Of a stretch of DNA of 64,000 nucleotides, positions 1 to 64,000 are shown one piece after another; position 1 is the first letter of the stretch; every line of letters starts with the position of its first letter. A model generated the notes under the pieces. That model had not been told where the DNA came from and did not search any database. It saw nothing but the letters and a program-made list of their open reading frames with translations. A program made the translations under genes and the position numbers. The stretch is from Lysobacteraceae bacterium NML93-0793 (GTDB lineage: Bacteria; Pseudomonadota; Gammaproteobacteria; Xanthomonadales; Xanthomonadaceae): NCBI GenBank assembly GCA_002324875.1, contig NTJG01000005.1, forward strand, positions 124,001 to 188,000, read 5' to 3'.

Positions 1-15
1 TTCGACACGAACCTC

Positions 16-45
16 TTGCCCTCGGGCTGAGGGCATCGGTAGAAT
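16..45 (+). promoter_or_regulatory. Promoter of tRNA-Pro
   Basis: TTGCCC at 16-21 and TAGAAT at 40-45 are separated by 18 bp and place a start site near 52, about nine bases before the tRNA. The same TAGAAT type of -10 box stands before tRNA-Ser(GGA), cysS and the second tRNA-Asp in this window, which supports the reading as a housekeeping promoter. Confidence 0.6.
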
Positions 46-60
46 GCGCGGCTCACCTGT

Positions 61-138
<78 letters not shown>

Positions 139-151
139 CTGGTGACATCGA

Positions 152-176
152 AACCGGCCATCTGGCCGGTTTTTTG
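152..176 (+). terminator. Intrinsic terminator after tRNA-Pro
   Basis: The hairpin AACCGGCCA/TGGCCGGTT with a two-base loop is followed by a run of T residues, fifteen bases after the tRNA CCA end. It should release the tRNA transcript before the MFS gene. Confidence 0.8.
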
Positions 177-222
177 TTTTCCGGGCCGTGCCCGCTCGCG
201 GCGCCGCGGAGTGCAGCCCGCC

Positions 223-1473
223 ATGACCCCTTCGCCCACCGCCTCCCGTCCGCCCTCCGGCGCCGTGCGCGCGCTGGTGCTGCTGGGCGTCGTGCTGTCG
301 GCGTTCAATCTGCGCACCGCGGTGACCTCGCTGACACCGTTGCTGGATCTGCTCGGCGCCACGTTCGGATTCGGCTCCACCACGGCCGGTGTGCTCGGCA
401 TGCTGCCCACGGCGGCGTTCGCGGTGTTCGGCGTCACCACGCCGATGCTGGCGCGGCGGATCGGCATCGAACGCACCGCGCTGCTGGCGATGCTGCTCGC
501 CGCCGCCGGGCTCGCGTTGCGTGCGCTGGCCGACGGGGTCGGCGTGCTGATGGCGGGCTCGATCGTCGCACTCGCCGGCATGGGCATCGGCAACGTGGTG
601 CTGCCCCCCCTGGTCAAGCGCTATTTTCCGGCGCGCGTCGGCGCGGTCAGCACGCTGTACATCACGGTGCTTCAGCTGGGCACGATGCTTCCGGCGCTGG
701 CGGCGGTGCCGCTCGCCGACGCGGTCGGCTGGCGCTTCGCGCTCGGTGCGTGGACGTTCGCCGCGGTGGCGGCCGCGCTGCCGTGGATCGGCCTGCTGCT
801 GCTCGCGCGACGCGGCCTGCACGGGGCGCGTATCGACGGTCCGTCGACCGCCCTGCCCGGCGTGGCGATGCCGCAGGCCGGCCGCGCCTGGCGCTCGCCG
901 GTGGCCTGGGGCATGGCCATGATGTTCGGCACCACGTCGCTGATCACGTATTCGATGTTCACCTGGCTGCCGATGTTGCTGACCGAGGCCGGCGCCTCGG
1001 CCGCGTTCGGCGGCACGATGCTCGCGGTGTTTTCGGCCTTCGGACTCGTCGGCGCACTGGCGATGCCGTCGATCGCGGTGCGCATGCGCAATCCCTTCGT
1101 CGTGGTCGCGCTGTGCGCGGCCTGCCACCTGATCGCCTTCAGCGGTCTGCTGCTGGCGCCACTGGCGGCACCGGCGTTGTGGGTGCTGCTGGTGGGCCTG
1201 GGCACCGGCACGTTTCCGCTGAGCCTGACCCTGATCAACCTGCGCTCGCGCACGCCGTCGGGCTCGGCGGCGCTGTCGGGGTTCATGCAGGGCGTGGGTT
1301 ACGCCTTCAGTTGCGCCGGCCCCTTGTTGTTCGGCGTGCTGCACGGCGCCACGGGCGGCTGGCAATGGCCGTTCGCGATGCTCTACGGCATGGTCGGCGT
1401 GCTGCTGTTCGGTGGCTGGATGGCCTGCCAGCCACGCGCGCTCGAGGATGGCTGGCACGCACGCGGGCCCTGA
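223..1473 (+). CDS. MFS transporter, CynX/NimT-like family
   Basis: This 416-residue protein is an inner-membrane carrier with about twelve hydrophobic segments spread along its length. The motif LRTAVTSLTPLLD after the first segment is typical of the CynX/NimT branch of the major facilitator superfamily, known for cyanate and 2-nitroimidazole transport. The ATG at 223 is preceded by GGAG at 208-211. A longer frame from 142 would run into the tRNA 3' end and terminator and is rejected as the start. It stands alone between tRNA-Pro and the pga operon. The substrate cannot be told from sequence; efflux of a small organic anion or drug is only a family-level guess. Confidence 0.85.
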   Translation: MTPSPTASRPPSGAVRALVLLGVVLSAFNLRTAVTSLTPLLDLLGATFGFGSTTAGVLGMLPTAAFAVFGVTTPMLARRIGIERTALLAMLLAAAGLALRALADGVGVLMAGSIVALAGMGIGNVVLPPLVKRYFPARVGAVSTLYITVLQLGTMLPALAAVPLADAVGWRFALGAWTFAAVAAALPWIGLLLLARRGLHGARIDGPSTALPGVAMPQAGRAWRSPVAWGMAMMFGTTSLITYSMFTWLPMLLTEAGASAAFGGTMLAVFSAFGLVGALAMPSIAVRMRNPFVVVALCAACHLIAFSGLLLAPLAAPALWVLLVGLGTGTFPLSLTLINLRSRTPSGSAALSGFMQGVGYAFSCAGPLLFGVLHGATGGWQWPFAMLYGMVGVLLFGGWMACQPRALEDGWHARGP

Positions 1474-1623
1474 GGCCGGCATCCGTTCGAACGCGTCGGC
1501 GTTACCGCGCAGCACGTGGTGGCACGCAGTGGCGCAACCCTCGAGAGCGACCCGCCCCGTGGCGGGCGCTCGGGATTTCGCTGAACGCGCCGCTCAGGTC
1601 CGCGTGAGGACATGACCGAACTT

Positions 1624-1640
1624 TGACGTGCGTCACGTGA
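1624..1640. promoter_or_regulatory. Overlapping palindromes upstream of pgaA
   Basis: TGACG-TG-CGTCA (1624-1635) overlaps the perfect palindrome TCACGTGA (1633-1640), about 70 bp before the pgaA start, in the only intergenic space that can hold the pga promoter. Inverted repeats of this kind often mark dimeric regulator sites. The regulator cannot be named, and TTGACG at 1623-1628 could equally be part of a -35 box. The rest of 1474-1709 shows nothing else recognisable. Confidence 0.3.
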
Positions 1641-1709
1641 GGATGCGCGCCGTCGGGGAAGCGCAGGACGCGCGAATCGACATCGCCCGCCCTCCGGAAC
1701 TGCCGCCCC

Positions 1710-3728
1710 GTGCCTTCATCCCTGCTTCGCCGTGCCCCGCTTCCGCTCGTCCTAGCCGCGCTCCTGATGCCGCCCTCGATGCCGTTCGTGGCGATGGCAT
1801 CCGAGCCCGCGCCGGCCATCGCCCTGGAGGCCGCGCAGCGAACGCTGGCGCTCGAACCCGCCGACGACGAGGCGTTCCGCAGCCAGGTGCTGGCCCTCGA
1901 CGCCCTGGGCGCCTCGGCGCTGGCCGCCGAGCGCATGCGCCAGCGACCGCAGCTGTTCGCCGATCACGAGCGCGAGCGCATCGAGGGTGACGCCATCGCC
2001 CGGGCCATCGGCTGGGGCCGCGTCGAGCCCATCTCACCGGAGACCCGGCTCGCCGAAACGCGCGCCGCGCTGGCGCAGCTCGAAGCCCTGCAACGCGACA
2101 CGCCACGCAGGACGAACTGGGAAGCCACCCGTCTGCGCGTCGATGCGCTGTCGGCGCTGAACCATCTGCAGCGCCATGCGGAGGTCGTCGCCGGCTACCA
2201 CGCGCTGCTGGACGACGGCATCGAGGTGCCGGCCTACATCCTCGCCACCGTCGGCGATTCGCTGCTCGCGTTGCGACGCCCGGCGGACGCGATTCCGTTG
2301 CTGGAAGACGCGATGGCCCACGCGCCGCATGACGTCGACGCCCGCATCCTGCTCGGCTACGCCTTCATCGAAACCGAACGCTTCGACCGCGCCCTGCCGC
2401 TGTTCGAAGCGCTGGCCACCTCGCAGGACGCCTGGCCGCGCGATGCCGGCGCGCGCAGTGGCTACGAGAACTGGGACCGCTACAGCGCCGACCTGAACCA
2501 CGCGCTGGCGCACTCCTACGCCAACGACCATGCGCGCGCGGAGGCGATGCTGCAGTCGCTGATCGGCATCGCGCCCTACAACCCCGGGCTGCAGGCCGCG
2601 TACGGCGCGGTGCAGTCGAGACGACTGCGTCCGGCCGCCGCGCTCGAGCGTTACGACATGGCGCTGACGATGGCGCCGCAGGACCGCGACGCCCTCGCCG
2701 GTCGCGTGGGCGCACTGACCGCACTCGATCGCAGCGACCAGGCGCGTGATGCGCTCTCCACGCTGCAGCGGGCGCACCCAGAGGATCCGCGCCTGAAACG
2801 CGTCGAACGCGAGCTCGACCGCCACCGCGGCGTGCAGGCAACGCTGTCGGCGAGCCGGGGCCGAAGCCGGCAGCGCGAAGGCGCCGGCACGTCGATCTCG
2901 CCGTTCGGCAGCCGTGATGGCGCCTGGGCGCTCGAAGTGCGCTCGCCGTTGATCGACGACCGCTGGCGCGTCGGCGTCTTCGCACATGAGGACCACGCCG
3001 ACTTCATCGATGGCCGCGTGCGTCATCGCGCCGCGGGCATGGGCGCCTGGTATCGGCACGACCGGCTCGGTGCCTGGGCCACGCTGGGCGCGGCCAGCGG
3101 TGCATCCGGCGGGACGACCGCGACGCTGGGTGCCGACTGGCGCTTCAACGATGCCTGGCGCACCGGTCTCGAACTCGCCCGCAACGCGCAGGACACTTCG
3201 CTGCAGGCGCGGCGCCTCGGCATCGAAGCCGATAGCGCCACGCTCATCGCGTCCTACGCGCCCAGCGACACCTTCGCGCTGCAGGGCCGGCTGTCGCGAC
3301 TGCGCTACGACGACGGCAACTCGCGCGACCAGCTCGGCGTCGATGCCGCGCAACGCGTGCTCACGCGGCCGCACCTGATGGTCGACGGGCTGCTCTCGGC
3401 CTATACGAGCCGCGGTTCGCGCGGCGACACGGTGGGCTACTTCAATCCCGAACGCGATGCATCGGCCACGATCGGCCTGCGCGTCGACCACATCACCTGG
3501 CGGCGCTACGAGACCGCGTTCCAGCAACGCGTCGATGTGATGGCCGGCCCGTACTGGCAGCGCGATGCGGGTACGCACTGGGTGCCGTCGCTGGGCTATC
3601 GCCACCTGTGGCGGCGCGACGGCCACGAACTCGAATACGGCGTGGCCTGGTCGCGCCCGGTCTACGACGGCCTGCGCGAGCAACGCGTCGCCGTCGATGT
3701 CGAACTGCGCTGGGGAGGTGCCCGATGA
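1710..3728 (+). CDS. pgaA: Poly-beta-1,6-N-acetylglucosamine export porin PgaA
   Basis: This is the 672-residue outer-membrane exporter of the PNAG biofilm polysaccharide. A signal peptide (RRAPLPLVLAALLMPPS, then cleavage near VAMAS) is followed by tetratricopeptide-type helical repeats to about residue 370 and an aromatic, beta-rich C-terminal porin domain. The family protein in E. coli is about 800 residues, so the periplasmic TPR part is shorter here. The start is GTG at 1710, with a GGAAC upstream; the next ATG would remove most of the signal peptide. Identity rests mainly on position: it is first in pgaABCD and overlaps pgaB by four bases (ATGA). Confidence 0.88.
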   Translation: MPSSLLRRAPLPLVLAALLMPPSMPFVAMASEPAPAIALEAAQRTLALEPADDEAFRSQVLALDALGASALAAERMRQRPQLFADHERERIEGDAIARAIGWGRVEPISPETRLAETRAALAQLEALQRDTPRRTNWEATRLRVDALSALNHLQRHAEVVAGYHALLDDGIEVPAYILATVGDSLLALRRPADAIPLLEDAMAHAPHDVDARILLGYAFIETERFDRALPLFEALATSQDAWPRDAGARSGYENWDRYSADLNHALAHSYANDHARAEAMLQSLIGIAPYNPGLQAAYGAVQSRRLRPAAALERYDMALTMAPQDRDALAGRVGALTALDRSDQARDALSTLQRAHPEDPRLKRVERELDRHRGVQATLSASRGRSRQREGAGTSISPFGSRDGAWALEVRSPLIDDRWRVGVFAHEDHADFIDGRVRHRAAGMGAWYRHDRLGAWATLGAASGASGGTTATLGADWRFNDAWRTGLELARNAQDTSLQARRLGIEADSATLIASYAPSDTFALQGRLSRLRYDDGNSRDQLGVDAAQRVLTRPHLMVDGLLSAYTSRGSRGDTVGYFNPERDASATIGLRVDHITWRRYETAFQQRVDVMAGPYWQRDAGTHWVPSLGYRHLWRRDGHELEYGVAWSRPVYDGLREQRVAVDVELRWGGAR

Positions 3729-5617
3729 TCACGTCCACACGGCTCTGGGTCGCCGCCGTGCTGCTGGCCTTGCTGTCGGTGCTCGCACCGGCGCGTGCCT
3801 CGCTGCTGGTGCTCAGCTATCACGACATCCGCGACGACGTCGCGCCGAAGGGTGATCCCGATCCCTACGCGGTGTCGACCACCAATTTCGCCCAGCATCT
3901 CGACTGGCTGCGTGCGCACGGCTATCAGGCGGTCAGCGTGCAGGCGGTGCTCGACGCACGCGCCGGGCGCGCCCCGCTGCCGGACAAGGCCGTGCTGCTG
4001 ACGTTCGACGACGGCCTGCGCAGCGCCTATACGCACGTGTTCCCGCTGCTGCGCGCCTACAACTGGCCCGCGCTGGTGGCACCGGTGACCCGCTGGGTGG
4101 AACTGCCGGCCGACCAGGTAGTGCCCTACGGCCCGCGCGATTTCACCCGCGACGACTTCCTCACCTGGGCGCAACTGCGCGAGATGCACGACAGCGGTCT
4201 GGTCGAGATCGGCTCGCACAGCCACGACCTGCATCGCGGTCTGCCCGGCAATCCGTTCGGCAACCAGACACCGGCCGCGGTCACGCGCATCTGGACCGAT
4301 GGTGCCGGCTACGAAAGCGAGGACAGCTGGCGCGCGCGCATCGAAGCCGATCTGCAGACCAGCCGCGGCCTGATCGAACACCACATCGGCCAGGCACCGC
4401 GCGTGATCGTGTGGCCTTACGCCGCTTACAACGATGTCGCCAACGGCATCGCCACCGCGCTCGGCATGGACCTGTCGTTCGATCTCGAAGGCCGCGCGCA
4501 AGAAGCCGACCTCGGCCTGCAGGGCGAGGACCGCGCCGACCAGGCCTCGCTGGCGAGCCTTGCGCGGCTGTTGATGCACCGCAATCCGGACGTGCGGGAT
4601 TTCGCCGGCGAACTGCGCCGGGACCTCTCGCTCGACGGGATGCGCGCGATCCAGGTGGATCTGGACTACGTCTACGACGGGGATCCGGCGCAGCTGGCGC
4701 GCAACGTCGACATGCTGGTGCAGCGCATCCAGGACATCGGCCCCAGCCATGTCTGGCTGCAGGCCTTCGCCGATCCCGACGGCGACGGCGCTGCCGAGGC
4801 CGTCTACTTTCCCAGCCGGCACATGTCGGTGCGTGCCGACCTGTTCAACCGCGTCGCCTGGCAGCTGCGCACGCGCGCACAGGTGCGCGTGTATGCGTGG
4901 ATGCCGGTACTCGGCTTCAAGCTGGCCGATGCGGGTCTGCAGCGCGAACTGCAGATCGCGGCGACGAACGCGAACGAGATTCCACGCCTGGATCCCGGCG
5001 ATCCGCGCACGCTCGCCATCGTCTCGGACATCTATGCCGAACTCGCCGCGAACAGCCATTTCGACGGCCTGCTGTTCCACGACGACGCCTATCTGCGCGA
5101 CGACGAGATTCCCGCCTACGGCGACGGCGTGCCCGCCGCGCGCACGCAGGGGCTGATCGACTTCACGCTGGCGCTCAAGACCGCCGCGCAGCGCTGGCGG
5201 CCGAAGCTGATGACGGCACGCAACCTGTTCGCCCGACCGGTGCTCGAGCCGGCATCGGAGGCCTGGTTCGCGCAGCGCCTCGAACCGTTCCTCACCGCCT
5301 ACGACATCACCGCGCTCATGGCGATGCCGCAGCTGGAGAACGCCGACGACCCGCAGGCCTGGCTGCGTACGCTCGCCGACACCGTTCGCTCGACGCCCCA
5401 GGGCGTCGAGCGCACGCTATTCGAACTGCAGACCGTCGACTGGCGCGTGCCGGCGCCGCTGCCCGGAGAGACGTTGCGCGCGCAGTCGCGTCTGCTGCAG
5501 GCGGCCGGCATCCGCCATCTGGGTTACTACCCCGACGACTTCATCGGCAACCAGCCGACGCTCGAGGATGCGCGCGACGCGATGTCCGCACGCGCCTTCC
5601 CGTATCTGGAGCGCTGA
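3725..5617 (+). CDS. pgaB: Poly-beta-1,6-N-acetylglucosamine N-deacetylase PgaB
   Basis: The 630-residue periplasmic enzyme removes some acetyl groups from PNAG so that it can be exported. The N-terminal NodB-type domain has the metal and catalytic motifs TFDD (93-96) and GSHSHDLH with histidines 165 and 170, and later a WPY motif. The C-terminal half is the glycoside-hydrolase-like domain of PgaB, with VDLDYVYD and the LFHDDAYLRDDE loop. The N-terminus is a signal peptide, but no cysteine lies near its end, so unlike E. coli PgaB it is not an obvious lipoprotein. The start ATG overlaps the pgaA stop. A longer frame begins inside pgaA and is not used. Confidence 0.93.
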   Translation: MITSTRLWVAAVLLALLSVLAPARASLLVLSYHDIRDDVAPKGDPDPYAVSTTNFAQHLDWLRAHGYQAVSVQAVLDARAGRAPLPDKAVLLTFDDGLRSAYTHVFPLLRAYNWPALVAPVTRWVELPADQVVPYGPRDFTRDDFLTWAQLREMHDSGLVEIGSHSHDLHRGLPGNPFGNQTPAAVTRIWTDGAGYESEDSWRARIEADLQTSRGLIEHHIGQAPRVIVWPYAAYNDVANGIATALGMDLSFDLEGRAQEADLGLQGEDRADQASLASLARLLMHRNPDVRDFAGELRRDLSLDGMRAIQVDLDYVYDGDPAQLARNVDMLVQRIQDIGPSHVWLQAFADPDGDGAAEAVYFPSRHMSVRADLFNRVAWQLRTRAQVRVYAWMPVLGFKLADAGLQRELQIAATNANEIPRLDPGDPRTLAIVSDIYAELAANSHFDGLLFHDDAYLRDDEIPAYGDGVPAARTQGLIDFTLALKTAAQRWRPKLMTARNLFARPVLEPASEAWFAQRLEPFLTAYDITALMAMPQLENADDPQAWLRTLADTVRSTPQGVERTLFELQTVDWRVPAPLPGETLRAQSRLLQAAGIRHLGYYPDDFIGNQPTLEDARDAMSARAFPYLER

Positions 5618-5621
5618 GCCG

Positions 5622-6881
5622 ATGGACTGGACTTCGATCGAATGGACCCGCTGGCTGTTCAACTTCGCGTTCTTCTATCCCATCGTGATGGCGTTCTTCT
5701 GGATGACGGGCGGCGTCTATTACTACCTGCGCCGCGAGCGCGAGGCGCCGCGGCCGGATGCCCCACCGCCACTGGCCCGCACGCCGTTCGTGTCGGTGCT
5801 GGTGCCGTGTTTCAACGAGGAAGCGCACATCGCCGCAACGATCACCGCGCTGTCGGCACAGGCCTATCCGGACTTCGAGATCATCGCGATCGACGACGGC
5901 AGCAACGACCGCACCCCGGAACTGCTGGATGCGCTTGTGGCCGACCATCCCCGGCTGCGCGTGGTGCACCTGGCGCAGAACCAGGGCAAGGCGAATGCGC
6001 TGCGCATGGGCACGCTGGCGGCCACGTCCGACCTCCTGGTGTGCGTGGATTCCGACGCCACCCTCGACCCGCATGCCGTGCGCTGGATGGTCGGCCATCT
6101 GATCGACGGCCCGCGCGTCGGTGCGGTCACCGGCAATCCGCGCATCCGCAACCGCACCACGCTGATGGGGCGCATGCAGATCGGCGAGTTCTCCGCGATC
6201 ATCGGCCTGATCAAGCGCGCGCAGCGCACCTACGGCCGACTGTTCACGATTTCCGGCGTGATCTGCGCTTTCCGGCGGACCGCGCTGCACGACGTCGGCT
6301 ACTGGTCCGACCGCATGGTCACCGAGGACATCGACATCTCCTGGCGCCTGCAGATGGCCGGCTGGGACATCCGCTACGAGCCCAATGCGCTGTGCTGGAT
6401 CCTGATGCCGGAAACGCTGCGTGGTCTGTGGTCGCAGCGTCTGCGTTGGGCCTGCGGCGGCGTGGAGGTGTTGCTGAGCCACGGCCGCAGCGTGCTCGGC
6501 TGGCGAAAGCGGCGCATGTGGGGCGTGCTGCTCGAATACCTGCTGAGCCTGGCCTGGGCGTACGTGATGCTGACGATCATCACGCTGTGGGTGGTCGGCC
6601 TGTTCGTCACACTGCCGGCCGCGTGGCACGTGGAGACGATCCTGCCGCGCTGGCACGGCGTGGTGCTGGCCTTCGTCTGTTTGCTGCAGTTCGGCACCAG
6701 TCTGCTGATCGAGCGCCGCTACGAGCGCGGTATGGCCCGTCATTTCTATTGGGTGATCTGGTACCCGATCGCGTTCTGGGCACTCGGCATGCTCACCGCC
6801 GTCGTCGCCCTGCCCCGCACCCTGCTGCGCCGCCGCCGGCGCGCGGTCTGGGTGAGCCCCGATCGTGGAGCCACCGCATGA
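5622..6881 (+). CDS. pgaC: Poly-beta-1,6-N-acetylglucosamine synthase PgaC
   Basis: This 419-residue inner-membrane family 2 glycosyltransferase polymerises UDP-GlcNAc. The catalytic signature is complete: DDG at 91-93, DSD at 143-145, TED at 234-236 and QRLRW at 272-276. One transmembrane helix precedes the catalytic domain, and several follow it (about 320-400). It starts four bases after pgaB and overlaps pgaD by four bases. Together with PgaD it forms the synthase complex that is activated by cyclic di-GMP in E. coli; whether that holds here is inference. Confidence 0.95.
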   Translation: MDWTSIEWTRWLFNFAFFYPIVMAFFWMTGGVYYYLRREREAPRPDAPPPLARTPFVSVLVPCFNEEAHIAATITALSAQAYPDFEIIAIDDGSNDRTPELLDALVADHPRLRVVHLAQNQGKANALRMGTLAATSDLLVCVDSDATLDPHAVRWMVGHLIDGPRVGAVTGNPRIRNRTTLMGRMQIGEFSAIIGLIKRAQRTYGRLFTISGVICAFRRTALHDVGYWSDRMVTEDIDISWRLQMAGWDIRYEPNALCWILMPETLRGLWSQRLRWACGGVEVLLSHGRSVLGWRKRRMWGVLLEYLLSLAWAYVMLTIITLWVVGLFVTLPAAWHVETILPRWHGVVLAFVCLLQFGTSLLIERRYERGMARHFYWVIWYPIAFWALGMLTAVVALPRTLLRRRRRAVWVSPDRGATA

Positions 6882-7318
6882 CCCCACCCATCATCGATCA
6901 CACCCCCACCCGCGGCCCCGGCAAGCGCCTGGCCTCGGGCGCGTTGACCGCGTTCGCGTGGAGCCTGTACGCCTGGCTCTGGGTGCCGCTGATCACCGTG
7001 ATCGCCTGGGTGGTGGGCGTGCGCACAGCCTACGTGCGGCTGTACCTCGACGACAGCGAGATCGACCCCTTCCTGCTGCTGGCCTTGCCGGTGATCGCCC
7101 TGGTCTGCGCCGCGCTTCTGATCGGCTGGGCGGAATACAACCGTGCGCGCTTCAGCGGTGTCGAGCGCCGGAGCCGCCGCGACGACATCGACGACGCGCA
7201 GGTCCGTCAGGCGCTCGGTGCGAGCGCCGCGCTGGCGGCGAAGTTGCGCGATGGCCGCATCGTGCGCATCGCGCTGGACGACGACGCACGCCCGGTCGCG
7301 GCCACCAGCGGCAGCTGA
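6878..7318 (+). CDS. pgaD: PNAG biosynthesis protein PgaD
   Basis: The 146-residue protein has two transmembrane helices (about 23-50 and 67-90) with a short loop between them and a charged cytoplasmic tail, as in PgaD, the small partner of PgaC. The ATG overlaps the pgaC stop (ATGA) and has GGAG seven bases upstream. Sequence conservation of this family is low, so the call depends on the topology and on being last in the pga operon. Its stop codon directly abuts the stop of convergent proA, with no base between them and no terminator hairpin. Confidence 0.88.
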   Translation: MTPPIIDHTPTRGPGKRLASGALTAFAWSLYAWLWVPLITVIAWVVGVRTAYVRLYLDDSEIDPFLLLALPVIALVCAALLIGWAEYNRARFSGVERRSRRDDIDDAQVRQALGASAALAAKLRDGRIVRIALDDDARPVAATSGS

Positions 7319-8596
7319 CTAGGACGCGGCCGCACCGGCGGCGTTTTCAGGATGTCGCACCTGCCCCGCCCCCTCCACCACGAAGCGCTCGACCGTCAAC
7401 GCCTCCAGCCCCATGGGGCCGTAGGCGTGCAGGCGGGTGGTCGAGATGCCGATCTCTGCGCCCAGGCCGAGTTCCCCGCCGTCGCTGAAGCGCGACGAGG
7501 CGTTGACCATGACGACGGCCGAGCGCAATGCCGCGATGAAGCGGCGTGCATTGCCGTCGTCGCGCGTCGCGATCACTTCGGTGTGATCGGAGCCGAAGCG
7601 CCGGATGTGCGCGAGGGCGTCGTCGAGCGAGTCCACCACGCGCGCGGCGATCACGAGATCGAGAAATTCCGCCGCGTCGTCTTCCGCACCGATCGGCAAC
7701 ACGCCTGCGGCGCGTGAAGCGATGCCGGCGTCGCCGCGGACTTCCACACCGCGCGCCTGCAGCGCCGCGATCGCGTTCGGCACGAAGGTCTCGGCGATGT
7801 CGGCATGCACCAGCAGCGTCTCCAGGGCATTACAGGCGCTGGGCCGACCGGTCTTGCCGTCGAGCAGCAGGCGCAGGGCGAGATCGGGATCGGCGCTGGC
7901 ATCCACGAACAGATGGCAGACACCCTTGTAATGCTTGATCACCGGCACACGGGCGTGTTCGGCGACGAAGCGGATCAGGCCCTCGCCACCGCGCGGGATC
8001 GCCAGATCGACGATGTCGTGAAGCTGCAGCAGTTCGAGCATCGTCTCCCGGCGCAGATCGGTGACCAGGGTCAGCACATCGGCACCGATGCCCTGCGCTG
8101 CGATCGCCCCGCGCAATGCATAGGCGATCGCGGTATTCGAATGGATCGCCTCGCTGCCGCCGCGCAGGATCACGCCGTTGCCGGCCTTGATGCACAGCGC
8201 CGCAGCGTCGGCGGTCACGTTGGGGCGCGCCTCGTAGATCATCGCGATGACACCCAGCGGCACCCGCACCTTGCGCACGCGGATGCCGTTCGGGCGCACG
8301 TCGTCACGGGTGACCTGCCCGACCGGATCGGGCAGATCGGCCACTTCGCGCACGGCGGCGGACACACCGGCGAGCCGTGTCGCGTCGAGACGCAGGCGGT
8401 CCAGCAAGGCGCCGCGGGTGCCGCGTGCTTGCGCGGCCTCGATGTCGCGCGCGTTCGCGGCGAGGATCGCTTCGGTCTGCGTGTCGAGCGCAGCGGCCAT
8501 CGCGCGCAGCAGGGCGTTGCGGGCCTCGGTATCGAGCCGGGCCAGTGAATCGGCGGCATCGCGGCAGGCGAGCGCGGCGGAACGGATGTCGCTCAT
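7319..8596 (-). CDS. proA: Gamma-glutamyl phosphate reductase
   Basis: This 425-residue cytoplasmic enzyme reduces gamma-glutamyl phosphate to glutamate semialdehyde with NADPH, the second step of proline synthesis. The aldehyde-dehydrogenase-type catalytic cysteine is Cys255 in the PSACNALET motif, and the EARPNVT and ILRGGSEA motifs of ProA are present. Length is normal for the family. It is the last gene of the arg/pro block and is separated from proB by 269 bp holding a MITE-like element, so it may be transcribed separately. Confidence 0.97.
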
Positions 8597-8707
8597 GGGC
8601 AGGGACGTGCGGTGGGGAGTGCCAAGTTAGCGCGATGCGGAACTCCGCGCGACGCTTGCGGCGGCAACTTCCTGCGTCACGCGTCTATCGGCGCGCGGAA
8701 CAACCAC

Positions 8708-8834
8708 TACCGTCATTCCGGCGCACGCCGGAATCCAGCGACTCCAACTTGACGAGTCACGCGATTTAACCGGAACTCACTGCGTCCCGGCGTGACCAGA
8801 CATTCGTCTGTTGAGAGCCGCCGGAACGACGGTA
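8708..8834. mobile_element. MITE-like element with terminal inverted repeats
   Basis: A 127-bp unit between proB and proA begins with TACCGTCATTCCGG and ends with CCGGAACGACGGTA; these are inverted copies agreeing at 13 of 14 bases and both end in TA. Just inside lies CCGGCGCACGCCGGAATCCAGCG. No coding frame is present. The GTCATTCC...GGAATCCAG pattern resembles dispersed intergenic repeats seen in many proteobacteria, and a relative lies at 49343-49409. The TA ends are what a mariner/IS630-type duplication would leave, which is an inference. Confidence 0.6.
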
Positions 8835-8865
8835 GACAAGTACTCGCGAGCTGACACCACCGGAA

Positions 8866-10014
8866 TCACACCAGCACCAGATCATCCCGGTGCACGACGG
8901 TTTCCCCGTAGGTATAGCCCAGCGTCGCCTCGATATCGCGCGAATGCCGCCGTGCCAGCCGCCGGATGTCGTCGGCCGAATACTGCGTCACGCCCCGCGC
9001 GATCGGCTCGCGCGCATCGCCATCCAGCAGCGCGATCGTCACCAGGTCGCCGCGCCGGAACTGGCCCTCGGCGGCGAGCACACCACCCGGCAGCAGCGAG
9101 GCCCCCTTCTCGACCATCGCGTTCGCAGCGCCGCTGTCGACGAGGATCGCCCCGGCCTCCGCCGGCGCGTTCTGCAGCCAGTGCTTGCGCGCGGCCATGC
9201 GCGTGCGCAGCGGATGGATGCGGGTGCCCCGCAGACGATCGTGCGCGAGACCGTCCAGCACGTCGGCGCGGCGGCCGTTGAACAGCACCGTGGCCACGCC
9301 GGCCGAGGCCGCGCGCTGCGCGGCTTCCAGCTTGGTGCGCATGCCGCCGGTACCGACGCTGCTGCCGGCGCCGCCGGCGACCGCGAGCAGCGACGCGCTC
9401 ATCTTCGCGACCAGCGGCATCGGCCGCGCGTGCGCTTCGATCCGCGGGTCCGCGTCGTAGAGGCCGTCGATGTCGGTGGCGATGAACAGCACCTCGGCAT
9501 CGACCAGTGCCGCAACGATCGCGGCCAGGTTGTCGTTGTCGCCGAGCTTGAGTTCGTCGACCGACACCGTGTCGTTCTCGTTGACCACCGGCAGCGCGCC
9601 GTGGCGCAGCAGTGCGGTCAGCGTGGCGCGCGCATTGAGGTAGCGGCGGCGATTGCGCAGGTCGTCGTGGGTCAGCAGCACCTGGGCGACAGGGCGTTCG
9701 AAGAAGCCCTGCCAGAACCCGGTCAGTCGCGCCTGACCCAGTGCAGCGAGTGCCTGGCGCTCGGCCATCGGTGCACCGGGAGCGAGGTTCGCATGCAGGA
9801 TCGCGCGACCCGCAGCGACGGCGCCGGACGACACCAGAACGATCTCGCGCCCGGCCGCATGGCTCGCGCGGATGAAACCCGCGAGCGCCGCGGCATGCCG
9901 ATCCGACAGTCCTCCGCCATCGGCCGCGAGCAGGCTGCTGCCGACCTTGAGCACCGCACGTCGCCACGGCGGCAACGGCTGCTCGGGAAACACATCGGCA
10001 TCGGGCGTGTGCAT
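8866..10014 (-). CDS. proB: Glutamate 5-kinase
   Basis: This 382-residue cytoplasmic kinase phosphorylates glutamate at the gamma position, committing it to proline. The amino-acid-kinase domain covers about residues 17-270 (VLKVGSSLL, VSSGAVAAGR, NENDTVS, GTGGMRTKL), and a PUA domain follows to the C-terminus. Proline normally inhibits the enzyme. The ATG at 10014 gives the family length; an upstream frame to 10131 lies inside the yciI-like gene and adds low-complexity residues. It starts 13 bases after the yciI-like stop and is probably cotranscribed with the arg genes. Confidence 0.95.
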   Translation of the reverse strand: MHTPDADVFPEQPLPPWRRAVLKVGSSLLAADGGGLSDRHAAALAGFIRASHAAGREIVLVSSGAVAAGRAILHANLAPGAPMAERQALAALGQARLTGFWQGFFERPVAQVLLTHDDLRNRRRYLNARATLTALLRHGALPVVNENDTVSVDELKLGDNDNLAAIVAALVDAEVLFIATDIDGLYDADPRIEAHARPMPLVAKMSASLLAVAGGAGSSVGTGGMRTKLEAAQRAASAGVATVLFNGRRADVLDGLAHDRLRGTRIHPLRTRMAARKHWLQNAPAEAGAILVDSGAANAMVEKGASLLPGGVLAAEGQFRRGDLVTIALLDGDAREPIARGVTQYSADDIRRLARRHSRDIEATLGYTYGETVVHRDDLVLV

Positions 10015-10027
10015 CGCGGGGACGACC

Positions 10028-10285
10028 TCAGCGGGTGTTCCACTCGTGGACGACGAGGTCGCTCGCATTCTGCAACGCCAGCGGATCGGCCGCGACGATG
10101 GCCTGCGCTTCGGCCAGCGTGTCGATGCCACTCAGCAGGTATGCACCGCCGGTGCCGTCGGCGAATCCGCCGGTCATGTCGAGCAGACCACGCGCGCGCA
10201 GATCGTCGAGGAACGTCTGATGTGGCGCGACGACGGATGCGTCGAACCCGGGGCGGCGCATTGCGATGACGAGAAAGCGCTTCAT
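10028..10285 (-). CDS. YciI-like protein
   Basis: This 85-residue protein has the compact YCII-family fold pattern: a hydrophobic first strand with MKRFLVIAM, a conserved H in APHQTFLDDL near residue 22, and the GAYLLSG and DPLALQN motifs. Family members are small dimers related to ferredoxin-like monooxygenase folds; their reaction is mostly unknown. It sits between argH and proB, 30 bases after argH. No role in arginine or proline synthesis can be inferred beyond the position. Confidence 0.8.
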   Translation of the reverse strand: MKRFLVIAMRRPGFDASVVAPHQTFLDDLRARGLLDMTGGFADGTGGAYLLSGIDTLAEAQAIVAADPLALQNASDLVVHEWNTR

Positions 10286-10315
10286 GCCAGCAGGCCTATC
10301 AGTTGATGGAAACTG

Positions 10316-11611
10316 TCACGCCAGCGCGTTCCAGCGCGCACGCAGCGTGTCCAGACGGAGGTCGGCAGCGCCACCCGGCGAGGTGCGCGCGGCGAGGCTG
10401 CCTTCCGGCGTGCGGCCCTGCCCGGCCGTGTCGGCGCTCTGCGCGGCGGCCTTGTACGCCTCGCGGAACGGTACGCCAGCGATCGCGGCCTCGACCGCGA
10501 CATCGGTCGCGTACATGCCCGAGTCGACCGCCGCGCGCAGCCGGTCCTCGCGCCATTCCAGATTCGCCAGCAGTGCCGGCAGCAGCTCCAGTGCGGCGAG
10601 GCCGCGGCCGAAACCGTAGAAGATCGCGCCCTTGGAACTCTGCAGGTCGCGGTGGTAGCCCGACGGCAGCGACAGCAGATCCTCGATCTCGGTGCGCGCC
10701 GCGGCCACGCTGGCATGCGTGGCGCGCATCAGTTCGACGACGTCGGGATTGCGCTTGTTCGGCATGATCGAGCTGCCGGTCGTGTACTGCGCCGGCAGCG
10801 CGACGAAGCCGTACTCGGCGCTGGTGAACTGCGACAGATCCCAGGCCAGCCGGCGCAGGTCCAGGGTCGCGCTGCCCAGCGCTTCGAGCGCGGCCAGTTC
10901 GAACTTGCCGCGCGAGAGCTGCGCGTAGACCGGCGAGACCTGCAGCCGCGCGAAGCCGAGTACGGTGGTGGTGTGGTCACGATCGAGCGCGAGGTTCACG
11001 CCGTAACCCGCAGCCGTCCCGAGTGGATTGCAGTCGATCAGCGCCAGCGTGTCCTGCGCGCGCATCGCATCGTCGATGAAGGCCTCGGCCCAGCCCGACC
11101 ACCACATGCCGCCCGAGGACAGCACGGCGCGCTGGATATGGGTGTAGCCGGGAATCGGCAGCTGCGCTTCCGCTTCGGCGCGATCGAGTGCAACCTTTGC
11201 GATCTCGCGCGACAGCTCGACAAGACGCGCGAGCTTTTCCTTCAGCCACAGGCGCGTGGCGACCAGCACCTGGTCGTTGCGGCTGCGGCCGGTATGGATG
11301 CGGCGGCCGGCATCGCCGAGCCGCTCGGTCAACCGGTCCTCGATCGCCGAATGCCCGTCCTCGAAGCGTTCGTCGAGCACGAAGGCGCCGCTACGGAAGT
11401 CGTCGGCCAACAACGCCAGCTCGCGCTTCAGACCTTCGAGTTCTTCGGCCGACAGGATGCCGACGCGCTGCAGGCCTTCGGCGTGCGCGGTGCTCGCGGC
11501 GATATCGTGCAGGAAGAACTCGCGGTCGAGGATCACGTCGTCACCGGCGAGGAAGGCCTGGATCTGCGTGTCAACGGCGACGCCGGGCTTCTGCCAGAGG
11601 AGGTTGCTCAT
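10316..11611 (-). CDS. argH: Argininosuccinate lyase
   Basis: The 431-residue enzyme splits argininosuccinate into arginine and fumarate, the last step of the pathway. The superfamily signature loop [12 protein letters not shown] is present and carries the catalytic serine; [10 protein letters not shown] and TGRSRNDQV are also typical. The ATG at 11611 is chosen because upstream in-frame codons to 11695 are made of the intergenic heptad repeat and read as repetitive NPESPIP-type peptide. The protein is slightly shorter than the usual 450-460 residues, the missing part being at the C-terminus. Confidence 0.96.
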
Positions 11612-11630
11612 GTCGGGGCTCTCGGGAGTG

Positions 11631-11713
11631 GGGATTGGGGATTCGGGATTGGCAAGAGCGAGGATGCGCGGCTGGCGGGGTTCGCGAATCCCCATTCCCG
11701 AATCCCGAATCCC
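11631..11713. repeat. Inverted pair of heptad arrays between argC and argH
   Basis: The left arm 11631-11652 is built of GGGATTG/GGGATTC units and the right arm 11685-11713 of GAATCCC units in inverse orientation, with about 32 bases between them. The transcript could fold into a long stem between the argC stop and the argH start. The unit length is seven bases. Five further arrays of this family occur in the window. Confidence 0.8.
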
Positions 11714-11719
11714 GAAGAA

Positions 11720-12673
11720 TCATTGCGGAATCGACGTCAGCTCGTCGAAGCCCAGCGCGAGATTGAGGTTCTGCATCGCCTGCGTCGCCGCACCCTTGAG
11801 CAGGTTGTCGAGCGTCGCCACGACGACCACGCGGCCATTGCCCGGCGCCATCGTGAAGCCGCCGATCTGTGCGCCGTGCCGGCCGGCGATGCGGCTGACC
11901 CAGGGCGCCTCGTCGATCACCTCGACCAGCGGCTCGTCGGCATAGCGCGCATCGAACAGCGCCTTGACCGCATCGCGCGACATCGGCGCCGACAGCCACA
12001 GGTTCACGGTCATCGTGATGCCGCGGAAATGCGGCGCGACGTGCGGCATGAACTCCACCGGCATCGCCAGCTGCCTGGACACTTCGCGCTCGTGCACATG
12101 ATCGGTCAGTGCGTACGGCATCAGGTTGTCGGTCAGCAACGCGACGTTGTTCTTGTCCGACGGCGTGGTGCCCGCGCCCGAGTAACCTGAGACGCCGAAG
12201 CACTGCGGCGGGCCGGCCAGATGTCCGGCCAGCGGCGCGATCGCCAGCTGCATTGCGGTCGCATAGCAGCCGGGGTTGCTGATCCGGCGCTGGCCGGCGT
12301 AACCGGTGCGCGTGAGTTCGGGCAGGCCGTAATACCAGCCGGCGTCGAAACGGTAATCGGCCGACAGGTCGACGATCACGGTATCGGGCTTCGCGGCGTC
12401 TATCGCAGCGACGAACGGCGCAGCTTTGCCATTGGGCAACGCGAGGATCACCGCATCGGCGCCCTTGGCGGCGACCGCGTCCGCGTCGAGATTCTCGAAG
12501 CGCAGCTCGCCCTTCCAGCCGTCGTTGTGATCGGCGACGCGCTGCCCGTCGAGCTCGCGCGAAGACACGAACACGAGTTCGAGACCCGGATGCGCGGCGA
12601 CGAGGCGGACCAGTTCCTGGCCGGTGTGGCCGCGCGCGCCGACGATGCCGAGGCGGATGGGAGATGTGCTCAT
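11720..12673 (-). CDS. argC: N-acetyl-gamma-glutamyl-phosphate reductase
   Basis: The 317-residue cytoplasmic enzyme makes N-acetylglutamate semialdehyde using NADPH. The N-terminal nucleotide-binding motif [13 protein letters not shown] (9-21) and the catalytic Cys136 in SNPGCYATA are clear. The frame is open upstream to 12880, but the ATG at 12673 gives the normal start, and it overlaps the stop of the preceding acetyltransferase gene by four bases (ATGA), which points to translational coupling. Confidence 0.97.
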
Positions 12674-13272
12674 GGATGACTGTCCAGCTTGTGACGAAGA
12701 TGGCGACGCACCGCCGGCCACTCGGCGTCGATCACCGAGAACACCACGGTGTCGCGCAGCGAGCCGTCGGCATGCCGCTTGTGATGGCGCAGCACGCCAT
12801 CCTGTTTCGCGCCCAGACGCGCGATGGCCGCGCGCGAAGCGTGATTGAACCAGCTGGTCTCGAAGGCCACCGACGCGCACCCCAGCACATCGAAAGCATG
12901 CGTCAGCAACAGCAGTTTGGCTTCGGTGTTCAGGCCGGTGCGCTGCACCTGCGGCGCATACCAGGTGTAGCCGATCTTGAGGTTGGGGACTGTCGCATCG
13001 AGATCGTAGAAGCGCGTGCTGCCGACGACATTGCCATCGGTATCGAGCACCGCGAAGGCCAGCATGTCGCCGGCCGCCTGCGCGTCGAGCGCTTTCCCGA
13101 TGTAGCGCGACACGTCATCCGGCGCCGGCACGTTGGTGTACCAGAGCGTGTGCAGCGCGCTGTCGCGCGACACCGCGGCCAGCGCGTCGGCGTGCGCCGG
13201 TACCAAAGGCACCAGCGACACCTGCGTGCCGACCAGGGTCGGCACCTCGCGCCATGCGGCCGGAGCGGTCAT
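12670..13272 (-). CDS. GNAT-family acetyltransferase (RimJ/RimL-like)
   Basis: The 200-residue protein has the GNAT core: the [19 protein letters not shown] strands, the acetyl-CoA loop region [18 protein letters not shown], and the [15 protein letters not shown] segment typical of the RimJ/RimL group that acetylates protein N-termini or small amines. It is placed between the NAGS/kinase gene (one base away) and argC (four-base overlap). Because the fused NAGS/kinase already has a synthase domain, this protein is probably not the acetylglutamate synthase; its substrate is unknown. Confidence 0.82.
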
Positions 13273-13273
13273 G

Positions 13274-14599
13274 TCAGCCCACCAGGGTCGGGGCGCGCGT
13301 CTCGCAATGCGCGACGCAGCGCTGGATCTGCTCGAAGCCGTCGAGGCCGTACCAGAACACCTTCCACTTCTCCTGCTTGATGCAGCCGTCGGACTCGGCG
13401 TAATAGAAGATGTTGACCTGGTTGTGGTGGCGCGAACGCCAGAACAGCTGCGGCGTCTCGTCGCGCATCACGTTCCACACCGCGCGGCCGAGGCCCTCGC
13501 CCTGCGCGTCGTCGAGCACGGCGAACTTGTCCAGATACACCGTGCCCTCGCCGTCGGTCAGGATCACCGCGGCGCGGTAGTTCTCGCTCACGTAGGCGCG
13601 CAGCAGCGGCGTGCGTTCGAAGTAGTCCGGTGCGAGTTCGCGGCCGAAGCTCGATTCGATCAGCGACTTCAGGCGCGCGAGGTCCAGCTGCGACCAGTCG
13701 GTCACGCGCAGCACCTGCTCGCCGCGACGCACCAGCGTGCCCGAACCCTTGTGGGTGAACAGCTCCTTGGCGAGATCCGCCGGGCGCGTGATCGACACCG
13801 ACGAGGCCATCGGCAGACCTTCGAGCAGAGCCTTGATCTGTTCGATCTTCACTTTCATGCCGCCGTGAAGCCACGGCTGCTGGATCAGATGGTCGTATTC
13901 GGTCGACAGGTTGATCGAATCGATGACCTTGCCATCGGCGTCCAGAAGACCGCCAGTGCCGGTGAGGAAGATGATCTTGTAGGGCTGCAGTTCGCGCACC
14001 AGTTCGTTGGCGGCGAAGTCGGCATTGATGTTGAGAATCTGGCCCGACGCGGTTTCCCCCAGGCTCGTGATCACCGGGATCGAGCCGGCCTGCAGGCTGG
14101 CTTCGATCGGCGCGAGATTGACGCCACGCACCTCACCGACCAGGCCGTAGGTGGCCTGGTCGAGATACTCGGCCTCGAACACGCCGCCGGTGATCGAGGT
14201 CGCGCGCGCACCATTGCGCTGCAGCGCTTCGACCAAACGAAGATTGGCCGCCTGGAACACGCGGCGCACGATCGCCAGACCTTCGGGCGAGGTCACGCGC
14301 AGGCCGTTGACGGTCTTCTTCTCGATGCCGGCGGCGGACAGCTCAGCGTCGAGCTGCGGGCCGGCGCCGTGCAGCACGATCGGCGTCAGGCCGACCTCCT
14401 GCAGGAACGACAGCGAGGACGTCAGATCGTCGAGTTCGTCGCGCAGCACCGCGCCGCCGACCTTGACCACGGCAAAGCGCTTCGCGTCGAGCTGCGAAAA
14501 ACGCTTGAGGTACTGGCTGATCTCCTTCGCGCTGGCCATGCTGGAGAGCAGGCGCACGATGGTCTGGCGGGTCTGGACGTGGGTCGCGGGAATGTTCAC
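13274..14599 (-). CDS. argB: Bifunctional N-acetylglutamate synthase/kinase
   Basis: The protein (441 residues from the GTG at 14599) has two enzymes in one chain. Residues of about 20-285 are an N-acetylglutamate kinase ([29 protein letters not shown]), and about 290-440 a GNAT-type synthase domain ([23 protein letters not shown]). This matches the NAGS/K of Xanthomonas and the vertebrate NAGS fold. Starts at TTG 14608 and ATG 14539 are also in frame; the GTG is preferred because the family begins close to [13 protein letters not shown]. No strong Shine-Dalgarno site is seen for any of them. Confidence 0.93.
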
Positions 14600-14654
14600 G
14601 GGCTGCAATCGGTTGGGCGTGGAATGACGCGTTGAAGACGGAAGACGGCCGCGC

Positions 14655-15755
14655 TCAGCGCACGCCGTTGATGATGGTGTGCACGGACTCGGCGTAGCGC
14701 TGCAGTTGCTCGAACGTCACGAACTCGTCGCCGGTATGCGCCTGGGCGATGTCGCCGGGACCGTACACCAGCGCGGTGTAACCGCCGGCCGAGAACAGCG
14801 AGGCTTCAGTCCAGAAGTCGACCGCGTTGCCGATCGGCAGATCGAAGGCATCTGCGATGTCGCGCGCGGCGAGCCGGCGTTCTTCCGCACGTGCGATGTC
14901 GCCCGACGGCAGGCTCGGCCCGCGGAAGGTTTCCTCGAAATGCGCGGCCTCGGGCTCGGCGAAGCCGGCGAACGTCGACAGCAGACCGTCGACATCCATC
15001 GACGGCAGCGGCCGGAAGCCGAAGCGCAGCTCGGCGGCCGGCGCGATCATGTTGGCCTTGATGCCGCCCTCGACCCGGCCGATGTTGAAGCGCAGACCGG
15101 TCAGGCCACCGAAGCGTGCGTGGGCGAGCGACTCGACATGGTCCAGCGCACGGCCGCCCCAGCGCATTGCCTGGTGCAGCGCGCTTGCCGCCGGATCCTG
15201 TTTGCCGGATGCATGCCCGGCCGTGCCCGCGAAACGCATCAGCACCGAGCTGATGCCGCGATGCGCGAGCACCGCTTCGCAGTTCGTCGGCTCGGCGACC
15301 AGCACCGCCTCGAACTGCAGACCGCGTGCGAGGAAGGCGGCGATGCAACGCGGATCGTTGGCTTCCTCGTCGGACGAGAACAGGAACGCCGCATCGCCGT
15401 CGCCGGCATTGGCGGCCGCGATTAGCGCGGCCGCCGCACCCTTGATGTCGCAGACGCCGAGGCCGACCACGCGGTCGTCGAGGCGCCGCATCACGTGCGG
15501 ATCGGCGCTCCAGTCCGGCGAATCCGGCACGGTGTCCAGATGCACGTTGAACAGGATCTTCGGCGTGCCACGCACCGCGAACAGGCTCACAGCGCCAGCG
15601 CCGTGGTCGATGACCTCGACCTCGAAACCCGGCAACTGCCCGCGGATGTAATCGAAGATGCCGCCCTCGGCCGCGATCGCGCGCGGCGGATTGCGGGTGT
15701 CGAAGGACACCAGCCGTTCGAGGTGGTCGAGCGTATGGGAGAGCAGTTCGTTCAT
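14655..15755 (-). CDS. argE': N-acetylcitrulline (or acetylornithine) deacetylase, M20 family
   Basis: The 366-residue enzyme belongs to the M20/ArgE/DapE zinc hydrolases: the metal motif NVHLDTVPD, then [17 protein letters not shown] and VAEPTN are present. In Xanthomonas the gene at this position acts on N-acetylcitrulline because carbamoylation precedes deacetylation, and the neighbouring carbamoyltransferase here is of that kind. The substrate is therefore inferred as N-acetyl-L-citrulline. It lies between argG and argB with 55-75 base gaps, in the same orientation. Confidence 0.9.
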
Positions 15756-15794
15756 GGCGTTCCAATATCGGTCGGGACCGGTGATCCGCTGTTT

Positions 15795-15825
15795 CGAATC
15801 ACCAATCCCAAATCCCGAATCACGG
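15795..15825. repeat. Heptad array between argG and argE'
   Basis: This is a single array of four to five AATCACC/AATCCCA/AATCCCG units ending five bases before the argG stop codon. No clear inverse partner is seen nearby, in contrast to the arrays at 11631, 17021, 34865 and 35575. Confidence 0.75.
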
Positions 15826-15829
15826 CTTC

Positions 15830-17071
15830 TCAGCGATTTACCTGCGCATACAAGGTGCTGCTCATGCCAAACAGCTTGATGAAGCCCTCGGCTTCCTCGA
15901 CGCCCCAGTCCGCCGACTGCGCATAGGTCGCGCCCTTGGCGTTGAGGATGTGCGGCGATGTCACCGCCACCGCGTCGACGCGGCCGCCGCGGGTTTCCAG
16001 CACCACTTCACCGGTGACCTTGGCCTGCGAGGATTGCAGGAACGCTTCGATGTCAGCCTTCAGCGGATCGTGGAAGAACCCCTCGTAGACCAGCTCGGTC
16101 CACTTGCGCGCGACTTCCGGCTTAAAGCGGTTCTGCTGCTTGGTCAGCACGGTCTCCTCGAGCGCGCGGTGCGCGGCGAGCAGCGAGACCAGGCCCGGCG
16201 CTTCGTACACGATGCGGCCCTTGAGGCCGATCACGGTGTCGCCGGTGTAGACGCCGCGGCCCACGCCGTAGGGCGCGAACAGGGCGTTGAGCTTCGCCAG
16301 GATCTGCGCGCCCGGCAGCGTTTCGCCATCGAGCGCGACCGCCGTGCCCTGCTCGAAGCGGACCTTGACCTGAAGCGGTGCCTCCGGCCATTCGGTGCGC
16401 GGCGCGCACCAGCCGCGCGCGCCCTCGCCCGGCGCTTCCCAGCGGTCGATCTCGCCGCCGGACATCGTCAGGCCCAGCAGGTTTTCGTTGATCGTGTAGG
16501 CCTGCTGCTTGGCGCGCACGCCGAAGCCGCGTTCTTCGAGATACCCCTGCTCGTAGGCACGCGTCTGCGTGTGTTCCTTCTGGATCTCGCGGATCGGCGC
16601 CACGATGCGGTACTCGCCCTGCGCCTTCACCGCGAGGTCGAAACGCACCTGGTCGTTGCCCATGCCCGTGCAGCCGTGCGCGATCGCATTCGTGCCCAGC
16701 TCGGCCGCGCGCGCGAGCGCGGCATCGACGATCAGATAACGGTCCGAAACCAGCAGCGGGTACTGGCCCTGATAGGCCTCGCCCGCCCAGACGAAGGGCT
16801 TGACGAAACCGTCCCAGATCGCCGGGCCACCATCGACGGTGACGTGGCTGGCGACGCCCAGCTCGGCCGCACGCTGCTCGATGAAGGCCCGCTCGTCGGC
16901 ATCGACGCCGCCGGTGTCGGCGAACACGGTGTGCACGGTCCAGCCCTGCTCTTTGAGATAGGGCACGCAGAAGCTGGTGTCGAGGCCGCCACTGAATGCA
17001 AGGACGATGTCTTTGGAGCTGTGATTGGTGATGGGTGATTCGTGATTCGAAGAAGCGGGCTGCTGCGACAT
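15830..17071 (-). CDS. argG: Argininosuccinate synthase
   Basis: The 413-residue cytoplasmic ligase joins citrulline and aspartate with ATP. The P-loop-like motif [10 protein letters not shown] and the [13 protein letters not shown] motif identify ArgG. The first 18 or so residues ([12 protein letters not shown] region) are encoded by the intergenic heptad repeat at 17021-17051, and there is no ATG, GTG or TTG in frame between ATG 17071 and the conserved SKDIVLAF. The repeat therefore appears to be part of the coding sequence. The rest has the usual length and order. Confidence 0.95.
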
Positions 17072-17156
17072 GGGAGTATCTCGTTACAAGAAGGATGAAG
17101 AAGGCGGGCGATCGGCTCTGGCTCTTTCGAATCACCAATCACCAATCACGAATCAC
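17021..17156. repeat. Inverted pair of heptad arrays at the argF'-argG junction
   Basis: A 31-base array of GATTGGT/GATTCGT units (17021-17051) and an inverse 31-base array (17126-17156) agree at 28 of 31 positions when one is reverse-complemented, with 74 bases between. The first array lies within the 5' coding end of argG, the second in the argF'-argG gap. A stable stem covering the argG start is possible in the mRNA. Confidence 0.8.
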
Positions 17157-17166
17157 AAGAAACGAA

Positions 17167-18180
17167 TTACGGCTTCATCAGCGCCGCCATCACGGCCTTC
17201 TGCACATGCAGCCGGTTCTCGGCCTCGTCGACGGCGATGCACTGCGGCGAATCCATGACGGCGTCGGTCGCCTTGACGTTGCGGCGCAGCGGCAGGCAGT
17301 GCGAGAACACGCCGTTGTTGGTCAGCGCCATCTTCCGCTCGTCGACGATGAAGTGCCGGTACTGGTCGCGGATGGGTTTTTCGGGCGCCCAGTTGCCGAA
17401 GAACGGCAGCGCGCCCCAGCTCTTGGCGTAGACCACGTCGGCACCGGCGTAGGCGCTGTCGATGTCGTGGCTCACGGCCAGCGAGCCGCCGCTCTCGGCG
17501 ACGTTCTGCTTCGCCCAGTCCATGTAGCGCTCGTCGAGCACGTAGTCCGGCGTCGGGCACAGCAGGGTCACGTCCATCCCCAGGCGCGTGGCGATGGTCA
17601 GCGCGGAGTTCGCGACCGCGGTGTTGAGCGGCTTGGGGTGGTAGGTCCAGGTCAGCACGTACTTCTTGCCGCGCAGATCGGACGTGCCGAAGTGCTCCTG
17701 CAGCGCCAGCGCATGCGCCAGCTCCTGGCAGGGATGGGTGATTGTCTCCATGTTGATGACCGGCACCGGCGAGTACTTCGCGAACGACTTCAGCACGATG
17801 TCCTGGCGGTCGTAGGCCCAATCGACGAACTTCGGGAACGCGCGCACGCCGATCATGTCGACGTAGCGGCCGAGCACGCGCGCGACTTCGGCGATGTGCT
17901 CCTCGGTGTCGCCGTCCATCACCGTGCCCAGCTCGAACTCGATCGGCCACGCGTCCTTGCCCGGCTGCAGCACGATGGCGTGACCACCGAGCTGGAAGGC
18001 CCCCAGTTCGAAGCTGGTGCGCGTGCGCATCGACGGGTTGAAGAACACCAGCGCGATCGAACGGCCTTTCAGCGCGTCGCCGAGCTTCTCGCGCTTGAAC
18101 GCGGCGGCGTCGGCCAGCAGGGCGTCGAGGTCGGGACGGGACCAGTCCTGCGTGTTGAGAAAGTGTCGGATCGCGGTCAT
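17167..18180 (-). CDS. argF': N-acetylornithine carbamoyltransferase
   Basis: The 337-residue enzyme transfers carbamoyl phosphate to N-acetylornithine, giving N-acetylcitrulline. The SMRTRTS carbamoyl-phosphate loop (50-56), HPCQELAHA and HCLPLRR motifs are intact. Glu93 in DGDTEEH and Lys303 in RRNVKATD correspond to Glu92 and the carboxylatable Lys302 described for the Xanthomonas enzyme, and the sequence is extended relative to ordinary ArgF around them. It is the first structural gene after the putative arginine attenuator and leads the arg/pro block. Confidence 0.94.
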   Translation of the reverse strand: MTAIRHFLNTQDWSRPDLDALLADAAAFKREKLGDALKGRSIALVFFNPSMRTRTSFELGAFQLGGHAIVLQPGKDAWPIEFELGTVMDGDTEEHIAEVARVLGRYVDMIGVRAFPKFVDWAYDRQDIVLKSFAKYSPVPVINMETITHPCQELAHALALQEHFGTSDLRGKKYVLTWTYHPKPLNTAVANSALTIATRLGMDVTLLCPTPDYVLDERYMDWAKQNVAESGGSLAVSHDIDSAYAGADVVYAKSWGALPFFGNWAPEKPIRDQYRHFIVDERKMALTNNGVFSHCLPLRRNVKATDAVMDSPQCIAVDEAENRLHVQKAVMAALMKP

Positions 18181-18251
18181 CGGGGATCTCGTGGAGGCGA
18201 TGGAGAGAAGGAAAGATCGGAAGCTTCGATGAAATCAGGGTGTCGGAAACG

Positions 18252-18276
18252 AAAAAACCCGGCATCGGCCGGGTCT
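18252..18276 (-). terminator. Attenuator terminator in the argF' leader
   Basis: Read on the minus strand, ACCCGGC-CGAT-GCCGGGT (a 7-bp stem, 18257-18274) is followed directly by six T residues, 71 bases before the argF' start. A terminator inside the untranslated leader of the operon makes sense only if read-through is controlled. The 5' arm with its flank, AGACCCGG (18269-18276), can instead pair with CCGGGGCT at 18315-18322 (seven of eight pairs), which would prevent the terminator. Confidence 0.75.
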
Positions 18277-18312
18277 TCTACAGAACAGTACGCACAGGCG
18301 AACGCGTCCCGA

Positions 18313-18417
18313 CTAGCCCCGGAGGATGTGGGCTTCCGGTCGACGCGCACGCGAGGTCATGCCCGACGCCATACGGGCGGAGGTCAGGATGTCGGCGTCG
18401 GCGCGGAGGGCGTTCAT
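18313..18417 (-). CDS. Putative arginine leader peptide of the argF' operon
   Basis: A 34-codon ORF (ATG at 18417, TAG at 18313-18315) contains six arginine codons at positions 5, 15, 23, 25, 26 and 33; three are clustered as R-A-R-R. The cluster lies just before segment 1 (AGCCC, 18330-18334), which pairs with segment 2 (GGGCT, 18315-18319) at the ORF end; segment 2 also overlaps the sequence able to pair with the terminator 5' arm. A ribosome stalled at codons 25-26 would mask segment 1 and favour antitermination, while one at the stop codon would mask segment 2. GAGG lies about 11 bases upstream of the ATG. Function is inferred from this geometry only. Confidence 0.6.
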   Translation of the reverse strand: MNALRADADILTSARMASGMTSRARRPEAHILRG

Positions 18418-18426
18418 GAGGCGCGC

Positions 18427-18455
18427 ATCCTCGCACGCGGAGCGCGGGGCTGCAA
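18427..18455 (-). promoter_or_regulatory. Possible promoter of the argF' leader
   Basis: On the minus strand, TTGCAG (18450-18455) and GAGGAT (18427-18432) are 17 bp apart in the only 54 bases between the preceding gene and the leader ORF. Transcription would start near 18420, so the leader ORF would be almost leaderless. The -10 box is poor and the call is tentative. Confidence 0.3.
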
Positions 18456-18471
18456 CCGGGCGCGACATGCG

Positions 18472-18972
18472 CTAGCGGGCATCCGCCGGCGTCACCATCG
18501 GAGTCACCGTCACGCGGACCCGCAGGCGGTTACCGGGGTCGTAGGGCAAACGGGACCGGTACTTGACGCCCTTGTGCACGTAATCGACGTCGAACGCGAT
18601 CGGCCGACGGAATTCCCGCTCGATCGGCACCATGCGGCAGTCGCCTCCGGCGGACCGGTCGACTTCCTGGACCGCATCGCCGTCGGAACGGAGCACGTCC
18701 TTGACCGCGCCGACCACCCGCGCCAACCCACGCCGCTCTTCCTGTTCCGGCAACACCGGCGTCGTCGCCTCGCAGCGCTCGACCATGCTGGTCGCACGCA
18801 GCGTCTGGTACACCGGCTCGGCGCGCAGAACCTGGGCGTATTCCATGCGGCTGTTCTGGGCACTGGCCTGGGCGGTCGACTGCGCGTAGGCCGGACACGC
18901 GCACGCGAGCACCACTGTCCCGAAGGACAACGGTGCACACCACCAGCGGCTGCGTCGACGGTCGGACAACAC
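18472..18972 (-). CDS. Exported protein related to glycine-zipper outer-membrane proteins, zipper lost
   Basis: The 166-residue protein has a signal peptide (basic RRRSR, hydrophobic stretch, cleavage after ACPAYA). Its segments YAQVLRAEPVYQTLR, then a cysteine, and the C-terminal FDVDYVHKGVKYRSR...DPGNRLRVRVTV resemble the flanks of glycine-zipper 2TM proteins common in xanthomonads, but the glycine-rich membrane hairpin expected between them is replaced by a charged segment (GLARVVGAVKDVLRSDG). The GTG at 18972 is chosen because it starts the signal peptide; the frame stays open far upstream over cysS. The function is unknown. Confidence 0.6.
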   Translation of the reverse strand: MLSDRRRSRWWCAPLSFGTVVLACACPAYAQSTAQASAQNSRMEYAQVLRAEPVYQTLRATSMVERCEATTPVLPEQEERRGLARVVGAVKDVLRSDGDAVQEVDRSAGGDCRMVPIEREFRRPIAFDVDYVHKGVKYRSRLPYDPGNRLRVRVTVTPMVTPADAR

Positions 18973-19077
18973 CGTCGCAGTGTAGGCGTGGCGCGCGCGC
19001 CCGGGCTGAATCCTCGCTGTCGTGAGCACGCCCGTCCGGGTGTCGGCGTGCGCCGTGCGTGGCCGCGCAGCGCCCGT

Positions 19078-19083
19078 TAGAAT
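19078..19083 (+). promoter_or_regulatory. -10 box of cysS
   Basis: TAGAAT stands 33 bases before the cysS start in the region that diverges from the exported-protein gene. No good -35 box is seen at 17 bp, so the promoter call rests on the -10 match alone. Confidence 0.4.
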
Positions 19084-19110
19084 CGCGACGACTTCATGTC
19101 CGGACGCGCA

Positions 19111-20478
19111 ATGCCTCTCCATCTGTTCAACAGCCTCACCCGCCAGCTGGAGCCGTTCGCGCCGCTCGATCCCGCCTGCCCCACCATGTACGTCTGCGGG
19201 CCGACGGTCTACAACTACGTCCATATCGGCAATGCCCGCGGCCCGGTCGTGTTCGGCGTGCTGGCCGACCTGTTGCGCCGCCGGTTCGGTGCGCTGAAGT
19301 ACGCGCGCAACATCACCGACGTCGACGACAAGATCAATGCCGCCGCCCGCGACCAGGGCGTGCCGATCTCGGCCATCACCGACCGCTTCGCCGCCGCCTA
19401 CCGCGAGGACATGGCGGCGCTCGGCATCGCGCCACCGGACATCGAGCCGGCCGCGACCGCCCATATCGGCGAGATCATCGCGATGATCGAGCGCCTGATC
19501 GACAGCGGCCACGCCTACGCGGCCGAAGGGCACGTGCTGTTCGCCGTCGGCAGTTATGCGGACTACGGAAAGCTTTCGCGGCGTGACACCGAGGACATGC
19601 TCGCAGGCGCGCGGATCGAAGTTGCGCCGTACAAGCGCGACGCCGGCGATTTCGTGTTGTGGAAGCCGTCGTCGGACGACCTGCCCGGCTGGGCGTCGCC
19701 CTGGGGTCGCGGACGTCCGGGCTGGCATATCGAATGTTCGGCGATGGCCGCCGCGCATCTGGGCGAGACCATCGACATCCATGCCGGTGGCGTGGATCTG
19801 CAGTTTCCGCATCACGAGAACGAGATCGCGCAGAGCGAATGCGCCCACGGCGGCGCGCCGTTCGCCCGCGTGTGGCTGCACAACGGCATGCTGACCTTCG
19901 CCGGCAGCAAGATGTCGAAGTCCGTGGGTAACATCGAACGTGTCCACGACCTGGTGCAGGCGCACCCGCCCGAGGCGCTGCGCTACGCGTTGCTGTCGGC
20001 GCATTACCGGCAGCCGCTGGACTGGTCGGATGCACTGATCGAGCAGTCGGTGCGCACGCTGGACCGGCTGTACGGCACGCTGCGCGATCTGGCGGATGTC
20101 GAAGCCGATGCCGCCATTCCGACGAGCATCGAGCAGGTGCTCGACGAGGATCTCAACACCCCGGCCGCGTTGGCGGAAATCGCGCGGATCGCCGGCGAAG
20201 CGCGCAAGGCCACCGACCCGACCGCGCGTGCGACGCTCAAGGGCGAGCTGCTCGGTGCCGGTTTCGCGCTGGGTCTGCTGCAGCAGGCCCCGGCCGACTG
20301 GTTCGCACGTGGCGCCAATGCCGATGACGATGCGCGCATCCAGGCCCTGATCGACGAGCGCATCGCCGCCAAGCAGGCCCGCGATTTCGCGCGTGCCGAT
20401 GCGATCCGCGACCAGCTCGCGGCCGAGCAGATCGTGCTCGAGGACACACCGCAGGGCGTGCGCTGGAAGCGCGGCTGA
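19111..20478 (+). CDS. cysS: Cysteinyl-tRNA synthetase
   Basis: This class I aminoacyl-tRNA synthetase of 455 residues charges tRNA-Cys. The zinc-site Cys29 in YVCGPTVYN, the HIGH-type motif HIGN (38-41), the WHIECSAM and [10 protein letters not shown] zinc-site segments and the KMSKS loop are all present. ATG 19111 lines up with the usual start (short N-terminus before [12 protein letters not shown]); ATG 19096 would add five residues and cannot be excluded. Convergent with fabF across a shared terminator. Confidence 0.96.
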
Positions 20479-20551
20479 CGTCCCATTAGTTGCGCGCGGG
20501 CCGGGGCTTCACCCGCGAGTCCCACCGCGCGCAAGCACGTTCCCGCGAACG

Positions 20552-20578
20552 AAAAGGCCCGCTTGCGCGGGCCTTTTT
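20552..20578. terminator. Bidirectional terminator between cysS and fabF
   Basis: AAAAGGCCCGC-TTGC-GCGGGCCTTTTT is a perfect GC-rich hairpin with A runs on one side and T runs on the other, so it can end transcription from both converging genes. Confidence 0.9.
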
Positions 20579-20598
20579 CGATCAAGCCAATGTCACCG

Positions 20599-21837
20599 TC
20601 AGATCTTGCGGAACACCAGCGAACCGTTGGTGCCGCCGAAACCGAACGAGTTGGACATCACGTACTCGACCTGGTGCTCGCGCGCGGTGTGCGGCACGTA
20701 ATCGAGATCGCAGCCTTCGCCGGGATGCTCGAGGTTGATCGTCGGCGGAATGATGCCGGCATGCAGCGCCATCACCGAGAACACCGCCTCCACGCCGCCG
20801 GCTGCGCCGAGCAGATGCCCGGTCATCGACTTCGTGGAACTGACCATCACCTTGGCCGCATGGTCGCCCAGCACGCCCTTGATGCCCATCGTCTCGGCCA
20901 CGTCGCCGGCCGGCGTCGACGTGCCGTGCGCGTTGATGTAGCCGATCTGCGCCGGATCGATGCCCGCGTCGTTGATCGCCGCGCGCATGCAGCGTCCGCC
21001 GCCCTCGCCGTTCTCGCTCGGCGAGGTCATGTGGAACGCGTCGCCGCTCATGCCGAAGCCGGCAAGCTCGGCGTAGATGCGTGCGCCGCGTGCCTTGGCG
21101 CGCTCGTACTCCTCCAGCACCAGCACGCCGGCGCCGTCGCCCATGACGAACCCGTCGCGGTCGCGATCCCACGGACGCGAGGCGCCGGTCGGATCGTCGT
21201 TGCGGGTGGACAGCGCCTTCATCGAGCAGAATCCGCCCACGGATGTCGGCGTGGTGGCGAACTCGGCGCCGCCGGCGATCATCACGTCGGCATCGCCGTA
21301 CTGGATCATGCGCATCGCCAGGCCGATGTTGTGCGTGGCCGTGGTGCACGCGGTCACCGCGGCGATGTTCGGCCCCTTGGCGCCGGTCATGATCGAGACC
21401 TGGCCCGAAATCATGTTGATGATCGTCGACGGCACGTAGAACGGCGAGATCTTGCGCGGACCGCCCTCGTGGTACTTGATCGCGGTGTCCTCGATGCCCT
21501 TGAGGCCACCGATGCCCGCGCCGATCGCCACGCCGATGCGCTCGGCGTCGGATTCGCGCACGTCGATGCCGGCATCGCGGATCGCCATCAGGCCACCGGC
21601 CACACCGTAGTGGACGAAGGGATCCATCTTCTTGACGTCCTTGGGCGCGATCCACTCGGACGCGTCGAAGCCCTTCACTTCACCCGCGATGCGCGTGGCG
21701 AAGTTCGTGGCGTCGAAATGGGTGATCGGGCCGATGCCCGAACGACCGTTGACGATGCCGTCCCAGCTCGAAGCGAGATCGTTGCCGAGCGGCGACAGAA
21801 TGCCGATGCCCGTGATGACGACGCGGCGCTTGGCCAT
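20599..21837 (-). CDS. fabF: 3-oxoacyl-[acyl-carrier-protein] synthase II
   Basis: The 412-residue condensing enzyme elongates acyl-ACP with malonyl-ACP. The thiolase-fold active site is complete: Cys164 in TACTTATHN, the histidines of [11 protein letters not shown] and [11 protein letters not shown], and the closing [12 protein letters not shown] motif. It is the last gene of the fatty-acid cluster, 161 bases after acpP, with an intercistronic hairpin between. The operon here ends with fabF and meets cysS; pabC and mltG, which often follow fabF, are absent. Confidence 0.97.
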
Positions 21838-21890
21838 TGCTCAACTCCTGACAAGTCGTTGGTGCGGTGCGGAACGCAACCGCCCACATG

Positions 21891-21916
21891 CACGAGGCCG
21901 CAGTGGCGGCCTCGTG
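21891..21916. other. Intercistronic hairpin between acpP and fabF
   Basis: CACGAGGCCGC-AGTG-GCGGCCTCGTG is a perfect 11-bp stem with no T run on either side. It may protect the 3' end of the abundant acpP message or reduce read-through to fabF. The role is inferred from position only. Confidence 0.6.
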
Positions 21917-21998
21917 CTTGGAACCTGGATGTCCGGCCGCCGTGCGGCCGGAGCGGTCTCGCGCCCGTCCCGAAGAACCGTGGGCGCGGACGCGGGCA

Positions 21999-22238
21999 TC
22001 AGCCCTTGGTGTGCGCCTTGATGTAATCGATCGCCTGCTGCACCGAGGTGATCTTCTCGGCTTCTTCGTCCGGGATCTCGCACTCGAACTCTTCTTCCAG
22101 CGCCATCACCAGCTCGACGGTGTCCAGGGAATCGGCGCCGAGATCGTCGACGAACGACGCGCTGTTGCTGACTTCGTCTTCCTTCACGCCCAGCTGTTCA
22201 ATGACGATCTTCTTGACGCGTTCTTCGATGTTGCTCAT
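21999..22238 (-). CDS. acpP: Acyl carrier protein
   Basis: The 79-residue acidic four-helix protein carries acyl chains on a phosphopantetheine arm attached to Ser37 in the [10 protein letters not shown] motif. Length and sequence are close to the E. coli family. The ATG at 22238 has GGAG about 11 bases upstream; the longer frame to 22310 is not a credible start. Between it and fabG lie 129 bp that may hold its own promoter. Confidence 0.98.
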
Positions 22239-22273
22239 GGGTAGTCTGCTCCGGGGAGGCGATTTCGGTGGAT

Positions 22274-22279
22274 AGTGTA
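22274..22279 (-). promoter_or_regulatory. Possible -10 box of acpP
   Basis: On the minus strand TACACT lies about 36 bases before the acpP start in the 129-bp gap after fabG. There is no convincing -35 box. acpP commonly has its own promoter in addition to operon transcription. Confidence 0.3.
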
Positions 22280-22367
22280 AGGGAAAGCCGGGCGACGGGC
22301 GTACCACCATCGAAGCCCTTGCCTTTCAACGACTTGCCCTTGAATCGGGAGTAGCTTCAAGCCCGCA

Positions 22368-23111
22368 TCAGGGCATGTACATGCCGCCGTTGACGTGCAG
22401 GGTTTCGCCGGTGATGTAGGCCGCCGACGGACCGGCCAGGAACGCCACGGCCTGTGCGATGTCGTCCGGCTCGCCGAGCCGGCCGAGCGCGATCTGTTCG
22501 GTCAGTGCCGCTTTCGAGGCTTCGGGCAGATCCCGCGTCATGTCGGTGGCGATGAAGCCCGGCGCGACCACGTTGACGGTGACGCCGCGCGAGCCGATCT
22601 CCTTGGCCAGCGATTTGCTGAAGGCGATGATGCCGGCCTTGGCCGCGGCGTAGTTCGCCTGACCCGCATTGCCGGTGACGCCGATCACCGAGGCGATGTT
22701 GACGATGCGGCCACGGCGGGCCTTCATCATGCCGCGCATCACCGCCTTCGAGCTGCGGTAGACGCTGGTCAGATTGGTGTCGAGGATGGCCTGCCAGTCC
22801 TCGTCCTTCATGCGCATCAGCAGGTTGTCGCGGGTGATGCCGGCATTGTTGACGAGGATCGAGATCGCGCCGAACTCGGCGGCGATCGCGTCGACCAGCG
22901 CTTCGATCGCGCCGGCCTGCGACACGTCCAGCACGCGTCCATGGCCGCCGTGTGCGGACAGGCGCTCGCCGATCTTCGCCGCGCCCGCGTCACTGGTGGC
23001 GGTGCCGATCACGGTCGCACCCTGCGCAGCCAGCGTGTCGGCGATGGCGGCACCGATGCCGCGGCTTGCGCCGGTGACCAGCGCGATCTCACCCTGCAGG
23101 GGCTTGCTCAT
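22368..23111 (-). CDS. fabG: 3-oxoacyl-[acyl-carrier-protein] reductase
   Basis: The 247-residue NADPH-dependent short-chain dehydrogenase reduces 3-oxoacyl-ACP. The TGASRGIG nucleotide motif (13-20), NNAG and the catalytic triad Ser141, Tyr154 and Lys158 are in place. The C-terminal TGETLHVNGGMYMP is typical of FabG. It lies between fabD and acpP; the ATG at 23111 is used rather than the open frame to 23222, which runs into fabD. Confidence 0.97.
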   Translation of the reverse strand: MSKPLQGEIALVTGASRGIGAAIADTLAAQGATVIGTATSDAGAAKIGERLSAHGGHGRVLDVSQAGAIEALVDAIAAEFGAISILVNNAGITRDNLLMRMKDEDWQAILDTNLTSVYRSSKAVMRGMMKARRGRIVNIASVIGVTGNAGQANYAAAKAGIIAFSKSLAKEIGSRGVTVNVVAPGFIATDMTRDLPEASKAALTEQIALGRLGEPDDIAQAVAFLAGPSAAYITGETLHVNGGMYMP

Positions 23112-23205
23112 GATGCGATTCCTCGAAGGGGATGGGACGCGGCTCCTTAGCCGCGACGACGGCGGAGGCGGCACACGGGAACGCGTACCACCGGCTCGGA
23201 CCGGC

Positions 23206-24150
23206 TCAGTGAACCCAGGCATCCAGCGCGGCAGCGAACTCGGCGGGCGTGCCCATCGGACGCGCCTCCACCGACTTGTCGATGCGCTTGACCAGGCCGC
23301 TCAGCACCTTGCCCGGCCCGCATTCGACCACCTGGGTCACGCCGTGCGCCACCAGTGCCTGCACGCACGACGTCCACTGCACCGGCAGATACAGCTGCTG
23401 CACGAGCGCCTGCCGGATGGCGTCGACGCTCTGGTGCACGCGCCCGTCCACGTTCTGGACCACGGGAATCGCGGGCATGCTCCAGGCCAGGCCCGACATC
23501 GCATCCGCCAGGCGGTCGGCCGCGTCGCGCATCAACGGCGTGTGCGACGGCACGCTGACGGCCAGCTTGACCGCCTTGCGCACGCCGCGTTCTGCCAGCA
23601 GCGCGAGCGCGCGATCGACGGCATCGGCGTCGCCGCCGATCACGATCTGCCCCGGAGAATTGAAGTTGGCCGGCACGACGACCTGATCGCCCGCCGCCTG
23701 CTCGCAGACCTCGGCGACCAGCGCATCATCCGCACCGAGTACCGCGGCCATCGCGCCGCGCCCCGGAGGCGCGGCGTCCTGCATCAGCTGGCCACGCAGG
23801 CGCACCAGGCGCGCGCCCTCCTCGAGCGACAGCGCCCCGGCGGCGACCAGCGCCGAGTATTCGCCGAGGCTGTGACCGGACAGCCATGCGGGCCGTTCGC
23901 CCCACTGCGACACCCATAGACGCCACAGCGCGACACTGGCGGCGAGCAATGCGGGCTGGGTGAACTCGGTGCGGTTGAGCTCGGCCTCCGGGCCCTGTTG
24001 CGCCAGTGTCCACAAATCGACGCCGGCACCGTTCGAGGCATCCGCGAAGGTCGCCTGGATCACGTCGTGCTGCGCGGCGAGTTCGCCGAGCATGCCGAGC
24101 GATTGCGAGCCCTGCCCGGGAAACACGAATGCGAGGTGCGATGCGGTCAC
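23206..24150 (-). CDS. fabD: Malonyl-CoA:ACP transacylase
   Basis: The 314-residue enzyme loads malonate onto ACP. FPGQGSQ opens the protein, the nucleophile is Ser94 in GHSLGEYSA, and the catalytic histidine is in the SVPSHTPLM motif. The GTG at 24150 is preferred because GGAAGA stands four bases upstream; an ATG at 24192 is in frame and would add 14 residues not seen in the family. Confidence 0.95.
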   Translation of the reverse strand: MTASHLAFVFPGQGSQSLGMLGELAAQHDVIQATFADASNGAGVDLWTLAQQGPEAELNRTEFTQPALLAASVALWRLWVSQWGERPAWLSGHSLGEYSALVAAGALSLEEGARLVRLRGQLMQDAAPPGRGAMAAVLGADDALVAEVCEQAAGDQVVVPANFNSPGQIVIGGDADAVDRALALLAERGVRKAVKLAVSVPSHTPLMRDAADRLADAMSGLAWSMPAIPVVQNVDGRVHQSVDAIRQALVQQLYLPVQWTSCVQALVAHGVTQVVECGPGKVLSGLVKRIDKSVEARPMGTPAEFAAALDAWVH

Positions 24151-24231
24151 GCGATCTTCCAGTCGTTGAAGCGGGGCGATGATAAAGGCCATCGCGCGAC
24201 ATTGTCTGTACCGGGGCGTATTGCGCGACGC

Positions 24232-25020
24232 TCAGAACAGCAGTTGCACAAGCTCGAGTTCGCCGTCTTCGATCAGGTCCCACAGCAGCGCCGCGGCCAG
24301 CAGCATCGGCAGCACCGTGGCCGCGCGGACGACGAGAATCGAGTGCGCGATCTGGCGTGCCGAACGGCCGAGTCGACCCAAGGTGCGCGCCAGACGCCCC
24401 AGGCGGCCCACCCGGCCCGCGTGCGCCGCTACATCCGGCGCCTGCTGCAGCGCGGCCGACAGCAGCCCGGCAAGCACGTCGGTGCGTCCGTCGTAGTACT
24501 TCGCCATGCCGAAGGCGAACAGCAGCCAGTCACGCGCCTGCGCCTGCGGCAGGGACATGACCTCGAGCGGGTCTTCTTCGAAATCGATGAAACCCACGCG
24601 ACCGCTGTCGTCGAGGGTGATGTTGCGCGGCACCAGCTGGCCGAAATAGGCACCGCGCGCATGCGCAGCCGCGATCGCGTCGATCACGCGCGTGGTCAGC
24701 GCATCGACAGCGCAGGCGTCCTCCGCCGCGCGCAGGTGCGCGGCGAGCGTCGTGCCGAGATCACTCAACAGCAGCGTCGAGTCGCCCTCGCCGAGGACGC
24801 GGGGCACCCGCACCCCGAGCGCGGCGAGTTCGCCGATACGACGTGCTTCGACGCGTTTGGCCGCGCCGCCTCCCGGATGCGGCGGCGGGCGAAGCGCCTC
24901 GATGTCGAGCCGGCGCGCGAGCGCGTCGAGAAGCCCGAGCGACAGACGACGACCGTCATCCTGCGCATAGGCCTTGAGCCACGCGTCACGCCCGGCGATC
25001 ACGATCGATTCGACGCCCAT
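24232..25020 (-). CDS. Kinase-like protein with C-terminal membrane segment
   Basis: The 262-residue protein looks like a small protein-kinase-fold or lipopolysaccharide-kinase-type enzyme: AWLKAY in the lysine region, a HARGAYFGQLVPRNI segment at the catalytic loop position, and GFIDFEEDP as the metal-binding DFE-like motif. The usual catalytic HGD is altered to FGQ, so activity is uncertain. Near the C-terminus a hydrophobic stretch (about 228-250) suggests membrane anchoring. It sits within the fab cluster between fabH and fabD. The substrate is unknown. Confidence 0.65.
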   Translation of the reverse strand: MGVESIVIAGRDAWLKAYAQDDGRRLSLGLLDALARRLDIEALRPPPHPGGGAAKRVEARRIGELAALGVRVPRVLGEGDSTLLLSDLGTTLAAHLRAAEDACAVDALTTRVIDAIAAAHARGAYFGQLVPRNITLDDSGRVGFIDFEEDPLEVMSLPQAQARDWLLFAFGMAKYYDGRTDVLAGLLSAALQQAPDVAAHAGRVGRLGRLARTLGRLGRSARQIAHSILVVRAATVLPMLLAAALLWDLIEDGELELVQLLF

Positions 25021-25090
25021 CAGGCCTCGTGTGTCAGATGCACAGCAACGCGGCCCGCGGCACGCGTGCGGCAAAGCCCGACCGCCGGAT

Positions 25091-26074
25091 TCAATAGCGC
25101 AGCAGCGCCGAACCCCAGGTAAAGCCGCCGCCGAAGGCCTCGAGCAGCACGAGCTGACCGCGCTGCACGCGCCCCGAGCGCACCGCTTCGTCGAGAGCCA
25201 GTGGCACCGAACCCGACGAGGTGTTGCCGTGCCTGTCGACGGTCACGACCACGCGATCCATCGGCATGTCGAGCCGCTTGGCGGTGGCTTCGATGATGCG
25301 CAGATTGGCCTGATGCGGAATCAGCCAATCGATGTCGTGACGATCGAGACCGTTCGCGGTGAGCGTTTCCTCGACCACCGAGTCCAGCGCCTTGACCGCG
25401 TACTTGAAGACGTCGCTGCCTGCCATGTTGATGCGCACGCCGGCATTCTTCTCGCCTTCCTTGAAACCGACCGAGACGCCGACCGGATTCCACAGCAGTT
25501 CCTTCTTCGCGCCGTCGGCGTGGAGATGGGTACTGAGGATGCCGGTCTCGGTATCGGCCTTGAGCACGACGGCACCGGCGCCGTCACCGAACAGCACGCA
25601 GGTGGTCCGCTCGGTCCAGTCGACCATGCGGGTCAAGGTCTCGGCGCCGACCACGAGCACGGTCTTCGCGTCGCCGGACTTGATGAACTTGTCGGCGACC
25701 GACAGCGCGAACAGAAAGCCCGAGCAGGCCGCGTTGACGTCGAACGCACCGCAGCCGTTGGCCCCGAGACGCGCCTGCAGCAGGCAGGCGGTCGACGGAA
25801 AGATGATGTCCGGCGTCGTGGTACCGACGATGATCAGGTCGATTTCGGACGCGGCGACGCCTGCCGCTTCCATGGCGCGGGTCGCGGCATGGAACGCCAG
25901 ATCGCTCGTCGTCTCGCCCTCGGCGGCGATGTGCCGCTCGCGGATGCCGGTGCGCGCCGCGATCCACTCGTCATTGGTGTCGACGATCTTCGACAGGTCG
26001 TCGTTGGTCAGCACCTTTTCGGGCAGATAACTGCCGGTGCCTGCAATGCGGGAATAGATGCGGTCGCTGGTCAT
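25091..26074 (-). CDS. fabH: 3-oxoacyl-[acyl-carrier-protein] synthase III
   Basis: The 327-residue enzyme starts fatty-acid synthesis by condensing acetyl-CoA or another primer with malonyl-ACP. Cys117 in NAACSGF, the PHQANLRI histidine and the HGNTSSGS asparagine form the catalytic triad. The ATG at 26074 gives the normal N-terminus ([13 protein letters not shown]). plsX, which often stands between rpmF and fabH in proteobacteria, is not here. Confidence 0.97.
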
Positions 26075-26177
26075 CGTGGGGCTGCCCTCGCCTGTACGGA
26101 TGCTGGGGGACGGCCCACGTGCCGACGGATCGGCCTGGTGCGTCACCGCAGCGGGCGCGCCGCCCGGATGATCGGAC

Positions 26178-26202
26178 GTTCCGCCGCATCGCGCGGCGGA
26201 AC
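26178..26202. other. Hairpin between rpmF and fabH
   Basis: GTTCCGCCGC-ATCGC-GCGGCGGAAC is a perfect 10-bp stem, 11 bases downstream of the rpmF stop, without a T run. Like the hairpin after acpP it follows a highly expressed small gene. The rest of the 139-bp gap shows nothing recognisable. Confidence 0.5.
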
Positions 26203-26213
26203 GGCACGCTGGA

Positions 26214-26408
26214 TCAGTCTTCTTCGACGACCCGCGTCTTCGGCTGGATCACCTGCTTGCCGCGGTAGTAGCCGTCGGCGGTGATGTGGTGACGGATATG
26301 CGTCTCGCCCGTCGTCGGGTCGGTCGACAGCAGCTTGGCGTCGAGCTTGTCGTGCGCGCGGCGCATGCCGCGACGGGACGGGGTGACGCGGGATTTCTGC
26401 ACAGCCAT
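26214..26408 (-). CDS. rpmF: 50S ribosomal protein L32
   Basis: The 64-residue basic protein begins [20 protein letters not shown] and has the L32 pattern through [13 protein letters not shown]. Zinc-binding cysteines found in some L32 proteins are absent, as in many gammaproteobacteria. It is 20 bases after yceD, the usual pairing. Confidence 0.96.
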
Positions 26409-26428
26409 GGGAATTGCTCCAGCAAGGT

Positions 26429-26947
26429 CTAGTTGTTTCGGTCTTTCTTCAAACCCGCCAACGCCGCGAACGGGTTGGCGCGCGATTCTTCTTCCATCGA
26501 TACCGGCCAGTCACGCTCGACCGATTCGGAACCGGGCGCGACCGGGATGACCGGAATCGCCAGGATGAGTTCGTCCTCGACCATCGTGGCCGGTGCCAGC
26601 ATGCCGTCCTCCGGCACGAGCAGGGCCTCGACGTCGGGCAGCAACCCGGCCTCGTCCGCCTCGTCGCGGATCAGGCCCAGTCGCTGCACGAGCTGAACCG
26701 GCAGCACGAACCGGCGCAGGCTGCGCTGGCACATCAGCGGCAGTTCCGCCTCGATGCGCAGCTCGGCAAAGGCCGTCTGCAGCGCATCCTGGCCGAACTC
26801 GATCGAGCACACGGCGTCCACACTGTCGGTGTCGGCGAGCGCGTCGGACAGACGCGGCATCGAGGACAACGCCAGCCGCCCTTCCAGGCGGCTCCTGGTC
26901 GCGACCATGCGCCACGCATCGACAATCTCGGGCATCTGGGCGGACAT
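26429..26947 (-). CDS. yceD: DUF177 protein YceD (23S rRNA accumulation protein)
   Basis: The 172-residue protein matches YceD/DUF177 in the [14 protein letters not shown] region and the acidic middle and C-terminal parts ending in [13 protein letters not shown]. In E. coli it is needed for normal 23S rRNA levels. It precedes rpmF, as in most proteobacteria. The ATG at 26947 is the first that leaves the conserved part intact; the long frame upstream overlaps a divergent gene. Confidence 0.92.
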
Positions 26948-27082
26948 AAGCCGCTGAATGTTAAAGATGGCCGGCGGCACTGTCAACGACGCGAGTCCAG
27001 AGGCCGTCACGCCCCCGTTCCAGGTTTGCCCAGCCCCCGCCCGACCGGCAGACTGCCGGGCCGAGCCGACGAATCCCCAGCC

Positions 27083-27448
27083 GTGCCCACACTCCCGAGC
27101 CTTCTGCTGTCCGCCGTCCTGGCCGCCGCCATTGTAGGCCTCTGGCACGCGCGGCGCGTGCGCCGGCGGCGGCACGCCTACGCACGGGTGCTGGATGCGG
27201 CGGACGCGTTCGAGGCGAGACTCCGCCTGGCCCGCAGCCAGATCGACAGCCTCGACGGGGGCGCCACCGACCCGGTCCGCGACGCCCTCCAGGAAATGCT
27301 CCGCCAACGGCTGTGGCTGCAACAGCACGGCGCCGGCGCGAGCGTCGCGACGCTGGACACGCTGCGCGATTCGATCGTCGCCGCGCAGGCGAAGATCGAC
27401 CGCCATCTGGCACAGCTCGCCCAAGCGCGGGCCGCGGCGGGCATCTGA
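27083..27448 (+). CDS. Small membrane-anchored protein upstream of yceF
   Basis: The 121-residue protein starts with one transmembrane helix (LPSLLLSAVLAAAIVGLW), continues with a basic cluster RRVRRRRH and then helical, probably coiled-coil sequence to the end. It starts with GTG at 27083; no clear Shine-Dalgarno site is seen. It ends two bases before yceF, so the two are likely cotranscribed. No known domain was recognised. Confidence 0.55.
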   Translation: MPTLPSLLLSAVLAAAIVGLWHARRVRRRRHAYARVLDAADAFEARLRLARSQIDSLDGGATDPVRDALQEMLRQRLWLQQHGAGASVATLDTLRDSIVAAQAKIDRHLAQLAQARAAAGI

Positions 27449-27450
27449 CC

Positions 27451-28029
27451 GTGACCGCGCCGCTGATCCTCGGCTCGACCTCGCCCTATCGCCGCGATCT
27501 GCTGATGCGGCTGCGACTGCCGTTCGCGTGCCGGCGTCCGGAGGTCGACGAGCATCCATTGGAGGGTGAGACACCCGAGCGGCTCGCACACCGCCTGGCC
27601 TGCGCCAAGGCCGAGGCGGTCGCCGCACTCGCTCCCGACAGCTGGGTCATCGGGTCCGACCAGGTGGCCGAGCTCGACGGCCGGCCGCTCGGCAAACCCG
27701 GCGACCGCGCATCCGCACTGAGCCAGCTCGGCGCGATGTCGGGACAGCGCGTGCGCTTCCACACCGTCGTCGCGCTGGCCCGCTGCGGTCATCCCACGCG
27801 CGTTGCCCGGGATCGCACCGACGTGGTGTTCCGGACGCTGACGACTGAAGAGATCGCGCGCTACGTCGATGCCGAGCAGCCCTTCGACTGCGCCGGCAGT
27901 TTCAAGTGCGAGGGCCTCGGGATCACGCTGTTCGACGCGATCGACAACCGGGATCCCACGGCGCTGATCGGGCTCCCGCTGATCGAAACCGCGCGCCTGC
28001 TGCGCGAAGCGGGCTACGCCCTGCCGTAG
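27451..28029 (+). CDS. yceF: Maf-family nucleotide pyrophosphatase YceF (7-methyl-GTP type)
   Basis: The 192-residue Maf protein hydrolyses modified nucleoside triphosphates to the monophosphate. STSPYRRDLLMRL at the N-terminus, VIGSDQVAELDG and the CAGSFKCEGLG motif fit the YceF branch, which prefers 7-methyl-GTP. The GTG at 27451 starts two bases after the preceding stop. It stands close to yceD/rpmF, as in E. coli, although in the opposite orientation. Confidence 0.92.
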   Translation: MTAPLILGSTSPYRRDLLMRLRLPFACRRPEVDEHPLEGETPERLAHRLACAKAEAVAALAPDSWVIGSDQVAELDGRPLGKPGDRASALSQLGAMSGQRVRFHTVVALARCGHPTRVARDRTDVVFRTLTTEEIARYVDAEQPFDCAGSFKCEGLGITLFDAIDNRDPTALIGLPLIETARLLREAGYALP

Positions 28030-28032
28030 CGG

Positions 28033-29889
28033 TCAGTCGGTCCGCGATGGCGCGGTCACCCGCAGCGGCTGCTGCGCCCAGTCCTCGACCGAGCCGTCGC
28101 GACCGGTGATCCGCAGACCCAGCCAGTAGAGCCCGGGTGCGCGGTCGCCCAGGTCCATGCGCGCGGAGAAGCCGACGTCCGGCAGTGACGGATCGCGCGC
28201 TTCGTTCTGCAGAAAGCCTGCCACCCAGCCATTGGGTTGCCCGTAGCGGGCCTCGGCAACCGGCACGCCGTCGAGGGTCACCTCGATCGATTCGATCCCG
28301 CTGACATCCTTGACCGCCCAGCCCGACACATCGACGACGCCGCTCGCACGTGCACCCGCTGCCGGCACGTCGATGTGCGCCACCGCAGGCGTGACACAGG
28401 GCGCCACCGGCGCGGCGGGCGCGATGCGCGACAGCACGAAACGCTGTGCACCCCGGTCCGCATTCACCACGCGCGTGACCGGCAGGCTGCCGAAGCGGCT
28501 GCACAGGATCTGGTAACGATCGAGCAGCGCGCTGAACTTCACGTCGCTCGCGCCGACGACGACGAGCGCAGGCCGTCCCCCCAGATCCTCGCGCCCGTCG
28601 AGTTGCAGACCCCACAGCGCGAGCTGCGGGGCGCGGCCGTGATGCCGGTTGAGCGGGTGATCGAGCACGCGGATCCGGGGATCGCCCAGCGCGAAACCGA
28701 GTTCGGCGCCGATCTTGAAGTTGTCGGCCACCAGCACGGTATCGGGCGGCATGCGATCGAGTTCCTCGCGTACCGCGGCCGCGAGTTCGTCCCAGCCGGC
28801 GAAGTTCGACGGATACCACTTGGACGCCGCCGCCCGTTCGCGCACCTGCGGAGTGGACACGGCCACGTAGTACACGTTCACGGCGAGAAACCCCGCCGCC
28901 AGCAATGTCCAGGTCGCCACGCGGAGCGCGCGCGACCACCCCAGCAGCACGAAGCCGGCCAGCGGCAACAGCGCCAGATAGCCGGGCAACGGCCAGTGGA
29001 AGCTCACGCGTTCGGTATCGGCCACGAAGCCGAGGACGAAGAAGCCCGCGACCAGCAGCGCACCGCACAGCGCCAGGAACCGCGCCGCATCGTCCGGCAT
29101 GCGCCGGCTGCGCCACGCGGCCAGCAGCAGCGCCGCGAACAGCAACGGCGTGACCACGACCGCCTGGATCAGCACGAAGCGCCAGCCTTCGGCATGCAGC
29201 GCCCAGGGGTGGCGGTCCACCATCTGGAACCGGAGCCCGGCTTCGGCGTTGTCGACGTTCCAGGCAAGCAGGGGAATCCAGGCCGCCGCGCCCGCCGCGA
29301 TTGCGATCCACACGCGCGGGTCGCGCAGCGCCGCACGGCCGGCCGGCAGGGCCAGCAACGCGACGATGCCGACACCGATGACGGCGATGAAGCGGTAATG
29401 GCTCAAGGCGCCGAGGGTCAGACCGACCGCCAGCAGCGCCGCGCCGCCATGACTGACGCCACGCATCAGGCGCACGCCCGCATCCACACACAGCACGGTC
29501 GCCAGCGCCAGGATGGCATCGGGCAGCGCCATCACCCCGAGCGAACCGAGCAGCGGCAGCAGCAGTGCCAGGCAGCCCGAATACCAGCCGGCGTGCTCAC
29601 CGAACTCGCGCCGGGTCAGCCACACGATCCACCACGGCACCAGCGCCGAAATGAAGATGAAGGGCAGGCGCACGGCCAGCAGGCCGTCGCCGAAGAGTTC
29701 CGTCCCCAGGCGGATCAGCCACGCGGTGAGGCCGGGAAGATCCGAGTACGCCCACGCCGGATGCTGGCCTTCGAGCCAGTAGAAGGCCTCGTCGACGAAC
29801 AGCGGAAGACGGGATGCGATCACCAGCTTCAATACGACGGTCGCCAGCCACAGCACGACGAACACCGTGCGCATTTCCATCCGCCGCAT
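28033..29889 (-). CDS. GT39-type membrane glycosyltransferase with C-terminal Ig-like domain
   Basis: The 618-residue protein is a polytopic GT-C enzyme of the ArnT/PMT type. The first loop has LFVDEAFYWLEGQHPAWAY with the acidic pair expected for the active site, followed by about ten transmembrane helices to near residue 355, then soluble sequence (NFKIGAELG) and a beta-rich domain (about 510-610: GVVDVSGWAVKDV...YWLGLRITGRDG) resembling an immunoglobulin-like fold. It probably moves a sugar from a lipid-linked donor. ATG 29889 has GAGG upstream. It ends three bases from the convergent yceF stop. Confidence 0.8.
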   Translation of the reverse strand: MRRMEMRTVFVVLWLATVVLKLVIASRLPLFVDEAFYWLEGQHPAWAYSDLPGLTAWLIRLGTELFGDGLLAVRLPFIFISALVPWWIVWLTRREFGEHAGWYSGCLALLLPLLGSLGVMALPDAILALATVLCVDAGVRLMRGVSHGGAALLAVGLTLGALSHYRFIAVIGVGIVALLALPAGRAALRDPRVWIAIAAGAAAWIPLLAWNVDNAEAGLRFQMVDRHPWALHAEGWRFVLIQAVVVTPLLFAALLLAAWRSRRMPDDAARFLALCGALLVAGFFVLGFVADTERVSFHWPLPGYLALLPLAGFVLLGWSRALRVATWTLLAAGFLAVNVYYVAVSTPQVRERAAASKWYPSNFAGWDELAAAVREELDRMPPDTVLVADNFKIGAELGFALGDPRIRVLDHPLNRHHGRAPQLALWGLQLDGREDLGGRPALVVVGASDVKFSALLDRYQILCSRFGSLPVTRVVNADRGAQRFVLSRIAPAAPVAPCVTPAVAHIDVPAAGARASGVVDVSGWAVKDVSGIESIEVTLDGVPVAEARYGQPNGWVAGFLQNEARDPSLPDVGFSARMDLGDRAPGLYWLGLRITGRDGSVEDWAQQPLRVTAPSRTD

Positions 29890-29939
29890 CGAACCCGACC
29901 TCGCTACACTCCAGGGGAAACGCCGCAGGGAGACAATGC

Positions 29940-30896
29940 ATGTCCGATCCGTCCACGACGCCCGTCATGCTAACCGACCGGCACCGGGAGGCTCTGTCAT
30001 CGGCCCAGGCACAGGTCAATCGCGTCGTGCTCGGCAAGCAGACCGCCGTGGTGATGAGCTTCGTGGCCCTGCTCGCGGATGGACACATCCTCATCGAGGA
30101 TCTGCCGGGCCTGGGCAAGACCACACTGGCACACGCGCTGGCGGCCACCGTGGGGCTCGAGTTCCAGCGGGTGCAGTTCACCTCGGACCTGCTGCCGTCC
30201 GACGTCGTCGGCGTCTCGGTCTACGACGGCGGCGTGCGTCGCTTCGAGTTTCATGGTGGCCCGGTCTTCACGAACGTGCTGCTGGCCGACGAGATCAACC
30301 GGGCGCCGCCGCGCACGCAGAGCGCGCTGCTCGAGGCGATGGCCGAACACCAGGTCACCGTCGACGGCGTGACCCATGCACTGCCCGATCCGTTCTTCGT
30401 CATCGCGACCCAGAATCCGGTCGATCTGTCGGGCACCTACCCCCTGCCCGACTCCCAGCTCGACCGCTTCCTGCTGCGGCTCAACCTCGGCTATCCCGAT
30501 CGCGACGCCGAGCGCGCGCTGCTGGCCGGCGAGGATCGGCGGACGCTGATCGCCGGCATGATGCCGCTGATCGGTGCCGATGACCTGCGCCAGCTGCGGC
30601 GCGCTGTGCTGGGTGTCCATGCCAGCCCGGCGCTGATCGACTACGTGCAGGCCCTGCTCACGCGCAGCCGTCAGCATCCCGGCGTGCGCGTGGGGCTGTC
30701 GCCGCGCGCCGGACTTGCACTGCTGCGCGCCGCGCGGGCGCTGGCCCTGCTGCAGGGCCGCGACCACGCGCTGCCCGACGACGTGCAGACACTGTTTCCG
30801 CTGATCGCTTCGCATCGTCTGGTCGCCGACAGCGATGCCGCCGCGGCCGGCAGCGCGAGTGCCGACGCGATCCTGCAGGCCGTTCCGGTCGACTGA
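29940..30896 (+). CDS. MoxR-family AAA+ ATPase
   Basis: The 318-residue ATPase has Walker A in EDLPGLGKTT (53-62), Walker B in LLADEINRAPP, and the sensor region VIATQNPVDLSGTYPLP characteristic of MoxR proteins. These act as chaperones for metalloprotein or envelope stress complexes and are generally found with DUF58 and VWA genes. GGGAG stands seven bases before the ATG. It is first in a tight four-gene operon with the DUF58, transglutaminase and Slp genes. Confidence 0.92.
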   Translation: MSDPSTTPVMLTDRHREALSSAQAQVNRVVLGKQTAVVMSFVALLADGHILIEDLPGLGKTTLAHALAATVGLEFQRVQFTSDLLPSDVVGVSVYDGGVRRFEFHGGPVFTNVLLADEINRAPPRTQSALLEAMAEHQVTVDGVTHALPDPFFVIATQNPVDLSGTYPLPDSQLDRFLLRLNLGYPDRDAERALLAGEDRRTLIAGMMPLIGADDLRQLRRAVLGVHASPALIDYVQALLTRSRQHPGVRVGLSPRAGLALLRAARALALLQGRDHALPDDVQTLFPLIASHRLVADSDAAAAGSASADAILQAVPVD

Positions 30897-30911
30897 CGCG
30901 GGCGCGGCTCG

Positions 30912-31865
30912 ATGTCCCTGTTTGCCGGCCTGCGTCGCCGCGTCGAATCCTGGGCGCGCCCCCGCGCGCCGGAACCGCTCCCCGTGCGGCTGGACCGGCG
31001 CCGCATCTACATCCTGCCCACTGCGTTCGGCTGGTTCCTCGTCGCGCTGCTGGCGACGATGGCGGTGGGCGCACTGAACTACAACAACAATCCGGCGCTG
31101 CTGCTGTGCCTGCTGCTGATCGGCGCGGCCTTGGCGAGCCTGCTGTGGACGCAACTGCAGCTGAGCGGACTCGAGGTCCACGCCGTGCACGGCGAGCCCG
31201 TGCCCGCCGGACGCCCGATGACCGTACGTCTGCATGCGGGTGCAGCGCCGGGGCGCGAACGGCGCGGCCTGCGGATCGAGGGCGAAGATGCCCGCGCCGG
31301 GCTCTCGCTGGAGATGGCCACGGGCGAGGCGACGCTGCTGCTGGAGACGCGTCGGCGCGGCTTGCGGCCCCTGCCTCGCCTGCGGATCTCGACGTCGCGG
31401 CCCTTTGGACTGGCCCGGGCCTGGTCCTGGGTCTGGCCCGAAACGCCGGTGCTGGTCTACCCGGCACCCGAGCCGGCCGGGCCGCCGCTGCCATCGGGGG
31501 ACGGCGATACGGCCCAGGCGCGACTGCACGCCGCGGGTGACGATCTTCACCATCTGCGTGAATGGCGACAGGGCGATGCGCGACGCGCGATCGCCTGGAA
31601 ACCGTCGGCGCGCCGCGACGCGCTGATCGTCCGTGAACTCGAGCGCCCGCAGGGCGCCGATGTCGTGCTCGACTGGACCCTGACCGCCGGACTCGCCTAC
31701 GAGGATCGCATCCGTCGTCTGGCCCGCTGGGTGGACGAGGCCGAGCGCGATGGACGGCGCTACCGGCTGCAGCTGCCGGGTCGACCGCCCTTGGGGCCGG
31801 ACGCCGGCGTCGCCCATCGGCATGCGTGCCTGCGTGCGCTCGCCCTGCTGCCGGAGGCGCGATGA
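30912..31865 (+). CDS. DUF58 family membrane protein
   Basis: The 317-residue protein has two transmembrane helices (about 38-80) and the DUF58 signature DDLHHLREWRQGDARRAIAWKPSARRD, with the following VRELERPQ. DUF58 proteins are the usual partners of MoxR ATPases. The role of the pair is not settled; an envelope function is likely from the context. Its stop overlaps the next start (ATGA). Confidence 0.9.
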   Translation: MSLFAGLRRRVESWARPRAPEPLPVRLDRRRIYILPTAFGWFLVALLATMAVGALNYNNNPALLLCLLLIGAALASLLWTQLQLSGLEVHAVHGEPVPAGRPMTVRLHAGAAPGRERRGLRIEGEDARAGLSLEMATGEATLLLETRRRGLRPLPRLRISTSRPFGLARAWSWVWPETPVLVYPAPEPAGPPLPSGDGDTAQARLHAAGDDLHHLREWRQGDARRAIAWKPSARRDALIVRELERPQGADVVLDWTLTAGLAYEDRIRRLARWVDEAERDGRRYRLQLPGRPPLGPDAGVAHRHACLRALALLPEAR

Positions 31866-33811
31866 GCCCACCGTCACCCGATCAACTGGATACCGCCGGG
31901 CGCCGCCGCGTGCTGCTGGCCGCAGGCGCCTGCGTGCTGCCGTTGCTGCTGCAGCTGCCCGTCACGAGCGCCATCGCGATCGCGGGCATCGGCGCGATCG
32001 TCGCCTCGCTCGCATCCCGCGGCGCCGTCGCAGGCTGGCTGCGCGGCCTGCTGGCGATCGCGCTGCTCGGCCTGGTGCTGGTGCAGAGCGGGTTTTCTCT
32101 CGGCCGCGATACCGGCTCGGCGCTGCTGGCGGCGATGCTGGCCATCAAGCCCTCCGAACTGCGCAGCCTGCGCGATGCACGCAGCCTGCTGGGCTTCGCG
32201 CTGTTCGCACCGTTCGCCACCTTTCTGCTCGATCAGGGCCCGCTGTCGCTGGTGCTCGGCCTGGTCGCCACGACGCTGGTGCTGATGGCGCTGCTGCGCC
32301 TGTCGGAACAGGAATCGGGCCTCGCCGCGGTACCGCGCTCGGATGGTCAGCGGCTGCGGATCGTGCTGCGCCTGGCGGCAACGGGGCTGCCGCTCGCCCT
32401 GGCTGCGTTCTGGCTGTTTCCTCGCCTGGCGACGCCGCTGTGGGGTGTGCCGGAGCTGTCGGTCGCGCGCCCCGGGCTGTCGGATGAGATGTCGCCGGGC
32501 CAGTGGCTGGACCTGATCGTCGATGACTCGCCCGCCTTGCGCGCGACGTTCCGGGGCGCCGAGCCGGAAACAAGCGACATGTACTGGCGCGGCCCCACGC
32601 TCACCGATTACGACGGGCGCACCTGGACCGCCTCGCCCTGGCTGCGGCATTTGCCGCCCGCCGAGGTCGAGCACGGTGCCGTGGTGTGGGACTACGAGAT
32701 CACCGTCGAGCCCACCGAGCGCAACCTGCTGGTCGCACTCGAAATGCCGCTCGCCCTGCCCGACGGCATGGATGCCTCCCACACCTGGACACTCACCAGC
32801 CCGCGGCGCCTCGATCGCGTGAGCCGCTGGCAATTGCGCTCTTCGCCTCAGGTGCGGTTCGAAGCGGACCTGCCCGACACGCTGCGTGCGCAGGCCTTGC
32901 GCCTGCCCGAGGGCTTCAACCCGCGCACGCGCGAACTGGCCCGCCAGTGGCGCTCGGACACCGAGGACGACGGCGCGCTGGTCGACCGCGGCCTGGCCTG
33001 GATCCGCAGCGAGTTCGCCTACACGCTGGACACGCCGCTGCCCGGCCGCAACGCGGTCGACGAATTCCTGTTCGAACAGAAGGCCGGCTTCTGCGAGCAC
33101 TTCAGCTCGGCATTCACGGTGCTGATGCGCGAAGCCGGCATCCCCGCGCGCGTGGTCACCGGCTACGTGGGCGGCTATCGCAACGCCTACGGCAATTACT
33201 GGATCGTGCGCAAGATGGACGCGCATGCCTGGGTGGAGGTGTGGCTGGAAGGCCGCGGCTGGGTGCGCGTGGATCCCACCGCGGCGGTCGCGCCTGAGCG
33301 CATCTACGACACGATCGAGGACCGGCTGGCCGCGGGGGGCGCGGCCGGTGGCGCACTCGCACCGCTGCTGGACATCGGCGACTGGGCACGGCGTGGCTGG
33401 AACGATCTGGTGCTCGGCTTCGATGCCGGTAGCCAGCAGTGGATGCTGCAGCGCATCGGCCTCGGCCACGGCGACCCCGCGACGCTCGCCCTGCTGTTCG
33501 CGCTGGTGGCTGCACTGGCGTTGGGATGGATGCTCTGGCGCGTCGCGCGCAGCGAGCGCGAGCGCGATCCGCTGCTGCGTGCCTGGCGCGCGTTGGACCG
33601 GCGCTACGCGCGGCTCGGTCTCGCCCGCGATCCGCACGAGGCGCCGCTGGCCTGGGCGAGGCGCGTGGCCGCCGCGCGGAACGGCGCTTCCGCGCTCATC
33701 GCCCTCACCGGCCGTTTCGTGGCGGCCCGCTACGCTCGCGGCGCAGCGGATCCGACACTGGTCCGCGACCTGCACGCCCACCGCCCCGACCCCGAGGCTT
33801 CCCGCCGATGA
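31862..33811 (+). CDS. Transglutaminase-like membrane protein (TgpA type)
   Basis: The 649-residue protein has five or six N-terminal transmembrane helices (DUF3488 region, to about 185), a periplasmic transglutaminase-like domain with Cys411 in GFCEHFSS, His455 in DAHAWVEVW and Asp471 in VDPTAAV, and a C-terminal helix with a cytoplasmic tail of DUF4129 type. The order matches TgpA of Pseudomonas aeruginosa, an essential periplasmic protein of unclear substrate. It overlaps both neighbours by ATGA, so the four proteins are likely translated together. Confidence 0.92.
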   Translation: MSPPSPDQLDTAGRRRVLLAAGACVLPLLLQLPVTSAIAIAGIGAIVASLASRGAVAGWLRGLLAIALLGLVLVQSGFSLGRDTGSALLAAMLAIKPSELRSLRDARSLLGFALFAPFATFLLDQGPLSLVLGLVATTLVLMALLRLSEQESGLAAVPRSDGQRLRIVLRLAATGLPLALAAFWLFPRLATPLWGVPELSVARPGLSDEMSPGQWLDLIVDDSPALRATFRGAEPETSDMYWRGPTLTDYDGRTWTASPWLRHLPPAEVEHGAVVWDYEITVEPTERNLLVALEMPLALPDGMDASHTWTLTSPRRLDRVSRWQLRSSPQVRFEADLPDTLRAQALRLPEGFNPRTRELARQWRSDTEDDGALVDRGLAWIRSEFAYTLDTPLPGRNAVDEFLFEQKAGFCEHFSSAFTVLMREAGIPARVVTGYVGGYRNAYGNYWIVRKMDAHAWVEVWLEGRGWVRVDPTAAVAPERIYDTIEDRLAAGGAAGGALAPLLDIGDWARRGWNDLVLGFDAGSQQWMLQRIGLGHGDPATLALLFALVAALALGWMLWRVARSERERDPLLRAWRALDRRYARLGLARDPHEAPLAWARRVAAARNGASALIALTGRFVAARYARGAADPTLVRDLHAHRPDPEASRR

Positions 33812-34299
33812 ACCGTCTCCATCTGCCACCCATTGCCGCATTGGCCCTGCTGCTCGGCGCGTGCGCGTCCCAGCCCAAGCCGCTCCAGGGCGGCTATCTC
33901 GAAACGCCCACGCCCCATGCGGCCGTCCAGGGCGACTACACCGGCACCGCGGTGCGTTGGGGCGGTCGCATCGTCCAGGTCGAACCGCGGCCGGATGCCA
34001 CGTGCTTCGAAATGATCGCCACCCGGCTCACGGCGCACGGCCGTCCGTACTGGGCCGCGGACGATACCAACGGTCGCTTCATCGCCTGCCGCACCGGCTT
34101 CTACGATCCGGCGGTGTTCCAGGTCAATCGCGAAGTCACGTTCACCGGACGGATCGCCGGCTACGACACGCGCCGCATCGGCGAATACGACTACCGCTTC
34201 CCGCGCATCGATGCCGAGGTGGTCTACCTGTGGCCCGTGCGCGAGCGCGTGGACGTGGTGACGCGGCCGGCGCCGTGGCCTTGGTGGGGGTATTGGTGA
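33808..34299 (+). CDS. Slp-family outer-membrane lipoprotein
   Basis: The 163-residue precursor has a lipoprotein signal peptide with the lipobox LLGAC (Cys19). The remainder fits the Slp/YeaY group (GTAVRWGGRIVQVEP, FYDPAVFQVNREVTFTGRI, VYLWP). Slp is a starvation-induced outer-membrane lipoprotein in E. coli. Its stop TGA (34297-34299) lies inside the heptad array at 34295-34330. Confidence 0.88.
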   Translation: MNRLHLPPIAALALLLGACASQPKPLQGGYLETPTPHAAVQGDYTGTAVRWGGRIVQVEPRPDATCFEMIATRLTAHGRPYWAADDTNGRFIACRTGFYDPAVFQVNREVTFTGRIAGYDTRRIGEYDYRFPRIDAEVVYLWPVRERVDVVTRPAPWPWWGYW

Positions 34300-34330
34300 T
34301 TGGGGATTCGGGATTCGGGATTCGGGATTC
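34295..34330. repeat. Heptad array at the slp-like stop codon
   Basis: GGTGATTGG followed by four GGGATTC units, period seven, begins at the last codons of the Slp-like gene and supplies its stop codon. No inverse partner is seen nearby. The rest of the gap to 34507 shows no recognisable gene or terminator. Confidence 0.8.
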
Positions 34331-34507
34331 GCAAGAGCGTCGCGCCTGACGCGCCGCGCGGCGATCACTTGACGTCGCCGTGGTCATCGCTCGAGGTACG
34401 CCTTGTGCGTCGACGGGATCAGTCGCTCGGCGCGGGCCGCTCCTGCCGCAACCGCCTGTAAGCGTCCGTGTTCCTGAAGATCGTGGCCGCCCCGGCTGCG
34501 CGGGGCG

Positions 34508-34855
34508 TCAGCCTTCCGGTGTGCCGAAACGGCCCAGGGGGGCACCCGCCAGCAGGTGCAGGTGGATCTGGAACACCGTCTGGCCACCGTCCCCGTTGCA
34601 GTTCATGACGATGCGGTAGCCGTCCTCGGCGAACCCCTGCGCCTTGGCGTATGCAGCGGCGGCAATCGCCAGGCGGCCGACGATCTCGGGGGCGTCCAGC
34701 GGCACGTCGTTGAGCGTCGCGTAGGTGGCTTTCGGCACGAACAGCACATGCACCGGCGCTTGCGGCGCGATGTCTCGGAACGCGATCAAGTGCTCGTCCT
34801 CGTAGACGATGTCGGCCGGGATCTCGCGCTGGATGATCTTGTGGAAGAGTGTCAT
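34508..34855 (-). CDS. HIT family nucleotide-binding protein (HinT-like)
   Basis: The 115-residue protein matches HinT: TLFHKIIQREIPADIVYEDE at the start and GQTVFQIHLHLLAG near the end. The catalytic histidine (His98) and His100 of the triad are present, but the first triad histidine is glutamine (Gln96). HIT proteins hydrolyse purine phosphoramidates. The longer frame to 34939 contains repeat-encoded NPESRIPNP sequence and is not used. It is downstream of recR in the dnaX cluster. Confidence 0.9.
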   Translation of the reverse strand: MTLFHKIIQREIPADIVYEDEHLIAFRDIAPQAPVHVLFVPKATYATLNDVPLDAPEIVGRLAIAAAAYAKAQGFAEDGYRIVMNCNGDGGQTVFQIHLHLLAGAPLGRFGTPEG

Positions 34856-34864
34856 GGAAGGGCC

Positions 34865-34956
34865 GGGATTCGGGATTCGGGATTCGGGATTCGGGAAAGC
34901 ATAGAGGCAACGCGAACGCCTCGCTCCTCGAATCACCAATCACCAAGGACGAATCA
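34865..34956. repeat. Inverted pair of heptad arrays between recR and the HIT gene
   Basis: Four GGGATTC units (34865-34895) are followed after about 33 bases by AATCACC units (34929-34956) in inverse orientation. The array fills nearly all the space between recR and the HIT gene. Confidence 0.8.
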
Positions 34957-34962
34957 CCGCCT

Positions 34963-35556
34963 TCAAACCACGTCGCTGCGGCTGCCGAAGGCATGCGACA
35001 GCGTGCCGCGATCCACGTATTCCAGCTCGCCGCCGAGTGGCAGGCCGTGCGCGGGACGACTCGGGCGCACGTCGTGCTGGCGGGCGATCTGCGCGAGGTA
35101 GTGCGCGGTCGCCTCGCCTTCGACGGTCGGATTGGTGGCGATGATCAATTCGCGCACCTCGCCTTCGGCCAGTCGCGTGGACAGGCTGTCGAGCCCGAGT
35201 TCGCGCGGACCGATGCCGTCGAGCGGACTCAGCCGGCCCTGCAGCACGAAATAGAACCCGCGGTAGCCGGTCGCCTGCTCGATCGCGAGCCGATCGGCCG
35301 GGGATTCGACCACGCACAGCGTGTGGGCATCGCGCGACGCGTTCGCGCACGTCGGGCACACCGGTGTTTCGCTGAAGTCGCGGCAGCGCTCGCAATGGCC
35401 GATCTTCTCGACCGCCTCGGCCAGCACCGTCGCCAGTCGCGCGCCGCCTTCGCGGCCGCGTTCGAGCACGTGATAGGCCATGCGCTGCGCGGACTTGTGC
35501 CCGACGCCGGGCAGCACGCGCAGTGCATCGATCAACTGGTCAAGCAGGGCGGACAT
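34963..35556 (-). CDS. recR: Recombination mediator protein RecR
   Basis: The 197-residue protein acts with RecF and RecO to load RecA at gaps. It has the helix-hairpin-helix [13 protein letters not shown] (15-27), a four-cysteine zinc site (Cys55, 58, 67 and 70) and a Toprim domain ([28 protein letters not shown]). It follows ybaB, as in most bacteria, with a heptad array between them. Confidence 0.97.
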
Positions 35557-35574
35557 CGGGAGCCGTGATCCGTC

Positions 35575-35649
35575 ATTGGTGATGGGTGATTCGACAAAGC
35601 AGCCGGTGCCGTGATCCGCTTCTTCGAATCACGAATCACGAATCACCAA
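35575..35649. repeat. Inverted pair of heptad arrays between ybaB and recR
   Basis: ATTGGTGATGGGTGATTCG (35575-35593) is followed by an inverse array of CGAATCA units (35625-35649), 31 bases apart. It could form a stem in the ybaB-recR mRNA. Confidence 0.8.
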
Positions 35650-35659
35650 GCCCGGCCCT

Positions 35660-35980
35660 TCAGAACGGCAGCTTCATGCCCGGCGGCAACGGCATGCCCG
35701 CCGTGGCACCAGCCATGCGCGCCTTCGATTCCTCGTCGATCTTGTTCGAGGCATCGTTGAACGCGGCGGCGATCAGGTCTTCGGCCATCTCCGGATCCGT
35801 GAGCACGCTCGGGTCGATGCGCACCTTGCGGCATTCCTTGGCGCCGCTCAGGGTGACGCTGACCATGCCGCCCCCTGCGCTGCCGGTGACCTCGAGCGCG
35901 GCGATTTCCTGCTGCACGCGCTGCATGTTTTCCTGCATCTTCTGCGCCTGCTGCATCAGCTGGGCAATATTTCCACGCAT
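35660..35980 (-). CDS. ybaB: Nucleoid-associated protein YbaB/EbfC
   Basis: The 106-residue protein starts with a long helix ([20 protein letters not shown]) and has the strand region [19 protein letters not shown] of the YbaB family, dimeric DNA-binding proteins. Its ATG overlaps the dnaX stop by one base (TGATG), so translation is coupled. Confidence 0.95.
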
Positions 35981-37770
35981 CAGTTGAGTCCTTGTTCGTC
36001 GTAGGGGCGGATCGAGTCCGGCACGAGCTTCGCGCCCTGCTGCGACATCAGCCGCTGCACATCCGGATCCGAAAGGAAATTCTGTTCGGCCGACGACTGC
36101 CGTGTCTCGCGCTCGCGCGCATTGCGTTCGTGCAGCGTCGGCGCGGCGCTCGCAGGCGCGGCCTCGAAGCGGATCTGGGGCGCCCGGCCCAGCGTCGCGG
36201 TCAGCGCGTCGGCCAGCTGGTGGACCATGATCGGCGCCTTGAGGTGTTCGTCCGACTCGGGCAGCGCCAGGCGCAGCACGGCACCATCGAAGTCGACGAA
36301 GGCCGCACTCGCGGCCAGTTCGCGTACCGGCCCGCGCAAGGGAAGATCGGCGACGAGATCCAGCCAGCGGTCGGCATCGAGGGCGGTCGTGGTGCGCGAC
36401 GGCGTGGCCGGGACCGGCTCTGCCGCAGCAGGTGCGCGGCGCGGCATTTCGATGCTGCGCGACGCGGTCGCCTCCGGCCTCTGCGCGGTCGGCCCGGCAG
36501 GTGCCGACGTCCTTGCCGGCACCGCCACTGCGGGCGCCGGCATCGGCGGCGCAACGTTCGTTTCGCGCGCAGCTGCCGTCGAGGGGTTTGCCGCAGCGCC
36601 GAGCGCTGCACGTGCAGCGGCCGGCCCACCGGACTGCGTCTGGCCGATACCGGCCGGCGACGCCGCGGTGCTGCCCGCGGCGGGCCGGAATGCCAGCATC
36701 CGCAGCACCGACATCTCGAAGCCGGCACGCGGACTGGGCGCCAGCGCGAGATCACGACGTCCGTTGAGCGCCATCTGGTACCAGAGCTGCACGACTTCGG
36801 GCCGCGCGGCGGTCGCGAGTGCGTCGAGATCCAGGCCGTCGGCCTCGACGGCCACCTCCGGCACCAGCTGACGGACCTGGATGCGATGCAGCGCTTCGGC
36901 CAGGGCATCGAGCACGCTCGACCAGTCCGGCGAAAAATCAGCCAGGGTGGCCACCTCGGCCATCAGCTGCGCACCGTCTCCGGCCGCCAGGGCCGACAGC
37001 AGATTGCCCACGCGCGTGCGATCGACGCTGCCGAGCATCGTGGCCACCGCGTCGTCGGCCAGCGCCCCGCCCTCGCCGCCCGCGCCGGTATAGGCGATGG
37101 CCTGGTCGAGCAGCGACAGCCCGTCGCGCAGGCTGCCGTCGGCGGCCTTGGACAGCTGGCGAATCGCGCCGGACTCGGCGGCGATACCTTCGGCCTCGAG
37201 AATCCGGGTCATCTGGCCCTGGATCTGCTGCTCGTCCAGCCGCTTGAGGTTGAACTGCAGGCAGCGCGAGAGCACGGTCACCGGCAGCTTCTGCGGATCG
37301 GTCGTCGCCAGCAGGAACTTCACGTGCCCCGGCGGTTCTTCCAGCGTCTTGAGCAACGCGTTGAACGCGGACTTCGACAGCATGTGCACTTCGTCGATCA
37401 GATAGACCTTCACCCGGCCGCGCGAGGGCATGTACTGCGCGTTGTCGATGAGTTCGCGCACGTCGTCCACGCCGGTGTTGCTGGCGGCGTCGATCTCGAG
37501 CAGGTCGATGTAGCGGCCGGCATCGATCGCCAGGCAGGTCTCGCAGGTGCCGCAGGGATCGGACGAGGTGCCGGTCTCGCAGTTCAGGCTCTTGGCGAAG
37601 ATGCGCGCGATCGTGGTCTTGCCGACGCCGCGCGTGCCCGTGAACAGGAACGCGTGATGCACGCGGCCGGTCTCGAGCGCATTGGTCAGCGCACGCACCA
37701 CGTGCTCCTGCCCGACCAGTTCGGCAAACCGCTTCGGACGCCACTTCCGGGCGAGGACGAGATAGGACAT
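35980..37770 (-). CDS. dnaX: DNA polymerase III subunit tau
   Basis: The 596-residue clamp-loader ATPase has Walker A GTRGVGKT (45-52), zinc cysteines 64, 73, 76 and 79, and the DEVHMLS Walker B. A proline- and alanine-rich linker (about 375-470) leads to the C-terminal tau domain that binds polymerase. No AAAAAAG-type slippery site is seen, so a gamma form by ribosomal frameshift as in E. coli is not evident. The frame upstream of ATG 37770 overlaps tRNA-Ser antisense and is discarded. Confidence 0.96.
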
Positions 37771-37801
37771 CACCCTATTCTGCCACGCCCGTCGACGTTC
37801 C

Positions 37802-37830
37802 TTGTGACCCGCCGCGGCCCCGGCTAGAAT
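37802..37830 (+). promoter_or_regulatory. Promoter of tRNA-Ser(GGA)
   Basis: TTGTGA (37802-37807) and TAGAAT (37825-37830) have a 17-bp spacer. The start would be near 37837, leaving a leader of about 55 bases before the tRNA. Confidence 0.65.
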
Positions 37831-37892
37831 GGCCGGCCCGCGGCGTGCCGTGGCGGCCGTGTGCCGGTTTCGACCGCATGCGGGCAGTATCC

Positions 37893-37985
37893 GGAGAGGT
37901 GTCCGAGTGGTTGAAGGAGCACGCCTGGAAAGTGTGTAAGCGTCTAAACCGCGCTTCGGGGGTTCGAATCCCCCTCTCTCCGCCA
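37893..37985 (+). tRNA. tRNA-Ser (anticodon GGA)
   Basis: The 93-nt gene has the long variable arm of serine tRNAs. The acceptor GGAGAGG pairs with CCTCTCC, the anticodon GGA is at 37927-37929 in the loop CTGGAAA, and CCA is encoded. An 18-nt copy of its 3' end lies at 38130-38147. Confidence 0.97.
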
Positions 37986-38147
37986 ATTTGAACGTGGTTA
38001 GATGGTCCGTGTCGCGTGGGTTTCGCCGGCGACGCGATGAGGGGGTGAGAACCCCCGCGGGTTCGACAGGCCGCGCAGCGGCCTGCACGGCGAAGCCGCC
38101 CGAAGGGCGAGGCGCGCGAGCGCCGAGTGAATCCCCTCTCTCCGCCA
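37986..38147. mobile_element. 162-bp insertion duplicating the tRNA-Ser 3' end
   Basis: The unit ends with AATCCCCTCTCTCCGCCA, the tRNA 3' end with one C fewer. Before that lie five closely packed hairpins: GGGGGT-GAGA-ACCCCC (38041-38056), CAGGCCGC-GCA-GCGGCCTG (38067-38085), CGGC-GAA-GCCG, CCC-GAA-GGG and GGCGC-GCGA-GCGCC (38111-38124). The terminator that follows tRNA-Ser(CGA) six bases after its CCA stands here only after the insertion. No integrase or ORF is included. It resembles a small element inserted at the tRNA end; the mechanism is inference. Confidence 0.6.
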
Positions 38148-38154
38148 GCTCCAA

Positions 38155-38182
38155 GCAGAACGCCCCGCACGGGGCGTTCTGC
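38155..38182 (+). terminator. Terminator-like hairpin of the tRNA-Ser(GGA) unit
   Basis: GCAGAACGCCCC-GCAC-GGGGCGTTCTGC is a perfect 12-bp stem, almost identical to the one after tRNA-Ser(CGA) at 47609-47636. No strong T run follows. The region 38183-38405 holds nothing else recognisable before the next gene. Confidence 0.65.
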
Positions 38183-38405
38183 ATTTCCGGCGACGCGTTT
38201 TCGAACCGGACGCGAGGGAAGCGATCTCGAATCTGCCGTCTGCCTACGTCTTCCGGATCCAACTGAATGCCACGGGGCACGCGTGGCATCCGGATCGCCG
38301 CGCCGGCAACTCTGACGACAATCGCCGCGCACGCGCTGCAGTTGCTCACGCAATGCAATCGCCTCCGCTGTTGGGATCACGCCTCCCCCAAGCGAAGGAT
38401 CCCAG

Positions 38406-39575
<1,170 letters not shown>

Positions 39576-39605
39576 TCGGCGTGCGGGCCATCGCCCGAGA
39601 TGGCG

Positions 39606-39712
39606 ATGGCCCCGCCGACTGACCTCGGCACCCGCGTCGATCGATACCGTTGCTGCCTTCCGGCCCTGGCGGGATTTTCGATCTAGCGTCGCGAGGGGCC
39701 GACGGGGCCACC
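39606..39712 (-). ncRNA. ffs: Signal recognition particle RNA (4.5S)
   Basis: On the minus strand the conserved apical domain reads CCAGGGCCGGAAGGCAGCAAC (about 39648-39670), containing the GGAA tetraloop region bound by Ffh. The ends TGGCCCCG and CGGGGCCA pair, as do GATCGA and TCGATC internally, giving a rod of about 105 nt. The ends are estimated from the pairing. It forms the RNA part of SRP, targeting nascent membrane proteins. TAGACT (minus strand, 39767-39772) could be its -10 box. Confidence 0.9.
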
Positions 39713-39792
39713 ATGGAAACGAACGATCCGGGCCTTGCACCCGACCCGCGTCGAAGCGGGACGCGGAGTCTAGCAGGACCGCGACGGCGCGC

Positions 39793-40368
39793 CTATCGCT
39801 GCGCCGCGATCAGGGCGCGCCCATCCGCTCGACCTCGGGCCGGCCGGCGGTCTGACTGAACCGGAACGCATACGACAGGCGCACGGCGGTCGGCGGTCGG
39901 CGTCTCCACCATGCCCTCGGCGGCGCACGCGTCATCACCCGCGTGCCCGGCCGGCGCCTCGCACAGCAGCGCGGGGGCATACCGCCACCCGGCAACAGCG
40001 ATACTCACCGCGTCCAGGAACGCGGCGGTGTCGTCGGAGGACGCCGCGGCGCAGTCGCCGTCCTGACGCGGTGCCACGGCCGTCACCTGTCCGGCCGCAT
40101 CGATGACGACATCGACGCAGACGGTCACCGGCGGCAAGCGGCGCGCGAGCACGTTCTCCGGGTAGACCGGCAGCGCGCCTTCGCTCTCGAGGTTGGGATG
40201 GAGAAAACGTCGATTGGGCGCCAGCACCATGCGCCGGGTCTCCGCCGCAGGCGCAAGCAGCGTCGCGCCTACCGCGCCCGTGGGCGCGGGCGTCGGCTCG
40301 GTGACCATCGGCGTCGACGTGCACGCGGTCAGCAGGACCAGGCATCCGCCTGCGAGCAGGCGCCTCAT
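39793..40368 (-). CDS. TonB-like lipoprotein, C-terminus shifted by a 7-bp duplication
   Basis: The 191-residue frame has a lipobox (LLTAC, Cys16) and a TonB C-terminal-type domain (LPVYPENVLARRLPPVTVCVDVVID). After the residues METPTAD the frame leaves the expected path: a second frame ending at 39810 encodes AVRLSYAFRFSQTAGRPEVER, which is what TonB-like proteins have there. The shift is caused by CCGACCG occurring twice in tandem (39887-39900); one copy would restore the frame. It overlaps the beta-propeller gene by ATGA. It may be a real mutation or a sequencing error. Confidence 0.7.
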   Translation of the reverse strand: MRRLLAGGCLVLLTACTSTPMVTEPTPAPTGAVGATLLAPAAETRRMVLAPNRRFLHPNLESEGALPVYPENVLARRLPPVTVCVDVVIDAAGQVTAVAPRQDGDCAAASSDDTAAFLDAVSIAVAGWRYAPALLCEAPAGHAGDDACAAEGMVETPTADRRAPVVCVPVQSDRRPARGRADGRALIAAQR

Positions 40369-41372
40369 TCAAGCGGCGCCGTCGGCACGATCGCGAGCGC
40401 ATCGGGCTCGCGGCCGGTGGCCCAGTGCCCGACGACCTGCCAGTCCCGGGTGTCGATGACGGCCACACGGTCGGCGCCGCTGATCGCGACATAGGCGCGA
40501 TCGGCAGACGGATCGACCACTGCGCCGATCGGCAACGGCCCGCGCCCCAGCAGGGTGTCCTGCAGCGCGGCATCGGTCGGCGTCAAGGCGACGGTCGTGA
40601 TCGCGGACCGTGCGGCCACGTCGAACACCGACAGCGTGGCCGTGGTGGCGTTGGTGACCAGCGCATGGCGGCCGTCCGGAGTGAAGACGACGCGGATCGG
40701 AAAGCCTGCGCTCGGCAAGGTGGCGACGATCTCGAGCGTTCCGGGATCGTGCACGGTCACGCTGTCGTCGGCGCGGTTGGTCACCCAGACGCGGCCGTCC
40801 GGCGCGATCGCGATGCCTTCGGCGCCGGCCCCGGCCGGCCGCTCGGCGGTGACCTGCATCGTCGCCACATCCACGCGCACCACCGTCCCCGCGCGGATCT
40901 TGCTGACATAGGCTGCGGTTCCGTCCGGCGACACCGCGACCATGTGACCGACGCCCTCGCCCACGTCGGCAACGCCGGTCACTTCGCCACGCCGGACGTC
41001 GACGCGCAGCAGGCTGCCACTGGCTTCGGTGGTCACCAGCGCGTCGCCGTCCGCCAGCAGTTGCAGGCCATGCGGACGGCCGTGCGCACCGAGGTCGATG
41101 CTGCGCGTGCGCCCGCCCACGAGATCGACGACGGTCAGTGCGTGGTGAGGCTCGCGATGGCCGTAGGTCGTGACCACCGCGTGGCGACCATCCGCGGAGA
41201 CCGCGATCTCGTGCGGCGCGGGGCCGGTGGCGTATTCGGCGATGCGCTCGCCGTTGGTCGTATCGAGCGCCCAGACGGTATCGGCCGACTTGTTGCCCAC
41301 GAGCAGACGGGATTGCGCGTGCGCTCCGAAAGCGAATGCGACGAGCACGGCGGAGAGCACCAGGCGCTTCAT
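40365..41372 (-). CDS. Secreted YncE-like beta-propeller protein
   Basis: The 335-residue protein has a signal peptide (LVLSAVLVAFAFGAHA) and repeated blades of the YVTN type (VGNKSADTVWALDTTNG, GTAAYVSKIRAGTVVRVD, HALVTNATTATLSVFD). Such periplasmic seven-blade propellers bind partners or DNA; no catalytic residues are evident. It overlaps moaE by four bases and the TonB-like gene by four bases. Its link with molybdopterin genes is only positional. Confidence 0.85.
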   Translation of the reverse strand: MKRLVLSAVLVAFAFGAHAQSRLLVGNKSADTVWALDTTNGERIAEYATGPAPHEIAVSADGRHAVVTTYGHREPHHALTVVDLVGGRTRSIDLGAHGRPHGLQLLADGDALVTTEASGSLLRVDVRRGEVTGVADVGEGVGHMVAVSPDGTAAYVSKIRAGTVVRVDVATMQVTAERPAGAGAEGIAIAPDGRVWVTNRADDSVTVHDPGTLEIVATLPSAGFPIRVVFTPDGRHALVTNATTATLSVFDVAARSAITTVALTPTDAALQDTLLGRGPLPIGAVVDPSADRAYVAISGADRVAVIDTRDWQVVGHWATGREPDALAIVPTAPLE

Positions 41373-41815
41373 GCCGCGTCCCCGCCGGGCGCGCGCTCGG
41401 GATGCAGCCAGCCGGCATCGCCGTCGACATAACGCTCGTGCTTCCAGATCGGCACGCGGTCCTTGATCGAATCGATGATGTAGCGGCAGGCATCGAACGC
41501 CGCGCCGCGATGCGCCGCGCTCACGCCCACCCACACCGCCATGTCGCCAATCGCCAGATCGCCGATGCGGTGCACGCAGACCGCGCCGCACAGGTCGAAC
41601 CGCGCACGCGCTTCGGCGAGCACCTTCTCGCCCTCACGCTCGGCCAGCGCGACATAGGATTCGTAGCGCAGGCCACGCACCGGACGCCCGTCGTTGTGAT
41701 CGCGCACCCAGCCCTCGAAGCTGGCGAACGCGCCGGCGCGGTCGTCCTCGAGACGCCGGCGCAGCGGAGCGAGATCGAGCGGCGCATCCGCCAGCCAGAA
41801 CATGCGGTCGTCCAT
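41369..41815 (-). CDS. moaE: Molybdopterin synthase catalytic subunit
   Basis: The 148-residue large subunit converts precursor Z to molybdopterin using the MoaD thiocarboxylate. FEGWVRDHNDGRPVRGLRYESY, the HRIGDLAIGD strand, and IWKHERYVDG, which carries active-site basic residues, are typical. It lies one base after moaD and overlaps the beta-propeller gene. Confidence 0.95.
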   Translation of the reverse strand: MDDRMFWLADAPLDLAPLRRRLEDDRAGAFASFEGWVRDHNDGRPVRGLRYESYVALAEREGEKVLAEARARFDLCGAVCVHRIGDLAIGDMAVWVGVSAAHRGAAFDACRYIIDSIKDRVPIWKHERYVDGDAGWLHPERAPGGDAA

Positions 41816-41816
41816 C

Positions 41817-42059
41817 TCAGCCTCCGCTGACCGGTGGAATGAAGGCGATCTCGCTGCCGCCGCGCGGCGCGTCGTCCCAGCGTGCGAACGCACCGTCGAC
41901 CGCCACGCGCAGGCGCTCGACTGGAAGCGCGAAGCCGTGCAGCGCCTGCAGCTCGGCATACAGCGAACGCAGATCGACCGCGGTGGTGTCGCGGGTTTCG
42001 GCATCGGTGCCTGCGTGATCACGCAGGCTGGCGAAATACAGCAGGCGGACCTCGGTCAT
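41817..42059 (-). CDS. moaD: Molybdopterin synthase sulfur carrier subunit
   Basis: The 80-residue ubiquitin-like protein ends in the diglycine (PPVSGG) that is activated to a thiocarboxylate. [14 protein letters not shown] at the start is typical of MoaD. The ATG overlaps the moaC stop (ATGA). Confidence 0.95.
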
Positions 42060-42607
42060 CGCTTCGATTCCTGGTTCGTGGGCTTGCGCGCTCCGCGCCC
42101 CGGCGTCGCGACAGTGCCGACGTCGCGCTTGCCGCCGCGCTTGCCGACGAGTTTCGCCGGGCCCAGCACGATCGCATGCGACAGCGCCTTGCACATGTCG
42201 TAAACGGTCAGCGCGGCGACGGTCGCGCCCGTCAGCGCCTCCATCTCGACACCGGTGCGGTGCGTGGTCTTGACGGTGCAGTCGATGCGCAGCTCGCGAT
42301 CGCCCTGCCACGCGATGGCGATCGAGATGCCGTCGATCGGCAGCGGATGGCAGAACGGAATCAGCTCGTGCGTGCGCTTGACCGCCATCGTGCCGGCGAT
42401 GATCGCCGTGTCGACGATGCCGCCTTTCGCGCTCTTCAGTCCGTTGGCGTGCAGCTGCCGGGCCACGTCCGCGGGGAACCGCACGCGGCATTCGGCGCTG
42501 GCGACGCGGGCGGTGGTGGCCTTTTCGGAGACGTCGACCATGGCCGGCCGGCCGGCGGCGTCGATGTGGGTCAGCCCTGCGGGCCGCTTGGAGTTCGTGC
42601 GGGCCAT
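42056..42607 (-). CDS. moaC: Cyclic pyranopterin monophosphate synthase MoaC
   Basis: The 183-residue protein has the MoaC core: [18 protein letters not shown], the catalytic-site [27 protein letters not shown] and DMCKALS. The final 20 or so residues are basic and not part of the conserved domain. It starts a moaC-moaD-moaE run and is separated from moaA by 319 bp. Confidence 0.96.
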
Positions 42608-42926
42608 GCGCCTGCATCGTGACTGCGGGACGCCGATGGTACCGGGGCCGGTCTGAAGCGGGTCGCGACGCGTCGTGCTCCCTGCCGGAATCCGGGTCGC
42701 GCCATGCGCGGAGTGCGGGCGGGATGTCCGGGCGACGCGGCGCCGGCTCGCATCGTCGCGTGCACGCCTGCCTGCGCCGCGCGTCAACCGCCCAGCGTCC
42801 GTCATCCAGGGCGTGTGTCTCCTTGCACGTGTCGCGCCTGCGAGGCAAGCGAGGTCACCCGCGTCCGGCGTTCGCCGGAACGACGATCGCGTGTGCACGC
42901 AGGCTGGCCGCTCGAACCGAGGGCGC
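42608..42926. other. Gap between moaA and moaC
   Basis: This 319-bp stretch holds no credible gene. It probably contains the moaC promoter, which I cannot place. Around 42865-42886, TCCGGCGTTCGCCGGAACGACG resembles a decayed end of the MITE-like family seen at 8708-8834. I see no molybdenum-cofactor riboswitch fold. Confidence 0.5.
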
Positions 42927-43949
42927 TCAGCCGCCGACCAGAAACATCTCGACATGCTTGCGCGGCGCGCTTAAGCGTCCACGCAGCTCGCTGTAGCGAT
43001 CCGCACGGCGCGACCACAGCTCGGCCAGCCGCGTGGAAAACGCGGCGTCGCCCTCGGCGAGCCAGCTGCGCAAGGGCTGGCCACTGCCGGAGAACAGACA
43101 GGTGTAGAGGCTGCCGTCGGCGGACACCCGCGCACGCTGGCAGTCGCCGCAGAACGGCGCGGTGACCGAACTGATGAAGCCGATCTCGCCGGCGCCGTCG
43201 GCGAAGGCGTGCCGTTCGGCGACTTCACCGCGATAGTTCGCATCCAGCGCGCGCAGCGGCCAGCGGGCGTCGATGCGCGCATGCAGCTCGCGCGAGGGCA
43301 CGACGCGCGCGCGATCCCAGCCGTTGCAGGTGCCGACGTCCATGTATTCGATGAAGCGCAGCACGTGGCCCGTGCCGCGGAAATGCGCGGCCATGCGTTC
43401 GACCTCGTGGTCGTTGATCCCGCGCTGGACCACGCAGTTGAACTTGATCGCGGAAAACCCCGCGCGCTCGGCGGCGGCAATACCGGCGAGCACATCGTCG
43501 ATCTCGCCGCGCCCGCCCGACAGGGTGCGGAACAGGGCGGGGTCCAGTGCGTCGAGGCTGATCGTCAGACGCTGCAGCCCGGCATCACGCAGCGCCTGGG
43601 CATGGCGTGCGAGCAACGACGCATTCGTGGTCATCGCCAGGTCCTCGATGCCCGCCACTTTCGCCAGACGCGCCACCAGCGCCGGCAGGCCCTTGCGCAG
43701 CAGCGGTTCGCCGCCGGTCAGCCGCAGCTTGTGCATTCCCAGCCGCGCGAAGCCGCGCACCAGGGTTTCGATCTCGTCGAAAGACAGCCGCCCGGCCTGG
43801 TCGAAGCCGTAGTCGTCGGGCACGCGATCGGCCGGCATGCAGTAGCCGCAGCGGAAATTGCAGGCCTCGATCACCGACAGGCGCAGGTCGTGCAGCGGAC
43901 GTCCCAGACGATCGAGCGGTGCCTGCGCCGGGTTGGGCAGCGCGCTCAT
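42927..43949 (-). CDS. moaA: GTP 3',8-cyclase MoaA
   Basis: The 340-residue radical SAM enzyme starts molybdopterin synthesis from GTP. The first Fe-S cluster motif is CNFRCGYC (Cys30, 34 and 37); the second uses FCGDCQRAR and the later TCLF cysteine. The C-terminal glycine pair (LVGG) important for activity is kept. It overlaps the MBL-fold gene by ATGA. Confidence 0.97.
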
Positions 43950-44716
43950 GCGGTGGAAGTCTGCGCAGGCTGCGGTGCACGCAATGCGAAACACGCGCCG
44001 GGGCGCGCGATGCGATGGCTGCGCGCCTCCAGCGCGGTGCCGTCGGCCTCGGAGGCGTAGTGGTACAGCACGCAGCGCGCCAGCAACGCGCGCGGATATT
44101 CGCGTTCGAGATCGTCGATACCGCTGTGCGACGGATTGCCGTGCAGGCCACAATCGTGGGCCACCAGTTCGTCGCTGTCGGCGAAGCGCGCCAGCATTTC
44201 GGGAATCGGCCGCGTATCCCCGCTCCAGGTCAGGCTGCCCGGCAGGCGCAGCCCGTAGGCCGTTTCCGGCCAGTGATGGCGGACCGGAAACACCTCGAGT
44301 CGCTGCCCCTCGTGCCAGAACGCATCGCCCACCGGGATCAGCTGGAACGCGTCCCAGAAATTGGCGCCGCCCTCGGCCAGCACGTTGGGATAGTCGCCCA
44401 CGCGCCTGTGCAGCAACGGCACCACCGGCGCCGGCACGTAGATCCGCAGACGACCGCGCCGCGCGGGATCGAAGTAGCGGTCGACGAACAGACGCTCGAA
44501 GCCGGCGACGTGATCCAGATGCACGTGGGTGATGAACAGCGCACGCGGGGCCTCGCCGTAATGATCGAGATAGGCGGTCAGGCCTTCGGCGCCGCAGTCG
44601 ATCGTCAGCCACGGCGCGCCGCCCTGCTCGATCGTCGCCATCGGCGAGCCGAGTGCGACCGCCGATGCGTTGCCGACGCCCTGGAACCGGACCGCCCAGT
44701 CACCGGACGCCGACAT
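43946..44716 (-). CDS. MBL-fold metallohydrolase
   Basis: The 256-residue protein has the metal motif THVHLDHVAGF, further histidines in VRHHWPE and SGDTRP, and C-terminal HDCGLHGNPSHSG. It is closest in layout to the RNase Z/phosphodiesterase-like branch of the metallo-beta-lactamase fold, but the substrate is unknown. It overlaps kdkA by one base and moaA by four bases, linking LPS kinase and molybdopterin genes into one transcription unit. Confidence 0.85.
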   Translation of the reverse strand: MSASGDWAVRFQGVGNASAVALGSPMATIEQGGAPWLTIDCGAEGLTAYLDHYGEAPRALFITHVHLDHVAGFERLFVDRYFDPARRGRLRIYVPAPVVPLLHRRVGDYPNVLAEGGANFWDAFQLIPVGDAFWHEGQRLEVFPVRHHWPETAYGLRLPGSLTWSGDTRPIPEMLARFADSDELVAHDCGLHGNPSHSGIDDLEREYPRALLARCVLYHYASEADGTALEARSHRIARPGACFALRAPQPAQTSTA

Positions 44717-45474
44717 CAGGTGCCCCGGCTCCACAGCGTGTCGTAGGAGCGGCGCAGGCGCGCGAAATCCTCGGCCACCGCCTCGGGCGCACGCGCGCCA
44801 CGCAGCTTCAGCAGCGAACGCTCCAGCCGGGCCAGGTTGCGCGCGCGCCAGCGCGTCTCGGGAATGCGCAGCTGGCCGCGATCGAGATCGATCAGCCAGC
44901 CCTTGCCCAGCGAATCGAACAGGATGTTGTGGGCATTGAGGTCGGCATGGTCGAGACCGGCGCGATGGAAGCGCGCGATCAGGCGGCCGGTCTGCTCCCA
45001 GGGTGCGTCGGCCGGCGACTCGGCAACCAGGTCCGCCAGCGAGCGCACGTCGGGCAGGCGTTCGATCAGGATCCAAGCGCGGTAGCTCAGGCCGCGGCGC
45101 AGATAGCTGGCGGCGATCGGCTCGGGCACGGGCAGATCGCGGCGCAGCAGTTCGCGCAGCAGCCGGTATTCGACGAAGCTGCGCACGTGCCGGGTGCCGC
45201 GCCACAGGTGCAGCTCGCGATTCACCCGCCCGACCAGGCCGCCGCGCAGGTACTGGCGCAGCACGCAGGGGCCGTGGGTGGCGTCGATGAACCACGCGCC
45301 GCCGCGTCCACTGCCTTCCACCTGCTGGGCGCGATTGCCCCACAGCGCCGGATCGAACCAGCGCGGGTCGGCTTGCCGCAGTTGCGTACCGTCGAACAGA
45401 ATGGCGCCGTAGTCACCCGCGCGACCGGCGGCCGGAATCGGCGTCAGGCTCTCGCTGGGGTCGAATCTGTTCAT
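44716..45474 (-). CDS. kdkA: 3-deoxy-D-manno-octulosonic acid kinase
   Basis: The 252-residue protein-kinase-like enzyme phosphorylates Kdo in the lipopolysaccharide inner core. [15 protein letters not shown] (ATP site), [13 protein letters not shown] (catalytic loop) and LIDLDRGQ (metal site) are the KdkA pattern. A phosphorylated single Kdo is typical of xanthomonad LPS. Its start is only 19 bases from the divergent glycosyltransferase start. Confidence 0.93.
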
Positions 45475-45493
45475 CCAGCGAGTCTATCAAGCC

Positions 45494-46600
45494 TTGACCC
45501 CCGCCCCGCCCGGTTCCGCCGCGTCCGCGCCTGCTTTCAGGCCCCGTTCGATCTGCCTGCTGCGACTCTCGGCACTCGGCGACGTGACCCATGTGCTGCC
45601 GCTGATCCGCATCCTGCGCGCGGCGTGGCCCGAGGTCGCGCTGACCTGGGTGATCGGCAAGGGCGAACACCGCCTGCTCGACGGCCTGCCCGGCGTGGAC
45701 TTCGTGGTCTACGACAAGAAGAGCGGACTCGCCGGCATGCGCGCGCTGCGACGCGAACTGAAAGCCCGCCTGGGTGATGCCGGGCGGTTCGACGTGCTGC
45801 TGCAGATGCAGGTCGCCGCGCGTGCGAATCTGCTCTCGGCGTTCATCCCGGCACGCATGCGGGTGGGTTACGACGCCGCACGTTCGAAGGATCTGCACGG
45901 GCTTTTCGTCAATACCCGCATCCCGAACCGCCCGGGTATCCATGTGCTGGATGCGCTGGGCAGTTTCTGCGAACCGCTGGGCCTGCGGCAGACCCAGGTG
46001 AGCTGGGCCGACATGCCGGTGCCCGACGATGCGCACGCCTGGGCGCGCGCGCAGTGGGACGATGACGGTCGGCCGGTGCTGATGATCTCGCCCTGCTCCA
46101 GCCACGTGCGCCGCAACTGGTACCCCGACCGGTATGCCGCCCTCGCCGATCACGCCGCCGATGCCGGCTGGCGCGTCGTACTGTGCGGCGGGCGCAGCGA
46201 TCTCGAACGGCAGACGACGGATGCGATTCTCGCCTCGATGTGCACCGAGGCCCTCGATCTCGTCGGCAAGGACACGTTGAAACAGCTGCCGGCCCTGCTC
46301 GCCCGCGCGCAGCTGCTGGTCACGCCGGATTCCGGCCCGATGCACATCGCCAACGCGATGGGCACCAAGGTGCTCGGCTTGCATGCCGCCAGCAATCCGG
46401 CGCGCAGCGGCCCCTACTCCGATCGCCGGTTCTGTGTGGACCGCTACGACGATGCCGCGCGGCGCTTTCTCGGCAAACCGGCGGCCGACATCGCCTGGGG
46501 GACCAAGATCGAGTTCGACGATGTGATGGCGCTGGTGACCGTGGACGATGCGATCGCCGCATTCGAACGCCGGCGCGACGATCTGGCGGCAGTCGGGTGA
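45494..46600 (+). CDS. Heptosyltransferase-like glycosyltransferase family 9
   Basis: The 368-residue GT9 enzyme has LLRLSALGDVTHVLP near the N-terminus and the nucleotide-sugar motif VTPDSGPMHIANAMGTKVLGLH. Such enzymes extend the LPS core. The only in-frame start is TTG at 45494, unless translation begins at a non-standard codon. The promoter must overlap kdkA or its start. Because xanthomonad cores are known to lack heptose, the sugar may not be heptose. Confidence 0.87.
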   Translation: MTPAPPGSAASAPAFRPRSICLLRLSALGDVTHVLPLIRILRAAWPEVALTWVIGKGEHRLLDGLPGVDFVVYDKKSGLAGMRALRRELKARLGDAGRFDVLLQMQVAARANLLSAFIPARMRVGYDAARSKDLHGLFVNTRIPNRPGIHVLDALGSFCEPLGLRQTQVSWADMPVPDDAHAWARAQWDDDGRPVLMISPCSSHVRRNWYPDRYAALADHAADAGWRVVLCGGRSDLERQTTDAILASMCTEALDLVGKDTLKQLPALLARAQLLVTPDSGPMHIANAMGTKVLGLHAASNPARSGPYSDRRFCVDRYDDAARRFLGKPAADIAWGTKIEFDDVMALVTVDDAIAAFERRRDDLAAVG

Positions 46601-46974
46601 CACCGTTCTCGGCCGGCGTCGTCGCCTCGCTGGTCGGCGCGATCGTCGGCGCGGTGGTGGGCGGCGCGGTGAGCTGGCTGCTCAACCGCCAGTTGCATGC
46701 CCAGCAACTCGAGCGCCTGCGTACGCAGTACAAGACCGAATTCGCCGCCGAGGACACCGCGCGGCATTTCCTCGGCCACAAGGGCTACACCGACCGCTCG
46801 TTCGAAGTGCTGCGCAAGCATCTGGGCGGCTTCGACGACGACGAGTTGCGCCGGATCCTCGTGCGGGCGGGCGCCGTGCGCACCTACCGCGACGACGGCA
46901 GCGAATGGTGGCGCCTGCTCAGCCGGATGGACGAATACATCGAGCACAAGGCCGGCGCCGCGCCCCGAGCGTGA
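46597..46974 (+). CDS. Small protein with N-terminal membrane helix
   Basis: The 125-residue protein has one glycine-rich transmembrane helix (VASLVGAIVGAVVGGAVSWLL) and a soluble part (HFLGHKGYTDRSFEVLRKHLGGFDDDELRRILVRAG) resembling a winged-helix-like or EF-type helical domain. GTG at 46597 overlaps the GT9 stop (GTGA), so translation is coupled. No known function was recognised. Confidence 0.7.
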   Translation: MTPFSAGVVASLVGAIVGAVVGGAVSWLLNRQLHAQQLERLRTQYKTEFAAEDTARHFLGHKGYTDRSFEVLRKHLGGFDDDELRRILVRAGAVRTYRDDGSEWWRLLSRMDEYIEHKAGAAPRA

Positions 46975-46989
46975 TGTGCGACGTGGGCT

Positions 46990-47400
46990 TCAGGGCGCCG
47001 CTGCGCCGCTGCGGTAGTCCTCGTAGGATTTTTCCTCGACGTAGGCCGAGCCCAGCGCCAGGTTGATCTCCTTCTTGATCCGCGCGCGCTCGTCGTTCTC
47101 GAAGTACACGCTGCGCGCCAGACGCACGAACTCGTCGTCGAAGGCCTGCGCCTTCTCCTTCAGACGGATGTCGTCCTCGATCACCCACAGCCGTTCGTTG
47201 ACGGCCTTGAGCTCGGCGCGCAGGCGCACGATGTCGTGACCGGCGGCGGGATGCGCCATCCAAGTGGTCTCGAGGGCCGTGAGTTCATGGCGGATGTTGG
47301 CCAGCTTGGCCTCGTCGCGGATGCGCTCGGACTTGATCTGCAGGATCGCGATCTTGTCCAGCAGCTCGCCGAAGGATACGGGTGCGGAAATCTCGGACAT
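46990..47400 (-). CDS. DUF6165-like helical protein
   Basis: The 136-residue protein is mostly helical and charged (FGELLDKIAILQIKSERI, LRAELKAVNERLWVIEDDIRLKEKAQAFD, FENDERARIKKEINLALGS), a pattern of the DUF6165 family, whose function is unknown. It may be a coiled coil. ATG 47400 is used; TTG 47406 is in frame but has no advantage. It is convergent with the preceding small gene. Confidence 0.8.
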   Translation of the reverse strand: MSEISAPVSFGELLDKIAILQIKSERIRDEAKLANIRHELTALETTWMAHPAAGHDIVRLRAELKAVNERLWVIEDDIRLKEKAQAFDDEFVRLARSVYFENDERARIKKEINLALGSAYVEEKSYEDYRSGAAAP

Positions 47401-47446
47401 GGGCAACCTGAGGTGGACGACGTGGCCGCACAGTGTAGCGGGCCGC

Positions 47447-47475
47447 TTGTCGGCCGCGCAGGCGGCCCGTATGAT
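47447..47475 (+). promoter_or_regulatory. Promoter of tRNA-Ser(CGA)
   Basis: TTGTCG (47447-47452) and TATGAT (47470-47475) have a 17-bp spacer and place the start about 30 bases before the tRNA. Confidence 0.65.
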
Positions 47476-47511
47476 TGCGCCCCCGACAGTCGCCCAGCGA
47501 CGCCGGGATCT

Positions 47512-47602
47512 GGAGAGGTGGCAGAGCGGTTGAATGTACCTGACTCGAAATCAGGCAGGCGTTAATAGCGCCTCGGGGGTTCGAATCCCCCCCTCTCCGC
47601 CA
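47512..47602 (+). tRNA. tRNA-Ser (anticodon CGA)
   Basis: The 91-nt gene has the long variable arm, acceptor GGAGAGG/CCTCTCC and loop CTCGAAA with anticodon CGA at 47546-47548. CCA is encoded. Confidence 0.97.
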
Positions 47603-47608
47603 GATCAT

Positions 47609-47636
47609 GCAGAACGCCCCGCAAGGGGCGTTCTGC
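47609..47636 (+). terminator. Terminator-like hairpin after tRNA-Ser(CGA)
   Basis: GCAGAACGCCCC-GCAA-GGGGCGTTCTGC is a perfect 12-bp stem six bases after the tRNA CCA, with GTTTGT following. It is nearly the same as the one downstream of tRNA-Ser(GGA) at 38155-38182. Confidence 0.75.
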
Positions 47637-47731
47637 GTTTGTGATATTCGCGTGAGCGCCATGCATGCGCGCGTGCACCGGGAGGCCGCGAGAGGTGTGA
47701 GACAGTACCGGCCCCGTTCCAGGAGTCGGTC

Positions 47732-49084
47732 ATGCCTCAGCCCACTGCACTGATCCTCGACGATGACGGCACCTTCGCCCGGGCGGCGGGTCAGCTGGCG
47801 TTCTCCGCCGGCTTCCGCGTGCAGCTGGCGGAAACGCTCGCCGAAGCCCGGACCTTTCTTGCGCGCACGCGGGCCGATCTCGTCCTGCTCGACCTGCAGT
47901 TGCCCGACGGCTCCGGCATGGACCTGTTCGACGATGTCGATCTGGCCGATCACGGTCAGGTGGTGATCGTCACGGGGCGCCCCTCGCTGGAGTCGGCCAC
48001 GCGCGCGGTGTCGACGCCGGTCATCGAGTACCTGGTGAAGCCGCTCGATCCGGCCCAGCTGCGCCGTGTGATGGACCGTGTCGCCGCGCGCTGGCGGCCC
48101 GCCGGGCCGTCCTCCGTGGATCTGTCGGCCGTCAGCGGCATCGTCGGCAATGCGCCGCAGATCCGCGCGGTGGTGGACAGTGTGCTGCGCACCGGCCCCA
48201 CCGATGCCTCGGTCCTCATCTGGGGCGAACCCGGATCCGGCAAGGCGCTGGTGGCGTCCGCGCTGCACGCCGCGAGCGGCCGGAGCGGTCCGCTGGTCAC
48301 GCTCGACTGCAGCGCACTCGCACCCGACGATCTCGCCGCCGCCCTGTTCGGCACCGACGCCCGCTCGAGCGCTCCGGTGAGCCGGTGCAACGGCAGCGCC
48401 TTCGCGCGCGCGCAGGGCGGCACGTTGTTTCTGGATGCGATCGATCGCATGCCGCTGGACCTGCAGGCGCGCCTCGCGGAGGCGCTTGAAATCCCCGCGC
48501 CGTCGCGCGACTCCAGCGGTATACCCGCGCCGGCGCCGATCCGCGTGCTGGCGGCCAGTGCTCGCGACCCCGAAGAGGCCATGCGCGATCGCGCCCTGCG
48601 CCCGGACCTGTATTACGCGCTCGCCCAGGTCAGCCTGGCCCTGCCGTCCCTGCGTGAACGCGGTGAAGATGTGGTCGTCCTGGTCGGCCACTTCATCGAG
48701 CGCCTCAACCTCCACTACGGGCGGGCGAAGCGGCTGGCGCCCGGGAGCGAGGCGGCCCTGCTGCGGCACAGCTGGCCGGGCAACGTCCGCGAGCTGCGCG
48801 CCGCGGTCCAGCGCGCCTATCTGCTGGAGGACAGCGACGACCTGCACGTGCGCCCGCAACTGCCGAGCGACCCGGTGTGGAGGGAATCCGACACCTCGAT
48901 CCTGTTCTCGGTGGGCACGCCGCTGGCGGAGATCGAACGCCGCGCCCTGCTGAAGACGCTCGCCCACTTCGACAACGACAAGACCGCGACCGCGCGCGCG
49001 CTCGGGGTCAGCGTGCGCACCGTCCACAACCAGCTCGCGCGGCTGGGCATCCGCCGCGTCGGTGCGGACGGCAGCGCGGAATGA
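47732..49084 (+). CDS. NtrC-like response regulator with degenerate AAA+ domain
   Basis: The 450-residue protein has a receiver (Asp54, Lys103), an AAA+ domain with Walker A GEPGSGKA (165-172) and a Fis-type helix-turn-helix (about 412-437, DKTATARALGVSVRT). Two functions look lost: the GAFTGA loop that touches sigma-54 is absent (TDARSSAPVS follows LFG at 205-207), and the Walker B acid is alanine (FLDAID, Ala236). The arginine-containing LRPDLYYAL remains. It likely binds DNA under phosphorylation control without activating sigma-54. Its stop overlaps the next start. Confidence 0.87.
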   Translation: MPQPTALILDDDGTFARAAGQLAFSAGFRVQLAETLAEARTFLARTRADLVLLDLQLPDGSGMDLFDDVDLADHGQVVIVTGRPSLESATRAVSTPVIEYLVKPLDPAQLRRVMDRVAARWRPAGPSSVDLSAVSGIVGNAPQIRAVVDSVLRTGPTDASVLIWGEPGSGKALVASALHAASGRSGPLVTLDCSALAPDDLAAALFGTDARSSAPVSRCNGSAFARAQGGTLFLDAIDRMPLDLQARLAEALEIPAPSRDSSGIPAPAPIRVLAASARDPEEAMRDRALRPDLYYALAQVSLALPSLRERGEDVVVLVGHFIERLNLHYGRAKRLAPGSEAALLRHSWPGNVRELRAAVQRAYLLEDSDDLHVRPQLPSDPVWRESDTSILFSVGTPLAEIERRALLKTLAHFDNDKTATARALGVSVRTVHNQLARLGIRRVGADGSAE

Positions 49085-49341
49085 GCGACGCGTCTCCGTT
49101 GCAGGGCGCGGACCCGGCCTGGCTGCACGCGCTGCGCAACGCGGTCAACGCCGCGAGCGTCACCGTGGCGGCCGCGCGCAGTGCACTCGACTCCGGAGAT
49201 CCGACGCGCGCCGGATTCTTCCTCGACGAAAGCGCCGGTGCCTGTGAGCGCGCGTCGAAGCTGCTGCACACCCATGGGGTGTGCAGCGACATCTCTGCGC
49301 CTGGTCCAGGCGAAGGAATGCCTGAACAAGTCCGTCCTTGA
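49081..49341 (+). CDS. Small protein with histidine-kinase-like H-box
   Basis: The 86-residue protein overlaps the regulator gene by ATGA. LHALRNAVNAASVTVAAARSAL (His16) resembles the phosphoacceptor helix of HisKA domains (HxLRN), followed by a second helix (GFFLDESAGACERASKLL), but no ATPase domain exists. It may be a stand-alone phosphotransfer or dimerisation partner of the regulator. The role is inferred from this similarity and position. The stop touches a repeat element. Confidence 0.6.
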   Translation: MSDASPLQGADPAWLHALRNAVNAASVTVAAARSALDSGDPTRAGFFLDESAGACERASKLLHTHGVCSDISAPGPGEGMPEQVRP

Positions 49342-49342
49342 C

Positions 49343-49409
49343 CGTCATTCGCGTAAAGGCGGGAATCCAGCGCCTCCGGTTTCCAAACGTTTGAAGTCGC
49401 TGGATTCCC
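49343..49409. repeat. Decayed MITE-like repeat
   Basis: ACCGTCATTC at the start and the perfect inverted pair GGGAATCCAGCG (49361-49372) and CGCTGGATTCCC (49398-49409) relate this to the element at 8708-8834. The distal terminal repeat is lost. It begins one base after the stop codon of the small H-box gene. Confidence 0.6.
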
Positions 49410-49466
49410 GATTGGCCAGCCGTGCGGTTGCTCATAGCCACGGGGACGACGACAGCTACTCGGACC

Positions 49467-49817
49467 TCAAAGACCCATGGCGGCGAGCACCTGTTCGATA
49501 TCGACCGGCTTCACGCAGTGCGGTACGTCGTCGAACCCCGCGGGCAGCAGCGCGCGGTCGTAACCCGACACGAACACGCAGCGAACACCCAGCGCGCGCA
49601 GGCGCGTGGCCACCGGAAAGATCCGCTCGCCGCCCAGATTGACGTCGAGGATCGCGCCGTCCAGGGGCGCCCCGCTGTCGAGCAACGCCTGCACCTCCTC
49701 CAGCGTCGCCAGCGGGCCGACGGTCTCAAGCCCGCGCGCGGTCAATCCGTCCTGCAGATGCAGGGCCAGCATGTACTCGTCTTCGGCGACGAGGATGCGA
49801 TAGGCCCGGGGCGTCAT
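49467..49817 (-). CDS. Single-domain response regulator
   Basis: The 116-residue protein is only a receiver domain: the acidic pair in LVAEDEYMLA (Glu-Asp-Glu), phosphoacceptor Asp in GAILDVNLGG (about residue 58), Ser in VSGYD and Lys in VKPVD. It overlaps the HWE kinase gene by ATGA and is probably its direct phosphorylation partner. With no output domain it may act by protein contacts or as a phosphate sink. Confidence 0.92.
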   Translation of the reverse strand: MTPRAYRILVAEDEYMLALHLQDGLTARGLETVGPLATLEEVQALLDSGAPLDGAILDVNLGGERIFPVATRLRALGVRCVFVSGYDRALLPAGFDDVPHCVKPVDIEQVLAAMGL

Positions 49818-52180
49818 GGCGGCGACCCTCCAACGTCCTCGTCAAGCGGAACCTCGATGGTGCAGAGCACCCCGTCGCGCCGCAGTTCGTAAGTGGTCTG
49901 CGCCTTGAGCTGGTACGGCAGCGCGCGCTCGATGAGTTCGCGCCCGTACCCGTCCGCGGTCCGGCCCGGCTCCACACGCACGCCGCGCTCGTGCCAGGTC
50001 ACATGCAGGGCCGGCGCTCGACCCTCGCCGCGGCCAACGATGCACCAGGCCACCTCGAGCCGACCGCCGGCGTCCGACAGGGCCCCGTACTTCAGGGCAT
50101 TGGTGGTCAGTTCGTGCAACGCCAGCGCCAGCGTCTGCACCAGCCGTGAACGCAGTGGAACACCCGCCGGCCCGCGCAGCGCGACCCGCGGATCGTCGCC
50201 GGCCCCGACGCCATGCGCGTCGAGTTCCTGATGCAGCAGCGCGTCGAAGGTCACGGGATGACCGTCGGGACGTTGCGACAACAGGCCCTGCACCCGCCCC
50301 AGCGCGGCGAGCCGCGCCTCGAACCGGCGCCCGAACGCGTCGACGTCGCCGCTCTCCTGCAGCGTGCGCCGGGCCAGCAACTGGACCACCGCGATCAGGT
50401 TGCGGGTGCGGTGCTGAAGCTCGGCGACGAGGGTTTCCATCATCGCGGCATCGTCCCGCTCGCGGGTGATGTCGCGCCCGATGCCGCCGATGCGCTTCAC
50501 CTCGCCCGCATCGTCGCGCACCGGAAAATCGGTGTTGCGGATCCACACCACCCGTCCGTCGTCAGGCCGCACGATGCGGAACTCGTAGCTGGCGCGGGCG
50601 CCCTTGCGCACCCGACGTATGAGGCTGCGCACCCGCGCGTGGTCGTCCGGATGCACCAGCGACAACCAGTAGTCGGGGTCGCGCTGCGAAACTTCGCGCG
50701 CCTGTCCGTAGATCGTCTCGAACGCGGGGCTGAGATACTCCAGAGCCAGTGTCTTCGCGTTGCGGATCCACAGCACGTCCGAGGACGCATCACCGAACTG
50801 GCGGAATCGCGCCTCGCTGTCGCGCAGCCCCTGCTCGGCGAGGCGGCGCGACGTCAGGTCGAGGCTGACCGCGAGACTGCCCGCGATCGCCCCGGCGCCG
50901 TCGCGCCACGGCCCCACGGCCAGACGGATCCAGCGCGGCTCGCCGTCGACGAGTACACGTTTTTCGGTCGTGAACGGCGTGCCGTCGCGATACAGCGCCG
51001 CCATGCGCTCGGCGTCGCCGGGCCAGTCGTCCGCATGAGTCAGGGCCTTGATGCGCACCCCGAGCAGGGCCGCGCGCGAGCGCCCCATGACGTCGCAGTG
51101 GCGATCGTTGACGTAGACCAGGCAGCCGTCACGGTCGGCGATGGCGATGCCGACCTCGGCCTGTTCGGCCACCGCACGGAACCGCTGCTCGCTGGTGGCC
51201 AGCGCCCGCTTGGCGCGGGCGCGCTCGGCCGCGGCGTGCACGCGTTCGCCGACTTCGCGAATCAGGTCCAGCTCCGACGCCGTCCAGCAACGCGGCGCGC
51301 GGCTCAGGGCGACGAACCGGTCGATGCCGGCCACGCGCGGCGGAGGTGCTGCCACGGCGGCGATGTCGTGCGCCTCCAGCAGCGTGCGGCGGGGCGTGTC
51401 GAGACGGGGATCGCGGCGCACGTCATCGATCACCGCGCCGGCGGCCCCCGCGCCATCGCCGACGAGGATGGCCGCCAGGGCGGCCGCCGGCCATGCGCGA
51501 GGGGGACCGGGCGCCGGCCAGCCCTGACGGATCACCAGACCCCCGTGGCCCGAATCGCCATGACCGATGCGATCCACCTGCAGATGCGTGCCGAGCAGCG
51601 CCGCCGCGGTGTCATGGATCTCGCCCGGATCGGCGAGATCGCGCAGGGCATCGCTGAGCGCGAGCAGGCAGCGCTCGCGGTCGCCGCTCGCCTCCGCCGC
51701 CCGCACCGCGGATTCGCGTGCCAGTTCGCGGACCACCAGCCACATGCCGGCCGGACGTCCGGCGCCGTCCCGGATCGGCGAATAATCCACGTCCAGGAGC
51801 ACGCGCTCGCAGCTGCCGTCGCGCATCAGGTCGAAGGGCTGCGCGCGCAGCTGCACCGAGCGACCGGCGAGCGAATCGGCCAGCATCGAAGCGGCCTGGG
51901 CCTCGATCTCCGGCCACGCCTCGATGAAGGGCTGGGCGAACTGGCGTGGATGTCGCTTGCCGGCCAAGGGGCGCAAGGCGTCGTTGTAGAGGTAATAGCC
52001 GGGCGATCCCCATGCGATCGCAATCGGCACCGGGGATTCCAGCATCAGTCCCACCGCATGGCGCAGCGATGCCGGCCAGCGTTCGACGGGGCCCAGTCCG
52101 GTGTCGCGCCAGTCGTGCGTCCGGACGCGCTCGGCCATTTCGCCCGCGCACCAGGGCCAGGACGCTGCATGTTCGGACAT
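49814..52180 (-). CDS. HWE-family sensor histidine kinase
   Basis: The 788-residue kinase has an N-terminal PAS-like region (DTGLGPVERWPASLRHAVG), a GAF-like domain (about 185-325), two PAS/PAC domains (about 340-580) and a C-terminal HWE-type kinase: ELQHRTRNLIAVVQ with the phosphoacceptor histidine, HELTTNALKYGALS as N box and the WxE signature VTWHERG. No transmembrane helices are seen, so it senses in the cytoplasm. ATG 52180 is preferred to GTG 52210; neither has a clear Shine-Dalgarno site. The signal is unknown. Confidence 0.92.
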   Translation of the reverse strand: MSEHAASWPWCAGEMAERVRTHDWRDTGLGPVERWPASLRHAVGLMLESPVPIAIAWGSPGYYLYNDALRPLAGKRHPRQFAQPFIEAWPEIEAQAASMLADSLAGRSVQLRAQPFDLMRDGSCERVLLDVDYSPIRDGAGRPAGMWLVVRELARESAVRAAEASGDRERCLLALSDALRDLADPGEIHDTAAALLGTHLQVDRIGHGDSGHGGLVIRQGWPAPGPPRAWPAAALAAILVGDGAGAAGAVIDDVRRDPRLDTPRRTLLEAHDIAAVAAPPPRVAGIDRFVALSRAPRCWTASELDLIREVGERVHAAAERARAKRALATSEQRFRAVAEQAEVGIAIADRDGCLVYVNDRHCDVMGRSRAALLGVRIKALTHADDWPGDAERMAALYRDGTPFTTEKRVLVDGEPRWIRLAVGPWRDGAGAIAGSLAVSLDLTSRRLAEQGLRDSEARFRQFGDASSDVLWIRNAKTLALEYLSPAFETIYGQAREVSQRDPDYWLSLVHPDDHARVRSLIRRVRKGARASYEFRIVRPDDGRVVWIRNTDFPVRDDAGEVKRIGGIGRDITRERDDAAMMETLVAELQHRTRNLIAVVQLLARRTLQESGDVDAFGRRFEARLAALGRVQGLLSQRPDGHPVTFDALLHQELDAHGVGAGDDPRVALRGPAGVPLRSRLVQTLALALHELTTNALKYGALSDAGGRLEVAWCIVGRGEGRAPALHVTWHERGVRVEPGRTADGYGRELIERALPYQLKAQTTYELRRDGVLCTIEVPLDEDVGGSPP

Positions 52181-52472
52181 TGGAAACCGGATCAGGACAG
52201 ACGCGCCCACCTTACGCCACCGGGCATGGACGGCGTGATCGCATCACCCCGCACGTCCGGCGCTGCGTCTGCGCGCGCCATCGCATCGCGTTGGGCGCCC
52301 CCCTGCCGCATGGCCTATGCTCGCGGGCAATCCAGGCGCCACAATGCCGCATGCCGTCGACTTCTCCGTTTTCCGTCCTCCCCGCCGCTCCCTGCCGTTC
52401 GACATTGGCCGTTCCGCCGTGCGGGCGCCGTTGTCCGCAGCATCCGTCCACCATGCACGCGCCGGGAGCCGC

Positions 52473-53177
52473 ATGATCGAGTTCGGACATCTGACGCACG
52501 TCGGCCTGCGCCGCGACCTCAACGAGGACACCTACTACGGCGACAGCGAGCTCGGCCTGTGGCTGATCGCCGACGGCATGGGCGGACACGAATACGGCGA
52601 GGTCGCCAGCGCACTGGCGCGCGAGACCATCGTGCGCGAGATCCGCGCCGGCGCCTCCCTGTCGCATGCGATCCGTGTGGCCGACGAGGAGATCATCCGC
52701 GCCTCGCGCCGCCGCAACGACAGCCTGCCGATGGGCACCACCGTGGTCGCGGCGCGTGTGCAGGGGCCGCGCTTCGAAGTGGCCTGGGTGGGCGACAGCC
52801 GTGTCTACCTGTGGCGCGACGCCAAGCTGGCCCAGCTGTCCCAGGACCACAGTTACGTGCAGGAACTCATCGCCAAGGGTGCACTCAGCGTCGACCAGGC
52901 CCGCAGCCATCCGCATCGCAACGTCGTGACCCAGGCACTGGGCGTCACCGATCCGGACGCACTCAATGTCGAAACGCTGTCGGGCGAACTGGTGCCGGGC
53001 ACCCAGCTGCTGCTGTGCAGCGACGGTCTGACCGAAGAGGTCGACGACGCCGTGATCGCCCGTGTTCTGGCGCATAGCGAATGCAGCGCCCAGGAGTGCG
53101 TCGACGGGCTGGTGGCGGCCGCGCTGGACGGCGGCGGCTCCGACAACGTCACGGTGATCCTGATCCGACGGCAGTAG
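52473..53177 (+). CDS. PP2C-family serine/threonine phosphatase (Stp1-like)
   Basis: The 234-residue metal-dependent phosphatase has GLRRDLNEDTYY, ADGMGGHEYGE, AWVGDSRVYL, LCSDGLTEEV and GGSDNVTVIL, all standard PP2C motifs. ATG 52473 has GGGAG five bases upstream. There is no kinase gene beside it; the kinase-like gene at 24232 is distant. The 292 bp between it and the divergent HWE kinase presumably hold both promoters. Confidence 0.93.
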   Translation: MIEFGHLTHVGLRRDLNEDTYYGDSELGLWLIADGMGGHEYGEVASALARETIVREIRAGASLSHAIRVADEEIIRASRRRNDSLPMGTTVVAARVQGPRFEVAWVGDSRVYLWRDAKLAQLSQDHSYVQELIAKGALSVDQARSHPHRNVVTQALGVTDPDALNVETLSGELVPGTQLLLCSDGLTEEVDDAVIARVLAHSECSAQECVDGLVAAALDGGGSDNVTVILIRRQ

Positions 53178-53190
53178 CCGCCGCATCACC

Positions 53191-53910
53191 TCAGGCCGGC
53201 AGGGCGGCCTCCTCGGCGACATCCCACAGACAGCGGCCCGCGCGCGTCCGGATCGCCGCGACGCGCGCCGCGTGCAGGGCGAGATCCGCGTCCGGCACGC
53301 GCAAGGCGGGGCGCGCGCCGGTGGGCTGCACGATCACCCGGTGCGCCACCGAACGGCCGGTGTCGACCGGCGCCTCGAAGCCGATCTCGTGCTGGCCGGC
53401 GGTGAGCGCGAGGTAGACCTCGGCCAGCAGCTGGGCATCGAGCAGCGCGCCGTGCAGCTGACGGTGCGCGTTGTCCACGCCCATCCGCTTGCACAGTGCG
53501 TCGAGGGAATTGCGCTGTCCCGGGAACCGTTGCCGGGCCAGCAGCAGTGAATCCTCGATGCGCGCGCGCGCGCGGATGTCGCCGTAATGCGGACCGAGCC
53601 GTGACAGCTCGTAATCCAGGAAGCCGACGTCGAAGGCCGCGTTGTGGATCACCAGTTCGGCGCCGTCGATGAAGGCGAGAAACGCGTCGGCGATCTCCTC
53701 GAACGGCGGCTTGTCGGCCAGGAATTCGAGGCTCAGGCCGGTGACCTCGGCCGCGCCCTGTTCGAAATCGCAGTCGGGGCGGATGTACTGGTGATAGGTC
53801 CGGCCGGTCGGTCGCCGCTCGACCAGCTCGACGCAGCCGATCTCGACCACGCGGTTGCCCTTCTTCCATTCCAGGCCGGTGGTTTCGGTGTCGAGCACGA
53901 TCTGCCGCAT
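53191..53910 (-). CDS. dnaQ: DNA polymerase III epsilon subunit (proofreading exonuclease)
   Basis: The 239-residue 3'-5' exonuclease has the DEDDh motifs: DTETTGL (Asp7, Glu9), HNAAFDVGFLDYEL and HGALLDAQLLAEVYL. The C-terminal tail binds the polymerase alpha subunit. It follows rnhA with a 20-base gap, the common order rnhA-dnaQ. Confidence 0.96.
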   Translation of the reverse strand: MRQIVLDTETTGLEWKKGNRVVEIGCVELVERRPTGRTYHQYIRPDCDFEQGAAEVTGLSLEFLADKPPFEEIADAFLAFIDGAELVIHNAAFDVGFLDYELSRLGPHYGDIRARARIEDSLLLARQRFPGQRNSLDALCKRMGVDNAHRQLHGALLDAQLLAEVYLALTAGQHEIGFEAPVDTGRSVAHRVIVQPTGARPALRVPDADLALHAARVAAIRTRAGRCLWDVAEEAALPA

Positions 53911-53930
53911 GCTGCCGGAGTCCTCTGGGT

Positions 53931-54377
53931 TCAGGCGACGGCGCTGCGCTGTGCGCGCGCGGCCGCGGTGGCGAGCGCGTCGACGCGCTCGTTCTCGGGA
54001 TGACCGGAATGGCCTTTGACCCAATGCCATTCGATGGTGTGACGTTCGCTGGCCGCCTGCAGGCGTTGCCACAGGTCCTGGTTCTTCACCGCGCCGCCGG
54101 CCGCGGTCTTCCAGCCACGTCGCACCCAGTTGCGTAGCCATTCGGTGATGCCCTGGCGGACATACTGGGAATCGGTGTGCAGGTCGACGCGGCAGGCCTC
54201 GGTCAGGGTTTCGAGCGCGACGATCGCCGCCATCAGCTCCATGCGGTTGTTGGTGGTCTGCGGTTCGCCCCCGCTGAGCTCGCGCTCGATGTCGCGGTAG
54301 CGCAGCAGCGCGCCCCAGCCACCGGGGCCGGGATTACCGAGGCAGGCACCGTCGGTGTAGATCACGATCGACTTCAT
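53931..54377 (-). CDS. rnhA: Ribonuclease HI
   Basis: The 148-residue enzyme degrades RNA in RNA-DNA hybrids. The catalytic residues Asp9 ([11 protein letters not shown]), Glu47 (NNRMELMAA), Asp69 (HTDSQYV) and the later Asp in NERVDALA are present, as is the basic [12 protein letters not shown] handle. Confidence 0.97.
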
Positions 54378-54402
54378 GGAATCCAAGGACGAAAGAGCGC
54401 AG

Positions 54403-55059
54403 TCAGACGGCCGGCGCCGCTGCGGGAACCGGCAATGCGCGCGCGCGCCGGACCGGGGTGAGCGGAAGATGCCGTTTCTGGCCACGCAGCGCGTAGGCCG
54501 CGCGCAGCCCCGGACCGTCCTGGCTGTCGCCGGCAGGCACTTCGCGCCAGCTCGGGCCGACGCCGCGTGACACCGCGTCGGGCGCGAGTCCGGCCTCACG
54601 CAGACGCCGCCGCCAGGTCAGCGGTTCGGCACTGGTGATGCGGTGGCCGCGCCAGCGCCAGCGGTAGGGCGTCAGCGGATTGAGCACCAGCAGCCAGAGA
54701 TGCCCACCGGGCGCGAGCACACGCGCGGCTTCTTCGAGGAGGGCCTCGTCGCGCACGCCCACCACGTGCTGCAGCACGATGGCCCCGAAGGCCTCGCTCG
54801 GGAGCGGCAAGGGACAGGCGCACCGCACCGGGCCGTGCAGATGCACGCCGCGGCGCGCCAGATGCAGGCCGCGCCCGCCGACCGCATGGCGCTGCTCGCC
54901 CGGCGACACCCACAGCCAGGGCAGCCCCGGATGCGCACCGAGCGCTTCGCTGACGAGCGCCTGCTCGCTGGCCAGGACCGCACGGCCGGCAGGGGTGGCG
55001 AACCAGTCGCTGGCGGCGTCCGGTTGACCGGTCGGGAAGATCGCGGGCATGGTCCGCAT
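54403..55059 (-). CDS. SAM-dependent methyltransferase, upstream of rnhA
   Basis: The 218-residue protein has weak class I methyltransferase features: [34 protein letters not shown] and a C-terminal segment with a [10 protein letters not shown] helix. The usual glycine-rich SAM motif I is poor. A gene of this type often stands between gloB and rnhA in proteobacteria. It diverges from gloB with 35 bases between the starts. Start at 55059 (MRTMP) or 55050. Confidence 0.8.
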
Positions 55060-55094
55060 TGTACGGGCTTCGCTCCCGCCACCGTCCGGACACC

Positions 55095-55859
55095 ATGCGC
55101 CTGCAGCCCATTCCCGCCTTCGACGACAACTACATCTGGGCGCTGGAGGCCGACGATGGCAGCACGATCGTGGTCGATCCCGGCGATGCGCAGCCGGTTC
55201 TGGCTGCGGCAAATCATGGTCTGACGCCCTCCCTCGTGCTGCTGACCCACCACCACGATGACCACATCGGCGGCGTCGCGGCGCTGCGCGCCCGCTGGCC
55301 GGGGCTGCCGGTCATCGCACCCGACGATGCGCGTATCCCCGTCGCCAGCCGGCGGGTCGGCGGTGGCGATCGGCTCGAAGACGGCCCGTGGCGCTTCGAG
55401 ATTCTTGCCGTACCGGGCCATACCGCGACCCACATCGCATTTTTCGGCCATGGGCACTTGTTTTGCGGCGATACCCTGTTCAGCCTTGGCTGTGGGCGTC
55501 TGTTCGAAGGTACGCCCTCCCAGATGCTGGACTCACTCGACCGCCTGGCGGCCCTGCCCGCCGACACCCTGGTGTGTTGCGGCCACGAATACAGCCGGTC
55601 CAACGCCGCGTTCGCACGCGCCGTCGACCCGGACAATGCGGCGCTCGAGCGCCGCGAACAGGAGATCATCGCGATGCGCAGTGCCCACAGGCCGACGCTT
55701 CCCGTTCCCTTGCACAGCGAGCTGGCGTGCAATCCGTTTCTGCGCGTCGAAGTCCCCGCCGTGCGCGACGCGGTGGCGGTCCACGCGGGTGAGGCATCCG
55801 ACGACCGCGTCCAGGTCTTCGCCGCGCTCCGGCGCTGGAAGGACGGATTCCGCGCATGA
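55095..55859 (+). CDS. gloB: Hydroxyacylglutathione hydrolase (glyoxalase II)
   Basis: The 254-residue zinc hydrolase splits S-lactoylglutathione in methylglyoxal detoxification. THHHDDH (51-57), the [10 protein letters not shown] and [17 protein letters not shown] motifs and [10 protein letters not shown] are characteristic. It overlaps mltD by four bases. Confidence 0.96.
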
Positions 55860-57037
55860 CGGCGCGGGGTGGTTCCCGGCTCGCCATGGCCCTGTTGCTC
55901 GCGGCGATGCCGGCCCTGCCGGTGATGGCCGGCTCCGAAGCCAAGCCGGCCGTTGCGTCTGTGCAGGCGGCCGCCGCGGCCGGTGTTGCCGGCCCGGCTG
56001 CCGGCGGCCCCACTGTCCGCAATGGTCAGGAGATCTATCGCCGGTTCCTCGACGGCCTGGCCGACCAGGACTGCAGCGACGACGCCAGCACCCGCTGGCG
56101 TTCGCATTTCGGCCATGTGCCTCGCCAGTTGGCCTCGCGCAGCAACGACGTGCTGCCGCTGTTCGGTTACGTGGTCGAGGCCATGCGTGACGCCCACCTG
56201 CCGACGGAATACGCGCTGATTCCCTTCATCGAGAGCGGCTACCGGCCCGGTGCACGCAGCGCCTCCGGGCCCGCCGGGCTGTGGCAGTTCATCGCGGTGA
56301 CCGCGCGCAATCACGAAATCCCGATCCGCCCCGGCTACGACGGCCGGCTGTCACCGGCCGATGCCACGACCGCTGCGGTGCGCTACCTCAGAACCCTGCA
56401 CGGCATGTTTGCCGGTGACTGGCGGCTGGCGGTGATGGCCTACAACGCGGGCGAGTACCGCGTGCTCAATGCGCTCAAGCGCGCCGGCCAGGCACCGGCG
56501 ACGGCGGACCCGGCATCACTCGCGATGCCCGACATCACGCACAGCTACGTGCGCAAGCTGCATGCGCTGTCGTGCGTGATCAAGGAAGCCGAGGCGCGCG
56601 AAGGCTGGCTGGTCTCACTCGATCGCGAGGTGCCGGTGCTCCAGGCGATTCCGGTGCCGGATGGCGTGCGTGATCTCGACACGCTCGCCTCGCGCCACGA
56701 CACCGACGCCCAACAGCTGCGTCGCCTCAACCCGGCGCACGCCGACGGCCGCGTGGCCCGGATCGGCCAGCCGGTGCAGGTACTCGTGCCGCAATCCGCG
56801 GCGACGCCGCCGGTGTTCATGGCCGAAGCGCCGCCGGAGCCGGACGATGCGGTCACGGCTTCGGATATCGCATCGACGGTCGCCCGGCGCGTGCACACCG
56901 TGGTCAACGGCGATTCGATCTGGGCGATCGCCCGCCGCTACGGCGTCAGCAGCCGGGCCCTGCTCGAACACAACGGTCTCGACGCGCGCAGCGTGCTGCG
57001 CCCGGGCATGGAACTGCGGATCGACGGCGGCCCCTGA
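55856..57037 (+). CDS. mltD: Membrane-bound lytic murein transglycosylase D-like
   Basis: The 393-residue exported protein has a signal peptide, an SLT domain with catalytic Glu126 in [13 protein letters not shown] and [12 protein letters not shown], and a C-terminal LysM domain (about 347-390, [17 protein letters not shown]). It lacks a lipobox cysteine. It cleaves peptidoglycan glycan strands. The gene overlaps gloB by ATGA, a common pairing. The following 291 bp hold no gene. Confidence 0.92.
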
Positions 57038-57274
57038 TCGCAGCCGTCTGCCGCCCTGCCCGCCCGTGTGCGGGCTCCAAGGCGGTCTTCGCGATGCACG
57101 GTGCCTGCTGCAGGTTCGACACCGGGCCTTGCGCGCACCGCGGCACGCGGATCGTGTCGTCATCGCCACGCCCGTTCCGCCAGTCGCCGCCGCGCGGCGC
57201 ATCGACATTCCGCGGCGCGCAGGCCGCGCACCGGGCCTGCGCTGCCCACGCGTGATTCGCCCTTCTGGACGCGA

Positions 57275-57299
57275 AACGCCCGGCACGGGGCCGGGCGTT
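57275..57299. terminator. Terminator-like hairpin between mltD and ppiD
   Basis: AACGCCCGGC and GCCGGGCGTT form a 10-bp stem with a 5-base loop between two converging genes. T runs are short on both sides, so strength is uncertain. Confidence 0.6.
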
Positions 57300-57328
57300 C
57301 CTGACAGCAACGGGGACGTGTCACACCG

Positions 57329-59308
57329 TCAGAGGCGCGCCTCGTTGACCGTGATCTTCATCTGGCTGCGCAGCGCACGCTGCAGCACCTCGGCGTCCTC
57401 GTTGCCCAGCAGGGCACCGAGCTGCTGACGCAGCATCGCCTGCTCCTGCTCACTGGCGTCGGCCGGATCGCCCACGATCACCCGGTCGACGGTGAACACG
57501 ACGGCGCTGCCGTCGGCCAGCAGCACGCGGCCCGGCGTGGTCGCACCTTCGGCCGGCGGGGTGGCGCGGAAATAGGCCTGGTTCGCGGTGGCGTCGGGCA
57601 CCGGTGCGCCGCGCGGCACGCCCGGCACCGAGGTCGCCTCCAGCGATCGCGCTTCGGCCAGCGCCTGCAGGGTCATGCCACCCGCGAGTTCGGCGACCAT
57701 CGCGTCGGCGGCGGTTTCGGCCTGCCGGCGCGCGCGGTCACCGCGGATCTCGGCCGTCACCCGGGTCCGCACCTCGTCGAGCGTCTGGGCGCGTTCCGGG
57801 GTGTGGCTGGTGACGCGGATGAAGACCGTGTGGTTCGGCGCGATCTCGATCGGATCACTCACCGTGCCGTCCTGGGTGAGCGCTTCGGAAAACGCCGCCT
57901 GCACCACCGCCGGATTGGCGGCGATGCCGCTGCCAGCGCCGCGTGCGAACGGCCCGATCGTGCGCACCGGCAGCTGCGCTGCCGCGGCGGCCTGCTCCAG
58001 CGACATCGGATGGCGGTTGATCTCGTCGACGATCCGACCGACCTGTTCGTTGTAGACCTGGGAGCCGGCGTTGTCGCGGACCTCGCGCTCCATCTCCTCG
58101 CGCACGTCTTCGAACGCCACCGGCCGTGCGGCGTCGACCTCGCGCAGCTGCAGCACGTGCCAGCCGAAATCGGTGCGCACCGGATCGCTCACCTGACCGG
58201 CCCGCATCGCGAACAGCGTGTCCTCGAAGGGACCGGCCATCATGCCCGTTTCGATCCAGCCCAGATCGCCGCCGCCCTGGTTGGAACCCGGATCGTCGGA
58301 TTCGGCGCGCGCCAACGCCGCGAAGTCCGCACCCGGCTGCTTCGCACGCGCCGCGATGTCGGCGGCCTTGGCCTGTGCGGCCTGCTGGGCGGCGGCATCG
58401 GCGCCGGCGGGCACTTCGACCAGGATGTGCGAAGCGAGGCGACGCTCGGCCGCAGTGAAGCGCGACTTCACCTGCTCGAAATGCGCGCGCGCGTCGGCTT
58501 CGGACACCGGCGTGTCGGCAGCCTGGTCCTCACCGCGGACTTCGATGTATTCGAGCGCGACCTGCTCGGGCGCGCGGTAGCGACTGGCGTTCGCCTCGTA
58601 CCAGGCCTGCAGATCGGCATCGGCGACCGGCGTCTCGTCGGCTGCCGGCGGCGGCACGACCACGAAGCTCACGTCGCGGCGCTCACCGAGCAGGCGCATC
58701 AGACGCTGCGATTCGCCCGGGGTCACGAACGCCGACTCGGCGATCGCCTGCGGCACGAGCGCGCGCTGCAGGTCGAGGCGCACCGACGCTTCGAACTCGC
58801 GCGGCGTGCGCGGCGGCTGCGCCGACTGCAACGCCATCTGGTAGCGCTGCGGATCGAAGCGGCCGTCGACCTGGAAGGCCGGAATCGACGCGATGATCGA
58901 CTGCACCTGCTGGTTGTCGACCACGATGTTGGCGCGCTCGGCAGCGAGTGCCAGCACCGCACGATCGATCAGCTGCTCGAGGACTTCGCGCTTGCTCTCC
59001 ATCGTTTCGAAGCCGCGTGCATCGAAATTCTCGCCTTCGGCTTCGCGACGCTGCTCGCGCATCGAATCGAAGGCCTGGCGGAATTCCTCGGCGCTGACCT
59101 CGGTGGTCGACCAGGCGAGCTTGCGCACCAGCCACACGTCCGGCGCGGAGCGCCACCACTTCGGCGGCGCTTCGACCTTGGCCGCGTAGTCGGCATTGTT
59201 CTGGAAGAGATACTGCTCCATCCCGAAGAATGCGAACGGAACCGCCAGGACCGCCACGATGGCGATGGCGATCCAACCACTGGTCTTTTCTCGAAGCGCT
59301 TGCAGCAT
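57329..59308 (-). CDS. ppiD: Peptidyl-prolyl isomerase/chaperone PpiD (SurA N-terminal type)
   Basis: The 659-residue inner-membrane protein has one transmembrane helix (about 12-32), a SurA-like chaperone region and a parvulin-type domain near the middle (RRLASHILVEVP, GGDLGWIETGMM, FGWHVLQLREV). It helps outer-membrane proteins fold as they cross the periplasm. It is divergent from hupB; elsewhere it commonly follows hupB in the same direction. Confidence 0.94.
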   Translation of the reverse strand: MLQALREKTSGWIAIAIVAVLAVPFAFFGMEQYLFQNNADYAAKVEAPPKWWRSAPDVWLVRKLAWSTTEVSAEEFRQAFDSMREQRREAEGENFDARGFETMESKREVLEQLIDRAVLALAAERANIVVDNQQVQSIIASIPAFQVDGRFDPQRYQMALQSAQPPRTPREFEASVRLDLQRALVPQAIAESAFVTPGESQRLMRLLGERRDVSFVVVPPPAADETPVADADLQAWYEANASRYRAPEQVALEYIEVRGEDQAADTPVSEADARAHFEQVKSRFTAAERRLASHILVEVPAGADAAAQQAAQAKAADIAARAKQPGADFAALARAESDDPGSNQGGGDLGWIETGMMAGPFEDTLFAMRAGQVSDPVRTDFGWHVLQLREVDAARPVAFEDVREEMEREVRDNAGSQVYNEQVGRIVDEINRHPMSLEQAAAAAQLPVRTIGPFARGAGSGIAANPAVVQAAFSEALTQDGTVSDPIEIAPNHTVFIRVTSHTPERAQTLDEVRTRVTAEIRGDRARRQAETAADAMVAELAGGMTLQALAEARSLEATSVPGVPRGAPVPDATANQAYFRATPPAEGATTPGRVLLADGSAVVFTVDRVIVGDPADASEQEQAMLRQQLGALLGNEDAEVLQRALRSQMKITVNEARL

Positions 59309-59542
59309 TGTCGGGCACTGGATGGGCGAGCCGGTCAGTTTACCCGCATGGTGCCGTGCGCGCAGGCCGCGGCCTCCGCGTCCCCGCTGAACCCGGCTTC
59401 GGCGCGCGGCGTGGGCCGAAGTCGTATTCCCCGGAACGATCGCGTACCATGCGCCTCCGAACGCCCCCGGGGCCGCCGCACCGGTTGGCGCCCCGTTTCC
59501 TAGACGCCTGACACGCGCACATACAAGAGAAGAGGAACGCTC

Positions 59543-59821
59543 ATGGCTCATACCAAAGCTGATATCACTGCCGCCGTTGCCGAGAAGGCCGGTCTGTCGC
59601 GCGCCGATGCAGGCCGCGCCGTCGACGCCGTGCTCGACACGATCACCGAAGCGCTGAAGAACGGCGAGGCGGTCAACTTCGTCGGCTTCGGTTCGTTCGT
59701 CGCCCGTCCGCGCGCCGCGCGTACCGGTCTGAACCCGCAGACCAAGGAGCAGATCCAGATCCCCGCCTCGACCGTGCCTGCATTCAAGGCTGGCAAGGCG
59801 CTGAAGGATGCGGTAAAGTAA
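59543..59821 (+). CDS. hupB: DNA-binding protein HU
   Basis: The 92-residue histone-like protein has the HU fold: KADITAAVAEKAGLSRADA and VGFGSFVARPRAARTGLNPQT, including the DNA-binding arm with the NPQT motif. GAGGAA lies nine bases before the ATG. Two tRNA genes follow within 115 bases without a terminator and may be cotranscribed. Confidence 0.97.
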   Translation: MAHTKADITAAVAEKAGLSRADAGRAVDAVLDTITEALKNGEAVNFVGFGSFVARPRAARTGLNPQTKEQIQIPASTVPAFKAGKALKDAVK

Positions 59822-59841
59822 GCGGCTGGTTGGTTCCGCAT

Positions 59842-59916
59842 GGGTGCTTAGCTCAGCGGTAGAGCGTCTCCTTTACACGGAGAGGGTCGGGGGTTCGAAA
59901 CCCTCAGCACCCACCA
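59842..59916 (+). tRNA. tRNA-Val (anticodon TAC)
   Basis: The 75-nt cloverleaf has acceptor GGGTGCT/AGCACCC, anticodon TAC at 59874-59876 in the loop TTTACAC and T arm GGTTCGAAACC. CCA is encoded. It lies 20 bases after hupB. Confidence 0.97.
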
Positions 59917-59935
59917 CGCACCAGGTTTCCAATGT

Positions 59936-60012
59936 GGAGCGGTAGTTCAGCTGGTTAGAATGCTGGCCTGTCACGCCGGAGGTCGCGGGTTCGAGTCCCG
60001 TCCGCTCCGCCA
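59936..60012 (+). tRNA. tRNA-Asp (anticodon GTC), first copy
   Basis: The 77-nt gene has acceptor GGAGCGG/CCGCTCC, loop CTGTCAC with anticodon GTC and an encoded CCA. It differs from the copy at 60400 by one base in the D loop (TTCAGCTGG against TTCAGTTGG). Confidence 0.97.
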
Positions 60013-60025
60013 TCGGATCAAAGCG

Positions 60026-60057
60026 AAACCCCGCGCATGTCGCGGGGTTTTTCTTTT
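60026..60057 (+). terminator. Terminator after the first tRNA-Asp
   Basis: AAACCCCGCG-CATGT-CGCGGGGTTT is a 10-bp stem followed by TTCTTTT, ending the hupB/tRNA-Val/tRNA-Asp transcript. Confidence 0.9.
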
Positions 60058-60383
60058 GCGCAGCTTGCACATGCGTGGTCGGTCCGCAGCCCGCTCGGCG
60101 AATGTGTCCGGGGTGCGGCGACATCGCAACACGTTCGCCATCGCCGCGACCTGCGCATCGTCGACGTTGCAGGCTGCCCCGCGCGCAGACACATGGATCA
60201 CGCCGGCGCCCTGCGACGAGCGCGCGCCATCGACGGGTCGAACGTCCTGCCTGCGCCCCGCGTACGTGCGCAGACGCCGCACTGCTCCGACGTGTTTTGC
60301 CCTCGGAATGCGACGACACCGGCGCGCGCAGATCGATCGCATCGAAGTTGCATCACACCCCTTCCCAAGCGCGAAGTTTCATG
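60058..60383. other. Gap between the two tRNA-Asp genes
   Basis: This stretch of about 325 bp has no convincing gene; open frames on both strands lack start signals and coding character. Apart from the promoter of the second tRNA-Asp at its end I see nothing in it. Confidence 0.5.
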
Positions 60384-60389
60384 TAGAAT
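60384..60389 (+). promoter_or_regulatory. -10 box of the second tRNA-Asp
   Basis: TAGAAT ends 10 bases before the tRNA. No clear -35 box is found at the usual distance. Confidence 0.5.
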
Positions 60390-60399
60390 CTCGCGCCTC

Positions 60400-60476
60400 G
60401 GAGCGGTAGTTCAGTTGGTTAGAATGCTGGCCTGTCACGCCGGAGGTCGCGGGTTCGAGTCCCGTCCGCTCCGCCA
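60400..60476 (+). tRNA. tRNA-Asp (anticodon GTC), second copy
   Basis: The 77-nt gene is identical to the copy at 59936 except for one D-loop base. It has its own -10 box and terminator, so the two copies are separate transcription units. Confidence 0.97.
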
Positions 60477-60485
60477 GTTGTAACG

Positions 60486-60515
60486 AAAAGCCTCGCAGCG
60501 ATGCGGGGCTTTTTC
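60486..60515 (+). terminator. Terminator after the second tRNA-Asp
   Basis: AAAAGCCTCGC and GCGGGGCTTTTT pair with one mismatch and are followed by T residues, ten bases after the tRNA end. Confidence 0.85.
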
Positions 60516-60724
60516 GTATCTGCAATTTGGACTCGCCGCACGGATCCAGCGCCGCGGCGCCGCATGCATACCGCGCGCCCACCCGCATGCGGGTCACCGT
60601 GATTCGCGACCCGCGAGACCGGTCGTATCGATTGCGCGCCGCCGCGGCAGTTGTCCGGTGCGGCAAATCCCATATCCTCGATGCGTCCAATCGCGTGCGC
60701 GGTGCATGCGATGCAGGAGGTGTG

Positions 60725-62134
60725 ATGCGTCGGTCCCGTTTTCGTCTGTCCGCTCCGATCGTGCTCGCATGTCTGCTGGCACTCGGGACGTCCGGAAGCC
60801 ACGCCGCCCCGCCCGGCTCGACGTCTGCGCACGCGATGCCGGTACCCGGCCTGAGCGAGCAGACGCTGTCACCGGCGTTCTGGATCGAACGTGCACAGGC
60901 GCCGGAGGCGCTGCTGCTCGATCGCGCTGCGATCGAGTCGATCAACATGGCCATGCGCGACGAGCCGTCGATCCACGCACCGCTCGCCCTGCCCGACACG
61001 ATGACGCGCGCTGTGGTGATCGCCTGGATCAAGCAAATCTCCGTGCGGCCGACCGCGCCCCGTTTCACGGCCGAAGGACCCGTTGCCGAATCGACACTCG
61101 ACGCCCTGGTCGAGGCCCTCGCACTCGATGCCGTGAACGCGACCGTCGAGCCCGATTTCGGGCTGGTCGTCCGGCGCGCGGATCTGCGGACGTTCCCCAG
61201 CGCGTTGCGGGTCTTCAGCCGCGTCGACGACACCGACATCGACCGGTTCCAGGAAGACGCGCTGTTTCCCGGCACGCCGGTCGCCGTGCTGCATCGCAGC
61301 CGTGACGGTGCCTGGCTGTTCGTCGTCAGCGAACGCTACGCCGCGTGGATCGACCACCGGCATGTCGCGCTGGGGACGCGTGCGGAGGTGGCCGGCTACG
61401 TCGATCGCGCAGCCGACGGCCTCGTCGTCACCGGCGCGACCGCACGCACGGTGGTCACGCCGGAGGCGCCGGCGGTGTCGGACGTGCAACTCGAGATGGG
61501 TGTGCGTGTGCCGCGTGTGGCGTGGCCCGATGGTGCCTCGCTCAACGGTCAGGTTCCGGCCTACGGCCATGTCGTCGAACTTCCGGTGCGGGGGGGCGAC
61601 GGCACGCTGTCGTTCGCGCCTGCGGCGATACCGCGCTCCGCCGACGTGCACACGGCCGCGCTGCCGTACACGCATGCGACGCTGATCCGCCAGGCGTTCA
61701 AGTTCCTCGGTGAGCGCTACGGCTGGGGCCACGCCTACAACGCACGGGACTGCAGCGGTTTCGTCTCCGAGATCTTCCGCAGTGTCGGCGTGCTGCTGCC
61801 GCGCAACACCGGCGCCCAGGCCGTTGCCGAGGCGCTCGACGGAATCACCGTCGCGCCGGAGACATCGCGCGCGCGGCGCTTGCAGTGGCTGCGCGAGGCC
61901 GACGTCGGCGATCTGGTCTTCGTGCCCGGGCACGTGATGATGATCATCGGCCACGTCGACGGCGAGCCCTGGGTGATCCACGACACCGCCGGCACCTTTC
62001 TTCGCGACGACGCCGGCATGATCCATCGTGCCCCGCTCAATGGCGTCGTGGTGACCCCGACGACCCCGTTGCTCGCCGATGCCGGAGGCGTGGCGATGAT
62101 CGATCGCATCACCCACATCCGGCGCGTGCGCTGA
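60725..62134 (+). CDS. NlpC/P60 peptidase with SH3 domains (YkfC-like)
   Basis: The 469-residue exported protein has a signal peptide (SAPIVLACLLALGTSGSHA), an N-terminal NlpC/P60-stabilising domain, two SH3-type domains (about 160-310) and a C-terminal NlpC/P60 cysteine peptidase with Cys343 in ARDCSGFVSEIF and His403 in VPGHVMMIIG. This architecture is that of the gamma-D-glutamyl-L-diamino acid endopeptidases of murein recycling. AGGAGG stands four bases before the ATG. It is 19 bases upstream of the dipeptide epimerase gene. Confidence 0.92.
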   Translation: MRRSRFRLSAPIVLACLLALGTSGSHAAPPGSTSAHAMPVPGLSEQTLSPAFWIERAQAPEALLLDRAAIESINMAMRDEPSIHAPLALPDTMTRAVVIAWIKQISVRPTAPRFTAEGPVAESTLDALVEALALDAVNATVEPDFGLVVRRADLRTFPSALRVFSRVDDTDIDRFQEDALFPGTPVAVLHRSRDGAWLFVVSERYAAWIDHRHVALGTRAEVAGYVDRAADGLVVTGATARTVVTPEAPAVSDVQLEMGVRVPRVAWPDGASLNGQVPAYGHVVELPVRGGDGTLSFAPAAIPRSADVHTAALPYTHATLIRQAFKFLGERYGWGHAYNARDCSGFVSEIFRSVGVLLPRNTGAQAVAEALDGITVAPETSRARRLQWLREADVGDLVFVPGHVMMIIGHVDGEPWVIHDTAGTFLRDDAGMIHRAPLNGVVVTPTTPLLADAGGVAMIDRITHIRRVR

Positions 62135-62153
62135 TGTCCGGGAGACCGCGCCG

Positions 62154-63251
62154 ATGAAGATCACCCGCCTCGATCTGGGCACGCTGCGTGTGCCGCTGCG
62201 CGCGCCGTTCAAGACCGCGGTGCGTACTGTCGACGCCGTCGAGACCGTCGTCGTCAGGATCCGAGCGGACACCGGGCACACCGGCTTCGGCGAAGCACCG
62301 GCCACGGCCGCCATCACCGGCGAGACCTGCGGTTCGATTATCGCCGCGATCTCGGGCGTCATCGCGCCGCGCCTGCTCGGCGGCGAGATCGACACCTTCA
62401 ACGATCTGCTGCAGCGTGTGGACAGTGCGCTCGTGCGCAACAGCAGCGCGAAGGCGGCCGTCGAGATCGCCCTGTTCGATCTGTTCGCCCAGCGGCACGG
62501 CGCGCCGTTGTATCGGCTGCTCGGCGGCGGCACACCGACGCTCTCGACCGATGTCACGATCAGCGTCGGCGGCGTGGACGCCATGGTGAGTGACGCCTTG
62601 GCGGCGATCGATCGCGGCTACGCGGCCCTGAAGATCAAGATCGGCCTGGACCCGGAGACCGATCTCGACCGCGTGCGCGCGCTCCACGCCGCAGTCGACG
62701 GTCGCGCGCAGCTGCGCCTCGATGCGAACCAGGGTTGGACGCCGAAGCAGGCGGTGCGGACGATGCAGCGGCTCGAAGGCGCCGGCATCCTGCCCGAACT
62801 GCTCGAGCAACCCGTCCGCGCCGACGACCTCGACGGCCTGAAATTCGTCACCGAGCGCATCGCGACACCGGTGATGGCCGACGAGAGCGTGTTCGGTCCA
62901 CAGGCGCTGATCGAGCTGATCCGCGTGCGCGCCGCCGACATCGTCAACATCAAGCTGATGAAGAGTGGAGGACTCTCGAATGCGATCCGGATGGCCGATA
63001 TCGCCGCGCTGCAGGGCATGGCCTGCATGATTGGCTGCATGCTCGAAAGCCGGATCAGCGTGACCGCCGCCGCGCATCTGGCGATCGCGAAGTCGCAGGC
63101 GTTCCGCTACGTGGATCTCGACGGTCCGGCGCTGTGCGCAGAGAACCCGGTCGAAGGCGGCGCGGAGTTCGATGGTCCACAGATCACGCTCGGCGATGCA
63201 CCGGGACTGGGCATCATCGCGGTCACCGGCCTCGAACCCGTTAGGCTGTAG
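62154..63251 (+). CDS. Dipeptide epimerase (L-Ala-D/L-Glu type)
   Basis: The 365-residue enolase-superfamily enzyme converts L-Ala-D-Glu from peptidoglycan into L-Ala-L-Glu so that it can be hydrolysed. The KxK catalytic motif is Lys160-Ile-Lys162, with metal ligands in RLDANQGW, the following EQPV and MADES, and the second catalytic lysine in [16 protein letters not shown] is upstream of the ATG. It follows the NlpC/P60 gene, as in the ykf group of Bacillus and similar recycling operons. Confidence 0.92.
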   Translation: MKITRLDLGTLRVPLRAPFKTAVRTVDAVETVVVRIRADTGHTGFGEAPATAAITGETCGSIIAAISGVIAPRLLGGEIDTFNDLLQRVDSALVRNSSAKAAVEIALFDLFAQRHGAPLYRLLGGGTPTLSTDVTISVGGVDAMVSDALAAIDRGYAALKIKIGLDPETDLDRVRALHAAVDGRAQLRLDANQGWTPKQAVRTMQRLEGAGILPELLEQPVRADDLDGLKFVTERIATPVMADESVFGPQALIELIRVRAADIVNIKLMKSGGLSNAIRMADIAALQGMACMIGCMLESRISVTAAAHLAIAKSQAFRYVDLDGPALCAENPVEGGAEFDGPQITLGDAPGLGIIAVTGLEPVRL

Positions 63252-63315
63252 GCACACGCGAATTCGGCCGGCCGTGTACACGGCCGGCCGCTGCGAATCT
63301 TTCCAGGAGACGCCC

Positions 63316-64000
63316 ATGCTCGCACCGATGCCCTGCCCGCGCGCCCGCTGGTGCCTGTCGGCACTGTTGCTGCTGCTTGCTGCCTGCAGCAGCACGCCGC
63401 CGCTCTCATCCGCTGCCGGGCCACTGGCCGATGCACGCCAGTTGATCGTCGTCGCCAGTGCGGACTGGGACGCACCCGGCGCGCGCCTGCAGCGATTCGA
63501 ACGCGACGACGGCGGGCCATGGCGCCAGGTCGGCGCCGAGGTACCGGTGATGCTCGGACGCAGCGGCAGCGCCTGGGGGCTCGGCGTGCATCCGCCGCAG
63601 ACACAGGGCCCGCAGAAGCGCGAAGGCGACGGCCGTGCACCGGCCGGCATCTTCGCCATCGGTCCTGCGTTCGGCTATCCCGCCACCGGCATCGGCGCCC
63701 TGCCCTATCTGCCGATGCAGGCGTCGCACTACTGCATCGACGTGCCTGCCTCGCCGCTCTACAACCGCATCGTCGATGCGCGGGACGTCGGTGACGAGGC
63801 GGTTGCAGGGTCCACCGAGCCGATGCGCCTCGATCTGCACAAGGATGGCGACATCCGCTACCGCCGCGGCTTCGTCATCGAGCACAACGCGGAAGGTGTG
63901 CCCGGCCACGGCAGCTGCATCTTCGCCCACCTCTTGCGCCGCGCGGACGAGACCACCGCCGGATGCACGGCGATGGACGCGGCGGCACTCGACACCGTGC
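63316..64000 (+). CDS. L,D-transpeptidase-like lipoprotein (partial, cut by window end)
   Basis: The first 228 codons are visible. A lipobox LLAAC (Cys24) follows a hydrophobic signal. The segment APAGIFAIGPAFGY and the motif HGSCIFAHL...TTAGCTAM (histidine and catalytic cysteine) are those of YkuD-type L,D-transpeptidases/related enzymes. AGGAG is seven bases before the ATG. It lies 64 bases after the epimerase gene in the same direction. The C-terminal end is beyond the window. Confidence 0.85.
   Translation, partial: MLAPMPCPRARWCLSALLLLLAACSSTPPLSSAAGPLADARQLIVVASADWDAPGARLQRFERDDGGPWRQVGAEVPVMLGRSGSAWGLGVHPPQTQGPQKREGDGRAPAGIFAIGPAFGYPATGIGALPYLPMQASHYCIDVPASPLYNRIVDARDVGDEAVAGSTEPMRLDLHKDGDIRYRRGFVIEHNAEGVPGHGSCIFAHLLRRADETTAGCTAMDAAALDTV

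Follow-up and report, generated by a model that had tools for sequence, protein, structure and literature searches.

A probable ribosome-mediated attenuator, related to the small RNA Xoo5, in the leader of a xanthomonad arginine operon

Leader-peptide attenuators control the trp, his, leu, ilv, thr and phe operons among the amino-acid operons of proteobacteria. Arginine is absent from this list, and a search of the open-access literature yielded no previous account of an attenuator for arginine in these bacteria. The preliminary description of the DNA studied here had likewise named no established arginine attenuator of this kind. The word arginine does not occur in the accessible part of the text of Naville and Gautheret 2010 (PMC2965389), and for the Actinobacteria the available portion of PMC1262725 records no conserved RNA structure upstream of arginine operons. 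The switch described below is of a textbook type, and it is its use for arginine synthesis that has no precedent found in the open-access literature.

The closest described RNA is Xoo5 (RF02242) of Xanthomonas oryzae PXO99, whose 5' end and short RNAs were established experimentally by others. According to the accessible text of Liang et al. 2011 (PMC3039613), the 5' end was determined by 5' RACE with the farthest clone taken, and the catalogued 3' end, derived from cloned cDNA, lies upstream of the terminator. Bands of about 130 and about 100 nt were seen in early growth and later only the short one. Xoo5 was classed as an Hfq-independent sRNA to which no function was assigned there; it adjoins PXO_00353, which is named N-acetylornithine carbamoyltransferase in Table 4 of that paper, and neither flanking genes nor growth nor virulence are said to have changed in the sRNA deletions. 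Neither arginine nor leader appears as a word in the part of the text available. In the same Table 4, the proteins ArgG (PXO_00352) and ArgF' (PXO_00353) are listed with lower levels in the deletion of sRNA-Xoo1, an RNA upstream of thiC.

The window analysed here is a stretch of 64,000 nucleotides from Lysobacteraceae bacterium NML93-0793 (contig NTJG01000005.1, positions 124,001 to 188,000), in which a block of arginine genes is read from the minus strand (Table 1). The labels argC, argH and proB in this block are our assumption. A GNAT acetyltransferase ORF (12670-13272, minus strand) is located between the kinase/synthase fusion and argC, and the start of argG lies between stretches (17125-17156 and 17015-17052) with repeated GTGATTGGTGATT-like and inverted AATCACCCATCACCAATCAC-like sequence. 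The leader in front of argF' is very probably a ribosome-mediated transcription attenuator of the arginine operon, as judged from its sequence and its comparison between genomes.

Table 1. Features of the leader and of the arginine gene block in the window.
Feature	Position	Strand	Basis
Promoter: TTGCAG (18450-18455) -35-like, 17-nt spacer, extended TGC, GAGGAT (18427-18432) -10-like	18427..18455	-	
Likely transcription start, first base of Xoo5 match, 2 nt 5' of ATG	18419	-	
Leader ORF	18313..18417	-	34 codons + stop; sequence and conservation
Regulatory Arg-Ala-Arg-Arg codons CGT GCG CGT CGA	18340..18351	-	Arg kept at 3 positions, 81/81
Segment 1 (CCGGAAGCCC), partner of segment 2 and of the bases just 3' of it	18330..18339	-	Sequence, fold; weak alone
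Segment 2 (CCGGGGCT), antiterminator 5' strand, overlapping stop codon	18315..18322	-	Conservation, folds
Segment 3 (AGACCCGGC), common to antiterminator and terminator	18268..18276	-	Sequence, conservation, covariation
Segment 4 (GCCGGGT) and U-run, terminator 3' arm	18252..18263	-	Sequence, conservation
argF', N-acetylornithine carbamoyltransferase, first regulated gene	17167..18180	-	NF003384, OTCace domains
argG, argininosuccinate synthase	15830..17071	-	Pfam
M20 deacylase (argE-like) and fused N-acetylglutamate kinase/synthase	13274..15755	-	Pfam
Remainder of block: GNAT ORF, then (presumably) argC, argH, proB	8866..13272	-	ORFs; GNAT by Pfam

The leader ORF runs from the ATG at 18417 to the TAG at 18315-18313 and encodes the 34-residue peptide MNALRADADILTSARMASGMTSRARRPEAHILRG, with Arg at positions 5, 15, 23, 25, 26 and 33. 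The preliminary description had given this peptide and its six Arg codons with correct coordinates; the number of Arg codons is by itself not above chance. The Arg density of the window ORF falls within the range of shuffles, and in the scorable loci, 79 of 81, a mean of 45 in 100 dinucleotide shuffles reach the Arg clustering of the real ORF. The clustering of three Arg codons just before the RNA pairings was seen correctly, with the refinement that it is R23, R25 and R26 that matter, the last of them being an invariant CGA. Searches of the leader peptides against NCBIfam and Pfam gave no match up to E 1, and the identity of the peptide with the speF orf34 type (DUF2618) was rejected because no Pfam match appeared up to that value.

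Of 574 loci confirmed in a scan with ArgF', the best 80 were used to examine conservation; together with the window they make 81 loci, and they come from Luteimonas, Lysobacter, Pseudoxanthomonas, Stenotrophomonas, Xanthomonas and a few others. A short ORF with synonymous change, predicted to be translated, precedes the operon in all 81, and Ser-Arg-Ala-Arg-Arg is kept in it with synonymous changes in every case; a strict motif match is obtained for the window and 79 of the 80 other loci, the exception (L004) having RRL instead of RRP. The first two Arg codons of this motif are CGT or CGC and the third is CGA in 81 of 81 loci, while CGG is used for none of the 243 Arg codons of the motif. Among the 219 Arg codons of nine window ORFs there are 3 CGA and 28 CGG. 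CGT, CGC and CGA should all be read by one tRNA with anticodon ICG, and among the 47 tRNA matches of the genome there is a single tRNA-Arg gene for each of the anticodons ACG, CCG and TCT. A covariance model of the leader (R1) matches in 145 of 149 family genomes. Seven family genomes lack an R1 match or have a weak one: G034 does possess argF' and the leader ORF (L139), in G110 argF' lies at a contig end, and in the other five no argF' match exceeds 39% identity.

Behind the ORF follows an intrinsic terminator (18274-18252, ACCCGGC-CGAT-GCCGGGT) with its U-run at 18252-18257. A terminator with a U-run after the leader, as had been described for the window, is present in 81 of 81 loci, and with a looser anchor ORF, terminator and complementary segment are found together in all of them. 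Over the 78 distinct rows all 667 of 667 terminator cells pair, 29 of them changed on both sides. The segments AGCCC (18330-18334) and GGGCT (18315-18319) are located where the preliminary description placed them; its pairing of CCGGGGCT (18315-18322) with AGACCCGG (18269-18276) holds at seven of eight positions, but includes one G.A mismatch. In a fixed register 93.9% of 527 antiterminator cells pair, with no covariation beyond shuffles, and 12 of the 78 distinct rows fail one antiterminator pair because the clade of the window uses a shifted register. One pair of the antiterminator varies among the 64 loci that have GCYGGG at the stop codon, a set selected on segment 2 alone: T-A in 53, C-G in 8, C.A in 2 and T.G in 1. 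A position-only permutation over 111 loci gave a weak signal, 63 of 2000 permutations reaching the observed mean, and none of 2000 did so when the 64 GCYGGG loci were used. All eight C-G loci (L117-L124) belong to family f12, and the compensatory change may therefore be a single event. Covariation of the stems, which the preliminary description had proposed to look for, thus exists in the terminator, whereas in the antiterminator it concerns one position and probably few events.

The competing folds were computed with RNA up to segment 3, in which 12 nt, a footprint taken from general knowledge, were masked for the ribosome. A ribosome placed on the CGA codon leads to a predicted antiterminator in 81 of 81 loci, as against 37 of 81 without ribosome; a ribosome at the stop codon prevents it in all 81, by construction. 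In a scan of stall positions the antiterminator appears in 78-81 of 81 loci when the stalled codon is any from the cluster's Ala up to the third one behind CGA, in 73 for the first Arg, in 39-53 upstream of the Ser of the cluster and in 9 one codon past the range; the stall codons that free segment 2 start inside the Arg cluster. Shuffled regions formed the antiterminator in only 107 of 810 cases. The hairpin of segments 1 and 2 was predicted in 81 of 81 loci, yet also in 622 of 810 shuffles, and the fold of the whole leader carried no signal (z -0.64). A consensus-based scan returned no entry for the promoter of the leader and none for its terminator. The significance of the leader features thus derives from their conservation in 81 of 81 loci and from the excess of the antiterminator over shuffles, not from single-sequence statistics. 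Some findings weigh against an attenuator, among them the 37 loci that are predicted to form the antiterminator without a ribosome.

The promoter is conserved as well. TTG with a 17-nt spacer occurs in 72 of the 80 loci in which a motif was found (81 tried), the -10 element ends 7-10 nt 5' of the start codon in 74 of these 80, and the likely start of transcription is 7 nt downstream of the conserved TTG-17-GAnnAT motif. At gathering level an Rfam search assigned the leader of the window to no family, including T-box or other known leader RNAs. A lax search returned RF02242 (Xoo5) over its full length with 36.7 bits against a cut-off of 50 (E 3.3e-6), the next-weaker match having E 0.008. The X. 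phaseoli locus (L061) scores 143 bits, and the gathering cut-off is passed by 8 of 13 other loci (L061 included again); the leader of the window is therefore a relative of Xoo5 that falls below the cut-off. In L061 the match starts 2 nt 5' of the leader ATG, and with the Xoo5 5' end at this place the leader mRNA is nearly leaderless. Transcription starting just before the ORF, and not downstream of 18252, agrees with the attenuator that had been proposed. In the window, both Rfam matches to sX4 (RF02223; 37879-38050 and 47502-47700, plus strand) each enclose a complete tRNA-Ser gene (37893-37985 gga and 47512-47602 cga), and the sX4 family may therefore be built on tRNA-Ser loci.

By its match and its place, Xoo5 is the same element as this leader, and it is best read as the leader RNA of an arginine attenuator. 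To the preliminary description it must be added that a transcript of this element had been catalogued before, as an sRNA. Some of the published Xoo5 data, namely the band sizes, the catalogued 3' end and the deletions, fit this reading imperfectly. The terminated RNA predicted for L061 is about 159 nt, longer than the two published bands, and a processed 5' end is possible since the accessible text of PMC3039613 names no pyrophosphatase step.

These elements suggest the following course of events. The RNA would start about 2 nt 5' of the leader ATG, and a ribosome would translate the leader behind RNA polymerase. When charged tRNA-Arg of the ICG isoacceptor is scarce, the ribosome would stall at CGT-GCG-CGT-CGA and cover segment 1, so that segment 2 could pair with segment 3; no terminator would then form and argF'-argG and the next genes would be transcribed. 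With plentiful arginine the ribosome would reach the stop codon inside segment 2, and pairing of segments 3 and 4 would end transcription near 18252, leaving a short leader RNA that would correspond to Xoo5 of X. oryzae. In many loci pairing of segments 1 and 2 would favour termination if there is no translation. Stalling, the stall signal and the effect on the operon are what we infer from this arrangement. In the structural and evolutionary tests that sequence allows, the leader behaves as a ribosome-mediated attenuator would; with a conserved ORF, a covarying terminator and a start upstream, the attenuation originally suggested for the window gains support.

Beyond the family, the model R1 matches in at most 185 of 250 genomes of the order, an upper bound because the weak matches include chance terminators (L134, L135, L136) that do not lie before argF'. 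Of 20 matches that were fetched, 17 (L117-L133), which R1 itself had selected, precede argF' and three weak ones do not; Ser-Arg-Ala-Arg-Arg is also kept in loci of families f2, f3 and f12. Over the class R1 matched in 3 of 274 genomes at E <= 1e-6, all of the own family, and argF' in 8 of 321 at E <= 1e-60, four of them of the own family and four others 38-42% identical.

For a sample that does not depend on the model, 30 genomes from families f3-f11 were searched with ArgF'. After exclusion of the f8 genomes (no match above 42% identity), L159 (f3, contig start), L171 (f4, partial) and second copies, 18 evaluable distant argF' loci remained in f4-f7, f9 and f10, with 62-69% identity. A terminator and an ORF with an Arg cluster are found in 15 of the 18; L156, counted among these 15, coincides with L133. 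The other three (L148, L163 and L164, in f5 and f9) have neither such a terminator nor the leader, and ArgR was not found in their families either. The distant leader peptides are otherwise unrelated, with stretches such as NPRRRRVLQSTAG, LLRRRSRRPM, GRRARRTRRPLLAG, ALRRRRRSSQRRAG and PLRRRRMV. Such leaders, in which the Arg codons persist and little else of the peptide does, fit what a codon sensor predicts. Besides the conserved Arg codons in the relatives of the window, different Arg runs recur in distant families. The Arg cluster beats shuffles (<=6 of 100 reach it) in 12 of the 15 distant loci, the exceptions being L151, L158 and L160, and the antiterminator does so (<=3 of 100) in 10 of the 15, not in L150, L151, L153, L154 and L160. 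CGA makes up 25 of 92 Arg codons in 16 distant leaders (the 15 and L132) against 23 of 279 in argF' of 15 of these loci, with a Fisher p of 2e-5 that is too small because the rows are related. In L154 the part of the leader from the Arg cluster to segment 2 occurs a second time further upstream of argF'.

Repression by ArgR as the usual control had been raised in the preliminary description as an argument against attenuation. Against this argument, none of 60 family genomes gave a match to ArgR (PF01316), the repressor that our search covered, with control searches positive in E. coli and B. subtilis. In the order it occurs in 8 of 250 genomes, all of family f11; seven of these have no R1 match and the eighth (G188) a weak one at 2e-4, a level where chance matches occur. 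Six f11 loci carry a more distant argF relative (38-42%) and none of the six has such a terminator before it. Family f11 thus offers a natural comparison within one order.

The strong conservation around the Arg codons deserves separate attention. In 80-81 of 81 loci the flanking Ala, Met, Thr, Ser and Ala do not vary; their codons differ synonymously where this is possible, and a codon sensor does not need these residues. Since the codon model leaves this conservation unexplained, it forms the basis for a further reading, in which the attenuator of the family gained a second sensor or output, either with ARMASGMTSRARRP as an arrest sequence that would sharpen the stall at the rare CGA or through an action of Xoo5 or the peptide in trans, for which peTrpL and rnTrpL of Sinorhizobium, which act in trans, serve as a model. 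We regard such an addition as tentative and rather unlikely. Much less probable is that arrest is the whole mechanism, with nascent ARMASGMTSRARRP, and not a shortage of charged tRNA-Arg, stalling the ribosome; free arginine might then be the ligand. The identical flanking residues and the SRARR motif of the f2, f3 and f12 loci would suit an arrest peptide, but the peptides of f4, f6, f7, f9 and f10 are unrelated save for the Arg cluster.

The attenuator also has to be weighed against readings that give the RNA or the codons another role. It is highly improbable that Xoo5 is an independent trans-acting sRNA on distant mRNAs and that its place before argF' is incidental. In the accessible text of PMC3039613, its Hfq-independence, its short size, the growth-phase dependence of its bands and a deletion reported to have no effect on flanking genes speak for such an RNA; the same source, as far as available, records no deletion phenotype, and in the best 80 of 574 loci argF' is without exception preceded by an ORF that varies synonymously, a terminator and an antiterminator. 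We give just as little credence to translational or Rho-dependent control, in which the Arg codons would alter the fold of the RNA or the access of Rho and intrinsic attenuation would play no part. The Salmonella speF leader orf34 senses arginine through two Arg codons in this way (PMC6386406, accessible text), but a clear, covarying intrinsic terminator with a U-run is present in 81 of 81 loci and argF' starts well beyond it. Least credible of all is coincidence, in which a chance ORF or an ordinary small protein gene would have a terminator of its own before an operon controlled otherwise: the Arg density of the window ORF, not above shuffles, and the restriction of the repressor search to PF01316 would permit it, but the Arg codons are placed within the permissive stall range, the rare CGA is invariant and different Arg runs occupy the same place in distant families.

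If the attenuator operates as proposed, it is a possible answer to the question of how xanthomonads and relatives could control arginine synthesis without ArgR. It would provide a likely function for a catalogued sRNA without known role, Xoo5, and arginine would join the amino acids whose synthesis is under leader-peptide attenuators. The leader resembles the classic attenuators in having codons for the end product in the leader ORF, a stop codon in segment 2, and an antiterminator and terminator that have a segment in common. It differs from them in its amino acid, arginine, in a nearly leaderless transcript, and in a usually compact Arg-Ala-Arg-Arg ending in CGA instead of a long run of codons. 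RF02242 matches it over the full length and likewise adjoins argF', whereas the catalogued RNA stops before the terminator. As far as the accessible texts go, orf34 of speF in Salmonella (PMC6386406) shares tandem Arg codons, a leader ORF of 34 codons and arginine sensing, but precedes a polyamine gene and acts through Rho and RNase G rather than as an intrinsic attenuator. rnTrpL/peTrpL of Sinorhizobium (PMC7298713, in the part available) is likewise an attenuator RNA starting at the leader ATG, but concerns tryptophan and has known trans functions. uORFC-8-2 before cysS in Rhodobacterales (PMC8632094, in the portion accessible) is a ribosome-mediated attenuator with two conserved codons that is supported, as is the present leader, by comparative evidence; its codons are for cysteine and its gene encodes a tRNA synthetase, whereas here arginine codons precede the genes of arginine synthesis.
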